Shown piece by piece: positions 1 to 42,385 of a stretch of 42,385 nt of DNA. The DNA lies in NCBI GenBank assembly GCA_013154375.1, contig JAADCR010000038.1:1-42385 (forward strand), in the 5' to 3' direction. Position numbers and translations under genes: made by a program. Each line of letters begins with the position of its first letter. Positions within the stretch are counted from its first letter, which is position 1. The notes below the pieces were generated by a model that saw only the letters and a program-made list of their open reading frames with translations, did no database searches and was not told the origin of the DNA. The DNA comes from Aquificota bacterium. GTDB lineage: Bacteria; Aquificota; Aquificia; Aquificales; Aquificaceae.

Positions 1-403
1 GGTCTTTTAACTCTTTATCTATCTCTAAAAGCGGATACAGAAAAAAGTCGCGCTCCTTTAAGTAAGGGTGAGGGACGGTCAGGAGCTTGGTATTTATAAC
101 TTCGTTGCCGAAAAGCAAAAGGTCTATGTCTATCTCCCGCGGGCCCCACTTGGTGCGTCTCTTCCGCCCGACGCGTTTTTCTACTTTAAGGAGCTTTAAA
201 AGCAGCTCGTTAGGGAGGCCTCTGTAAGAGGCTCTTACGACGAGGTTTAAAAAGGGCGGCTGGCCGGTAAGGCCCCAAGGAGCGCTCTCGTAGACGGTGG
301 AGAGGCGCTCAATGTATAGAAACTCGGACAGAAGGTCTAAGGCTTTCAGGATGTAGCCGAGACGGTCGCCGAGGTTGGAGCCGAGGGCGAGGTAGACTTT
401 CAT
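1..403 (-). CDS. folK: HPPK, 2-amino-4-hydroxy-6-hydroxymethyldihydropteridine pyrophosphokinase (partial, C-terminus off the left edge)
   Basis: Reading leftward from an ATG at 403, the translation begins MKVYLALGSNLGDR, the classic HPPK N-terminus, and continues with ERLSTVYESAPWG, QPPFLNLVV, then GPREIDIDLLLFG and TVPHPYLKERDFFLYPL. These are the pterin/ATP-binding and metal-binding (D-I-D) signatures of the family. The enzyme transfers pyrophosphate from ATP to the pterin in the folate pathway. It feeds dihydropteroate synthase, whose gene (folP) lies separately at 27889. About 134 residues are visible and only a short tail (roughly 20 residues in relatives) is missing. A TATAAA box ends 6 bases before the ATG, with no ribosome-binding site, so it may be leaderless. 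It diverges from the gene at 458. Confidence 0.93.
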   Translation of the reverse strand, partial: MKVYLALGSNLGDRLGYILKALDLLSEFLYIERLSTVYESAPWGLTGQPPFLNLVVRASYRGLPNELLLKLLKVEKRVGRKRRTKWGPREIDIDLLLFGNEVINTKLLTVPHPYLKERDFFLYPLLEIDKELKD

Positions 404-444
404 AGTTTTTTTATAGATTAAACGACGCCCTTACGGGCGTGGTT

Positions 445-450
445 TACTAT
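445..450 (+). promoter_or_regulatory. Putative -10 box of the gene at 458
   Basis: TACTAT ends 7 bases before the ATG at 458, which would place the transcription start at or next to the start codon. No ribosome-binding site is present. No convincing -35 is seen. A small inverted repeat (acgccc/gggcgt, 425-440) lies in the spacer. Confidence 0.4.
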
Positions 451-457
451 TTATGTT

Positions 458-1567
458 ATGGACTTACCGAGGTTGAGAATAGGGAAGGTGGAAGCGGAGC
501 TTCCTATTATTCAGGGGGGGATGGGCGTAGGGATATCGTGGGAAGGTCTGGCCGGGAGCGTGGCGCGGGCGGGCGCGGTGGGCGTGGTCTCGGCGGTGGG
601 GACGGGCTACAGGTACCCGGGGCTGGTTAAGCGCGACCGGCTCGGCAGGCCCTTGGGGTCTAAAAACACGCACCACGGGGAGGCGTTAAAGCGGATAGTC
701 CGGGAGGCGAAGCGGATAGCCGGCGGGAGAGGGGCGGTGGGGGTTAACGTGCTGGCGGCCATTACGGACTACGGTAGGGTGGTGCGCGACGCGGTGGAGG
801 CCGGCGCAGACCTTATTATCTCGGGCGCCGGGCTGCCGCTCAGTCTGCCCGAGTACGCGGAAGGGTCGGACGCGGCGCTCGTGCCTATAGTCTCGTCGGC
901 GCGGGCGCTAAACCTCATATGCAGAACTTGGAAGCGGCGCTACGGCCGGCTGCCCGACGCGGTAATTCTGGAAGGGCCGCTCTCGGGCGGACACCAAGGG
1001 TTTAAGTACGAGGACTGCTTTAAGCCCGAAAACAGGCTGGAGAACCTGCTGCCGCAGGTTCTCGAGGCGGCACGCAGCTGGGGCAACCTGCCGGTTATCG
1101 TAGCCGGGGGCGTCTGGAGCTACGAGGAGATTAAGCGGTTTATAGAGATGGGGGCGGCGGGCGTTCAGGTGGCCACGCGCTTTATAGCCACCGAAGAGTG
1201 CGACGCGCCTCTCGTTTACAAGGAGCTTATGCTCGAGCTCGAGCCCGACGACATCGTGCTCCTAAAGTCGCCCGTGGGCTACCCGCTTAGGGTCGTAAGG
1301 ACGCCCTTCGTCGAGCGGCTCTTAAACGGAGAGAACGGCTGGCAGGGCTGCGCCTCTAACTGCGTGGTGCCCTGCAACCGGGGCGAAGAGGCTAAAAAGG
1401 TCGGCTTCTGCATCGCCGACCGGCTGGGGCTCGCTTGGCTGGGCGACTACGAAGAGGGCCTCTTTATAAGCGGCGCCAACGGCTGGCGGCTGAGAAAGCA
1501 GGGCATTATCCCCGTCGAGCGCCTTCTCCGCATGCTAACCGGGAAAGAGAAGGACCCTACGCTTTAA
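458..1567 (+). CDS. Nitronate monooxygenase / 2-nitropropane dioxygenase-like FMN enzyme
   Basis: This 369-residue protein has the (beta-alpha)8 NPD fold. The start LPIIQGGMGVGIS is the FMN phosphate-binding entrance, followed by GVNVLAAITDYG, DLIISGAGLP, the catalytic-region motif EGPLSGGHQGF near residue 175, and VIVAGGVWSYEE then GVQVATRF (second FMN-binding stretch). The C-terminal part carries a cysteine-rich segment (GCASNCVVPCNRG), common in anaerobe and thermophile members annotated only as 'nitronate monooxygenase'. The real substrate is unknown; relatives include enoyl-ACP reductase FabK, so the name is a family call. The gene stands alone. Its 3' end overlaps that of the convergent Nudix gene by 11 bp. 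Confidence 0.85.
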   Translation: MDLPRLRIGKVEAELPIIQGGMGVGISWEGLAGSVARAGAVGVVSAVGTGYRYPGLVKRDRLGRPLGSKNTHHGEALKRIVREAKRIAGGRGAVGVNVLAAITDYGRVVRDAVEAGADLIISGAGLPLSLPEYAEGSDAALVPIVSSARALNLICRTWKRRYGRLPDAVILEGPLSGGHQGFKYEDCFKPENRLENLLPQVLEAARSWGNLPVIVAGGVWSYEEIKRFIEMGAAGVQVATRFIATEECDAPLVYKELMLELEPDDIVLLKSPVGYPLRVVRTPFVERLLNGENGWQGCASNCVVPCNRGEEAKKVGFCIADRLGLAWLGDYEEGLFISGANGWRLRKQGIIPVERLLRMLTGKEKDPTL

Positions 1568-1958
1568 GGCCCTTCTTCTTAAGCGCCTCTTTAAAGACCT
1601 TTCTGTCACCGTCGTACTTTAAAAGCCGGGCCGCCTCCTCGACGGGGAAGAAACGGGCGTCTTTAACCTCCCACGAGGGCTTAGGCTCTCCTTCCTCGTA
1701 CTCCATAAGGTAGTACTTAACGCGCTTAAACACTTTCTCGCCCTTTAGGTTAAACCAGTAGCTTATCTCGCCCAAGTAGTCGAGTACGCGGCCCTTAACG
1801 CCCGTCTCTTCGTAAACCTCCCGCAGGGCCGTCTCCTCGGGCTTCTCGCCTTTCTCCACGAGGCCCTTCGGGAAGGTCCAGACGCCCGAAGGGTTCTTTA
1901 TAAGAAGCACCTGACCGTCTTTAAAGAGGACGCCGCCGGCCGAGAGCTGCCTTATCAC
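1557..1958 (-). CDS. Nudix hydrolase, Ap4A-hydrolase-like
   Basis: A 133-residue protein with a complete Nudix box at residues 32-54 (G-x5-E-x7-REVYEETGV), preceded by the usual strand and FPKG. The short single-domain architecture, FPKGLVEKGE and a late aromatic region resemble the diadenosine-tetraphosphate (Ap4A) hydrolases, which cleave damaged or signalling nucleotides. Substrate is inferred, not shown. It starts with GTG overlapping the TGA of the upstream skp-like gene (GTGA, 1955-1958), so translation is probably coupled. Its end overlaps the convergent gene at 458-1567. Confidence 0.88.
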   Translation of the reverse strand: MIRQLSAGGVLFKDGQVLLIKNPSGVWTFPKGLVEKGEKPEETALREVYEETGVKGRVLDYLGEISYWFNLKGEKVFKRVKYYLMEYEEGEPKPSWEVKDARFFPVEEAARLLKYDGDRKVFKEALKKKGLKA

Positions 1959-2434
1959 TTCTGAGCGTCTAAGACCTTAAGCACTTCCGTCGTCACGTCG
2001 AGCGAAGGGTCTTTGTATATAAGGGCCGCGCAGTCGAAGACGGCCTTAAGCTTCTTCTTCTTTGCCACCTGCTCGGTGGCCTTTATCACCTTCTGGAGCA
2101 CCATCTTCTCCAGCTGGGCCTTCTTGTCGCCGAGCTTAGCCTGAGCCTCTTCTTGGAGCGTACGGAGCTCGCGCTCGAGCTTCCTTATCTGACGGAGCTT
2201 CTTCTCCCGCGCCTGCTCCGACAGGGCCTTGTTCTCGAGCTCTTTTAAAAGCCTCTGGAGCTCCTTCTGCTTTCTCTCTATCTTCTTCTGGTAGACCTGT
2301 ACCTCTTTTTTAAATCGGGCCTGCGTCTTAGCTATAAACTTCGACTCGCGGACTATCCTCTCGGTGTCTACGCACGCGTACTCGAGCGCGTAAGAGAGTG
2401 AAAGAAGCGTAAGCAGCGCTAAGACCTTTCTCAT
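1955..2434 (-). CDS. Periplasmic chaperone, Skp/OmpH family
   Basis: The chosen start (ATG at 2434) gives 159 residues. It follows a strong ribosome-binding site (AAGGAGGGG) and yields a clean signal peptide MRKVLALLTLLSLSYA. The mature part begins LEYACVDTERIV, the typical beta-strand that opens OmpH/Skp. A long lysine/glutamate-rich coiled coil follows (about residues 40-125), then a short beta C-terminus (LKAVFDCAALIY, DVTTEVLKVLD). Skp trimers hold unfolded outer-membrane proteins in the periplasm. An in-frame upstream ATG at 2491 would destroy the signal peptide. A TATACT box on the minus strand (2460-2465) gives a short leader containing the ribosome-binding site. The coupled downstream gene is the Nudix hydrolase. 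Confidence 0.85.
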   Translation of the reverse strand: MRKVLALLTLLSLSYALEYACVDTERIVRESKFIAKTQARFKKEVQVYQKKIERKQKELQRLLKELENKALSEQAREKKLRQIRKLERELRTLQEEAQAKLGDKKAQLEKMVLQKVIKATEQVAKKKKLKAVFDCAALIYKDPSLDVTTEVLKVLDAQK

Positions 2435-2521
2435 CGTCCCCTCCTTTAGTTTAAAAACAAGTATATCACCCGGCCGAAGGGGCGGTCGCAAGCCGGACCG
2501 CGCCGCCCTAGACGAGCTCCC

Positions 2522-3754
2522 TCACGCTCTCCTCCCTTTAAAGAGAGCCCACAGCACCGCGCCCACGAAAAAGGCCCCGCCTAAGACCGAGAGCACCGAG
2601 CCTATACCCATGGTAAGCATAAACGCGTAGCTCGCAAGGTCCGTAAGGTAAGCCTCGCCCGGCGTCTTTCTCGGCGCGCCCAGCAGCCCCGCCAGAAAGA
2701 GGCTGAGGCTAAAAAGCAGCATCCCGAAACCGTAGAAAAAAGGGACCGCCCTTACGGGCGGTGAGAGGCTCTTAAGGTAACCCAGCTCGTGAAGTACCTT
2801 AAAGGTAAGCGCCATAACGCCGACCAGAATAGAGGCTATCACCGTGTGGTAGTGCGCCGGCACGCGGAGGTCCACGCCCAGCCCCCAGTAGCCCATAAAA
2901 GCACCCAGCGCGTAGAGCGCCACCGAGAGCCTTAAGACCTTACCCTCGTAGCCCCCCGGCGCCTTCTTAAAGGCGTAAACGGCGTACGAGAGCGTAGGCA
3001 CGCCTATGCCCACCATGTAGCCGTAAGAGGTCAGCTTACGGCCCGCCTCCGAGAGCGGGTCCACGAAAGGCTGCGCCAGAACGAAAGAGAGGGGGAAGAG
3101 AAGCAGAAGCAGGTTCAGCGGGAAGAAGGCCCTCACGGGCCTACCCATAAGCTCGAACCAGACGAGCAGCAGAAGACAGGCGTTTACGAACTGGTGCACG
3201 TGGCCCGGAAACCAGAAGAGCCTCTCAAAGTACGCGTGCGGCTCGTCCGGCGGCGTTACGGCCCACGAGACGAGCAGGCTAAGAACCAGCAGCAGCGTGT
3301 CAAGTACCGAGACCGCGGCCACCGCCCTCCTGCCGTCTTCGGCCAGTAAAGAGGCGTAAGCCTCTTTTAAGAAGCCGAGGGCCGTTAGCGCGAGGCCCGC
3401 GAAAAAGAGCACAAGGCCCGCGAAAAAGAGCGGGTGCACCACGGTGGGTACGTAGTTGTTCCACAAGGCCGTGCCCAGACCCGCGGCGGCGGTAAAGGCT
3501 ATAAGCGTAAAGCCGAGGGCCGAGAGCAGAAAAGGGAGTTTACTTACCCCGCGCCCGAAAACGCGGTGCCAGAGAAACACCAAAAACGCGTACAGGCCTA
3601 CCAGAAGCGCCGAGTCCACATGGCCGACGAGGCCGTGGTAAAAGTACGCGGCCGGGAAGAGGGCACTTACGCCCGGCGTACGGGCCAGAGCCACGAGGAG
3701 GGCGAAAAAGCCGCCCACCGCGGTGGAGGCTACAAACAGGTAAAACCAGAGCAT
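2522..3754 (-). CDS. Haem-copper-oxidase subunit I-like membrane protein lacking the TM7 His-His pair
   Basis: A 410-residue protein of about 12 membrane segments that follows ctaB by 2 bp. Three stretches look like haem-copper oxidase subunit I. FYHGLVGHVDSA (H40/H45) sits at the position of the low-spin haem ligand in TM2. FWFPGHVHQFVN (H185/H187) sits at the place of the TM6 CuB motif GHPEVY. VPAHYHTVIASILVG (H301/H303) resembles the TM10 HFHYV haem ligand pair. Between the last two there is no HH pair as required in TM7 to complete CuB. There is also no adjacent subunit II. It could be a degenerate oxidase, a haem carrier or assembly factor, or a divergent NO/O2 reductase. Location beside haem O and haem A synthases supports a haem role. 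Confidence 0.6.
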   Translation of the reverse strand: MLWFYLFVASTAVGGFFALLVALARTPGVSALFPAAYFYHGLVGHVDSALLVGLYAFLVFLWHRVFGRGVSKLPFLLSALGFTLIAFTAAAGLGTALWNNYVPTVVHPLFFAGLVLFFAGLALTALGFLKEAYASLLAEDGRRAVAAVSVLDTLLLVLSLLVSWAVTPPDEPHAYFERLFWFPGHVHQFVNACLLLLVWFELMGRPVRAFFPLNLLLLLFPLSFVLAQPFVDPLSEAGRKLTSYGYMVGIGVPTLSYAVYAFKKAPGGYEGKVLRLSVALYALGAFMGYWGLGVDLRVPAHYHTVIASILVGVMALTFKVLHELGYLKSLSPPVRAVPFFYGFGMLLFSLSLFLAGLLGAPRKTPGEAYLTDLASYAFMLTMGIGSVLSVLGGAFFVGAVLWALFKGRRA

Positions 3755-3756
3755 CC

Positions 3757-4632
3757 TTACCTCACCGCGTCAAAGGTCATGGTACCGAACAGAAGAGCCA
3801 GATACAGAACCGAGAAGAAAAAGAGCTTCACGGCCTTCCTCTCGTCGTCCGAGAAGTAAAACTGGAGCGTCACGGCCAGATAAAGGGCGTTAAGCGCAAG
3901 GGCCACGAACAGGTAAACCTCGCCCACCAGACCCGTCGCGTAGGGCAGGAGGCTGACCGGCACGGTCACGAGGGCGTACAGCAGCGTCCGCCGCTTGGTA
4001 GCCTCTATCCCCTTAGAGACGGGCAGGACCGGCACGCCCGCCCGCGCGTAGTCGTCGCGGTACTTAATGGCAAGCGCCCAGAAGTGCGGCGGCTGCCAGA
4101 CGAGCATGAGCAGAAACAGCGCCAGCGCGTTGGCGTCGAGCGTCCCCGAGGCCGCCGCGTAGCCTACGACGGGCGGCAGGGCACCCGAGACGCCTCCTAT
4201 CTCCGTAGCCAGCCAGCTCCGCCGCTTAAGGTACGACGAGTAGATAACGGTGTAGGTAAAAGACGCTAAACCCACCAGCAGCGCCGGCAGCACGCCCACG
4301 AAGTACAGAAGCACCGCCATAGAGAGCGCCTGAAGCGTAAGACCGAACAGCAGAGCCTTTTTTACCTCCGCCGTACCGCGCGCCAGAGGCCGGTGGGCCG
4401 TACGGCTCATAACCGCGTCTATGTCGCGGTCGAGAACCATGTTAAGCACCGCCGAGCCCGCCGCGCCCAGCCCCGTGCCTAAAAGCGTCCAGAACACGAG
4501 GCCCGGCTCGAGCTCCCCGCGCGCCCCGAGGTAAAGCCCGCCCAGCGTCGTTATTAAAACGAGCGAGACTATACCCGGCTTCGTCAGAAGCAGGTACTCG
4601 CGGAGAGAGAAAGCTTCCGCGCGCTCACGCAT
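3757..4632 (-). CDS. ctaB: Protohaem IX farnesyltransferase (haem O synthase)
   Basis: A UbiA-family integral membrane prenyltransferase of 291 residues. It adds a farnesyl group to haem B. Visible signatures: LLTKPGIVSLV at the N-terminus, the first Asp-rich loop VLNMVLDRDIDAVMSRTAHR with the following PLARG, and the second loop region WQPPHFWALAIKYRDDYARAG, all diagnostic of CtaB. The start at 4632 is chosen because it follows a GGGGAGAGG ribosome-binding site. A longer in-frame start at 4665 lies inside ctaA. The gene overlaps the end of ctaA by 8 bp, so haem O and haem A synthesis are coupled. The next gene is an oxidase subunit I-like protein. Confidence 0.95.
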   Translation of the reverse strand: MRERAEAFSLREYLLLTKPGIVSLVLITTLGGLYLGARGELEPGLVFWTLLGTGLGAAGSAVLNMVLDRDIDAVMSRTAHRPLARGTAEVKKALLFGLTLQALSMAVLLYFVGVLPALLVGLASFTYTVIYSSYLKRRSWLATEIGGVSGALPPVVGYAAASGTLDANALALFLLMLVWQPPHFWALAIKYRDDYARAGVPVLPVSKGIEATKRRTLLYALVTVPVSLLPYATGLVGEVYLFVALALNALYLAVTLQFYFSDDERKAVKLFFFSVLYLALLFGTMTFDAVR

Positions 4633-5512
4633 GGCCCTCTCCCCTGAACTCTTCGTAACCGGCAAACACCGCCGGCGCTACCAAGTACGAGACCCACGCC
4701 GCCAGCAGAAAGCCCACGGCAATGTGGACGAACAGGTAAGGCAGGAAAAAGCCCGAGAGCACCGTAGCCACGCCCGCGAGAATCTGCACTACCGTAAGCG
4801 TTAACGAGATAAGACCGTACCGGTTGGGCCGCTTTAAAAGCGCGTACAACAGCATTATCACCAAAAGACCGGCGTAGGTGATGTGCAGGTAGTAGACGAA
4901 CTCGTTGTAAGCGAGCGCCTTTACGTACCTTACGAAGACGCCTAAAAGAATCTGGAACATGACGGCTATAAAGAAGGCCTCCGAGAGGGGCATGAGCTCT
5001 TTAACGGGCCTTCCGTAGTTCTTAACGTAGTAGTAGGTTATCGTTAGCGTAGAGAGGATGACGACCGAGAGGATGATGTGCGACGAGGTGTACATGTAGT
5101 GAAGCAGCTCCCGCAGCAGGGGTGCCTCCGTAACGACCACGCGCATGCCCAAAAGGCCTTCAAAAACGAGCGCTAAAAATATCCAGAAGAGCGCTTTCTT
5201 CACGAACCTGAGACGCGTCTTAAACGCGTAAAAGAGCGTGGCCATAAGCAGTAAACCCGTAAGCACGCCCAGAAGGCGGTGCGTCTGCTCAATCCACGGC
5301 TGGAGCTCCGTCTCCACCACCGTAGGGGCCGGGGGCGTGGGAAACTCTTCCTTTATCTGGAAAGGCAGCAGCTGGCCGTGGCAGAGCGGCCAGTCGGGAC
5401 AGCCAAGACCCGAGCCCGTGGAGGTCACTATACCGCCGAAGACCATAAGACCGTAGGTTAAAACCGTCGAAAGAAGTAAAAGATACTCAAGAATTTTGCG
5501 CGAACGCTCCAT
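4625..5512 (-). CDS. ctaA: Haem A synthase (CtaA/Cox15)
   Basis: A 295-residue, eight-helix membrane protein. The signature GSGLGCPDWPLCHGQLLP after TM1 carries the paired cysteines typical of the B/D-type CtaA. Haem-binding histidines follow in EQTHRLLG, YTSSHIIL, YYLHITYAG and LFVHIAVG, which gives the four-histidine pattern of the family. It oxidises the C8 methyl of haem O to a formyl group to give haem A for an aa3- or ba3-type oxidase. Such an oxidase must lie outside this window unless the neighbouring subunit I-like protein uses the haem. A perfect TATAAT box ends 8 bases before the ATG with no ribosome-binding site, which suggests a leaderless head of the ctaA-ctaB-oxidase-like operon. 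Confidence 0.94.
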   Translation of the reverse strand: MERSRKILEYLLLLSTVLTYGLMVFGGIVTSTGSGLGCPDWPLCHGQLLPFQIKEEFPTPPAPTVVETELQPWIEQTHRLLGVLTGLLLMATLFYAFKTRLRFVKKALFWIFLALVFEGLLGMRVVVTEAPLLRELLHYMYTSSHIILSVVILSTLTITYYYVKNYGRPVKELMPLSEAFFIAVMFQILLGVFVRYVKALAYNEFVYYLHITYAGLLVIMLLYALLKRPNRYGLISLTLTVVQILAGVATVLSGFFLPYLFVHIAVGFLLAAWVSYLVAPAVFAGYEEFRGEGHA

Positions 5513-5520
5513 ACCTCTGC

Positions 5521-5526
5521 ATTATA
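5521..5526 (-). promoter_or_regulatory. -10 box of the ctaA operon
   Basis: TATAAT on the minus strand, ending 8 bases upstream of the ctaA ATG (5512). No clear -35 is visible at 16-18 bp. The geometry implies a 5' leader of only about 0-2 bases. Confidence 0.55.
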
Positions 5527-5555
5527 GCACTCCGGAAGTTACGGATTTCTTGACT

Positions 5556-6032
5556 TTAAAGTAACTTTTTAAGGTCCTCTTCCAGCTCGCGGTACACGCC
5601 TTTTCTGACTTTCACCACCCTACCTTCGCGGTCTATAAGTAAAGAGGTAGGGAAGCCCTCCAGATTAAGCTCGTTAAAGACGCGCTCGTCGGCCGTAACC
5701 AGCAGAAACGGGTAGTCCCAGTTAAACTCTTTTAGGTTCTCCGGGTCCGCGTTTACGGCTATAATAACGAAGCCTTTGTTTTTGTACTTCTCGTAAACGG
5801 TTCTAAAAAGCTCGAGCTCCTCTACGCACGGCGGGCACCAAGTAGCCCAGAAGTTCACCAGAACGACTTTACCTCTAAAGTCCTTTAACGAGACGGTTCT
5901 GCCGTCGGGCGTCTTAAAGGTAAGCTCCGGGGCGGGCTTGCCCTCTAAGGGGCCGCCCTTCTGAGGAAGGGAGAGTAAAGCAAGAAGGGCAAAGGCCAGC
6001 AGGGCTAAAAGGGCGCCTATAAAGCGCTTCAT
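5556..6032 (-). CDS. TlpA/ResA-type membrane-anchored thioredoxin
   Basis: A 158-residue protein with an N-terminal membrane anchor (residues 5-24) and a thioredoxin-like AhpC/TSA-type fold. The redox motif is WCPPC (C66/C69) in VLVNFWATWCPPCVEEL. GFPTSLLIDREGRVV carries the conserved cis-proline region. Such proteins reduce apocytochrome c or other extracytoplasmic disulfides. Its position just upstream of the haem A synthase operon fits a cytochrome maturation role (inference). Its ATG overlaps the stop of ccl (6029-6032), so the two genes are translated from one transcript. Confidence 0.9.
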   Translation of the reverse strand: MKRFIGALLALLAFALLALLSLPQKGGPLEGKPAPELTFKTPDGRTVSLKDFRGKVVLVNFWATWCPPCVEELELFRTVYEKYKNKGFVIIAVNADPENLKEFNWDYPFLLVTADERVFNELNLEGFPTSLLIDREGRVVKVRKGVYRELEEDLKKLL

Positions 6033-6808
6033 ACCTTCTTTCTCTCGGGCGGGAGCTCCCTCGGCTCGGGGCCCGTGTACTCGTACTCGTCCTCCGACAG
6101 ACGCTTAGAGAAGGGCCGCTCTTGCGTAAGCTCTTCGTACGCGTGGGCCACGAGGCCGGGCACGCGGCCTATTATGAAAAAGCCTTTACCCAGCCGCCAG
6201 TCGAAGCCCATGTCCGAGGCTATGGCGGCTATGGCCCCGTCGACGTTCAGCACTATCCTCTTACCCTTCTGCTTGTATATCTCTTCTTCCACCTGCTTGG
6301 CAAACTCGCAGTGCTCTTTACAGAAGCCGTACTTCTCGGCAAGCTCGAAGAGCCTGCGCGTCCTCGGGTCGTACTCCTTGTAGTAGCGGTGGCCGTAGCC
6401 GGGTATGGGCTTTTTCTGGGAGAGGTACTCGCGGACAATCTCCTCCACGGGCCTGCCGCTCTTTACGCCCTCCTGCATGAAGCGCATGGCGTCCTCGAGC
6501 GCGCCGCCGTGGGCCGAGCCGAAGGCCAGAACGCCCGCGCCCACGCCCACGTTTAGGGAGTTGCCGCCGCTTATGACGGCCCGCGTAGCTATAACCGAGG
6601 GCGGGGCTATCGAGTGCTCTATAACCGAGACGAATATCGCGTCCATCATCTTGGCTTCCGCCTCGGAGGGTAGCTCGCCTTTAAGCAGCAGGTAGATGGC
6701 TTCGGAGAACGAGAGGTTGCCCACGAGGTCGAGAAGCCTGTAGCCCCTGACGTACGGCTCGTGGTTAACGTGCGTGGATATGGCGGTTCTCCACTTTTTC
6801 TCGCTCAT
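6029..6808 (-). CDS. ccl: Citryl-CoA lyase (short citrate-synthase-fold enzyme of the reductive TCA cycle)
   Basis: Only 259 residues, far shorter than citrate synthase (about 370-430), but it keeps all catalytic parts: H65 in EHSIAPPS, H100 in FGSAHGGALED, the GYGHR loop (H140) in IPGYGHRYYKEYDPRTRRL, and D190 in VLNVDGAIAAIASDMG. A citrate-synthase-like protein of this size is known in Hydrogenobacter and Aquifex as citryl-CoA lyase. It splits citryl-CoA into acetyl-CoA and oxaloacetate after citryl-CoA synthetase (CcsAB, not in this window). It therefore marks CO2 fixation by the reductive TCA cycle. It heads an operon with the TlpA gene and has a complete promoter whose -10 ends 7 bases before the ATG, consistent with a leaderless mRNA. 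Confidence 0.85.
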   Translation of the reverse strand: MSEKKWRTAISTHVNHEPYVRGYRLLDLVGNLSFSEAIYLLLKGELPSEAEAKMMDAIFVSVIEHSIAPPSVIATRAVISGGNSLNVGVGAGVLAFGSAHGGALEDAMRFMQEGVKSGRPVEEIVREYLSQKKPIPGYGHRYYKEYDPRTRRLFELAEKYGFCKEHCEFAKQVEEEIYKQKGKRIVLNVDGAIAAIASDMGFDWRLGKGFFIIGRVPGLVAHAYEELTQERPFSKRLSEDEYEYTGPEPRELPPERKKV

Positions 6809-6815
6809 GGGATAG

Positions 6816-6844
6816 ATTATCTAAAAGTTTTTTATAAAGTTCAA
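6816..6844 (-). promoter_or_regulatory. Sigma-70-type promoter of ccl
   Basis: On the minus strand, TTGAAC (6844-6839), a 17-bp spacer and GATAAT (6821-6816), ending 7 bases before the ccl ATG. It is one of the clearest promoters in the window and puts the expected start point on the start codon. Confidence 0.65.
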
Positions 6845-6858
6845 GCGCGCCGCGCCTG

Positions 6859-6864
6859 TAGAAT
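6859..6864 (+). promoter_or_regulatory. -10 box of the gene at 6872
   Basis: TAGAAT ends 7 bases before the ATG at 6872. There is no ribosome-binding site between them, so a leaderless transcript is likely. No strong -35 is seen. Confidence 0.45.
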
Positions 6865-6871
6865 TCTTATT

Positions 6872-7744
6872 ATGGAGCGGAAGCTCGAGCAGGTCTCGCT
6901 CATAGTCGAGCGCTACTTAGGCGAGATACTCGGACGGATACGCGTCTACCGCGAAGGACACCACTTTTTAATCCCTTGGGGCTCAACGGCCATAACCGTC
7001 CGCGTCTACCCGGAGGAGGAAGAGGTGTTCGTCGAGCTTAACGCACCGGTGGCCCTCCGCGTAAAGCCCACCAAGGACCTCATGAGGTTTCTTCTGTCCG
7101 AGAACGGCCACCTTAAGGGTCTCGCCTTTTTTACGGAGTTTGAAGAGGGTTACATGGACGTCTTTTTAGGGACGCGTCTGCGCTACCGCGACCTTAGCTA
7201 CGAGTTTTTTAAGTACTTGGTGCTTAACCTCGGCTCGCTGGCCAACGAGTACGGTACGGAGATAAGGGCGGTCTTCGGCGGCCTCTCGTTTAAAGAGTAC
7301 TTAGAGCGGCGGAAAGGCGAGTACCCTTACTTGGGCGAGAAGCTCTTTAAAGAGAAGATAAAGGTAGGCGATAAGACGCTCGTGCTCGAGGTTTTTGCGC
7401 GCGGCGACGAGTACACGCTCGTCTGCCGCGAGGACGGCAAGAGCGAGCTGTTTATAAAGGCCCGCAGACACACCGAGAACGTCTACGAGGTTCTCCGTCT
7501 GCTGGAAGAGGTTAAAAAGGCCCTCGAGCGGGCCGACTTTAACGCCCTGAGGCGTGCGCTGAGCCCCGTAGAGGTAGACTTTTTCCGTCTTTACGAGCTG
7601 TTCGTAAAGGGTAAAAACGCTTCGCGTCTTAAAGAGCTCGAGAAGGAGATTCACGAGCTGCCGCTTATGCTTATGCGCGGCGAGATATCGTACGAGGAGT
7701 ACCGCGAGAGGATTAAGCGGATTGAGCGCGAGATTGGTCTTTAA
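6872..7744 (+). CDS. YbjN-like protein with a C-terminal SHOCT-like segment, function unknown
   Basis: 290 residues from an ATG at 6872, chosen because a TAGAAT box lies 7 bases upstream and the longer frame runs into ccl. Residues 1-125 resemble the YbjN / type III secretion chaperone-like fold: HFLIPWGSTAITVRVYP, VFVELNAPVALRV, then LMRFLLSENG and a last helix LVLNLGSLANEYGTEI. The middle is a second alpha/beta part without recognisable motifs. The last about 35 residues (MRGEISYEEYRERIKRIER) look like a SHOCT helix pair, often an oligomerisation tail. No signal peptide or membrane segment is seen. YbjN proteins are linked to stress and sensory regulation but mechanism is unknown. The end overlaps the convergent glycosylase gene by 32 bp. 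Confidence 0.6.
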   Translation: MERKLEQVSLIVERYLGEILGRIRVYREGHHFLIPWGSTAITVRVYPEEEEVFVELNAPVALRVKPTKDLMRFLLSENGHLKGLAFFTEFEEGYMDVFLGTRLRYRDLSYEFFKYLVLNLGSLANEYGTEIRAVFGGLSFKEYLERRKGEYPYLGEKLFKEKIKVGDKTLVLEVFARGDEYTLVCREDGKSELFIKARRHTENVYEVLRLLEEVKKALERADFNALRRALSPVEVDFFRLYELFVKGKNASRLKELEKEIHELPLMLMRGEISYEEYRERIKRIEREIGL

Positions 7745-8393
7745 AGCCGCAGAGCCGCTCTAGCGGGCAGCCCTCGCAGCGGGGCCGCTTACGGCAGTGT
7801 CTCTTCCCGTGCTCGTCTATAAGCGCGTGGTACTCTTTAAACAGCTCCGCGTCTCTAGGCAGGCTCTCGTGAAAGAGCCGCTGTATCTCGTCGTAGCTAC
7901 CCTCGAGGCCGTAAAGCCGTTTTAGAAGCCGCTTAGCGTAAGCGTCTACTACGAAGTACGGGCGGTTAAAGGCGTACAGGAGCACCGCGTCGGCCGTTTC
8001 TTTACCGAAGCCTTTTAGCTTTAAAAGCTCCCCGCGGCTCAGGCGCGAGAGCTCCTCGGCCGAGCCGAATCGGCCGGTAAGCTCCTTTAGGTAGCCAGCT
8101 TTCCGGCGGTAGCTGCCGGCCGGTCTTACGGCCTCCAACAGCTCCCCGTAGGGGAGCTCTCTTATACCTTTAAAAGAGAGAGCTTTTAACTTTTTAAGGT
8201 TGTTAAGCGCCTTCTCGGCGTTACGCCAGCTGGCGTTCTGCGTCAAGACGGCGCCTATCACGACCTCTTCGCGCGGGTCCGTGCCGTGCTCGCGGTGGTA
8301 GTTTAGGTCTACGGGCCACCAGCGCTGGGGGCCGTAGCGGTTTAAAAGGAGCTCGAAGAGCCGTCTCAGTTCTTCCCGGCCAGCTCGAGGCAT
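7713..8393 (-). CDS. Endonuclease III-superfamily DNA glycosylase, MagIII-like (3-methyladenine)
   Basis: A 226-residue HhH-GPD protein. It has the MagIII-type start WWPV...EEVVIGAVLTQNASWRNAE, the helix-hairpin-helix LLKLKGFGKETADAVLLYA, the catalytic aspartate in YFVVDAYAKRLL, and a C-terminal 4Fe-4S cluster (C-x5-C-x2-C-x5-C in CRKRPRCEGCPLERLC). Where endonuclease III has its catalytic lysine (G-x-G-R-K-T-A), this protein has Glu (GFGKETA). This predicts a monofunctional glycosylase that removes alkylated bases without cutting the strand, as in Helicobacter MagIII. It is the last gene of the atpB-to-yidC run and overlaps the end of the cas6-like gene by 28 bp. Confidence 0.82.
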   Translation of the reverse strand: MPRAGREELRRLFELLLNRYGPQRWWPVDLNYHREHGTDPREEVVIGAVLTQNASWRNAEKALNNLKKLKALSFKGIRELPYGELLEAVRPAGSYRRKAGYLKELTGRFGSAEELSRLSRGELLKLKGFGKETADAVLLYAFNRPYFVVDAYAKRLLKRLYGLEGSYDEIQRLFHESLPRDAELFKEYHALIDEHGKRHCRKRPRCEGCPLERLCGFKDQSRAQSA

Positions 8394-9106
8394 CCGAAGC
8401 CCTGATAGCGCCTAAAGCCTATCCCGTAGCGGTATATCTCGTTAAGGACGAACGGGTCGGCCTCGAGACGGAAAACGCCTTGGTAGGCGACTATCTTTAT
8501 AACCTTCTCCCTCCCGTCGGGCCCGACGAGGTGCTTAACGACGGCTTTTTTTCCCTCGAGGTGCTCGAACCTTAGCTCGGGTAGGCCGTGAAAGACGCTT
8601 CTTAACGAGTAGCGCAGCTCGCGCGTAAAGCTCTCGTCGTCGTAGACGATAAACTCGTCGTCGCTTACCTTGAGCGCTAAAGGCAGCACGGGGTGGCGGT
8701 CCTTACTCACGGCTACTATGGGCGAGAGGGTGCGGAAGGTCCGCGTCCGGTCGGAGATGTTTTCTTCTTCTATAAGCTCCGTCTTTACCACCTTCACGCG
8801 GCCGACGAACCGGCCCTTAAACTCCTTAACGCCCTTAAGACCGTTGTAAAAGCGGAGGAAAAAGTCGGGCGAGCCGGAGGAGACGGTAAGTATGGCTTTC
8901 CCGTTACAGAGAATTTTCTCCCCGTCGACGCTTATGCTCCCGAAAAAGACGCAGAAGGTAAAGGGTTTAAACCCGTCTCTCGAGAAGACGCGTCGGCAGT
9001 ACTCGCCGTCCTCTCTCTCTAAGACGCTCTTTATAAAAGAGAGAAAAGACCTTCGGTAGAAAATAGAGAGCTCCTTAGGCACCTCCAGATAAACCTTTAC
9101 CCTCAT
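8366..9106 (-). CDS. Cas6-like CRISPR RNA endoribonuclease family protein without its usual His
   Basis: A 246-residue protein recognisable as Cas6 by GFKPFTFCVFFGSI near residue 50 (Cas6 KLFTYS strand), RTFRTLSPIVAV near 125 (Cas6 F-x-TLSPI), and the terminal glycine-rich loop GIGFRRYQGFGCLEL (residues 228-242). Cas6 cuts CRISPR repeat RNA, and many members use an N-terminal His. Here the first His is residue 138, so the classical Tyr/His/Lys site is not visible. No CRISPR array or other cas gene lies in the window. The gene is coupled to yidC by an ATGA overlap (9103-9106) and sits in a ribosome/membrane-insertion operon. It may be an orphan serving arrays elsewhere, or a repurposed RNA-binding protein. 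Confidence 0.75.
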   Translation of the reverse strand: MRVKVYLEVPKELSIFYRRSFLSFIKSVLEREDGEYCRRVFSRDGFKPFTFCVFFGSISVDGEKILCNGKAILTVSSGSPDFFLRFYNGLKGVKEFKGRFVGRVKVVKTELIEEENISDRTRTFRTLSPIVAVSKDRHPVLPLALKVSDDEFIVYDDESFTRELRYSLRSVFHGLPELRFEHLEGKKAVVKHLVGPDGREKVIKIVAYQGVFRLEADPFVLNEIYRYGIGFRRYQGFGCLELAGKN

Positions 9107-10593
9107 CTTCCTCCCTTCCGCGGCGTTCTGTCTTTTAACAGAACCTCCTTAATTAAGTAGTTCTGAAGGATGTTAAAGAGGTTGTTAAGCGTCCAGTAGA
9201 GCACCAAACCGGCCGGGAAGTTGGCAAACAAGAGCGTAAAGACGACGGCCATGACGTAGCCCGTAACGGCCTGCTTGGGGTCGGGGGAAGGGGTTAGCTT
9301 CTGCTGGAGTATCATGGTGGCGCCCATGATAACGGGAAGAACGTAGTAAGGGTCTTTGTCCGCCAGCGAGGGCACCCAGAGAAAGCCGCTGAGCTTGAGG
9401 TCGACGGTGATGATTAAGACTTTGTAAAGGGCAAAGAATATGGGTATCTGGAGCAGTATAGGCAGACAGCCCGAGAGGGGGTTAAAGCCCGCCTCGGCGT
9501 AAACCTTCATCATCTCCTCTTGCATCTTCTGCGGGTCGTCCTTGTACTTCTGCTTAATCTTCTCGAGCTTAGGCGCTACCTCTTGCAGCTTTAGCATGGA
9601 GACGGTGCTTTTGTAGCCGAGGGGGAACATAAGAATGCGGACCACGAGCGTAAGGACGAATATGGCCACCACCCAGCTGCCCGTGTGCTCGTAAATCCAG
9701 TAAAGGAACTTAAACAGGGGCTTAACGATTATCTTTAAGCTGCCCCAGTCTATAACGTCCTCGAGCCCGAGCTCCCTGAGCCTCCCGTAGTCCTTAGCGC
9801 CCATGTAAAGGGTAAAAGGCTGCTCGTAAAGAAGGAGCGTGAAGGTCCGTACCCGGTTCTCGAGCTCCGTCCCGTAAACGAGGGCTCTCTTAAACGCGTC
9901 TTTCCCGCCTTTAAAGAAGTACCTGCTCTCCTCGCCTCCCCACGCTATCTTACCGCTAAAGGGCGTGACGCCCTTTAGGTCTTCCGGGTCGGGTCTTACG
10001 ACCGAGCCGTTGAGGTTGAAAACGGGCCCCACGTGCGTGTAAAAAGCCTCGTCGTCAGGGTAGCTGCCCACGAGCACCCACCGCTTCTCGTTCTCGAGCC
10101 CTTTTAGCTCGAGCTCGAGCGCCGGGCCTTTAAGGCGTAAGACCTTTTCAAAAGGCAGCTCGCGGTGTTTAATAATCACCTCGTTCTCTTTTTTAACTAC
10201 CTCGTACGGGCCGAAGTTGAGCTTCTCGTCGAGCTCGGGCTTACCCGTAAAGACCTCTAAAGGGTATATCTTTAACTTCCGCTCGGCTTTAGATACGACG
10301 TCGTAGCCGTACTTACCGTCTACGAACCGGAGGAGCTTGCCGCCCTTAAGCGCCACCTCAAAGCTGTAGGGACCGAGCGTTACCGGGACCTTCTCGTCGT
10401 AGCTCTGGCGCTCACGGAAGCTCCCGAGCATAAGCTGGGGAAGCTCGGTCTTCTCCTTCTCGGTAGGCTTCTGTTTAGACGGAGGGGGCTTTAAAAAGAG
10501 GGCGTAGAAAGTCTGGTAGGCGATAAGCAGGACGAACATAAGCAGGGCGAAAACGAGGAGTCTCTTCCACTGCTTCTCGTCGTTCTCCGTCAT
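9103..10593 (-). CDS. yidC: Membrane protein insertase YidC
   Basis: 496 residues. An N-terminal anchor (about residues 11-31, VFALLMFVLLIAYQTFYALF) is followed by a large periplasmic domain to about residue 295. The conserved insertase core begins ILMFPLGYKSTVSMLKLQEV, continues with the cytoplasmic coiled hairpin (PKLEKIKQKYKDDPQKMQEE), NPLSGCLPILLQIPIFFALY and NFPAGLVLYWTLNNLFNILQN. This is the Gram-negative long form. YidC inserts membrane proteins such as the F-ATPase c subunit, whose gene atpE lies upstream in the same strand run. It starts at an overlap with yidD (10590-10593) and ends in an overlap with the cas6-like gene. Confidence 0.97.
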   Translation of the reverse strand: MTENDEKQWKRLLVFALLMFVLLIAYQTFYALFLKPPPSKQKPTEKEKTELPQLMLGSFRERQSYDEKVPVTLGPYSFEVALKGGKLLRFVDGKYGYDVVSKAERKLKIYPLEVFTGKPELDEKLNFGPYEVVKKENEVIIKHRELPFEKVLRLKGPALELELKGLENEKRWVLVGSYPDDEAFYTHVGPVFNLNGSVVRPDPEDLKGVTPFSGKIAWGGEESRYFFKGGKDAFKRALVYGTELENRVRTFTLLLYEQPFTLYMGAKDYGRLRELGLEDVIDWGSLKIIVKPLFKFLYWIYEHTGSWVVAIFVLTLVVRILMFPLGYKSTVSMLKLQEVAPKLEKIKQKYKDDPQKMQEEMMKVYAEAGFNPLSGCLPILLQIPIFFALYKVLIITVDLKLSGFLWVPSLADKDPYYVLPVIMGATMILQQKLTPSPDPKQAVTGYVMAVVFTLLFANFPAGLVLYWTLNNLFNILQNYLIKEVLLKDRTPRKGGR

Positions 10594-10784
10594 GGGTAGT
10601 CGACGCCTCCTTTAGCAAAGGGGTGGCAGCGCAGCACGCGCCAGAAGGCCTTTAACAGGCCTTTAAAGGGGCCGTACTTCTCGACGGCAAGGTAAGCGTA
10701 GTGCGAGCAGGTGGGGTAGTACCTGCAGGAAGGGGGGTAGAGGGGCGAGACGAGTAAGCGCCAGAGCTTTAAGAGGAAGAGCAC
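10590..10784 (-). CDS. yidD: Membrane protein insertion efficiency factor YidD
   Basis: A 64-residue protein with the family hallmark SPLYPPSCRYYPTCSHYA (three conserved cysteines) and the C-terminal CHPFAKGGVDYP. It assists YidC-dependent insertion at the membrane. The GTG at 10784 gives the normal start of the amphipathic N-terminal helix. Slightly longer in-frame non-ATG starts reach into the rpmH stop, so the exact start is uncertain. It sits directly between rpmH and yidC, where most bacteria also have rnpA; no rnpA reading frame is present here. Confidence 0.92.
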   Translation of the reverse strand: MLFLLKLWRLLVSPLYPPSCRYYPTCSHYAYLAVEKYGPFKGLLKAFWRVLRCHPFAKGGVDYP

Positions 10785-10795
10785 CGCACCCTTTA

Positions 10796-10939
10796 TCAGG
10801 GCGCCAACCTCTTCCTTCCCTTTTTCCTGCGGCGGGCTATTATCTTTCTGCCCGAGCGCGTGCGCATGCGGGCCAGAAACCCGCTTTTACGCTTCTTCTT
10901 TTTTATAGATATGTGAGGTTTTAGACCTTCGGTAACCAT
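10796..10939 (-). CDS. rpmH: 50S ribosomal protein L34
   Basis: A 47-codon gene. The C-terminal two-thirds (KKRKSGFLARMRTRSGRK, then IIARRRKKGRKRL) is L34 without doubt. The N-terminus is unusual. Instead of the near-universal M-K-R-T-x-Q-P it reads MVTEGLKPHISIKKKK, with only a trace of the usual basic start. The ATG at 10939 follows TATTAGAAT closely and has no ribosome-binding site; an alternative later start would remove only the odd leader residues. It is followed by yidD after 11 bp. Confidence 0.9.
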   Translation of the reverse strand: MVTEGLKPHISIKKKKRKSGFLARMRTRSGRKIIARRRKKGRKRLAP

Positions 10940-10968
10940 TCTAATAACCCCCTACGGAGGGTGATAAG

Positions 10969-10985
10969 AAGGGCGGCGAGCCCTT
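10969..10985 (-). terminator. Weak hairpin after atpE
   Basis: On the minus strand directly after the atpE stop there is a 6-bp stem (aagggc/gccctt) with a 5-base loop followed by a poor T-run (cttat). It may be a leaky terminator separating atpE from rpmH-yidD-yidC. Confidence 0.35.
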
Positions 10986-11281
10986 CAGACGACGAAGAGG
11001 AGTATAAACGCTATGAGAAGACCGTAGAGGGCTATCGTCTCGATAAACGCCAGACCTATAAACATTATCGTCTGGAGACGGCCGCCCGCGTTAGGGTTAC
11101 GGGCTATACCCTCCTGCGTACCTTTTACGGCAAAGCCCATGCCGAGACCTGCACCCAGCCCGGCCAGACCTATGGCCAGACCTGCGGCCAGATAGAGCAG
11201 ACCCCTGTCCGAGCCGCCTTCCTCCGCCGCCAGCGCTATAGCAGGCATTACGGTAGCTAAAAGAGCTGCTGCCCTTTTCAT
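10985..11281 (-). CDS. atpE: F-type ATP synthase subunit c
   Basis: 98 residues: an N-terminal signal-like leader (MKRAAALLATVMPAIALA) and then two membrane helices joined by the polar loop with ARNP (GTQEGIARNPNAGG). The ion-binding glutamate is in helix 2 (GLAFIETIALYG). Helix 1 (GLAGLGAGLGMGFAV) has Met where Na+-binding c rings carry Gln, so proton coupling is predicted. The cleavable leader is unusual in general but is found in some thermophilic bacteria. A full AAGGAGGT ribosome-binding site precedes the ATG, and a TATAAT box (11308-11313) lies in the end of the upstream gene. This fits the high amount of c subunit needed per complex. Confidence 0.96.
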   Translation of the reverse strand: MKRAAALLATVMPAIALAAEEGGSDRGLLYLAAGLAIGLAGLGAGLGMGFAVKGTQEGIARNPNAGGRLQTIMFIGLAFIETIALYGLLIAFILLFVV

Positions 11282-11300
11282 TGCCTACCTCCTTTACCAG

Positions 11301-11705
11301 TTATTTGATTATAAGAGAATTAGCCTCAAGCTCGTCCACTACCTTACACAGCCCCGAAGCCGGGTAGCAGGCAAAGACCACGAGGTCGTACCGCTTACCT
11401 TCGGTAAACTTCTTAAGCTCTTCGGCTAAAGGCCCCACGCACACCTCCGGCTCGGGAGGCGCGGTACCTATAATCTCGTCCCAGAAAGCCCTCACGCGCT
11501 TAACGAGCCTCTCTTTAGCCTCCTCCTTCGCCGAGGGCGGGACGGGCATGCCCAGCGAGACGCTCGTCTTCTCGAGCAGGTACACGCCCTCGAGCACGCC
11601 CAGCACCTCCACCCCGTCTCCCTCGCGTAAGAAGCGCTTTAAAAACTCAAAAGCCTTCTTACAGTCCAGCCCGTAGTTGTCCGTTACGACGAGCAGGGCT
11701 TTCAT
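11301..11705 (-). CDS. Small universal-stress-protein-like gene inside the ATP synthase operon, function unknown
   Basis: 134 residues starting at an ATG one base after the atpB stop, with GAGGAG inside atpB as ribosome-binding site. The alternation is that of a small Rossmann/USP-like alpha-beta protein: MKALLVVTDNYG, GVEVLGVLEGVYLL, a helical middle, then YDLVVFACYPASGLCKVVDELEANSLIIK, which resembles the last strands and nucleotide loop of UspA (G-S-x-x-L). The canonical G-2x-G-9x-G ATP motif is not complete. Bacteria often have atpI or small orfs near atpB, but this one is not AtpI (no membrane helices). A regulatory or assembly role for the ATP synthase is only a guess from position. Confidence 0.6.
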   Translation of the reverse strand: MKALLVVTDNYGLDCKKAFEFLKRFLREGDGVEVLGVLEGVYLLEKTSVSLGMPVPPSAKEEAKERLVKRVRAFWDEIIGTAPPEPEVCVGPLAEELKKFTEGKRYDLVVFACYPASGLCKVVDELEANSLIIK

Positions 11706-11706
11706 C

Positions 11707-12357
11707 TCAGTGCTCCTCGTGCGCCACGGCACCGGCTATGTAAATGACCGAGAGAATCATAAAGATGTAAGTCTGGATGAAGATGGCGAGAAACTTTATG
11801 GCTATTACGAAGATGAGCACTACGGGCGAGAGGGCGAGCGTGAAGGGGTTTTTAATAGAGAGGCTTACGAGCGTTATAAGGAGCAGCCCTCCCGCTTTCA
11901 TGTTGGCAAAGAGACGGAGGGCGAGCGTTATGGGCCGCGCGAGGTGAGAGATAAGCTCCACGACGAAGAAGAAGGGAGCCATGAGGGGTACCGGGCCCAT
12001 GAAGTGTTTAAAGTAGGCAAGGCCGTTCTCGCGTATCCCTTCAAAGTGGTAGTAGAAGAATACCAGAAGCGCTATAGCTAAGTTGGTGTTTATGTTGGCC
12101 GTGGGGGCCTCGAAGCCGGGCACCATGCCCAGCAGGTTGCCGAAGAACACGAACAGGCCTATGGCGGCTATAAGCGGGACGTACTTTATGCCCTTAGGCC
12201 CGACGTTGTCCTCGAGCATCCTCCGGACGAACAGAAGGTAGCCCTCAAGGAGGGCCTGATAACGCGAGGGTTTTAACGAAGGCTTGCCGCCCGCGAGGAG
12301 CACCCCGAGGGCTACGGCCATGGCGAGAAGACCGAAGACCACGTGGCTGTACTCCAT
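11707..12357 (-). CDS. atpB: F-type ATP synthase subunit a
   Basis: 216 residues, five to six membrane helices. The essential arginine helix is visible as [22 protein letters not shown], where the conserved Arg in LALRLFANM faces the c ring. [24 protein letters not shown] is the other hallmark. The order atpB, then a small gene, then atpE lacks the other F0/F1 genes, so the ATP synthase genes of this genome are split; atpA is found alone at 36502. The start lies 26 bp from the divergent hisF start, and its TATAAT box ends 10 bases before the ATG. Confidence 0.96.
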
Positions 12358-12367
12358 AGCCTTGAAG

Positions 12368-12375
12368 ATTATACC
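12368..12375. promoter_or_regulatory. Shared bidirectional -10 element between atpB and hisF
   Basis: The eight bases ATTATACC contain TATAAT on the minus strand (12373-12368, 10 bases before the atpB ATG) and TATACC on the plus strand (12370-12375, 8 bases before the hisF ATG). The two start codons are only 26 bp apart, so both leaders must be very short and the -35 regions must lie within the opposite coding sequence. A similar GATTATACC occurs between dabA and the gene at 41629. Confidence 0.55.
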
Positions 12376-12383
12376 ATATTTCT

Positions 12384-13151
12384 ATGCTCGCTAAGCGCAT
12401 AGTCCCGTGCCTCGACGTGGACAAGGGTAGGGTGGTTAAGGGCGTGAGATTCGTCGGTCTTAGGGACGCGGGGGACCCGGTGGAGGTGGCAAAGAGGTAC
12501 GAAGAGCAAGGAGCCGACGAGCTCGTCTTTCTCGACATCACCGCCTCGGCCGAAGGACGGGAGATAATGCTCGACGTGGTCCGCCGCGTGGCCGAGACGG
12601 TGTTTATGCCCTTCACCGTAGGCGGAGGCGTCAGGACGCTCGAAGACATAAGGCTTCTGCTCGAGTCGGGCGCGGACAAGGTCTCGATAAACACCGCGGC
12701 GGTAAAAAACCCGCGGCTCGTCTACGAAGGGGCCCGGAGGTTCGGCTCGCAGTGCATCGTCGTGGCTATAGACGCCAAGCGTAAGGGCAGCTCTTGGGAG
12801 GTCTACGTTCACGGCGGCCGTACGCCCACGGGCCTCGACGCGGTGGAGTGGGCTAAGGAGGTAGAGAGGCTCGGGGCCGGCGAGATACTTCTGACCTCCA
12901 TAGACAAGGACGGCACTAAAGACGGCTACGACCTCGAGCTCTGCCGCGCCGTCTCGGAGGCGGTTAACGTGCCCGTCATAGCCTCGGGCGGGGCGGGAAG
13001 GGAAGAGCACTTCTACGAGGTCTTTGCTAAGACGGGCGTCTCGGCGGCACTGGCGGCCTCGGTCTTTCACTTCGGCGAGATTAAGATTCCCGAGCTTAAG
13101 CGCTACCTACTTAAGAGAGGCATTACCGTAAGGTCTCCTGAGGAAGTTTAG
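12384..13151 (+). CDS. hisF: Imidazole glycerol phosphate synthase, cyclase subunit
   Basis: 255 residues, the normal length. The start [20 protein letters not shown] carries the catalytic acid D11, and the general base D130 is in [10 protein letters not shown]. The phosphate-binding loops VGGGVRT and [10 protein letters not shown] complete the barrel. With HisH (not here) it makes imidazole glycerol phosphate and AICAR in histidine synthesis. The gene is separated from other his genes, which is usual for Aquificales. No ribosome-binding site is present, and the -10 ends 8 bases upstream, so it may be leaderless. Its end overlaps the convergent OmpA-like gene by 29 bp. Confidence 0.97.
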
Positions 13152-13914
13152 CTATCCCCTTCTCGCTTAAAAGGCAGGCTACGCTGTGCTCGGAGAAGAG
13201 CTTACGCGCCACGCTCAGCGCCCGCTCCTTAGCCACCTGTTCGTTTCTCTCAGGGTCCGTGCTCTTACCGTCTGCGTAGCCTACTATCTCCACCTTTGCC
13301 AGCTTACCGCTTTTAGCAAGCTGCTCTATGAGCTTCTTAACGTTTTTCAGGTTCATGTTGTCCGTCTCGGTTTTAGCGTAGCCGAAGGCAAAGCTGTAGA
13401 TGACCTTTACCGTCTCGCTCTTCTCTTCCTGCTCGGGGCGGGAGGTAAAGACGCGCGGCTTTCCCACCTCTCCTTCGTACTTAATCTTTAAAACGAGCTT
13501 CTCGCCGGGCGTAGAAGGCGGCAGCAGGAAGAACGTTCCTTCACGCGTGATGTCCACCGGGTAGGCGTGGTAGACCTCCTTCATAGACGGACTACGGCTG
13601 TAGACTTTCTCTAAGTAGGCCTCTTCGTGTAGGTAGCCCTTTTTAACGGGTATAAACAGAAACCACTCGGAGAAGTTTTTTTTAGGCTTTATATGTATAA
13701 CGAGCTCTCCTTTCTTGGCTTCCGCTTCCAGCTCGGCTTCTCCCTCGCCTTTAGGCACGCTCCGGCCGGTTACGGGTACGTACACCACCACGTCGGCTCT
13801 TCTGTACTCTTTACCCACTTTGTCCTCTACTTTGTACTTAAGCTCGACGGGAAAGTCGAGCCCGCACGCGCCGAAGCTCAGCCCGCCCCAGATAAGGAAA
13901 CTTAAAAGCCTCAT
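13123..13914 (-). CDS. Exported protein with C-terminal OmpA-like domain
   Basis: 263 residues. The signal peptide [18 protein letters not shown] ends near a Cys that is only a loose lipobox, so it is either a lipoprotein or simply secreted. The middle (residues 20-150) is a beta-rich domain without a recognised family. The last 100 residues carry an OmpA/MotB-like fold: [54 protein letters not shown]. That domain commonly binds peptidoglycan, although the diaminopimelate-binding Asp/Arg pair is only partly matched. It is coupled (13911-13914) to the upstream L,D-transpeptidase, which also acts on peptidoglycan, so a joint cell-wall role is plausible. Confidence 0.7.
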
Positions 13915-15116
13915 CTCTCTCCCACCTCCTGAAACTCTTCCGAGAGTATTTTCAGCTTCCTCCCCTCTTTTACAATATACATGCGCTTTATACCCTTATC
14001 CGCGTAGCTGTCCGACTCGTACTCTTGGAAAAACTCTACGAGGTAGTAAAGGGGCTCTTTCTGGCCCTTTTTTGCAAAGGCAAGCACCGTAAGGTCTTTT
14101 ATCTCTACCTTTATAAACTTTTTAGAGAGTATAGTGCGGCGTTTGTAGCGGCGCCACTCGTCTTTACCGCCGCCCTTCCAGCGGAAGCTCTCCGAGTAAA
14201 ACGAGAGGTACCTCTCGAGGTCTTTCTCCTCCCACGCCTTCTCCCACGCCTTTAGAAAGCCCTTAACGTCGTCGAGCTTAAGCTCCGTCGGTACGACTTT
14301 GTATATGCCTATGAGCGTGTTAAGCAGGCTTATTTTGGGCAGGATGCTTTTTTTTAACGCCTCGTTGTCGGCCACCACGCAGCCGCGCGTACTGAAAGGG
14401 AGCTTGTTACGGTCCTCTTCGTTGCTCCCGTGGAGCCATATGCCGCCGCCCGTTTTACCCACGAGGCGGTCGTAAGGGTTAGGGTAGTTTATGGCTACGG
14501 CTATCCCGCCGTAAACGTCGGCAAGCTCGTCCGGCGGGATGATGCGCGTAAAGTAGTAAAGGCCTTCGGGCGTACGGGCGTCGCCCTCGCGCTCCTTGTC
14601 GCCCAAGTTCTTACCCGTGGTCACCGGGTGCATCTCTACGAGCTTTTTCCCTTTAAAGATAAACAAGTACTGGCTCATCTTCTCGACGATAAAGACGTAG
14701 CGGTCGGGAGGGTTCTCCACTAAAACGGGCGGCGTTTTTAAGAAGCGCTGCTTTAGTATCTTTACCAGCCGCTTGCGGTAAAGCTCGGGCTTCTCAACCC
14801 GTCTTATGAGGAAGTTAAACCGGTAGTACGAGGGGTTGTAAAAGGGGTTAAGCTCTATAGAGCTAAGGTAGAACCGGAGCGCCTCCTCGAGCTTACCCTC
14901 CCTTTCGGCCAGCAGCCCTTTGGCGTAAAGAACGAGGTACTTCTCTACCTTTACCGGCAGCTCCTGAAAGTAAGCCTTTACGGCCTTTAGCTCCTCTTCC
15001 GTGGCCGAGCCGTCGGCAAGCTTTTTAAGAACGAGCTCTATCCGGCCCTTCTCAAGCTCTACAGAGCCGAAGACCCCCTCCCAGAGCAGCAGAAAAAAAA
15101 GAAGCAGAAGCTTCAT
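13911..15116 (-). CDS. L,D-transpeptidase (YkuD) with N-terminal helical and C-terminal NTF2-like domains
   Basis: 401 residues with a signal peptide (1-17). Residues 20-125 are helical with TPR character (YAKGLLAEREGKLEEALRFY). The YkuD catalytic domain spans about 138-275, with GGGIWLHGSN (H229) and the catalytic FSTRGCVVAD (S242, R244, C246), plus TPEGLYYF at the entrance. A C-terminal NTF2/SnoaL-like domain (about 285-395, FLKAWEKAWEEKDLERYLSFYS) follows, an arrangement seen in proteobacterial YafK/Cds6-type proteins. L,D-transpeptidases make 3-3 peptidoglycan cross-links or attach lipoproteins. It overlaps rpoZ by 4 bp upstream and the OmpA-like gene by 4 bp downstream. Confidence 0.87.
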   Translation of the reverse strand: MKLLLLFFLLLWEGVFGSVELEKGRIELVLKKLADGSATEEELKAVKAYFQELPVKVEKYLVLYAKGLLAEREGKLEEALRFYLSSIELNPFYNPSYYRFNFLIRRVEKPELYRKRLVKILKQRFLKTPPVLVENPPDRYVFIVEKMSQYLFIFKGKKLVEMHPVTTGKNLGDKEREGDARTPEGLYYFTRIIPPDELADVYGGIAVAINYPNPYDRLVGKTGGGIWLHGSNEEDRNKLPFSTRGCVVADNEALKKSILPKISLLNTLIGIYKVVPTELKLDDVKGFLKAWEKAWEEKDLERYLSFYSESFRWKGGGKDEWRRYKRRTILSKKFIKVEIKDLTVLAFAKKGQKEPLYYLVEFFQEYESDSYADKGIKRMYIVKEGRKLKILSEEFQEVGER

Positions 15117-15331
15117 TTCTCTTCTTTTTTAGGGTGAACTATTATAACTTTTCCTTCCGCTATGTCCTCTATAGCCTTAAAGGTCTTTTTCACCAGACCC
15201 TCCTCGGTGCGGACAAAAAAGTCCTCGCCTTCTTCTAAAATCTGGAGCGTCCGCTTAACCGCGGCGTGAACCAGCTCGTAGCGCGAGCGTACGCGCTTAA
15301 GCGCGTCTTCTATCTTAGGTCTCCTCGACAT
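15113..15331 (-). CDS. rpoZ: RNA polymerase omega subunit
   Basis: 72 residues starting MSRRPKIEDALKRVRSRYELVHAAVKR, the omega start where the first helix and R/YEL-V-ARR motif are recognisable, ending in a short acidic-basic tail. Omega helps fold and hold the beta' subunit. The usual rpoZ neighbour gmk is directly upstream and overlaps by 17 bp. A full AGGAGGT ribosome-binding site inside gmk sets the ATG at 15331. Confidence 0.88.
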   Translation of the reverse strand: MSRRPKIEDALKRVRSRYELVHAAVKRTLQILEEGEDFFVRTEEGLVKKTFKAIEDIAEGKVIIVHPKKEEK

Positions 15332-15965
15332 AGCACTTACCTCCTTTTACTAAGGATATAATCTCGTCGTTGCGCAGAACGCGCTCGAGCTCCTCGAGCA
15401 CGCGCGAGCGCTCGGCCCGATAGCTAAGGATTATAGCCTTAACCTTCTCGACGGCGCTGTCGAGAAAGTCGTTAACGACGATGTAGTCAAAGTAACGGGC
15501 GCAGGGAATCTCCTCTAAGGCCGTCTTCATCCTCCGGTCCAGATTCTCGTCCTTAAACCCGCGCGCCTCGACGCGACGCTTAAGCTCCTCGAGCGAGGGC
15601 GGGAGCAGAAAGATGCTCACGGCCGAGGGCAGCTCCTTTTTAACCTTAAACGCGCCCTGAACGTCTATAACTAAAAGCGCGTCTTTACCGCTCGCGGTTA
15701 TCCGCTCCACCTCCGAACGGGGCGTCCCGTAGTAGTTACCGTAAACGTTGGCGTACTCGAGAAAGGCGCCCTCTTTAACGAGACGCTCAAACTCCTCTTT
15801 AGAGGTAAAGTGGTAGTCCGTCCCGTGGCGCTCCCCCGGACGGGGCGGGCGCGTCGTGTAGGTAACCACGCGCTCGAGACCGCTTAGCTCTTTAAGCAGC
15901 CGCTTAGCCACGGTGGTCTTACCCGTCCCGGAAGGAGCGGAGAGGATAAAGACCCTTCCTCCCAT
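15315..15965 (-). CDS. gmk: Guanylate kinase
   Basis: 216 residues. The P-loop is LSAPSGTGKTTVAKR at the N-terminus. The GMP-binding part is visible as VTYTTRPPRPGERHGTDYHF, FLEYANVYGNYYGT and VIDVQGAFKVKKELP, followed by the lid and IFLLPPSLEELKRR. It converts GMP to GDP. It heads the gmk-rpoZ-ldt-ompA-like operon. TAATAA lies 7 bases before the ATG without a ribosome-binding site, so it may be leaderless, and the terminator of the upstream gene lies just before it. Confidence 0.97.
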   Translation of the reverse strand: MGGRVFILSAPSGTGKTTVAKRLLKELSGLERVVTYTTRPPRPGERHGTDYHFTSKEEFERLVKEGAFLEYANVYGNYYGTPRSEVERITASGKDALLVIDVQGAFKVKKELPSAVSIFLLPPSLEELKRRVEARGFKDENLDRRMKTALEEIPCARYFDYIVVNDFLDSAVEKVKAIILSYRAERSRVLEELERVLRNDEIISLVKGGKCYVEET

Positions 15966-15974
15966 AGGTTATTT

Positions 15975-16011
15975 ATTAAAAGGTATAAAAGACCGCCCGT
16001 AAACGGGCGGT
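15975..16011 (-). terminator. Intrinsic terminator after the nitrilase-family gene
   Basis: On the minus strand, an 8-bp stem (accgcccg/cgggcggt) with loop ttta, beginning 2 bases after the stop codon and followed by cttttataccttttaataa. The T-rich tail also overlaps the likely gmk promoter. Confidence 0.7.
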
Positions 16012-16012
16012 A

Positions 16013-16744
16013 CTAGTAAACCGGCAGCTCCCGTCTTACGCGCCTCAGCTCCTCCGGCTCGTAAACGGCCTCTAAAAGCGCGTCGCCCTTCTCCGCGTAA
16101 GCCAGAGCCTCGCCCCAAGGCGAGTATATGCCCGAGCTGCCGGCAAAGCGCGTCCCCGCGTGCTCGCCCCACGCGTTGGCCACCAGCGCGTAAGCCTGAA
16201 GCTCTATAGCCCTGCTTCTGGACAGCACGCGGAGGTGCTCCCGCCGCGCGTATCCCCACTGCGCGGGCACGAGCAGAAACTCCGGCGCCTCCCTCTTTAC
16301 CTCGGCTACCAGCTCGGGAAAGCGCAGCTCGAAGCATATAAGCAGCCCCACCTTACCGAAAGAGGTGTTAAAGACGAGCCTCTCTTTACCGGGGCTGAAG
16401 AGCTCCGTCTCGCCGAATAGCGGGAAGAGCTTCCGCTTCCCGCGCAAGCCGGCGAGCCTACCGCGGTCTAATACAAAGGCCGCGTTGTAAAGCTTACCTT
16501 CTCTCTTTAGTGGGAGCGTGCCGGCCACGAGAAGCCCTTTTTTTCTCGAGACGGCGCGGAGCTTCCTTAAAAGCTCCGGCGTCAGGTGGGCTAAAGACCT
16601 TACGGCCTCCGGGCTTACCCCGCCGTGCCACAGCTCCGGAAGAAGCACCAGCGAGCCCGGCTCGGCCCGACTTAGCGCCTCGAAGACCTTCTTCTCGTTC
16701 TCGGGCGGGCTTTCAAGCCTAAACTGGAGCGCGTAGAGTTTCAT
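16013..16744 (-). CDS. Carbon-nitrogen hydrolase (nitrilase superfamily)
   Basis: 243 residues with the full Glu-Lys-Cys triad: E37 in VLLPELWHGG, K105 in RKLFPLFGETELF, and C137 in VGLLICFELRFPEL. The following ARREHLRVLSRSRAIELQAY and ANAWGEH match the conserved helix and dimer strand of the family. Substrate cannot be read from sequence; omega-amidase- and deaminated-glutathione-amidase-like members are the nearest in style. The start overlaps the end of the HIRAN gene (16741-16744). A terminator follows directly. Confidence 0.85.
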   Translation of the reverse strand: MKLYALQFRLESPPENEKKVFEALSRAEPGSLVLLPELWHGGVSPEAVRSLAHLTPELLRKLRAVSRKKGLLVAGTLPLKREGKLYNAAFVLDRGRLAGLRGKRKLFPLFGETELFSPGKERLVFNTSFGKVGLLICFELRFPELVAEVKREAPEFLLVPAQWGYARREHLRVLSRSRAIELQAYALVANAWGEHAGTRFAGSSGIYSPWGEALAYAEKGDALLEAVYEPEELRRVRRELPVY

Positions 16745-17436
16745 GCCTTTAATTTAAGCACGACGAAAATCTGCTCGTCGGGCTGCTCGCGCTCAAAAAC
16801 GGCCGTAACGCGGCCCTCTAAAAAGAGCTTACTCTTTAAAAGCTCCTTTAAAAAAGGTGCGTAGCTCCTGCGGACGTAGCCCAGCTTCTCGCCCGAGGCG
16901 TGGTAGACGGCCACCGCCGACGGGTCGGCGGGGTTGTCGTGCTCCCAGAGGGCGTAAACGCGGTCGCCCTCCCTTACCTTAAGCTCCCCTTTTTCGTAAA
17001 AGCGCTCCTTGCGGTACTTAAAGCCCACCACGCGCGTAAAAAAGAGGCCGGCTTTTTTAAAAAACGCCCCGGCCCTTTTAAGCGCCTCCTCGTCGGGCTT
17101 AGCTCCGAAGGGCCCCAGCGTAGCCTCGAGAAAGAGGTTCTCCGCCAGCTCCTCTCCGTACAGCTGCTTAACCAGCTCGAGGAGGCTCGCAAGCGGGAAG
17201 CGGCCGAGCTTCTTTAAAGCCAGAAAAGGCGCCCCTTTCTCTAAAAGCACGAGACCGCCGCCCAGCTCGACGAACGGAGCCAGCCCCACCGTAGCTGCGG
17301 CGGGCTCAGCGGTTAGCGTAAAGCCGTCAAAGCGGAGCGTCCTGCCCGTAAGCGTGCCCTCGACGGGCAGAAAGTCGCCCGAGGGCGTTACGAGCAGGAG
17401 AACCTCTTTTAGACGCGTCCTGAGGAGCAGCTTCAC
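16741..17436 (-). CDS. HIRAN-domain protein with an unknown N-terminal domain
   Basis: 231 residues from a GTG at 17436. The C-terminal third is a HIRAN domain: FTRVVGFKYRKERF, LKVREGDRVYALWEHDN, PADPSAVAVYHASGEKLGYV, then RRSYAPFLKELL, with the characteristic (D/E)-x-x-N-x-x-D-x-x-A-V core. HIRAN domains bind DNA ends or damaged DNA in SNF2-type proteins; in bacteria they are often stand-alone. Residues 1-125 show no family recognisable here. It pairs with a nitrilase-family gene by a 4-bp overlap, a link with no obvious meaning. Its start is only 26 bp from the divergent trpS start. Confidence 0.72.
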   Translation of the reverse strand: MKLLLRTRLKEVLLLVTPSGDFLPVEGTLTGRTLRFDGFTLTAEPAAATVGLAPFVELGGGLVLLEKGAPFLALKKLGRFPLASLLELVKQLYGEELAENLFLEATLGPFGAKPDEEALKRAGAFFKKAGLFFTRVVGFKYRKERFYEKGELKVREGDRVYALWEHDNPADPSAVAVYHASGEKLGYVRRSYAPFLKELLKSKLFLEGRVTAVFEREQPDEQIFVVLKLKA

Positions 17437-17450
17437 GACAACTAATAAAA

Positions 17451-17456
17451 TATACT
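17451..17456 (+). promoter_or_regulatory. -10 box of trpS
   Basis: TATACT ends 6 bases before the trpS ATG (17463). The whole intergenic gap to the divergent HIRAN gene is 26 bp, so the leader is at most a few bases long. Confidence 0.5.
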
Positions 17457-17462
17457 TCCGTT

Positions 17463-18644
17463 ATGCGCATCGTTAGCGGCATGAGGCCCACGGGGCGCCT
17501 GCACCTCGGGCACTACTTCGGCGTTATAAGAAACTGGCTAAAGCTGCAGAACGAGCACGAGTGCTACTTCTTCGTAGCCGACTGGCACGCCCTCACCACG
17601 GGCTACAAAAAAACCGGAGAGCTTAAAAGTAACACCGAGGAGCTTATGGCCGACTGGCTGGCTCTGGGCCTCGACCCGTCTAAGGCGGTACTTTTCGTCC
17701 AGTCGCTGGTTAAAGAGCACGCGGAGCTGTACCTACTTTTAGGCATGCTGACGCCCAAAAGCTGGCTCGAGTTAAACCCCACTTACAAAGACCTTAAGTA
17801 CAACCTTCTAAAGCTCCACGAGCTTAAAGACGCCTTTAAGGAGCGTTTCGCCGGCAGAACGGACGAGCTTATAAGACTTCTCGGCGTAAAGGTGGAAGAG
17901 CCGGAAGAGTTTAAGGCGTTTTTAACCGAAAGGCTGGCCGAGCTTCTCGTGGAAGCCCTCTTTGAAGGTCTTATAGAGAAAGAGACGCTAAAGCGTCTGA
18001 ACGTCTCTAAAAAAGAGTTTTACGAGACGGACACTTACGGCTTTCTCGGCTATCCCGTGCTCCAGACGGCGGACGTGCTGGCTTACAAAGGCGAGGCCGT
18101 GCCCGTGGGCGAGGACCAGCTGCCGCACCTCGAGCTTGCGCGCGAGCTTGCCAGAAGGTTTAACCGCCTCTACGGCCCGACCTTTCCCGAGCCTAAGCCG
18201 CTTTTAACCGAGACGCCCAAGCTCCCCGGTACGGACGGGCGGAAGATGTCCAAGTCTTACGGAAACGCCGTATACTTTGCCGACGAGACGGACGAGCTTA
18301 GAAAGAAGATTATGTCCATGTTTACCGACCCGCAGAAGCTCCGTAAGAACGACCCCGGACACCCCGAGCGCTGCCCCGTCTTCGCTTGGCACCGCGTGTT
18401 CTCAGCTGACGAGGCGGAGCAGATAGAGAGAGAGTGTAAGAGCGGTGCTTTAGGCTGCGTGGAGTGCAAGCGCCGTCTGTTTGAGAGGGTTGAGGCCTTT
18501 ATAGCGCCCGTAAGGGAGAGAAGGAAAGAGCTTCTCTCGGACCGCGGAGAGCTCTGGCGCGTCTTTAAAGAGGGCTCGGAGAAGGCGCGTCAGGTGGCAA
18601 GCGGGACGCTTAAACAGGTACGGGAGGCGATGAACCTGCCCTGA
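17463..18644 (+). CDS. trpS: Tryptophanyl-tRNA synthetase
   Basis: 393 residues, about 60 more than the usual bacterial enzyme. The class I signatures are PTGRLHLGHYFG (HIGH) near residue 8 and GRKMSKSYGN (KMSKS). The extra length is a charged helical insertion at about residues 110-180 (from LHELKDAF to NVSKKEFYE), placed before the YPVLQTADVLAY motif. This type of insertion is seen in Aquifex-like TrpRS. It charges tRNA-Trp. The stop overlaps the next start by one base (TGATG). Confidence 0.96.
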   Translation: MRIVSGMRPTGRLHLGHYFGVIRNWLKLQNEHECYFFVADWHALTTGYKKTGELKSNTEELMADWLALGLDPSKAVLFVQSLVKEHAELYLLLGMLTPKSWLELNPTYKDLKYNLLKLHELKDAFKERFAGRTDELIRLLGVKVEEPEEFKAFLTERLAELLVEALFEGLIEKETLKRLNVSKKEFYETDTYGFLGYPVLQTADVLAYKGEAVPVGEDQLPHLELARELARRFNRLYGPTFPEPKPLLTETPKLPGTDGRKMSKSYGNAVYFADETDELRKKIMSMFTDPQKLRKNDPGHPERCPVFAWHRVFSADEAEQIERECKSGALGCVECKRRLFERVEAFIAPVRERRKELLSDRGELWRVFKEGSEKARQVASGTLKQVREAMNLP

Positions 18645-19645
18645 TGGAGCTGCTTCTACTTCTGGCCCTCCCTTACTTACTGTTTTACCTTCTGCCGGTA
18701 AAGCTCGTTAGGGCGCGGCGCTCTTTTGAACGGTTCGGCCCGCCGGAGGGCTACGTCTACGCTTTCGTCTTTCACGTCCACACGCAGTTCTCGTACGACA
18801 GTCTGGGTAAGCCCGAGGACGTCTACCGGGCCTTAGAAGAAGAAGGTCTCGACTTTGCCGTGGTTACGGACCACGAGACGGACGCGTTTAAGTACTTTGC
18901 CGACGGGCGCGTGCTCGTAGGCGTGGAGAGAAAGATTAACGACGAGAAAGGCCGCGTTCTGGGCGACCTTATAAAGACGCCGCGCCTTAGCGTTATAACG
19001 CACCACTTTAAAAAGTATCCGTGGCGGCTCGAGCGCAAGCCCGAACACTACTTTGAGCTTATAAACTTAAAAGACGCGCTCGTGGAGCGCCGGCTCAGGC
19101 TTTTTCTGTACCTCCTGCTCGCTCCCTTCGTCTTCCCGGTAGACCGGAGAGGGTACTTAGAGGGATTTACTAAGCTCCTCGAGCCGGAGCGCTACGCCCG
19201 TGCCTTCGTAAAAGAAGGCTGGGAGAACAGGATTTTAGGCGGTCTGGACCACCACACGAAGCTCTACGTGAGGGAGGTGGGTATACGCTTCCTGTTTCCT
19301 TCTTACCGGTTCTCGTTCTCGTTACTTCGTAACGTTCTGCTTACGGACAGAAAGCTCGGCTCGGCCGAGGAGCTGGAGGAGGAGCTGCTCCGGCGCGAGC
19401 CGGTGGTGTGCTTTACGCGCCGTCCGGTTCTCTGCTGGCGGGAAGGCGATAAGGTTAAGGTCTACTCGCCTTACGAGAAGACGCTCGTAAGGCTCGTGGG
19501 AGAGCGGGAAGAGAGCTGGGAAGGGCCTAACCTCGAGCTGGAGGCGGGGAGGTACCTTATAGTAGGTTACCGCTACGCGTTTAAGCTGGGGCCGCTCTTT
19601 TTCGGCGTGAGGCCTCTGTTTCTCTGCAGGGGTAATCTTAGTTAA
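18644..19645 (+). CDS. PHP-domain metal-dependent phosphoesterase, membrane-anchored
   Basis: 333 residues. An N-terminal hydrophobic anchor (residues 2-22) precedes a PHP domain with the metal motifs FHVHTQFSYDS, FAVVTDHETDAF, VITHHFKKYP and the terminal GGLDHHTK near 205. The C-terminal 100 residues (SSAEELEEELL to LFFGVRP) form an added beta domain of unknown role. PHP proteins hydrolyse phosphate esters or nucleotides; the exact substrate is unknown. It starts on the stop of trpS, so it is co-expressed with it, and pncA follows after 13 bp. Confidence 0.78.
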   Translation: MELLLLLALPYLLFYLLPVKLVRARRSFERFGPPEGYVYAFVFHVHTQFSYDSLGKPEDVYRALEEEGLDFAVVTDHETDAFKYFADGRVLVGVERKINDEKGRVLGDLIKTPRLSVITHHFKKYPWRLERKPEHYFELINLKDALVERRLRLFLYLLLAPFVFPVDRRGYLEGFTKLLEPERYARAFVKEGWENRILGGLDHHTKLYVREVGIRFLFPSYRFSFSLLRNVLLTDRKLGSAEELEEELLRREPVVCFTRRPVLCWREGDKVKVYSPYEKTLVRLVGEREESWEGPNLELEAGRYLIVGYRYAFKLGPLFFGVRPLFLCRGNLS

Positions 19646-19658
19646 AGGAGGTGACGGT

Positions 19659-20246
19659 ATGAAGGTAAAAGTTAGGGACGGGGACGCGCTTATAGTGGTG
19701 GACATGCAGCGGGACTTTATGCCGGGGGGAGCGCTGCCGGTACCGGGAGCGGACGAGATAGTGCCGCGCGTAAACGAGTACATTAAGCTGTTTGAGCGGG
19801 AAGGTCTCCCGGTGTTTTTCACGCGCGACTGGCACCCGCCTAACCACATCTCGTTTAAAGGCCACGGCGGGGTGTGGCCGCCGCACTGCGTGCAGAACAC
19901 CGAAGGGGCGGCTTTCCACCCCGAGCTGTACCTCCCGGCGGACAACAAGTTTATTATCTCTAAGGGTACCTCGCCGGACTTTGACGCCTACTCGGGCTTT
20001 CAGGGGACGGTACTGGACGAGCTTCTTAAGGAGCGGGGCGTTAGGCGGATTTTCGTCTGCGGGGTGGCCACGGACTACTGCGTGAAAAACACCGCCGAAG
20101 GCGGTCTTAACTTAGGCTACGAGACGTTCGTACTTACGGACGCTATAAAGGGCGTGGACGTGAACCCGGGCGACTCGGAGAGGGCGCTCGAGCGTCTCCT
20201 CGAGAAGGGGGCGGTGCTTTTAGAGCGGGCGGACTTGACAGGTTGA
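19659..20246 (+). CDS. pncA: Nicotinamidase
   Basis: 195 residues of the isochorismatase fold. The catalytic triad is D15 (ALIVVDMQRDF), K102 (IISKGTSPDFDAY) and C141 (VCGVATDYCVKNTA). The metal-binding motif FTRDWHPPNHISF (D57, H59, H63) is specific to nicotinamidases as against other cysteine hydrolases. It turns nicotinamide into nicotinate for NAD salvage. The ATG is preceded by an AAAGGAGGTGA ribosome-binding site. Confidence 0.94.
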   Translation: MKVKVRDGDALIVVDMQRDFMPGGALPVPGADEIVPRVNEYIKLFEREGLPVFFTRDWHPPNHISFKGHGGVWPPHCVQNTEGAAFHPELYLPADNKFIISKGTSPDFDAYSGFQGTVLDELLKERGVRRIFVCGVATDYCVKNTAEGGLNLGYETFVLTDAIKGVDVNPGDSERALERLLEKGAVLLERADLTG

Positions 20247-20263
20247 CAAAGGCAGACTAAAGT
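20235..20263 (+). promoter_or_regulatory. Promoter of hsp20
   Basis: TTGACA (20235-20240), 17-bp spacer, TAAAGT (20258-20263), overlapping the end of pncA. A second TTGACA at 20243-20248 repeats the -35 eight bases on, so a paired -35 is possible. The ribosome-binding site AAAAGGAGGTG follows. Confidence 0.6.
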
Positions 20264-20286
20264 TTTGTGTAAAAGGAGGTGGGAAG

Positions 20287-22291
<2,005 letters not shown>

Positions 22292-23466
22292 GCGTCTTTA
22301 CCTCCTCGCCGAATATTCTTAAGATTATATCCGCGCTGTCGGGATTGGCTTTCAGCTCCTTAATGGCCCGGTGAAGCACGCGCCTTAAAAACGGGTCGCT
22401 TCTGCGGTCCTTAAGGGCTTCCTTGAGCGTAAGCACGTGCGGCTCTACGCGCAGGCTCTCGTACCAGCGGAGGAACTTCTTCACCTCGTCCCAGAGGATG
22501 ACCTCTCCTTTACGCGCCTCTTCTTTTCTACCTTTCAGGTTCTCCTCGACGACCTGCTTAAGGTCGTCTATGTCGTAAAGAAAGACGCTGTCGAGCTTAC
22601 CTATCTCGGGGTCTGCGTTTCTCGGCACCGAGATGTCTATAACGAACTGAGGCTCGTAGTTACGGGCCTTTACGGAGCGCTCCATAGCTTCTTTAGTAAG
22701 CACGTAGTGCGGCGCACCCGTCGAGACGATGACGACGTCCATAAGCGGGAGGTAGTCCTCCATGTGCTCAAACCTTAAAGCGTCCGCGCCGAGCTCGCGC
22801 GCCAGACGGACCGCCCGCTCGTAGGTACGGTTAGTAACGTGAAGCAGGGCCCCGAAACGCTTCAGGTAGCTGGCCGCCAGCTCGCCCATCTCTCCCGCGC
22901 CTACAAGCAGTACCTTAGCCCCTTTAAGCTCGCCGAAAATCTTTTTAGCGAGCTCTACGGCCGCGTAGCTAACCGAGACGGCACTCTTACTTATGCCCGT
23001 CTCCGTACGGACGCGTTTGGAAGCCCTAAGGGCCTTCTCGTAAAGCCGGTTTAGTATCTTACCCACCGTGCCGGCTTCGCGGGCAAGCTGATAAGCCTCT
23101 TTAAACTGAGCCACTATCTGCGGCTCACCAACGACCATAGAGTCGAGCGAAGAGGCCACCTTAAACACGTGAAAAACTGCTTCCTCCCCCCGCTTGTAGA
23201 AAAAGTAGCGCTCCACGCTCTCGGGCAGCCCTTTTAGCTTTATAAACTTAAGCGCCAGCTCCCGGGCGTTGGGAACGAGGTTGTAAGCGTAGAGCTCCAC
23301 GCGGTTACAGGTGGAGATGAGCATAAGCTCCTCTACGGGAACTTCGCGCTTAAGCTTGGGCAGAAGCTCTAAAAGCTCGTCTTTCGAGCAGGCGAGCTTC
23401 TCCCTCACCTCCACGGGCGCTACGCGGAAGTTAACGCCCGTAACGAATATCTCGCCCATCAAGTAA

Positions 23467-23495
23467 ATTATCTTACCCGCCGGCCTTGCGGGCAA
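23467..23495 (-). promoter_or_regulatory. Promoter of hemA
   Basis: On the minus strand, TTGCCC (23495-23490), 17-bp spacer, GATAAT (23472-23467), ending 7 bases before the ATG. The same geometry as at ccl. Confidence 0.55.
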
Positions 23496-23499
23496 GCGT

Positions 23500-23505
23500 T
23501 AAAAT
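23500..23505 (+). promoter_or_regulatory. -10 box of the lipoprotein gene at 23514
   Basis: TAAAAT ends 8 bases before the ATG, opposite the hemA promoter; an overlapping TATAGA (23505-23510) is an alternative. No ribosome-binding site. Confidence 0.4.
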
Positions 23506-23513
23506 ATAGAGCT

Positions 23514-24131
23514 ATGATTAAGCGCTTGGCTTTTTTAACACTCCTTCTCGTGCTCCTCTCGTGCTCCCAGAAGGTCTCGGTCCACGAGCTTCTGGGTAAG
23601 AAAGCCATAACCTACCGGCCAGTACTGGTTAAAAACCCGCACATAGACGAGGCGCTCCAGAAGGTGGCCTTCGAGCGCTTTCAGGAGCTTTTAGAAAACC
23701 CGCCGCTCTCGGTAAAGCTCAAGCGGAAGCTCTCACTCGAGGAGGTGGTGCTCGTTAAAAAGCCGCCCGTCGAGGTAAAGACCTTCGACTTTAACCTCTT
23801 CGAGCCGTACAAAGACGCCGACCTTTTAGTAACCATGGAGATAAAAGAGCTTACCTACAAAGAGCGGAGGTTCGAAACTCAAGACGACGAAGACAGGACG
23901 CGCCTCTACTGCGTAGAGAGAAAGGCCGAAGCCGTGGTGTTATTTAACGTGGCCAACCCTACCACGCGCGACATCTACTTTGCCAAAACTTACAAAGGTA
24001 AGTACAAAAAGCGGAAGTGTGACGCGAAGGGCTACCGGCCCGAGCTTCTGCCTAAAGAGGACTACGTAAAGCTTAAAGCTATAGAGGACGCCGTAGAGGC
24101 TTTCGTTAAGGACTTCTACGAGGTTCTGTAA
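23514..24131 (+). CDS. Predicted lipoprotein of unknown function
   Basis: 205 residues. Signal peptide MIKRLAFLTLLLVLLSCSQ with lipobox LLSC, so the mature protein starts at Cys17 and is lipid-anchored. The rest is lysine/glutamate-rich with alternating beta strands (DADLLVTMEIKELTYKERRF, KAEAVVLFNVANPTTRDIYFAKTY), which resembles small envelope-stress or LPS-assembly lipoproteins (the curli-type CsgG-like 'ADLLV...' pattern). No family can be named with confidence. Two further cysteines (in LYCVERKA and KKRKCDAKG) could pair. It precedes panC by 14 bp. Confidence 0.65.
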   Translation: MIKRLAFLTLLLVLLSCSQKVSVHELLGKKAITYRPVLVKNPHIDEALQKVAFERFQELLENPPLSVKLKRKLSLEEVVLVKKPPVEVKTFDFNLFEPYKDADLLVTMEIKELTYKERRFETQDDEDRTRLYCVERKAEAVVLFNVANPTTRDIYFAKTYKGKYKKRKCDAKGYRPELLPKEDYVKLKAIEDAVEAFVKDFYEVL

Positions 24132-24145
24132 AATTTATTTAAGTA

Positions 24146-24994
24146 ATGCCCCTGCTGTTTAAAAAAGTTAAGGAGCTGAGAAACTTCTTAAAGAGTAAAA
24201 GGTGTGAAGGGAAAGAGGTGGGCTTCGTGCCCACCATGGGGTACCTACACGAGGGCCACGCCGAGCTTATAAAGCTGGCCCGGATGCAGAACGACGTAGT
24301 GGTAGTAAGCATATTCGTTAACCCTACGCAGTTCGGCGAAGGGGAAGACTACGACCGCTACCCGCGCGACCTCGAGCGCGACCTCGAGCTATGCGAGCGC
24401 TTAGGCGTTGACGTGGTCTTCGCTCCCGACGAGAAGGAGATGTACCCGGCCGGCTACAGAACGCGCGTGTGCGTAGGCGAGCTGGGGAAGGTGTTAGAAG
24501 GAGCCTTCCGGCCCGGCCACTTCGACGGCGTGGCCACGGTGGTGGTAAAGCTGTTTAACATAGTCCAGCCCGACCGCGCCTACTTCGGCGAGAAAGACTA
24601 CCAGCAGCTAAAAATTATCCAGCAGGTCGTTCAGGACCTAAACGTTCCCGTCGAGATTGTGCCCGTGCCCGTGGTGCGCGAGAAAGACGGCCTTGCCTAC
24701 AGCTCGCGGAACGTCTACCTCAAGCCGGAGGAGCGCGAGTCGGCACGTGCCATATACCGCTCCTTCCTGCTGGCCGAGAAGATGATAAAAGCCGGCGAGA
24801 GGGACGCCGAGCGGATAAAGCAGGCCATGAAGGCCTTTATAGAGCGCCACCCGCACGTAAAGGCCGTCGACTACGTCGAGATAACCGACGAGAACCTAAA
24901 ACCTAAGAAGCGCGTCGAGAAGGGCGACCGGATACTCGTAGCCGTCCGCGTAGGTAACGCCCGTCTTATAGACAACTGGAAGGTGGAAGCTTGA
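24146..24994 (+). CDS. panC: Pantothenate synthetase
   Basis: 282 residues. The HIGH-like motif is in [17 protein letters not shown], the ATP-binding loop [16 protein letters not shown] follows, and the KMSKS-like loop is [14 protein letters not shown]. It condenses pantoate and beta-alanine with ATP. Other pan genes are not here. The upstream 14 bp hold only A/T-rich sequence, so it is probably read from the lipoprotein promoter. Confidence 0.97.
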
Positions 24995-25878
24995 GGCTCG
25001 TTTTTTTAGGCACGCCCGCCTTCGCCTTGCCTTCTTTAAAACAGCTTAACGAGCGCTTCGGCCTTACGGCCGTCGTAACCCAGCCCGACCGCCCCGCGGG
25101 ACGCGGCCAGCGCCTCACCCCTCCGCCTGTAAAACGAGAAGCCCTTAAGCTCGGCCTGCCCGTCTACCAGCCCCGTAACAAAGAAGAGCTGGTAAAGCTC
25201 CTTAAAGAGCTAAAGCCCGACGCGGCCGCCGTGGTAGCCTTCGGGATGATACTGCCCAAAGAGGCCCTCAGCCTCTGTCCCTTTCTAAACCTCCACGCCT
25301 CGCTCCTGCCTAAGTACCGTGGCGCCGCCCCCATCCAGCGCGCCCTTATGGCCGGCGAGAAGGTAACGGGCAACACCGTCATGCTTATAACCGAGAAGCT
25401 CGACGCCGGCCCCATACTCCTACAAGAGCCCGAGCCTATAGACGAAGAAGACAACTACGCGACCCTCTCGGCCCGTCTCGCCGAGAAAGGCGCGCCCCTA
25501 CTTACTAAAGCTTTAGAGCTCTACGCTTCGGGCCGGCTTACCCCGAAGCCCCAGAACGACGAGGAAGCCACCTACGCCCCGCCTATAAAAAAAGAAGAGC
25601 TCCGCGTCTGCTGGCGGGCGCAGGCCGAGAGCGTCCGCGACAGGATAAGGGCCCTCTACCCCAACGCGTACGCCTTTTTTAACGGTAAGCGCGTTAAGCT
25701 ACTAAAAGCCCGCGTATTTCCGGCCGAGGGCGAGCCGGGCCAGATTCTGCCCCTGCCGGACAAGCTCGTGGTGGCCTGCGGCGAGAAGGCCGTAGAGATT
25801 CTCGAGCTTATAACGCCCAAAGGCAGACGCGTAACCGGGAAGGAGTTCGTAAAGGGCTACCGCGGCTCTTTTAGCTAA
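24991..25878 (+). CDS. fmt: Methionyl-tRNA formyltransferase
   Basis: 295 residues. The start is a TTG that overlaps the panC stop (TTGA, 24991-24994). Motifs: [31 protein letters not shown], the formyl-transfer site [20 protein letters not shown], and [13 protein letters not shown]. The C-terminal tRNA-binding domain closes with [20 protein letters not shown]. It formylates initiator Met-tRNA. Confidence 0.97.
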
Positions 25879-25897
25879 AGGTGTTACCCTAAAAGGT

Positions 25898-26599
25898 ATG
25901 AAGCGTAAACCGAAGCTCTGCGTAGCCCTCGACGTTCCCTACGAGCGTGCCGTAAAGCTCGTCCGCGACCTTTTTGACTTCTTTGAGAGCTACCCGCTCG
26001 TGCTTAAGGTCGGACACCTGCTTTACGCCGAGCGCGGCGGCGACGCGGTAAGGGAGCTAAAGGACGCCTTCCCTTACGAGGTGTTTCTCGACCTTAAGTT
26101 TCACGACATACCCTCCGTAGTGGCCAAAGCCGTCGAGAAGGCGAGCGAGCTGGGCGCCGACTACGCCACCCTACACCTTTTAGGCGGGCCCGAGATGGTC
26201 CGCGAGGCCGTAAAGGCTAAAGGCGAGAGGCTAAAGCTCTTAGGCGTCTCGCTGCTAACCTCTCACGACGAGAGCTACCCCGGCTACATAAAAAGCGGGG
26301 CCAGCCTCGAGGAGCTCGTGCTCCACCTCGCGCGCGAAGGCCTCCGCGAGGGCGTGGACGGGATAGTCTGCTCCGGGCGCGAGCTGCCGCTTCTAAGAAA
26401 AGAGCTCGGGAAAGAGTTTATCGCCGTCGTGCCCGGCGTACGCGTAAGGAAAGACAGAAGCGACCAGAAGCGCGTCATAAGCCCCGCCGAGGCGGTAAAG
26501 CTCGGTGCCGACCTCGTGGTTATAGGCCGCGAGATAACCCAGAGCACCAACCCCGTTTACGTCGTCGAGCGGGCGCTTAAATTAATGGGAGTGCTATGA
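25898..26599 (+). CDS. pyrF: Orotidine 5'-phosphate decarboxylase
   Basis: 233 residues. The catalytic D-x-K-x-x-D motif is FLDLKFHDIPSVV, followed by DYATLHLLGG. The phosphate-binding C-terminal part is VVPGVRVRKDRSDQKRV and LVVIGREITQS. It makes UMP. It follows fmt after 19 bp and its stop overlaps the next start (ATGA at 26596). Confidence 0.96.
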   Translation: MKRKPKLCVALDVPYERAVKLVRDLFDFFESYPLVLKVGHLLYAERGGDAVRELKDAFPYEVFLDLKFHDIPSVVAKAVEKASELGADYATLHLLGGPEMVREAVKAKGERLKLLGVSLLTSHDESYPGYIKSGASLEELVLHLAREGLREGVDGIVCSGRELPLLRKELGKEFIAVVPGVRVRKDRSDQKRVISPAEAVKLGADLVVIGREITQSTNPVYVVERALKLMGVL

Positions 26600-27084
26600 G
26601 GCTCCTGCTTCTACTGCTGCCGCTTCTCCTCTGGGCCCGCCAGCTGACCTACGACGTTTACGTCTACTTCTTCCCCGTCGGGAAGGTAGAGATAAAGCTC
26701 ACCGACGAGGGCGCTTACGCCCGCGGCTACACCAAAGAAGGCTGGCGGTGGCTCTACAGCTACGACTTCGAGTTTTTTCAAAACGGCGAGAAACTCTTCT
26801 TAATAGAGGTCGAGAAAGGTAAAAAGAAGCTTTACGAAGGCAGACGCGTCTACGAGAAAAAGCCTTGGATACCCCTACTTATAGAGTTTTTAAAAACCGG
26901 GAAAGTCCGGGAAACGGAGCTCTTTAAAGTAAAGAAAGACAAGACGACGCTCCGCGTCGTACCTTTAAAAAGCAAAAAAGTTAAAGAGATTATAATAAAA
27001 GGCGGCAACCCGCCTAAAGAGATAGTTATAAAAGGCGCGCTCGAGATAAAGCTCGTGCTAAAACATGACGAAGGAAGAGATTAA
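26596..27084 (+). CDS. Exported DUF3108-like protein
   Basis: 162 residues with a signal peptide MRLLLLLLPLLLWA and then strands with the pattern Y-D-V-Y-V-x-F-x-x-x-G (LTYDVYVYFFPVGKVEIKL) that opens DUF3108 proteins, followed by YDFEFFQNG and a long lysine-rich tail of beta strands. Function is not known; such proteins are periplasmic beta-barrel-like domains. The match is by pattern only. It is coupled to pyrF and overlaps rsmG by 20 bp. Confidence 0.6.
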   Translation: MRLLLLLLPLLLWARQLTYDVYVYFFPVGKVEIKLTDEGAYARGYTKEGWRWLYSYDFEFFQNGEKLFLIEVEKGKKKLYEGRRVYEKKPWIPLLIEFLKTGKVRETELFKVKKDKTTLRVVPLKSKKVKEIIIKGGNPPKEIVIKGALEIKLVLKHDEGRD

Positions 27085-27661
27085 AAAGCTCTTCGAGCGC
27101 GAGGGCTTCCCCCTCGACGACGAGCAGGCCCGGCTGTTCGAGACTTACCTAAACGAGCTTTTAAGGTGGAACCGCGTACACAACCTCACGGCCCTCCGCG
27201 AGCCCGAGCAGATAGTCAAGCGTCACTTTATAGAGAGCGTTAGCCTCACGCGCTGCTTTAACGAGGCCGGCCTAAAACCTACCGAGATAGCCGACGCGGG
27301 TACGGGTGCGGGCTTTCCGGGCGTCCCGCTTAAGATATACCTCCGGACGCCCGAGCTTACGCTCATAGAGTCCTCGACGAAGAAGTGTGCCTTTTTAGAC
27401 TACCTAAAGCTCAAGCTCGGGATTAACTACCGCGTGCTCTGCACGCGGGCCGAGAAGGTAAACGAGCGGTTCGAGACGGTCGTCTCGAGGGCCATGGGCG
27501 AGTTTGACGAGATTAGACCCCTCCTCGAGAGGCTCTCGAGAAAGGCCGTCTTCGTTGCCAAAGGGAAAGAGCTTAAGCCCGAGTGGCTAAAAGACTACCG
27601 CCCTTGCAAGATAGAGCTCAGTTTTATATCCTTTTTCGTTCTGTGGCGGTTTGTAAACTAA
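27065..27661 (+). CDS. rsmG: 16S rRNA (guanine-N7) methyltransferase RsmG
   Basis: 198 residues. N-terminal YLNELLRWNRVHNLTALREPE is the RsmG signature, then the SAM loop IADAGTGAGFPGVPLKIY, LIESSTKKCAFLDYL and the catalytic-side VSRAMGEFDEIRP. It methylates G527 of 16S rRNA in relatives. The C-terminus is slightly shorter than the E. coli enzyme. It begins inside the preceding gene with GAAGGAAG-like sequence after the ATG, so the ribosome-binding site is weak. Confidence 0.95.
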   Translation: MTKEEIKKLFEREGFPLDDEQARLFETYLNELLRWNRVHNLTALREPEQIVKRHFIESVSLTRCFNEAGLKPTEIADAGTGAGFPGVPLKIYLRTPELTLIESSTKKCAFLDYLKLKLGINYRVLCTRAEKVNERFETVVSRAMGEFDEIRPLLERLSRKAVFVAKGKELKPEWLKDYRPCKIELSFISFFVLWRFVN

Positions 27662-27679
27662 AAAAAGGAGGTGAGAGCA

Positions 27680-27901
27680 ATGCTTAAAGAGATGACCATG
27701 GACAGGATGCTCAGGCTCACGTCGGGCAGCGTGCTGCTTCTGGTCTGGCTTTTCGGCATCCTCCCGGCCAAAGACGTCCACTGGTTCTGGAAAGCCTTCT
27801 TACTGTTTATGTCCATTAACCAGATTCAGTCGGCCTTCACCAACTGGTGCCCCGTCATGGAGCTCTACCGCCGGCTCGGGATTAAAGAGTGCAAGTGCTG
27901 A
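27680..27901 (+). CDS. Small inner-membrane protein, DUF2892/YgaP-like
   Basis: 73 residues from the ATG at 27680, which sits 7 bases after a perfect GGAGGTGA. A GTG nine bases earlier is part of that ribosome-binding site and is not the start. The protein starts DRMLRLTSGSVLLLVWLF, has two membrane helices, and ends NWCPVMELYRRLGIKECKC. That layout is DUF2892, often linked to rhodanese domains and sulfur handling. Three cysteines lie at the C-terminus. Its stop overlaps the folP start. Confidence 0.82.
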   Translation: MLKEMTMDRMLRLTSGSVLLLVWLFGILPAKDVHWFWKAFLLFMSINQIQSAFTNWCPVMELYRRLGIKECKC

Positions 27902-29088
27902 TAAAGCACTTTAAAGAGAACGAAGAGTTTGCCAAGTTCTTAAAAGAGCGGATGGGCTTATACCCTAAAGAGGCCCTCCACCGCTCGGGCGAGGGCATCT
28001 TCCACTGCCTCTACCTCTCGGCCCCCCTTCCCCCCGAACCCTTTTTTTTGTCCGCGCGCCGCTACGGCCTCCACGCCTTCCACGGCGGCAACCGCTTCTT
28101 AGTCTGCGGTAGCGAGGCCCGTCTAAAGGAGTTTCTCGGCCAGCTGCACGGCCACGAGGCGTGGAGAAAGGTAGCCCGCGAGGCACTCGAGACGCTCATC
28201 CGCTACCGGCGCCGCTACTTCAAGCTCAGCTACAACCGGAAAATACTCCCGCTCGGGCTAAAGACCGCCGTCATGGGCGTTCTAAACGTCACGCCCGACA
28301 GCTTCTCCGACGGCGGGCTGTACCTGAAGCCCGAGGACGCCCTTAAACGGGCCGTACAGATGGCCGAGGAGGGTGCCGAGATTATAGACGTAGGGGCCGA
28401 GAGCACGCGCCCGGGCTCGGAGCGCGTCCCGGCCAAGGAGGAGCTTAACCGCCTCCTGCCCGCGCTGAAGCTCATAAGAAAAGAGCTCCCAGACGTCTGG
28501 CTCTCGGTAGACACGTACAAAGCCGGGGTGGCCCGCGCCGCCTTAGAAGAAGGCGCGGACATTATAAACGACGTCAGCGGCGGCACTTACGACCCCGAGA
28601 TACTAAAAGTAGTAGCGGAGTACCGCTGTCCTTACGTAATTACGCACACAAAGGGCAGGCCCGAGCGTTGGAGAGAGGAGCCGCCCTACTACGAAGACGT
28701 TATAGCCGAAGTAGTTAGCTTCTTTAAAGAGCGGATAGAGGCGTTAAAGGCGGCCGGCTACGAAGAGGAAGAGAAGCTTATTCTGGACCCGGGCATAGGC
28801 TTCGGTAAGCTGCCCGAGCACAACGTAGCCATTCTTAAGCGCTTCGACGAGCTCAGGGTTTTCGGGAAGATTCTCATGGTGGGCGTCTCGAGAAAGTCCT
28901 TTATTGGTATAATACTCGAGGGCTTTCTCGGCCGGAAGACCGAGCCGAGGGAGCGGCTTTACGGCAGCTTAGGCGCGCTCGCTCCGGCCGTTATGGGCGG
29001 GGCACACGTAGTCCGCGTCCACGACGTTAAAGAGACGAAGGAGTTTCTGGCCCTCCTCGACGCGGTAAGAACGTACGATGGCGCTTGA
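27889..29088 (+). CDS. folP: Dihydropteroate synthase with N-terminal extension
   Basis: 399 residues (GTG start, overlapping the DUF2892 gene). Residues about 125-395 are classical DHPS: MGVLNVTPDSFSDGG, EIIDVGAESTRPGSE, DIINDVSGG, LILDPGIGFGK, and VGVSRKSFIG. The first about 120 residues (FKENEEFAKFLKERMG through LIRYRRRYFKLSYNRK) are an extension found in Aquificales-like folP proteins, of unknown role. DHPS joins the HPPK product to p-aminobenzoate. The alternative start GTG six bases on cannot be excluded. Confidence 0.95.
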   Translation: MQVLIKHFKENEEFAKFLKERMGLYPKEALHRSGEGIFHCLYLSAPLPPEPFFLSARRYGLHAFHGGNRFLVCGSEARLKEFLGQLHGHEAWRKVAREALETLIRYRRRYFKLSYNRKILPLGLKTAVMGVLNVTPDSFSDGGLYLKPEDALKRAVQMAEEGAEIIDVGAESTRPGSERVPAKEELNRLLPALKLIRKELPDVWLSVDTYKAGVARAALEEGADIINDVSGGTYDPEILKVVAEYRCPYVITHTKGRPERWREEPPYYEDVIAEVVSFFKERIEALKAAGYEEEEKLILDPGIGFGKLPEHNVAILKRFDELRVFGKILMVGVSRKSFIGIILEGFLGRKTEPRERLYGSLGALAPAVMGGAHVVRVHDVKETKEFLALLDAVRTYDGA

Positions 29089-29845
29089 GCTACTTAAGGA
29101 GCTCGTAAGCTGGCGCGACCTCCTCGACGTAGTAGGTCTTACTTTACTTTTTTACGCCCTCTTTCACGTCCTCTTTTTAGCCCGCGGACAGCACGTCCTT
29201 AAGATACTGCTTCTTTTAGGCGTCTTCTGGGCGGGTGCCCAGATTTTGGGCCTCTCGGCCCTCTCGTGGCTGTTTGAGAAGCTCTGGATTCTGGCGCTTT
29301 TCTCGCTCGTGGTAGTCTTCCAGCCGGAGCTGAGGCACGCGCTCGTACGGCTCGGCCGTCGGACGGGCGTTTTTAAGGTGGCCGAGTACGAAGAGCGCTC
29401 CATAGACCGGCTGGTAAGGGCCTGCCGCTTTATGGCCGAGCGGCAGATAGGCGCACTTATAGTAATAGAGCGCGAGCAGAACATAGACGACCTTATAGAG
29501 GGCTGCGTCTACATAGACGCGTACATATCGGCCGAGCTACTTATAACCATCTTCTACCCCATGACGCCCCTCCACGACGGTGCGGTGGTGGTAAGAAACG
29601 ACCGGATAGCCTACGCCTCGTGCGTGCTGCCGCTCTCAAAGACGGCGCAGCTGCCTAAAAAGTACGGCACGCGGCACCGCGCCGCCGTCGGCATTACCGA
29701 GCTTAGCGACGCTATAGCCATCGTCGTCTCGGAGGAGACGGGCGAGATATCGATAGCCGTCGACGGCGTGCTCGAGAAGGTCTTAGACCCGGAGCTGCTT
29801 AAAGATAAACTCCTCTCCCTACTCGAGGTGGAGCATGGAGCGTAA
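29078..29845 (+). CDS. cdaA: Diadenylate cyclase CdaA
   Basis: 255 residues. Three N-terminal membrane helices (about 15-35, 42-60, 68-82) precede the DisA_N domain with the catalytic motifs DGA (167-169, PLHDGAVVV) and RHR (199-201, GTRHRAAVGITE). It makes cyclic di-AMP from two ATP, which controls potassium, osmolytes and wall turnover in other bacteria. It overlaps folP by 11 bp and the YbbR gene by 11 bp, the usual cdaA-cdaR pairing, though glmM is missing here. Confidence 0.95.
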   Translation: MALELLKELVSWRDLLDVVGLTLLFYALFHVLFLARGQHVLKILLLLGVFWAGAQILGLSALSWLFEKLWILALFSLVVVFQPELRHALVRLGRRTGVFKVAEYEERSIDRLVRACRFMAERQIGALIVIEREQNIDDLIEGCVYIDAYISAELLITIFYPMTPLHDGAVVVRNDRIAYASCVLPLSKTAQLPKKYGTRHRAAVGITELSDAIAIVVSEETGEISIAVDGVLEKVLDPELLKDKLLSLLEVEHGA

Positions 29846-30215
29846 AGAGCGGATAAAGTACCTGCTTCTTGCCTTCGCGGTTGCCCTCTCGCTCTGGGTG
29901 GCTTACAACTTCGGGAGCCGCGAACGCGTAGAGGCCGTAAGGTTCGTCGAGCTACTAAACGCCGACGAGCGTTACGCTTACGAGCTCAAGCCGCCCTTCG
30001 TCGAGATATCCCTCTTGGTGGCGCGGAAGTTCGTCCGCTCGCCCCTGCTCGAGCGCGTCCGCGCTTTCGTAAACGTAAAGGGTCTCAAAGAAGGCACTTA
30101 CCTGCTTAAAGTGGTGGTCCACTCACCTTTACCGTTCTTAATAAGCCCTACGGGCGTTAACCCCCCGCGCGTCCGCGTCGTAATTAAAAAGGCCTTACCC
30201 GAATCTCGACGGTGA
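29835..30215 (+). CDS. YbbR-domain protein, CdaR-like regulator of CdaA
   Basis: 126 residues: one membrane helix (YLLLAFAVALSLWVAYNF) then a single YbbR-type beta domain (VRFVELLNADERYAYELKPPFVEIS, VRAFVNVKGLKEGTYLLKV, then VRVVIKKA). CdaR proteins bind CdaA at the membrane and tune it. Most have three or four YbbR repeats, this has one. The 3' end overlaps the convergent GspM-like gene by 32 bp. Confidence 0.78.
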   Translation: MERKERIKYLLLAFAVALSLWVAYNFGSRERVEAVRFVELLNADERYAYELKPPFVEISLLVARKFVRSPLLERVRAFVNVKGLKEGTYLLKVVVHSPLPFLISPTGVNPPRVRVVIKKALPESRR

Positions 30216-30579
30216 AAACCCCTTTACCCGTGTTGTCCACCGCCTCGAGCTCCTCCACCTTGCCTGCCCGCTCGAGCTCGTACAGAAGCTCTACGAGCAG
30301 CACCCCGGGCACCTCGCGCGCCTTCAGCGCGTAAACCCCGTCTTTGAAACTAAGCTCGTCGAAGCTAAGCCCCAACCGCGCAGACAGCTCCCGTATAAAC
30401 CCTTCGTCAAGACGCGGCCGCTCCCGTGCGCCGCTCAGCTCCACTAAAAACTGTTTGTAGCTTAAGTACTGACCGTTAAGCAGCTTTTTGAGCTCACTTA
30501 CGGTGTTTAGAGAGTTAAACGAGTAGAGTAAGAGAAGCAGCGTCACCAGAGCGTAGACGACGCGTCTGCTCAGTATCAC
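30184..30579 (-). CDS. GspM/PilO-like inner-membrane assembly protein
   Basis: 131 residues from a GTG overlapping the stop of the GspL-like gene (GTGA). A short cytoplasmic start, one membrane helix (VVYALVTLLLLLYSF), a short coil, and a C-terminal ferredoxin-like alpha/beta part (LVELLYELERAGKVEELEAV, then FTVEIRVRPF) give the layout of GspM or a short PilO. No exact motif exists for this family, so the call rests on architecture and on the gene before it. It is the last gene of the operon. Confidence 0.6.
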   Translation of the reverse strand: MILSRRVVYALVTLLLLLYSFNSLNTVSELKKLLNGQYLSYKQFLVELSGARERPRLDEGFIRELSARLGLSFDELSFKDGVYALKAREVPGVLLVELLYELERAGKVEELEAVDNTGKGVFTVEIRVRPF

Positions 30580-31712
30580 AGCTCCACCTCGAACTCTACC
30601 GTACCGTGGGGCGTCTTCCTGACCGAGGAGGCTTTAAACCCCTCGGGCAGCTTCTCGACCTCACCCACTACTTTTAACTTGCCGTCTTTAAACGAGATGT
30701 GCAAGATGCGCGCACCCTCGGGCAGACTCTTAAGAAGCTCCGTAAGTTTTTTAACCAGCTCGCTCCGGCCCCCTTTAAGACTCTTTAGCTGCGTCTCGAC
30801 CATAACCGGGGGCCTGCCGGGAAAGCGCGCGGCAAAGAGCTCCTTTTTCCTCTCTTGGAAGGCTTTAACTATGTAACGGGCGGCCCGGTCGGCACCCCAC
30901 TCGAGCCCTAAAAAGGTTACGGTAGAGACGAGCAGCACCCCGAGCAGAGCCTTAAGCTCGGAAGGCGAGAGCTCCTCCTGACGGAACGACGGAGAGGGGT
31001 CGCGGTAGACGAACTTAAGTGCCGCGCCGAGGGCCGTAGCCTTCTCGGGCTCGGCGTAAGGGAGCTCTAAAACTTCTTTAAACAGCTCCTTAAGCCCTTT
31101 AAGCCGCGAGCCTCCGCCCGTAAGTAGAACGCGGCCCCCTTTTAGGTTAAGCTCGTCCAGCATCTGCTTTAAGGCTTCTTTTAAGTAAGGCAGCTCTAAA
31201 CCCTTCTCCCTTTTCAGCCGCTCCGCCTGCTCGAGCGGCAGGTTCTCCCGCTCGGCCACCAGACGCGTAAGGTAGTCGCCGCCTCTAAGAAGCACGCGGT
31301 AGGAGCTTAAAAGGTAGTCTTCTGTTCTGACGAGCGTGGTTTTACGGCGGCCGAGGTCGAGCACGGTAAGCTCTGGCTCTTTTAAAAGACGCGAGAGCCG
31401 GGCTAAGGAAAACAGCTCGCAGTCGAGTGCGTAGGCGTCTTCGGGCGGGTAGAACTCTTTTATAAGGACCAAGTAGTAAAACTCGCCGGCCACTGCCGCG
31501 TCCCACAGATAGTCTTGCCCCTCGAGCTCCAGCCTGAGGTAGCTTTTAAGCTCGGAGGGCTTCATCTCGAGCTTCTCGCGCTTTACGAAGCACAGGTCCG
31601 AAGGGACGGCGTAAATCTTTCTGCCCGTGCGGTCCGTAGGCTTCCAGCTACGGGTAAAGGGCGTTACGCGTACGCTGAAGGTTTTCTTACCGTCTACGCC
31701 GGTAAATATCAT
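30576..31712 (-). CDS. GspL / PilM-PilN-like platform protein (type II secretion or type IV pilus)
   Basis: 378 residues. Residues 1-235 are an actin-like fold as in GspL/PilM: LTVLDLGRRKTTLVRTED (phosphate-1), LLRGGDYLTRLVAERENLPL, GRVLLTGGGSRLKGL (adenosine motif) and EKATALGAALKFV. One membrane helix (about 250-266, ALLGVLLVSTVTFLGLEW) leads to a periplasmic ferredoxin-like domain as in GspL. The first helices also resemble PilM, and a PilM-PilN fusion would look the same. GspL links the secretion ATPase (GspE) to the inner membrane. No gspE or pilB is in the window. Coupled by ATGA to the GTPase gene upstream and by GTGA to the GspM-like gene. Confidence 0.75.
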   Translation of the reverse strand: MIFTGVDGKKTFSVRVTPFTRSWKPTDRTGRKIYAVPSDLCFVKREKLEMKPSELKSYLRLELEGQDYLWDAAVAGEFYYLVLIKEFYPPEDAYALDCELFSLARLSRLLKEPELTVLDLGRRKTTLVRTEDYLLSSYRVLLRGGDYLTRLVAERENLPLEQAERLKREKGLELPYLKEALKQMLDELNLKGGRVLLTGGGSRLKGLKELFKEVLELPYAEPEKATALGAALKFVYRDPSPSFRQEELSPSELKALLGVLLVSTVTFLGLEWGADRAARYIVKAFQERKKELFAARFPGRPPVMVETQLKSLKGGRSELVKKLTELLKSLPEGARILHISFKDGKLKVVGEVEKLPEGFKASSVRKTPHGTVEFEVEL

Positions 31713-32263
31713 CCGGTAAGCTGGGTCTTTATAAGCTCGAGAAGCAGAAGCAGCGCTTTTTTAACGTCGTCCTTGTTCTTAGCCGATATGCCGATAACGG
31801 GTATACCCTCTTCTTCGGATATGTCGAGCGCTACGGCCACGTCCTCGGGGGACCACGCGTTAGGCAGGTCCTGCTTGTTGGCGGCCACGACCAGAGGTAC
31901 CGGGTATCTGCTCTGGAAGAAGTTTATAATCCTTCTGGCCTCGTGAAAAGTTTTAGGGTCCGTGCTGTCGACGAGCACGATAACGCCCAGAGCCCCCTCG
32001 CCCAGAATCTCCCACATGAAGTTAAAACGCGACTGGCCCGGCGTGCCGAAGAGGTAAAGCTCGTGCTCGTCGTCTATCTTTATCTTCCCGAAGTCCATGG
32101 CTACGGTGGTGGAGCTTTTTTTCTCTTTCTCCTTAGGGTCGGTGATTTTCCGCTCGGTGGTGACGGGCTCTATCTCACTCACGGTGCGGATAAACTCCGT
32201 CTTGCCCGCCGCGAAGGGACCGGCTATAACGATTTTTATCTTCTTGGGCTTTTTCTCGCTCAT
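31709..32263 (-). CDS. Small Ras-like GTPase of the CvnD type
   Basis: 184 residues. P-loop GPFAAGKT (15-22), switch I TTVAMDFGKI (52-61), G3 region LFGTPGQSRFNFMWE (71-85), NKQD at 129-132 and SAK at 160-162. The TTVAMDFG and LYLFGTPGQ blocks match the GTPase of actinobacterial conservons (CvnD). As in that group, the G3 Asp of DxxG is replaced (GTPGQ). GTP hydrolysis by these proteins is controlled by Roadblock partners, and such a partner is encoded two genes upstream. The start overlaps the DUF4388 gene (ATGA, 32260-32263) and the stop overlaps the GspL-like gene. Confidence 0.9.
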   Translation of the reverse strand: MSEKKPKKIKIVIAGPFAAGKTEFIRTVSEIEPVTTERKITDPKEKEKKSSTTVAMDFGKIKIDDEHELYLFGTPGQSRFNFMWEILGEGALGVIVLVDSTDPKTFHEARRIINFFQSRYPVPLVVAANKQDLPNAWSPEDVAVALDISEEEGIPVIGISAKNKDDVKKALLLLLELIKTQLTG

Positions 32264-32952
32264 AGCTTCTTTATTTTCTCGATTAGCTTAGCCAGTAAGT
32301 CGAGCGATATGGAGGGCTTCTTAGGCGCCTTTTTACGCTTCCGCCTTATGGCGCCTATGGACAGCAGGCCGTAAAGCGTACGGTAGAGCGTAAGCTTGTC
32401 CAGCCCGCTTTTCTCGAGAATGTCCTTTACCGTGTTTTTACCGTCTATAAGGTTCAGAACCTTCTGCTCCTCGTCCGTAAGGCGGGCTTTACGGACCTTC
32501 TCCTCGTAGTCGGGCGCTTTCTCGAAAACGAGCAGCTCGTCGGAGATTTTCCGCTCGGTCTCCTCGAGCGTTAGCCTACGGGCGGACTCCATAATCAGGT
32601 ACTCCGCCGGGTAGAAGACGGGAACCGTCTCGGGGTACCTTATAAAGCCCTGCGTAAAAGAGAATATCCCTTCGCGGTTGTCGAGCCTCGAGAGAAAGAA
32701 CTTCTTTACCGTCTCGGCCAGAGAGCTCTCGCGGAGGCGGAGCTTCTCGAGGAGCTTCTCAAAGTCGCGGTCTACGTATATGCGGAAGACCTTGTCTACG
32801 GGACGGGCGAGCACGAGCTCGCCGTCTTTAATGTAGTAAGCAACGGTCATGTCCTTCCACTCGACGATGAGTACCCCGCTCTTCTTGTCGGCGTGGAGTA
32901 CCTGCAGGATGTCCGCAAAACTAAACGACTTTAGGTCTCCCGTCAGCGTCAT
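32260..32952 (-). CDS. DUF4388 (PATAN-like) protein with winged-helix C-terminus
   Basis: 230 residues. The N-terminal DUF4388/PATAN block is LTGDLKSFSFADILQVLH, KKSGVLIVEWKDMTVAYYIKDGELVLA. A winged-helix-like end follows (LTDEEQKVLNLIDGKNTVKDI, LTLYRTLYGLLSIGAI), then a basic linker KRKKAPKKPS and an amphipathic last helix. PATAN proteins in other bacteria relay signals to small GTPases or response regulators, for instance in twitching motility. It lies between the Roadblock and GTPase genes, at the place of CvnC, which also ends in a winged helix. Confidence 0.8.
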   Translation of the reverse strand: MTLTGDLKSFSFADILQVLHADKKSGVLIVEWKDMTVAYYIKDGELVLARPVDKVFRIYVDRDFEKLLEKLRLRESSLAETVKKFFLSRLDNREGIFSFTQGFIRYPETVPVFYPAEYLIMESARRLTLEETERKISDELLVFEKAPDYEEKVRKARLTDEEQKVLNLIDGKNTVKDILEKSGLDKLTLYRTLYGLLSIGAIRRKRKKAPKKPSISLDLLAKLIEKIKKL

Positions 32953-32955
32953 CGT

Positions 32956-33309
32956 TTAGATGAGCTCCTTTAACTTCTCCTGAATCTTTTTAATCTCCAT
33001 GTACACGAGCCCGAGCTTGGCGTTGGCGCCCGCGAGCGTAGTAAGCACGGCCTCTTGCCCTATGCCCGTGAGGATAATGTAGCCTTGGTCGCCCTTAATG
33101 GTTATCTGCTCGAGCGTGCCCTTTTTGAGCTCTTCCACCACCCGTTCGCCCAGAGAGAGTAAGGCGGCGCTCATGGCGGCTACCTTGTCCTCTTCCGCGT
33201 CCGGCGGTAAAACCGAGGCGATGGGTAGGCCGTCCATACTTACCAGAGAGGCCCCTTCCACCCCGCTGGCTTTCACGAGCTCCTGAAGAAGCATCTCGTA
33301 CTTGTCCAT
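32956..33309 (-). CDS. Roadblock/LC7-domain protein (MglB/CvnB-like)
   Basis: 117 residues, one Roadblock domain: EMLLQELVKASGVEGASLVSMDGLP, AAMSAALLSLGERVVEEL, QITIKGDQGYIILTGIGQEAVLTTLA and a last helix. Roadblock dimers act as GTPase-activating proteins or adaptors for Ras-like GTPases. The ATG has GGGAGG nine bases upstream. It precedes the DUF4388 gene by 3 bp. Confidence 0.92.
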   Translation of the reverse strand: MDKYEMLLQELVKASGVEGASLVSMDGLPIASVLPPDAEEDKVAAMSAALLSLGERVVEELKKGTLEQITIKGDQGYIILTGIGQEAVLTTLAGANAKLGLVYMEIKKIQEKLKELI

Positions 33310-33327
33310 AACTCTATGCCTCCCGCG

Positions 33328-34014
33328 TCATTTAAAAAACTCAAGCTCGCGCTTTAGCTCTAATATTATACTTTCGAGCTTCTTAAGCTTTTTCTTCGTC
33401 TCTTCGTCCGTCTCCAGCTCGAGCTCGCGTACCTCCCCTTCCAGCTCCGCCGACAGCTCTTTAAGCTTTTCTATCTTCTCTTTAATCTCTTCGACGCTCT
33501 CTTTGAGCGCTAACCCCAGCGCTCCCACCGGGTCGAGCCCCACGGGAATCTCGTCGAGGCTCAGATAACCGCTTTTTAGTTTCTCGACTTCCTTAATAAG
33601 CTCGCCCGACTTCTCGACCATGGGCACTATCTCGAGCTCGAGGTCCTTCACCTTACGCTCGCAGCTCTTCCTGAGCTGTACAAGCGCGTTTTCGGTGACC
33701 TTTACCACCTCCTCGAGCTCCTGCTGCAGGGTGAAAGGCACCACCACCTCCTCGGGCCTCTCCTTGTGCTCCGCCAGAACGGTAGCCAGATAGTAGAGCT
33801 TCCCCAACACCTCTTCAAACTTCAGCTTAAAGACGACCGTAACCACGGCTACGAAGATGAGCGAGAAGCCTACGCCTATAAGCGCCGAAGGAAGCAGGCC
33901 CATGTCGGTAAAGAGGTAAAGCATGGAGGTAGTTAAAAAGGCATGGAAGACGAAGAGGAAAAAGACGATTTTTAGCAGCTCCTCGGCCAGCGACGAGCGT
34001 CTGGTAACTTTCAT
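33328..34014 (-). CDS. Membrane protein with two helices, HAMP-like linker and long coiled coil (head of GTPase operon)
   Basis: 228 residues. Two membrane helices (about 13-35 and 43-63) with almost no loop between; then a charged segment FKLKFEEVLGKLYYLATVLAEH that could be a HAMP-like linker, and a coiled coil from about residue 90 to the end (ELELEIVPMVEKSGELIKEV; KEKIEKLKELSAELEGEVRE). There is no kinase or methyl-accepting domain. The place matches CvnA, the membrane sensor of conservons, but without its kinase-like domain. A GAGGG site lies 7 bases upstream of the ATG and a weak -10-like TATCAT/CATAAT region about 25 bases upstream. Confidence 0.7.
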   Translation of the reverse strand: MKVTRRSSLAEELLKIVFFLFVFHAFLTTSMLYLFTDMGLLPSALIGVGFSLIFVAVVTVVFKLKFEEVLGKLYYLATVLAEHKERPEEVVVPFTLQQELEEVVKVTENALVQLRKSCERKVKDLELEIVPMVEKSGELIKEVEKLKSGYLSLDEIPVGLDPVGALGLALKESVEEIKEKIEKLKELSAELEGEVRELELETDEETKKKLKKLESIILELKRELEFFK

Positions 34015-34045
34015 AACAGAGCCCTCTTTTTAATTATGATATACA

Positions 34046-34624
34046 TCAGTCTTCGTCTTCCTTTACGCTCATCTCGCGCTTCATCGCCACCTTACCCGTA
34101 CGGGCCATCTCCTTTATCCCGAAGGGCTTAAGCAGCTCTATCATGGCGTTTAGCTTCTCCTCGTCGCCGGTTACCTCTATGGTGTAAGTGTCGGGAGAGA
34201 CATCCACCACCTTACCGCGGAAAATCTCGGTTATCCGGAGCACCTCGTCGCGGGCTCGGGGCGTGGGCGTGTAGACCTTTATAAGTGCAAGCTCGCGCTC
34301 CACGTGCGGTACGTCCGTAAGGTCGGTAACCTTAAGCGTGTCGATAAGACGCCTGAGTTGCTTCACCACCTGCTCTATAACTATGTCGTCGCCTATGACC
34401 TCTATAGTCATGCGGGAGATGCCCTTCTCGTGCGTCTCGCCTACGGACAGCCCCTCTATGTTGTAGCCCTTACCGGCAATGAGCGTAGCTATGCGGGCCA
34501 GAACGCCCATCTCGTTGCGTACCTTTACGGTGATTATGTGTTTCCTTACTTTACCTTTCCGCAGCTGGCGGAGCTTAGGAGAGCTTACCACCTGAACGTC
34601 GGCCTTTCCCACCGTGTCCGACAT
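34046..34624 (-). CDS. ilvN: Acetolactate synthase small (regulatory) subunit
   Basis: 192 residues from the ATG at 34624, chosen because GGGGTGAG lies just before it (the end of ilvB). The ACT domain reads IITVKVRNEMGVLARIATL, AGKGYNIEGLSVGETHEKGI and SRMTIEVIGDD, and the C-terminal dimer part is ELALIKVYTP to EVTGDEEKLNAMIELLKPFG. It gives valine feedback control to IlvB. The unusual basic N-terminal 30 residues precede the ACT domain. Confidence 0.94.
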   Translation of the reverse strand: MSDTVGKADVQVVSSPKLRQLRKGKVRKHIITVKVRNEMGVLARIATLIAGKGYNIEGLSVGETHEKGISRMTIEVIGDDIVIEQVVKQLRRLIDTLKVTDLTDVPHVERELALIKVYTPTPRARDEVLRITEIFRGKVVDVSPDTYTIEVTGDEEKLNAMIELLKPFGIKEMARTGKVAMKREMSVKEDED

Positions 34625-34628
34625 CTTC

Positions 34629-36389
34629 TCACCCCACGAGATACATAGTCTCGGCCTCGTGCTTGCCCTTACCGTCCTCGACAATCATGTCTTTATAAGA
34701 CTTACCCGCGGGTACCATGGGCAGCACGTTCTCCTCGCGGTCTACCCAGAAGTCTATAACCACGGGCTTGTCGTCAATCTTACGCGCCTCTTCTATAACC
34801 TCGCGGACCTCTTGGGGCTTCGTGGCACGCATGCCCACCGCGCCCATGGCCTCGGCCAGCTTAACGAAGTCGGGCTGGACCGAGAGGTCCACCTCCGAGT
34901 AGCGCTTGTCGTAGAAAAGCTCCTGCCACTGACGGACCATCCCTAAGTAAGCGTTGTTTATAATAGCCACCTTTATAGGTACCTTGTACTGGACCGCGGT
35001 TATAAGCTCCTGCATCGTCATGGTAAACGAGCCGTCCCCGTCGACGACCCAGACCTCTTTCTCGGGCCTTCCTATCTTGGCCCCTATGCCCGCCGGCAGA
35101 CCGAAGCCCATGGTTCCCAGTCCGCCCGAGTTTATAAACTGCCTCGGGAACTTGTACTTGTAAAACATGGCCGCCCACATCTGGTGCTGTCCCACGCCGG
35201 GGACTATGATGGCCTCTCCTTTCGTAGCCTCCCAGAGCTGCTCTATAACGAACTGCGGCTTTATGACTTTGTCGGAGTTTCTGTAGGTAAGCGGGTGGAG
35301 CTTCTTCCACTTCTCTATCTGCTCTATCCACTTCTTCCTCTCCTCCGGGTAGAGGAGCTTCGCCCCTCTCTTTTTAATCTCGTCTAAGAGTTTCCTAAGG
35401 ACCGTCTTAACGTCGCCCACTATGGGCACGTCGACGGTGATGTTTTTCGATATAGAGGCCGGGTCAATGTCGATGTGGATAATCTTGGCCTCGGGGGCAA
35501 ACTCGTCTATCTTTCCCGTAACGCGGTCGTCAAAGCGGGCACCTACGGCTATAAGAAGGTCCGAGTTGTAGACGGCCATGTTGGCGTAATAGGTGCCGTG
35601 CATGCCCAGCATCCTCAGAGCCAGCGGGTGCGTCTCGGGGAAGGCGCCCTTACCTTGCGTGGTGGTGGTTACGGGAATCTGGAGAAGCTCCGCCAGCTCT
35701 AAAAGCTCCTTCTGGGCTTCTGCGTTTACCGCCCCGCCGCCTACGTAAAGAACGGGCCTTTTAGCCGAGAGGATAAGCTCGGCAGCCTTCTTTATCTGCT
35801 GCGGGTTGCCCTCGGTGTGGGGTCTGTAGCCGGGGAGGGCCTGCTTTACCTCCTCGTCCGAGGGTATCTCTACCTCCGACAGCTGCTGCGTGACGTCCTT
35901 AGGCAGGTCCACGAGAACGGGGCCCGGCCGGCCCGTCCGGGCAATGTAAAAGGCTTCCCTTAAAACGAGCGGCAGCTCTTCGACGTCTTTCACCAGAAAG
36001 TTGTGCTTAGTTATGGGCCGGGTTATCCCGACGATGTCGACCTCTTGGAAGGCGTCGTTACCTATAAGGTGCGTGGGCACCTGACCGGTTATGGCCACCA
36101 GCGGGACAGAGTCCATGTAAGCGTCGGCTATGGGGGTGACGAGGTTCGTCGCCCCCGGGCCCGAAGTGACCATCACCACGCCCACCTTACCGGTGGCCTT
36201 AGCGTAGCCCTCGGCCATGTGGCCCGCGCCCTGCTCGTGACGGGCCAGAATATGCTTAATCCCGCCGAGGCGGTAAAGCGCGTCGTAGACCTCCATTATC
36301 GCCCCGCCGGGAAGACCGAAGATAACCTCTACCCCTTCTTCTTTTAAAACTTCTATAACTATGTCCGCGCCCTTCCTCGCTTTCGCCAT
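34629..36389 (-). CDS. ilvB: Acetolactate synthase large subunit
   Basis: 586 residues. The thiamine-diphosphate enzyme has the N-terminal [17 protein letters not shown] and the active-site [13 protein letters not shown] (Glu of the TPP ring), the FAD/domain part [15 protein letters not shown], and the TPP/Mg motif [19 protein letters not shown] with [13 protein letters not shown]. It starts valine, leucine and isoleucine synthesis. The ATG follows GGAGGT by ten bases in a 112-bp intergenic region shared with atpA. Confidence 0.97.
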
Positions 36390-36501
36390 AAGGGTTTTTA
36401 CCTCCGGAGAGTACTTATTTTAATTTGTTAACGCCTTCGTTAAACTTCAACATCTCTGTGTTATAATGCTGACGAGAGACACAACCGCCAGGAGGTCGGG
36501 C
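36390..36501. promoter_or_regulatory. Divergent promoter region between ilvB and atpA
   Basis: Plus strand: TATAAT at 36462-36467 with TTAAAC 16 bp upstream gives atpA a leader of about 28 bases containing AGGAGG at 36490-36495. Minus strand: TTTAAC, 16-bp spacer and TAAAAT is the best promoter for ilvB, with a leader holding GGAGGT. Neither has a strong -35. No leader peptide, attenuator or riboswitch is seen. Confidence 0.45.
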
Positions 36502-38013
36502 ATGGCAACGCTTACTTACGAAGAGGCGCTCGAGATACTAAGAAAGCAGATAAAAGAGTTCGAGCCCGAAGCGGCTATGGAGGAGGTGGGCGTCGTCTAC
36601 TACGTGGGTGACGGCGTTGCCCGCGCCTACGGTCTTGAGAACGTCATGGCCATGGAGCTGGTGGAGTTCGAGGGAGGGCAGCAGGGGCTGGCGTTCAACC
36701 TCGAGGAGGACAACGTCGGTATCATCATCCTCGGCTCCGAGACCGGCATAGAGGAGGGCCACGTAGTTAAAAGGACGGGCCGCATCCTCGACGCACCCGT
36801 CGGCGAAGGCCTCATAGGCCGCGTTATAGACCCGCTGGGCAACCCCCTCGACGGTAAAGGCCCTATAAAGTACGAGTACCGCTCGCCCGTAGAAAAAATT
36901 GCCCCCGGCGTCGTTAAGCGTAAGCCCGTACACGAGCCGCTCCAGACGGGCATAAAGGCCATAGACGCCATGATTCCCATAGGCCGCGGCCAGCGGGAGC
37001 TCATCATAGGCGACCGTTCTACCGGTAAGACCACCGTAGCCATAGACTCGATACTGGCCCAGCGCGACAGCGACGTTTACTGCATATACGTTGCCGTAGG
37101 CCAGAAGAGGGCAGCCATAGCAAGGCTTATAGAGCTTCTCGAGCGCGAGGGGGCCATGGAGTACACCTGCGTGGTCGTAGCCTCGGCCTCCGACCCGGCC
37201 TCCCTGCAGTATCTGGCCCCCTTCGTAGGGTGTACCATAGGCGAGTACTTCCGCGACAACGGCAAGCACGCCCTTATCGTCTACGACGACCTGTCTAAGC
37301 ACGCCGAGGCTTACCGTCAGCTCTCGCTGCTCATGAGGCGGCCGCCCGGCCGTGAGGCTTACCCCGGCGACGTGTTCTACCTCCACTCGCGTCTGCTCGA
37401 GCGCGCGGCAAAGCTTAACGACGAGCTGGGAGCCGGCTCGCTCACGGCCCTGCCCATCGTAGAGACCAAAGCCGGCGACGTGGCCGCGTACATCCCCACG
37501 AACGTCATATCCATCACCGACGGGCAGATATACCTCGAGGCGGACCTCTTTAACAAAGGCATCCGCCCCGCCATAAACGTCGGCCTCTCGGTCTCGCGGG
37601 TTGGCGGTGCGGCCCAGATAAAGGCCATGAAGCAGGTGGCGGGGACGCTCAGGCTCGAGCTGGCCCAGTTTAGAGAGCTCGAGGCCTTCATCCAGTTCGC
37701 CTCCGAGCTCGACAAGGCCACCCAGCAGCAGATTAACCGCGGCCTGAGGCTCGTCGAGATGCTCAAGCAAGAGCCTTACAACCCCATACCCGTGGAGAAG
37801 CAGATAGTTCTCATCTACGCCGGTACGCACGGGTACCTCGACGACATACCCGTCGAGTCGGTCAGGAAGTTTGAGAAAGAGCTATACGCTTACCTCGACA
37901 ACGAGCGGCCCGACATACTCAAAGAGATACGCGAGAAGAAGGTCCTCGACGAAGAGCTCGAACGCAAGATTAAAGAAGCGCTCGACGACTTTAAGTCCAA
38001 GTTTGTCCCTTAA
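36502..38013 (+). CDS. atpA: F-type ATP synthase subunit alpha
   Basis: 503 residues from the ATG at 36502, which has AGGAGG six bases upstream. An earlier in-frame ATG at 36466 sits inside the -10 box and is rejected. P-loop [28 protein letters not shown]-type [27 protein letters not shown] and the catalytic-interface Arg in [15 protein letters not shown] are all normal. It forms the non-catalytic F1 subunit. It stands without atpB/E/H/G/D/C, so the F-ATPase operon is broken up, as known in Aquifex. A strong terminator follows. Confidence 0.97.
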
Positions 38014-38024
38014 GAGCTCTGAAG

Positions 38025-38060
38025 ACGGCGGCCCTTAAGGGCCGCCGTAACTTTTTATCT
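38025..38060 (+). terminator. Intrinsic terminator of atpA
   Basis: A 10-bp perfect stem (acggcggccc/gggccgccgt, 38025-38048) with loop ttaa, then aactttttatcttttt. The strongest terminator in the window. Confidence 0.9.
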
Positions 38061-38086
38061 TTTTAGGGAAAGAACTTTCCCTAAAA
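38061..38086. repeat. A/T-rich inverted repeat between atpA and tRNA-Lys
   Basis: A 12-bp perfect inverted repeat (ttttagggaaag / ctttccctaaaa) separated by 2 bases, read between the convergent atpA terminator and tRNA genes. On the minus strand it follows the tRNA-Lys end and may terminate or process that transcript, though no clean T-run follows. Confidence 0.55.
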
Positions 38087-38094
38087 GGGAGATT

Positions 38095-38170
38095 TGGTGA
38101 GCCGGGCGGGAGTCGAACCCGCGACCCACGGCTTAAAAGGCCGTTGCTCTACCGGCTGAGCTACCGGCTC
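38095..38170 (-). tRNA. tRNA-Lys (UUU)
   Basis: A complete 76-base cloverleaf on the minus strand. Acceptor gagccgg pairs with ccggctc, T-arm gcggg-ttcgact-cccgc, anticodon arm acggc-cttttaa-gccgt gives anticodon UUU. CCA is encoded. It lies 15 bp after tRNA-Ala and is co-transcribed with it. Confidence 0.96.
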
Positions 38171-38185
38171 TCCGCGTCAAGGGGC

Positions 38186-38261
38186 TGGTGGAGCGGAGGG
38201 GACTCGAACCCCCGACCTCCGACATGCCATATCGGCGCTCTCCCAGCTGAGCTACCGCCCC
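38186..38261 (-). tRNA. tRNA-Ala (GGC)
   Basis: A complete 76-base cloverleaf on the minus strand. Anticodon arm ccgat-atggcat-gtcgg gives GGC. The acceptor ggggcgg pairs with ccgctcc and includes the G3:U70 wobble that marks alanine tRNAs. CCA is encoded. Confidence 0.96.
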
Positions 38262-38275
38262 TTGACGGAAATTTT

Positions 38276-38303
38276 ATTATACTTCACTTCTTGAACTTTT
38301 CAA
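38276..38303 (-). promoter_or_regulatory. Promoter of the tRNA-Ala/tRNA-Lys pair
   Basis: On the minus strand, TTGAAA (38303-38298), 16-bp spacer and a perfect TATAAT (38281-38276), 14 bases before the tRNA-Ala. The -35 lies within the last codons of the P-II-like gene. Confidence 0.75.
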
Positions 38304-38610
38304 GTCTGCTCACCTTAACGTCCGAGACGAACACCACGCCCGAGTGCTTGTTAAAGAAGACCCTAAGCCCCTCGAGCACCACCTCGAGCTGCTCCTCGGG
38401 CATAACGCTTATAACCATGTCCAGAACGTCCTCCTCGTTAAACATAAGGTGCCCCTCGTGAAAGCCGTGCCTGCCTTTACCCGAGAGGTTGTGAATTATC
38501 GTGTAGCCCGAAACGCCCGCGCTCTCTAAAATGTCGAGCACGCTCTCGAGGTTCTCTCCCCGCACGATAATCTCGACCTTTTTCATCTCGTACAGGTTAA
38601 GCTCCTTCAT
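38284..38610 (-). CDS. P-II-like signalling protein partner of DabA
   Basis: 108 residues with the ferredoxin-like P-II fold: KKVEIIVRGENLESVLDILESAGVSGYTII, then HNLSGKGRHGFHEGH (the nucleotide/T-loop region of SbtB-like P-II proteins), VLDMVISVMPEEQLEVVLEGL and a last strand GVVFVSDVKVSRL. The short T-loop with G-x-G-x-H-G is typical of carbon-linked P-II proteins rather than GlnB. GGGAGG lies six bases before the ATG. It overlaps the dabA end by 14 bp, so it is made with DabA and probably gates inorganic-carbon uptake (inference). Confidence 0.85.
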   Translation of the reverse strand: MKELNLYEMKKVEIIVRGENLESVLDILESAGVSGYTIIHNLSGKGRHGFHEGHLMFNEEDVLDMVISVMPEEQLEVVLEGLRVFFNKHSGVVFVSDVKVSRLEKFKK

Positions 38611-41548
38611 CCAAAACCTCCCATCCGTCAGGCCCGAAGGCGTAAAAGCGCTTCTCTATAGGGTCTAAGACCAGCAGCCTCACCCAGCCGTTAAGCACCA
38701 GCTCCCGCACCTTCCAGACGCGCTTAATAACGCGCTCCACCAGCTCCTTAGGCGCCTCTATAAGAACTATAAGCCTTACCGGCCGGTGGAACCGCTCTTT
38801 ACCCCTAAGAACCGTCTGAGACGGCAGGCCCGTCCTCAGGTCGCTCCAGTTACCCGTCATAACGCCGAACCGGCCCACCACGTTGTGATAGACCTTACTC
38901 CCGCTCCCGAACCCCTCGTTGTCCGCGGCCGAGAAGAAGTGCTCGAGGTTTATCCACTCGCCCACCACCATAGGGCCAGAGAGAACGTTCTCTAACAGAA
39001 AACCTTTAGGGTCTATCCGGTAGTCGTACGAGTGTAAGAAAACTTTCCCTTCTAAGTTCAGCTCCTCGGTTAAGCTCCTCCGGCCCACCACGAAGGCCCA
39101 GTTACCCGAGAGGCCCCACTCGGGACGCACCTGCGTCCAGTCCACCGCGTTACGCAGCACCTCCCTCTTAGCCTCCTCCTCGTCGCGGCACGAGCAGACG
39201 GGCAGCTCCTTACACCGCTCGTAGGCCGTCTTTTTGCCCGCCTCTTCAAAGTCTTTTACCACCTTCTCGAAAAGCTTCATCCCCGCCGGCGAGAGGTAGT
39301 GAAGGTCGTAAAACCTCACCTCGTCCGTCGTCGTGTCGTGCTCGGCCGGTATAAAGACCGTCTCGTCCGGGATAGATATACCGCGCTCTCTCAGCTTCTC
39401 CCTAACCTCTTTTTTGTTGGCCATAGCGCAGAAGACGCGCGCGTTCACAAGCCCGTGGTCCCCGCCGCAGGCCCCGCAGTCGAGCGCCGACTCGTAAGGG
39501 TTGTTGTCCGAGCTGCTCCCGTGCCCGACCACCAGCACGAACCGGGCAAACCCCTCCGTAAGCCCTATCATCTTAAGCGCTTTCTCCACGTAAGCCACCT
39601 GCTCCTCGAGCGTAAAGCCTATCTTTGCCAGCTTCTCCAGCCAGAGCCGCTCGTAGCCCTTCTCCACTTTGTACTCGTCGCGGAGCTTCTTTAAAAACCT
39701 TCTGACCTCTTCCTCGCTCCTGCCCAGCAGCCGTACCAGCTCCTGCTCGTCCAGCTCCTCCAAAGCCGCCCGGCGCACCGCCTCTACCAGCTCCTTATTA
39801 CTCCGCGCGTTTTTAACCTTCAGCTCCCGCTCGAGCGCCCGCGCCACCACCTCCCGCTCGAAGACCCTTATAAGCTCCTCCGCCTCCTCGCGCTTAAGCT
39901 TGTCCACGATAAGCTTCGACGGCCGCTCCCCTCTCCCGAAGCCTTTCAGCCGCGCGTACTGAAGCGGGAAGAAGGTCTTCCCTATCATCTCCAGCCCGAA
40001 CAGAAGGCCCACCGCCTCTACCGTTACGTAGGGCGTCAAGACGTTGTTTTTTAGGTCGTGGAGTACCTCCTTAAGCACTTCCTTAAAGCTGTCTCCCTCC
40101 TCTTTAGGCAGCTCGTGCTCCACTTCCACCACCACGTTCTTAGGCTTTATAAGCACCGGGCAGAGGTACGTCTCGTGCCCCTTACCCAGCTCTATAAAGC
40201 TTATAGGCACGCCGAAAAAGCCCGCTATCCCGTAAGTCTCGTACTCACCCAGAGCCTCCAAGTGACGCCTGAAGCGCTCCGACCGCACGTCTATGCAAAA
40301 AAGCGCCTGCGCAAAGGGCTTCCTTCTCTCCTCTTTTACCCTTACCGAGCTTACCAGACGGCTTATAAGACTCCGCTCGTGCGCCCTCAGCCAGACGAGC
40401 CCCTCCTCAAACCCCTCTAAAAGCTCTAAAAACCTCACCGCCTTCTCCGCGTCGTAAACCTCACCCGCCCGCCTAAAAAGCTCCTCCAGAAACGCCCGGC
40501 GCGAGCCGGCCCAAGCTCTGGCCTTTAGCTCCGCGTACCCCTCCGGCCAGCCCCTCCTGCCTTTAAGCGCCTCCTCTACCTCCTCCCACAGCTCGGGTAC
40601 CAGCTCGCCCGTAAAGAAGTCGTACCTTATAAGCGCCTCGAGCGGCCGTTCTTTAACGAAAGAGAGTATCTCGTTAAAAGAGTAAGGGACGCCCGCTTCG
40701 CGGGCGTAGTCTATAAACAGAAGCAGCTTTATAGCCAGAAAGTCGACCAAGTTAGCCGGGTGCTTCCGCTGCCAGTAGTACTCCTTAGCCGACGAGCGCC
40801 AGCGGATAAACCCGCTCCAGCCGTGAAGCCGCGCCAGCTCGAACGTGACGAACTCGTCCACAAACTCGTCCTTTATGCCCAGCTCGTTAAGCGCGTTAAA
40901 GATAGCCTCCTCGGCTATAGCCTCCTCCGTCTCGGGCCTGAAGACCCTCTTCCACGCGTTAAAAAACCCTTCTTCTCTAAACGGCATGCCCAGAACGCTC
41001 TGCCCCTCGTCTAAAAACAGGGCACAAGCCCGTATAAGCTCCTCCTCGGTACGCTCTTTTAAGTGCGTGCCGAAAAGACGGTCCGCCGCCTCGTCCAGCC
41101 CCAGCTCCCTGCCGAGCTTCCTCTCAAACGCCTCTACGAAAGCCTCCACCGAGTTTTTCCTACGCGCGTAGCTAAGCAGCCTCTCGTCAGGCTCTAAAAA
41201 AGCGTTTCTGTAAGGCCTTAAAGACGGCTCGAGCAGGTAAGTTTTAAAAAGGCTAAAAAACGCCTCGGCGTCTTTCTCTCTTAAGTACGAGCGCAGCTCG
41301 TCGTCTAAAAACCTTTCTTCAATCTCACCCTCTTTAAAGAGCTTTACGAAGTGCTCGCGCGGAGGGAGCGTCCTGCCGTGGAATAGGCGCTTACCCCACT
41401 TAAGCGCTTCCTCAAACCGAAGGTCCTCAAGACCGTAAAGCGGGTTGTGGTGGATGAAGTTCCGCATAGGCCAGAAAAACGGAATCCGCTCGCCCATAGT
41501 GTTTACAAGCGTTCGTATCTTGACCCTCTGTGCGTCGTTAAACTTCAT
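38597..41548 (-). CDS. dabA: Inorganic-carbon transport protein DabA (DUF2309)
   Basis: 983 residues, somewhat longer than the studied Halothiobacillus DabA. The beta-carbonic-anhydrase-like zinc site is complete: C418 and D420 in ALFCIDVRSERFRRHLE, H676 in VLVVGHGSSSDNNPYESA and C691 in LDCGACGGDHG. DabA works with a membrane NuoL-like protein, DabB, to turn CO2 into bicarbonate using the membrane potential. No dabB adjoins it; the only linked gene is the P-II-like one downstream. The ATG at 41548 is preferred, as a TATAAT box ends 8 bases upstream; a TTG six bases earlier is nearly inside that box. Confidence 0.92.
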   Translation of the reverse strand: MKFNDAQRVKIRTLVNTMGERIPFFWPMRNFIHHNPLYGLEDLRFEEALKWGKRLFHGRTLPPREHFVKLFKEGEIEERFLDDELRSYLREKDAEAFFSLFKTYLLEPSLRPYRNAFLEPDERLLSYARRKNSVEAFVEAFERKLGRELGLDEAADRLFGTHLKERTEEELIRACALFLDEGQSVLGMPFREEGFFNAWKRVFRPETEEAIAEEAIFNALNELGIKDEFVDEFVTFELARLHGWSGFIRWRSSAKEYYWQRKHPANLVDFLAIKLLLFIDYAREAGVPYSFNEILSFVKERPLEALIRYDFFTGELVPELWEEVEEALKGRRGWPEGYAELKARAWAGSRRAFLEELFRRAGEVYDAEKAVRFLELLEGFEEGLVWLRAHERSLISRLVSSVRVKEERRKPFAQALFCIDVRSERFRRHLEALGEYETYGIAGFFGVPISFIELGKGHETYLCPVLIKPKNVVVEVEHELPKEEGDSFKEVLKEVLHDLKNNVLTPYVTVEAVGLLFGLEMIGKTFFPLQYARLKGFGRGERPSKLIVDKLKREEAEELIRVFEREVVARALERELKVKNARSNKELVEAVRRAALEELDEQELVRLLGRSEEEVRRFLKKLRDEYKVEKGYERLWLEKLAKIGFTLEEQVAYVEKALKMIGLTEGFARFVLVVGHGSSSDNNPYESALDCGACGGDHGLVNARVFCAMANKKEVREKLRERGISIPDETVFIPAEHDTTTDEVRFYDLHYLSPAGMKLFEKVVKDFEEAGKKTAYERCKELPVCSCRDEEEAKREVLRNAVDWTQVRPEWGLSGNWAFVVGRRSLTEELNLEGKVFLHSYDYRIDPKGFLLENVLSGPMVVGEWINLEHFFSAADNEGFGSGSKVYHNVVGRFGVMTGNWSDLRTGLPSQTVLRGKERFHRPVRLIVLIEAPKELVERVIKRVWKVRELVLNGWVRLLVLDPIEKRFYAFGPDGWEVLDEGA

Positions 41549-41556
41549 GGCCAAGG

Positions 41557-41562
41557 ATTATA
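41557..41562 (-). promoter_or_regulatory. -10 box of dabA (with an opposed TATACC)
   Basis: TATAAT on the minus strand, ending 8 bases before the dabA ATG. The same GATTATACC palindrome-like sequence gives TATACC on the plus strand, as in the atpB/hisF gap. No good -35 is seen. Confidence 0.5.
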
Positions 41563-41628
41563 CCTAAACTAACGCCCGGCTAACCAGCAGAGGTTAAGCT
41601 AAGAAATCAAGAAGGAGGTGAAGCGACG

Positions 41629-42024
41629 ATGAAGAGAACGGCTCTGCTACTGACGGGACTGTACGCGGCGGTGCTTTTAAGCTCGTGCGCCAACACCTCT
41701 AAAACCACCTACGAAGGAGCGGCTGCGGGTGCGGCCGTAGGAGCCGTGGCAGGTGCCATCCTCGACGAAGAGAACCGCTGGCGCGGCGGCGTCATAGGCG
41801 CAACCATAGGAGCCGTATTCGGGGCTACCATTACCGAGATAGCACGCCGCGCAGCCGAAGAAGCCGCGCAGGCCAACAAGCCCGTCGTCTACACGAGCGA
41901 AGACAACACCCAGATGGTCCGTGCCGAGCCGCTTAAGAAAGAAGGCAACTGCACCGTAGTGGTAACCAAGTACTACCAGAACGGCGAGCTCGTAAAGGTG
42001 GAAGAGAAGAAGGTCTGCTCTTGA
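41629..42024 (+). CDS. Glycine-zipper lipoprotein
   Basis: 131 residues. Signal peptide MKRTALLLTGLYAAVLLSSC with lipobox LSSC. The mature part opens with a glycine-zipper (EGAAAGAAVGAVAGAILDEE, then GGVIGATIGAVFGATI), which forms membrane-active helices in outer-membrane lipoproteins. The tail (KPVVYTSEDNTQMVRAEP, CTVVVTKYYQNGELVKVEEK) is beta-like with two cysteines (in GNCTV and KVCS) that may pair. The ribosome-binding site is AAGGAGGTGA. Function unknown; a role in envelope integrity is usual for the type. Confidence 0.82.
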   Translation: MKRTALLLTGLYAAVLLSSCANTSKTTYEGAAAGAAVGAVAGAILDEENRWRGGVIGATIGAVFGATITEIARRAAEEAAQANKPVVYTSEDNTQMVRAEPLKKEGNCTVVVTKYYQNGELVKVEEKKVCS

Positions 42025-42049
42025 AAAGCTCCTTACGGCCGCCTATAAT
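42021..42049 (+). promoter_or_regulatory. Promoter of tRNA-Asp
   Basis: TTGAAA (42021-42026), 17-bp spacer, TATAAT (42044-42049), overlapping the stop codon of the lipoprotein gene and ending 12 bases before the tRNA. Confidence 0.75.
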
Positions 42050-42061
42050 AATTACTTGGCT

Positions 42062-42139
42062 GGAGCGGTAGTTCAGCCAGGTCAGAACGCCGGCCTGTCA
42101 AGCCGGAGGTCGCGGGTTCAAATCCCGTCCGCTCCGCCA
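42062..42139 (+). tRNA. tRNA-Asp (GUC)
   Basis: A complete cloverleaf of 78 bases including the encoded CCA. Acceptor ggagcgg pairs with ccgctcc, anticodon arm ccggc-ctgtcaa-gccgg gives GUC, T-arm gcggg-ttcaaat-cccgt. The discriminator base is G, as expected for aspartate. Confidence 0.96.
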
Positions 42140-42149
42140 CTACTACCCC

Positions 42150-42178
42150 TTGACGCCCGACCCCGTCGGGTATAAATT
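42150..42178 (+). promoter_or_regulatory. Tandem promoter P1 (rRNA-type)
   Basis: TTGACG (42150-42155), 17-bp spacer with the inverted repeat cccga/tcggg, and TAAATT (42173-42178), followed by aataagagtca. Confidence 0.65.
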
Positions 42179-42225
42179 AATAAGAGTCACGCGCTAAGGC
42201 GGCGCTAAGCGGGGTTCGGCAGGGG

Positions 42226-42253
42226 TTGACGAGCCGGACCCGAGGGATAAATT
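42226..42253 (+). promoter_or_regulatory. Tandem promoter P2 (rRNA-type)
   Basis: TTGACG (42226-42231), 16-bp spacer, TAAATT (42248-42253), followed by aaaaagagtca. The cccgagggataaattaaaaag core is shared with P3. Confidence 0.68.
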
Positions 42254-42282
42254 AAAAAGAGTCAGCGCCGCAAAGAAGGGGG

Positions 42283-42311
42283 TTGACAAAAAACCCCCCG
42301 AGGGATAAATT
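42283..42311 (+). promoter_or_regulatory. Tandem promoter P3 (rRNA-type)
   Basis: A consensus TTGACA (42283-42288), 17-bp spacer, TAAATT (42306-42311), followed by aaaaagtc and a small hairpin (gggcg/cgccc, 42320-42332). Confidence 0.72.
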
Positions 42312-42340
42312 AAAAAGTCGGGCGCAACGCCCATAACAAG

Positions 42341-42360
42341 GCTCCTTGGCAACTGAATAG
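42341..42360 (+). promoter_or_regulatory. boxA-like rRNA leader element
   Basis: gctccttggcaactgaatag resembles the ribosomal RNA leader antitermination element seen in other bacteria (ctctttgaaaactga type). Together with the three tandem promoters it suggests that a 16S rRNA gene begins just right of the window. No rRNA sequence itself is visible. Confidence 0.45.
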
Positions 42361-42385
42361 GGGGCGGACTCCTCCTCAACCCAGT

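Follow-up and report, generated by a model that had tools for sequence, protein, structure and literature searches.

An MglA/MglB/PATAN gene module of Aquificota with gspL and gspM attached at its 3' end in Aquifex

Anatomy of the six-gene run

The window, by which we mean the whole stretch of 42,385 nucleotides analysed from an Aquificota bacterium, contains a run of six minus-strand genes, all of which had been listed in an earlier sequence-only reading of this DNA and were recovered as open reading frames (Table 1). In the order of transcription they encode a membrane coiled-coil protein, a Roadblock/LC7 protein, a DUF4388 protein, a small GTPase, GspL and GspM. DUF4388 is a domain which we take to be the PATAN domain (InterPro). 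The last four genes were said to be coupled, and the three 4-bp overlaps are indeed seen on the sequence: ATGA between the DUF4388 and GTPase genes, ATGA between the GTPase gene and gspL, and GTGA between gspL and gspM. The Roadblock and DUF4388 genes are separated by 3 bp, the membrane protein and Roadblock genes by 18 bp.

Table 1. Genes of the run and its direct neighbours, with positions in the window
Feature	Position	Strand	Basis or remark
ilvN + ilvB (acetolactate synthase)	34046..36389	-	directly upstream, same strand
Membrane protein, 228 aa	33328..34014	-	two TM helices (residues 16-34, 44-62), then coiled-coil cytoplasmic part
Roadblock/LC7 (MglB-type) protein	32956..33309	-	Pfam Robl_LC7 3.4e-23
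DUF4388 (PATAN) domain + C-terminal winged helix	32260..32952	-	Pfam DUF4388 1.7e-22
MglA-type small GTPase	31709..32263	-	GPFAAGKT, TTVAMDFG, GTPGQ, NKQD, SAK; Pfam Ras-like
GspL: cytoplasmic ASKHA domain, TM 252-271, periplasmic C-terminal domain	30576..31712	-	Pfam, Foldseek, orthology
GspM: N-terminal TM + short periplasmic domain with conserved AVDNTGxG	30184..30579	-	orthology
Diadenylate-cyclase-like + CdaR-like genes	29078..30215	+	convergent; overlap gspM 3' end by 32 bp

The acetolactate synthase genes, which the earlier reading had left out, lie 31 bp upstream of the membrane protein gene. Since they are on the same strand and no promoter is recognisable in the 31-bp gap, the transcription unit may comprise eight genes. 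Its 3' end is marked by the diadenylate-cyclase-like and CdaR-like pair. The same convergent neighbours are found at loci L006-L010, and smaller overlaps with gspM are kept in other Aquifex genomes.

A Pfam search of the 228-aa membrane protein returned no kinase domain, in agreement with the earlier description of a membrane head that lacks one. Homologues occur only in Aquifex, in genus g5 and, beyond these, in a small number of Aquificaceae. In Aquificaceae that lack this gene, its place just upstream of the Roadblock gene is occupied by a conserved gene of about 280 codons for a permease-like protein (L144, L023, L028). Hydrogenothermaceae show a different conserved run (L145:3416-6337, L147, L183, L185), which reads ndk, membrane protein, two-TM HAMP protein, a protein of approximately 310 aa, Roadblock, PATAN and GTPase; the HAMP protein (HAMP 2e-11) is thus encoded two genes before the Roadblock gene, and the protein of approximately 310 aa gave no family match.

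Class of the GTPase and its partners

The TTVAMDFG, GTPGQ and NKQD motifs of the GTPase are invariant in 14 homologues. The first two had been read as blocks of CvnD, the GTPase of actinobacterial conservons; both are present, but they are not specific to CvnD as they also occur in Chloroflexi homologues. In the published classification of MglA proteins, GTPGQ is common to Groups 2-5, and the G4 motif deviates in conservon-type Group 2 as well as in proteobacterial Group 3 (PMC4316618). The GTPase of the window combines GTPGQ in G3 and a threonine that replaces the G2 arginine finger with a canonical G4 motif ([NT]KxD, here NKQD) and a coupled Roadblock (MglB) gene, and judged by these motifs and this partner gene it fits Group 5. 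Groups 1 and 5 were found in Aquificae, sometimes beside PATAN genes, in the survey of 2014 (PMC4316618). The neighbourhood of MglA/MglB and PATAN genes has thus been published (Makarova 2006; Wuichet & Sogaard-Andersen 2014, PMC4316618), and the statement that no system of this composition had been described holds for the attachment of gspL and gspM but not for the genes that precede them. We found no experimental study of a Group 5 MglA module.

In our tree the Aquificota GTPases group with those of Chloroflexi (86/76) and are set apart from proteobacterial Group 3, while all eight plasmid CvnD sequences (8/8) form a separate, starred clade that contains no Aquificota GTPase. The protein encoded upstream of the proteobacterial Group 3 GTPase was considered as a possible PATAN protein and rejected, since it gave no significant profile match. 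A second MglA-like GTPase (L133:5629-6192), with GIPGQ rather than GTPGQ and a Roadblock gene beside it, is encoded on contig 28 of the same genome.

The sequence-only reading was right that the order membrane protein, Roadblock, HTH protein, GTPase is conservon-like, as it matches that of a conservon locus (L140). A CvnD-type GTPase is nevertheless contradicted by motifs and tree: we rejected membership of the core in the conservons because the GTPase falls outside the CvnD clade and has a canonical NKQD as well as SAK. Nor did the core proteins yield a CvnA histidine-kinase-like domain or a Pfam DUF742 domain. GTPase motifs, tree position and parallels in Thermus and Deinococcus together indicate that the core belongs to an already known kind of MglA/MglB/PATAN module and is not a conservon, despite its conservon-like order.

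The C terminus of the DUF4388 protein matches the winged helix of TrmB (Pfam, 1e-4). Its AF2 model (mean pLDDT 87) shows winged-helix helices and strands at residues 160-204, and a Foldseek search of this model against the PDB gave nothing with an E-value below 0.18. A relation to DUF742 was tried and rejected. Pfam gave no DUF742 match in this protein; the hhalign score against DUF742 (29.5) exceeds that of column shuffles but is lower than that against an ordinary DeoR winged helix (36.6), and the HTH similarity is generic.

These comparisons bear on the possibility that the core regulates transcription in the manner of an actinobacterial conservon, with the PATAN-winged-helix protein binding DNA. 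The shared A-B-C-D order would agree with it, as would a winged helix in both third proteins, given that DUF742 has been placed in the HTH superfamily (PMC8510531), and the HAMP protein of the Hydrogenothermaceae run. It is opposed by the position of the GTPase outside the CvnD clade with differing G4 and G5 motifs, by the absent histidine kinase, by a DUF742 similarity that does not rise above that of DeoR, and by the membrane protein itself, whose interpretation as a HAMP sensor we tested and discarded as Pfam gave no match and the score was no better than that of a reversed-sequence control. We consider such conservon-like regulation unlikely.

GspL, GspM and the position of their genes among relatives

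The identification of the last two proteins as GspL and GspM was settled by orthology with type II secretion system (T2SS) operons of sister genera, in which the gspL orthologue lies beside gspE, often together with gspM, gspK, gspD, gspN and gspC. The N-terminal part of GspL matches FtsA (6e-10) and PilM_2 (9e-5) in Pfam and is thus an ASKHA domain of FtsA/PilM type; the best Foldseek matches of its AF2 model, which is of low confidence (mean pLDDT 59), are PilM structures (4e-10). This domain is followed by one TM helix and a periplasmic domain, the layout of GspL, and the periplasmic GspL_C model was weakly matched by one orthologue (L131, 9e-5). Searched with a profile built from the GspL-like proteins of Aquifex, 48 of 61 relatives gave matches, some of them weak. 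The GspM-like protein on its own matched no Pfam family, GspM included. It has the layout of GspM, an N-terminal TM helix and a periplasmic domain, encoded by a gene that adjoins gspL, and its AVDNTG motif recurs in Aquifex GspM homologues and in the orthologues read, with gspL as common neighbour; its identity follows from these orthologues beside gspL in T2SS operons.

The gspL and gspM genes of the run are the only copies in the genome, where gspD-gspN-gspK-gspF are found on contig 72 (L132) and gspC-gspE on contig 21 (L002). The search for gspE or pilB elsewhere in the genome, as the sequence-only reading had proposed, thus gave gspE on contig 21 and type IV pilus ATPases at other loci. 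The T2SS genes of Aquifex, a heat-loving bacterium, are scattered over the genome.

The core is conserved in three families, among them Aquificaceae and Hydrogenothermaceae. By profile search 54 of 61 relatives have the GTPase, and the PATAN gene is present in 94 of 136 Aquificota genomes; the two genes are adjacent wherever loci were read. The order of the complete run is not kept in this way, an outcome that the sequence-only reading had itself named as counting against its proposal. Only in genus Aquifex (g1) does gspL adjoin the GTPase gene (7/7 genomes), whereas outside Aquifex unrelated genes follow the GTPase gene and gspL is located elsewhere; in other Aquificaceae the neighbour is an MFS transporter gene or argC on the opposite strand. 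The GTPase-linked GspLs form one clade (100/99), which also includes the long-branched row L127, so that most simply a single relocation would have brought gspL into the GTPase operon. In the sister genera g5 and g8 gspL and gspM are already a detached pair. Genus g5 also joins ilvBN to the module (L012, L016, L146), and synteny within Aquifex also extends, for the most part, to the genes that flank the run on either side. Because ilvBN are linked in two genera and the flanks are syntenic, linkage is here weak evidence of joint function; mixed operons are normal in this family.

All seven Aquifex genomes have preserved the ATGA overlap between the GTPase gene and gspL, even though GspL identity drops to approximately 48%. 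They include the complete genome G001, in which gspM lies 252 kb from gspL, at 1,043,752, behind a pseudouridine-synthase-like gene. The detached gspM (L179:5717-6145) is still convergent with CdaR/CdaA-like genes, so that the run was broken between gspL and gspM in this rearrangement. The gspL of G001 (L118:8449-8616, minus strand) is broken by a -1 shift exactly at A_AAA_AAG, a classic -1 slippery heptamer, and conserved GspL sequence is restored on reading on in the -1 frame; an error of sequencing, a true mutation and programmed frameshifting could each account for it.

Coupling to a constitutive operon might simply keep GspL and GspM equimolar, with the signalling module irrelevant to secretion. 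The detached pair of g5 and g8 and the mixed operons with ilvBN are consistent with such a dosage effect, but the split pair of G001 implies that equimolar coupling is not essential. We regard dosage alone as somewhat unlikely, although it overlaps with the explanation that we prefer, an ordinary switch with appended gspL and gspM, and is hard to tell apart from it by sequence.

Function and comparison with known systems

Co-occurrence was determined in 53 genomes that are about 90% complete or better. The core is accompanied by GspK in 36 of these, 12 have the core without GspK and five have GspK without the core; no co-occurrence of core and T2SS was shown in this sample (Fisher p = 0.58). 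Ten of the 12 near-complete core genomes without GspK also lack GspL, and five of these ten (G007, G016, G023, G048, G056) are single-contig assemblies. Several ATPases of PilB/PilT/GspE type are present in each of the 61 genomes, core-less ones included, so that a pilus target gains no discriminating support from co-occurrence. In G012 (L182:4819-9060) pilB precedes the PATAN-GTPase pair on the same strand, with a HIT protein gene and gmk in between.

The explanation that we hold to be probable is that of an ordinary Aquificota MglA/MglB/PATAN switch, with pili or gene expression as output, to which gspL and gspM were appended in Aquifex. The GTPase would alternate between its GTP- and GDP-bound forms. 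The Roadblock protein would serve as GAP or co-regulator of the GTPase, the PATAN-winged-helix protein as adaptor or effector, and the complex would be anchored at the inner membrane by the coiled-coil protein with its two TM helices. On this view the module is older than the T2SS and independent of it. Purely by analogy, it would most likely act on the motor of type IV pili or on gene expression. Synechocystis PATAN regulators bind PilB1, and PixG binds PilC too (PMC12288463, PMC10519157), which together with the PilB/PilT-type ATPases of every relative makes the pilus motor a plausible target; transcription via the winged helix would be the alternative. In Aquifex gspL and gspM would have relocated together and now close the operon at its 3' side; they presumably share a transcript with the GTPase gene and are coupled to it in translation, and their dose may follow expression of the module. 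The overlap kept between the GTPase gene and gspL supports translational coupling, perhaps dosage control. That it was kept despite the divergence of GspL would be explained by selection for coupling, which counts against this preferred explanation.

The sequence-only reading had proposed that the GTPase places or switches the GspL/GspM platform, for which the comparative evidence offers no support. In this proposal GspL is the point at which the GTPase acts directly on the inner-membrane platform of the T2SS, in the way that MglA acts on the pili of Myxococcus. It would be in line with an operon that has three 4-bp overlaps, with linkage and GTPase/GspL overlap in all seven Aquifex genomes, and with GspL as a PilM-type ASKHA protein, considering that PATAN proteins can bind PilB-type motors. 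But this linkage is confined to one genus and one event, core and T2SS do not co-occur, gspM is detached in G001, the flanks are largely syntenic as well, and ilvBN are equally tied to the run. We therefore judge direct control to be distinctly unlikely, and as the switch without T2SS and the reverse are both found among relatives, shared transcription is better supported. A rewired Group 5 switch of Aquifex, in which the GTPase or the PATAN adaptor would bind to the cytoplasmic domain of GspL, or to GspE, and set the place or time of secretion, seems to us quite improbable. No link of a GTPase/Roadblock pair to the T2SS was found in the open-access literature, and if the rewired switch were real it would be a GTPase-controlled secretion platform of a kind not described before.

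Modules with a Group 5 MglA occur widely among deep-branching bacteria. The Aquificota core is compact and conserved with three genes, and its proteins should be stable to heat and amenable to structural study. As the T2SS is naturally present or absent around this near-invariant core, the target of the GTPase is a testable question. The acetolactate synthase genes in the same run also make it a case in which operon linkage alone is misleading.

Among known systems, the core is most readily compared with Group 5 MglA, MglB and their PATAN neighbours, known in Aquificae, with which it shares the GTPGQ and TT motifs, canonical NKxD, coupled Roadblock gene and PATAN gene. It differs in that the Aquificota order is fixed and PATAN is fused to a winged helix; Aquificaceae add a membrane coiled-coil gene, and in Aquifex the run ends with gspLM. 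The same kind of genes stand in one run on plasmids of Thermus and Deinococcus (L138, L139), with DUF4388 annotated in Thermus and the first gene of the Deinococcus run annotated just as hypothetical; their GTPases are 44-48% identical, but the order is PATAN, GTPase, Roadblock and there are no membrane protein or secretion genes. The actinobacterial conservons CvnA-B-C-D (L140, L151-L156) have the order membrane protein, Roadblock, HTH protein, GTPase in common with the core. They differ in the histidine-kinase-like domain of CvnA, in a CvnC that is a DUF742 protein with no PATAN domain, and in a CvnD that is without the G4 lysine and falls in a clade of its own. The MglA/MglB control of pilus polarity in Myxococcus likewise pairs an MglA-type GTPase with a Roadblock partner, whereas the Group 1 arginine finger and TVPGQ are absent from the Aquifex GTPase. 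GspL and GspM resemble those of other T2SSs in domain layout, TM position and the gspE, gspK and gspD neighbours of relatives; unlike in the usual T2SS, gspLM of Aquifex are detached from all other gsp genes and joined to the GTPase operon. The new part is this attachment, which is lineage-specific to Aquifex, while the core is of a kind already known.
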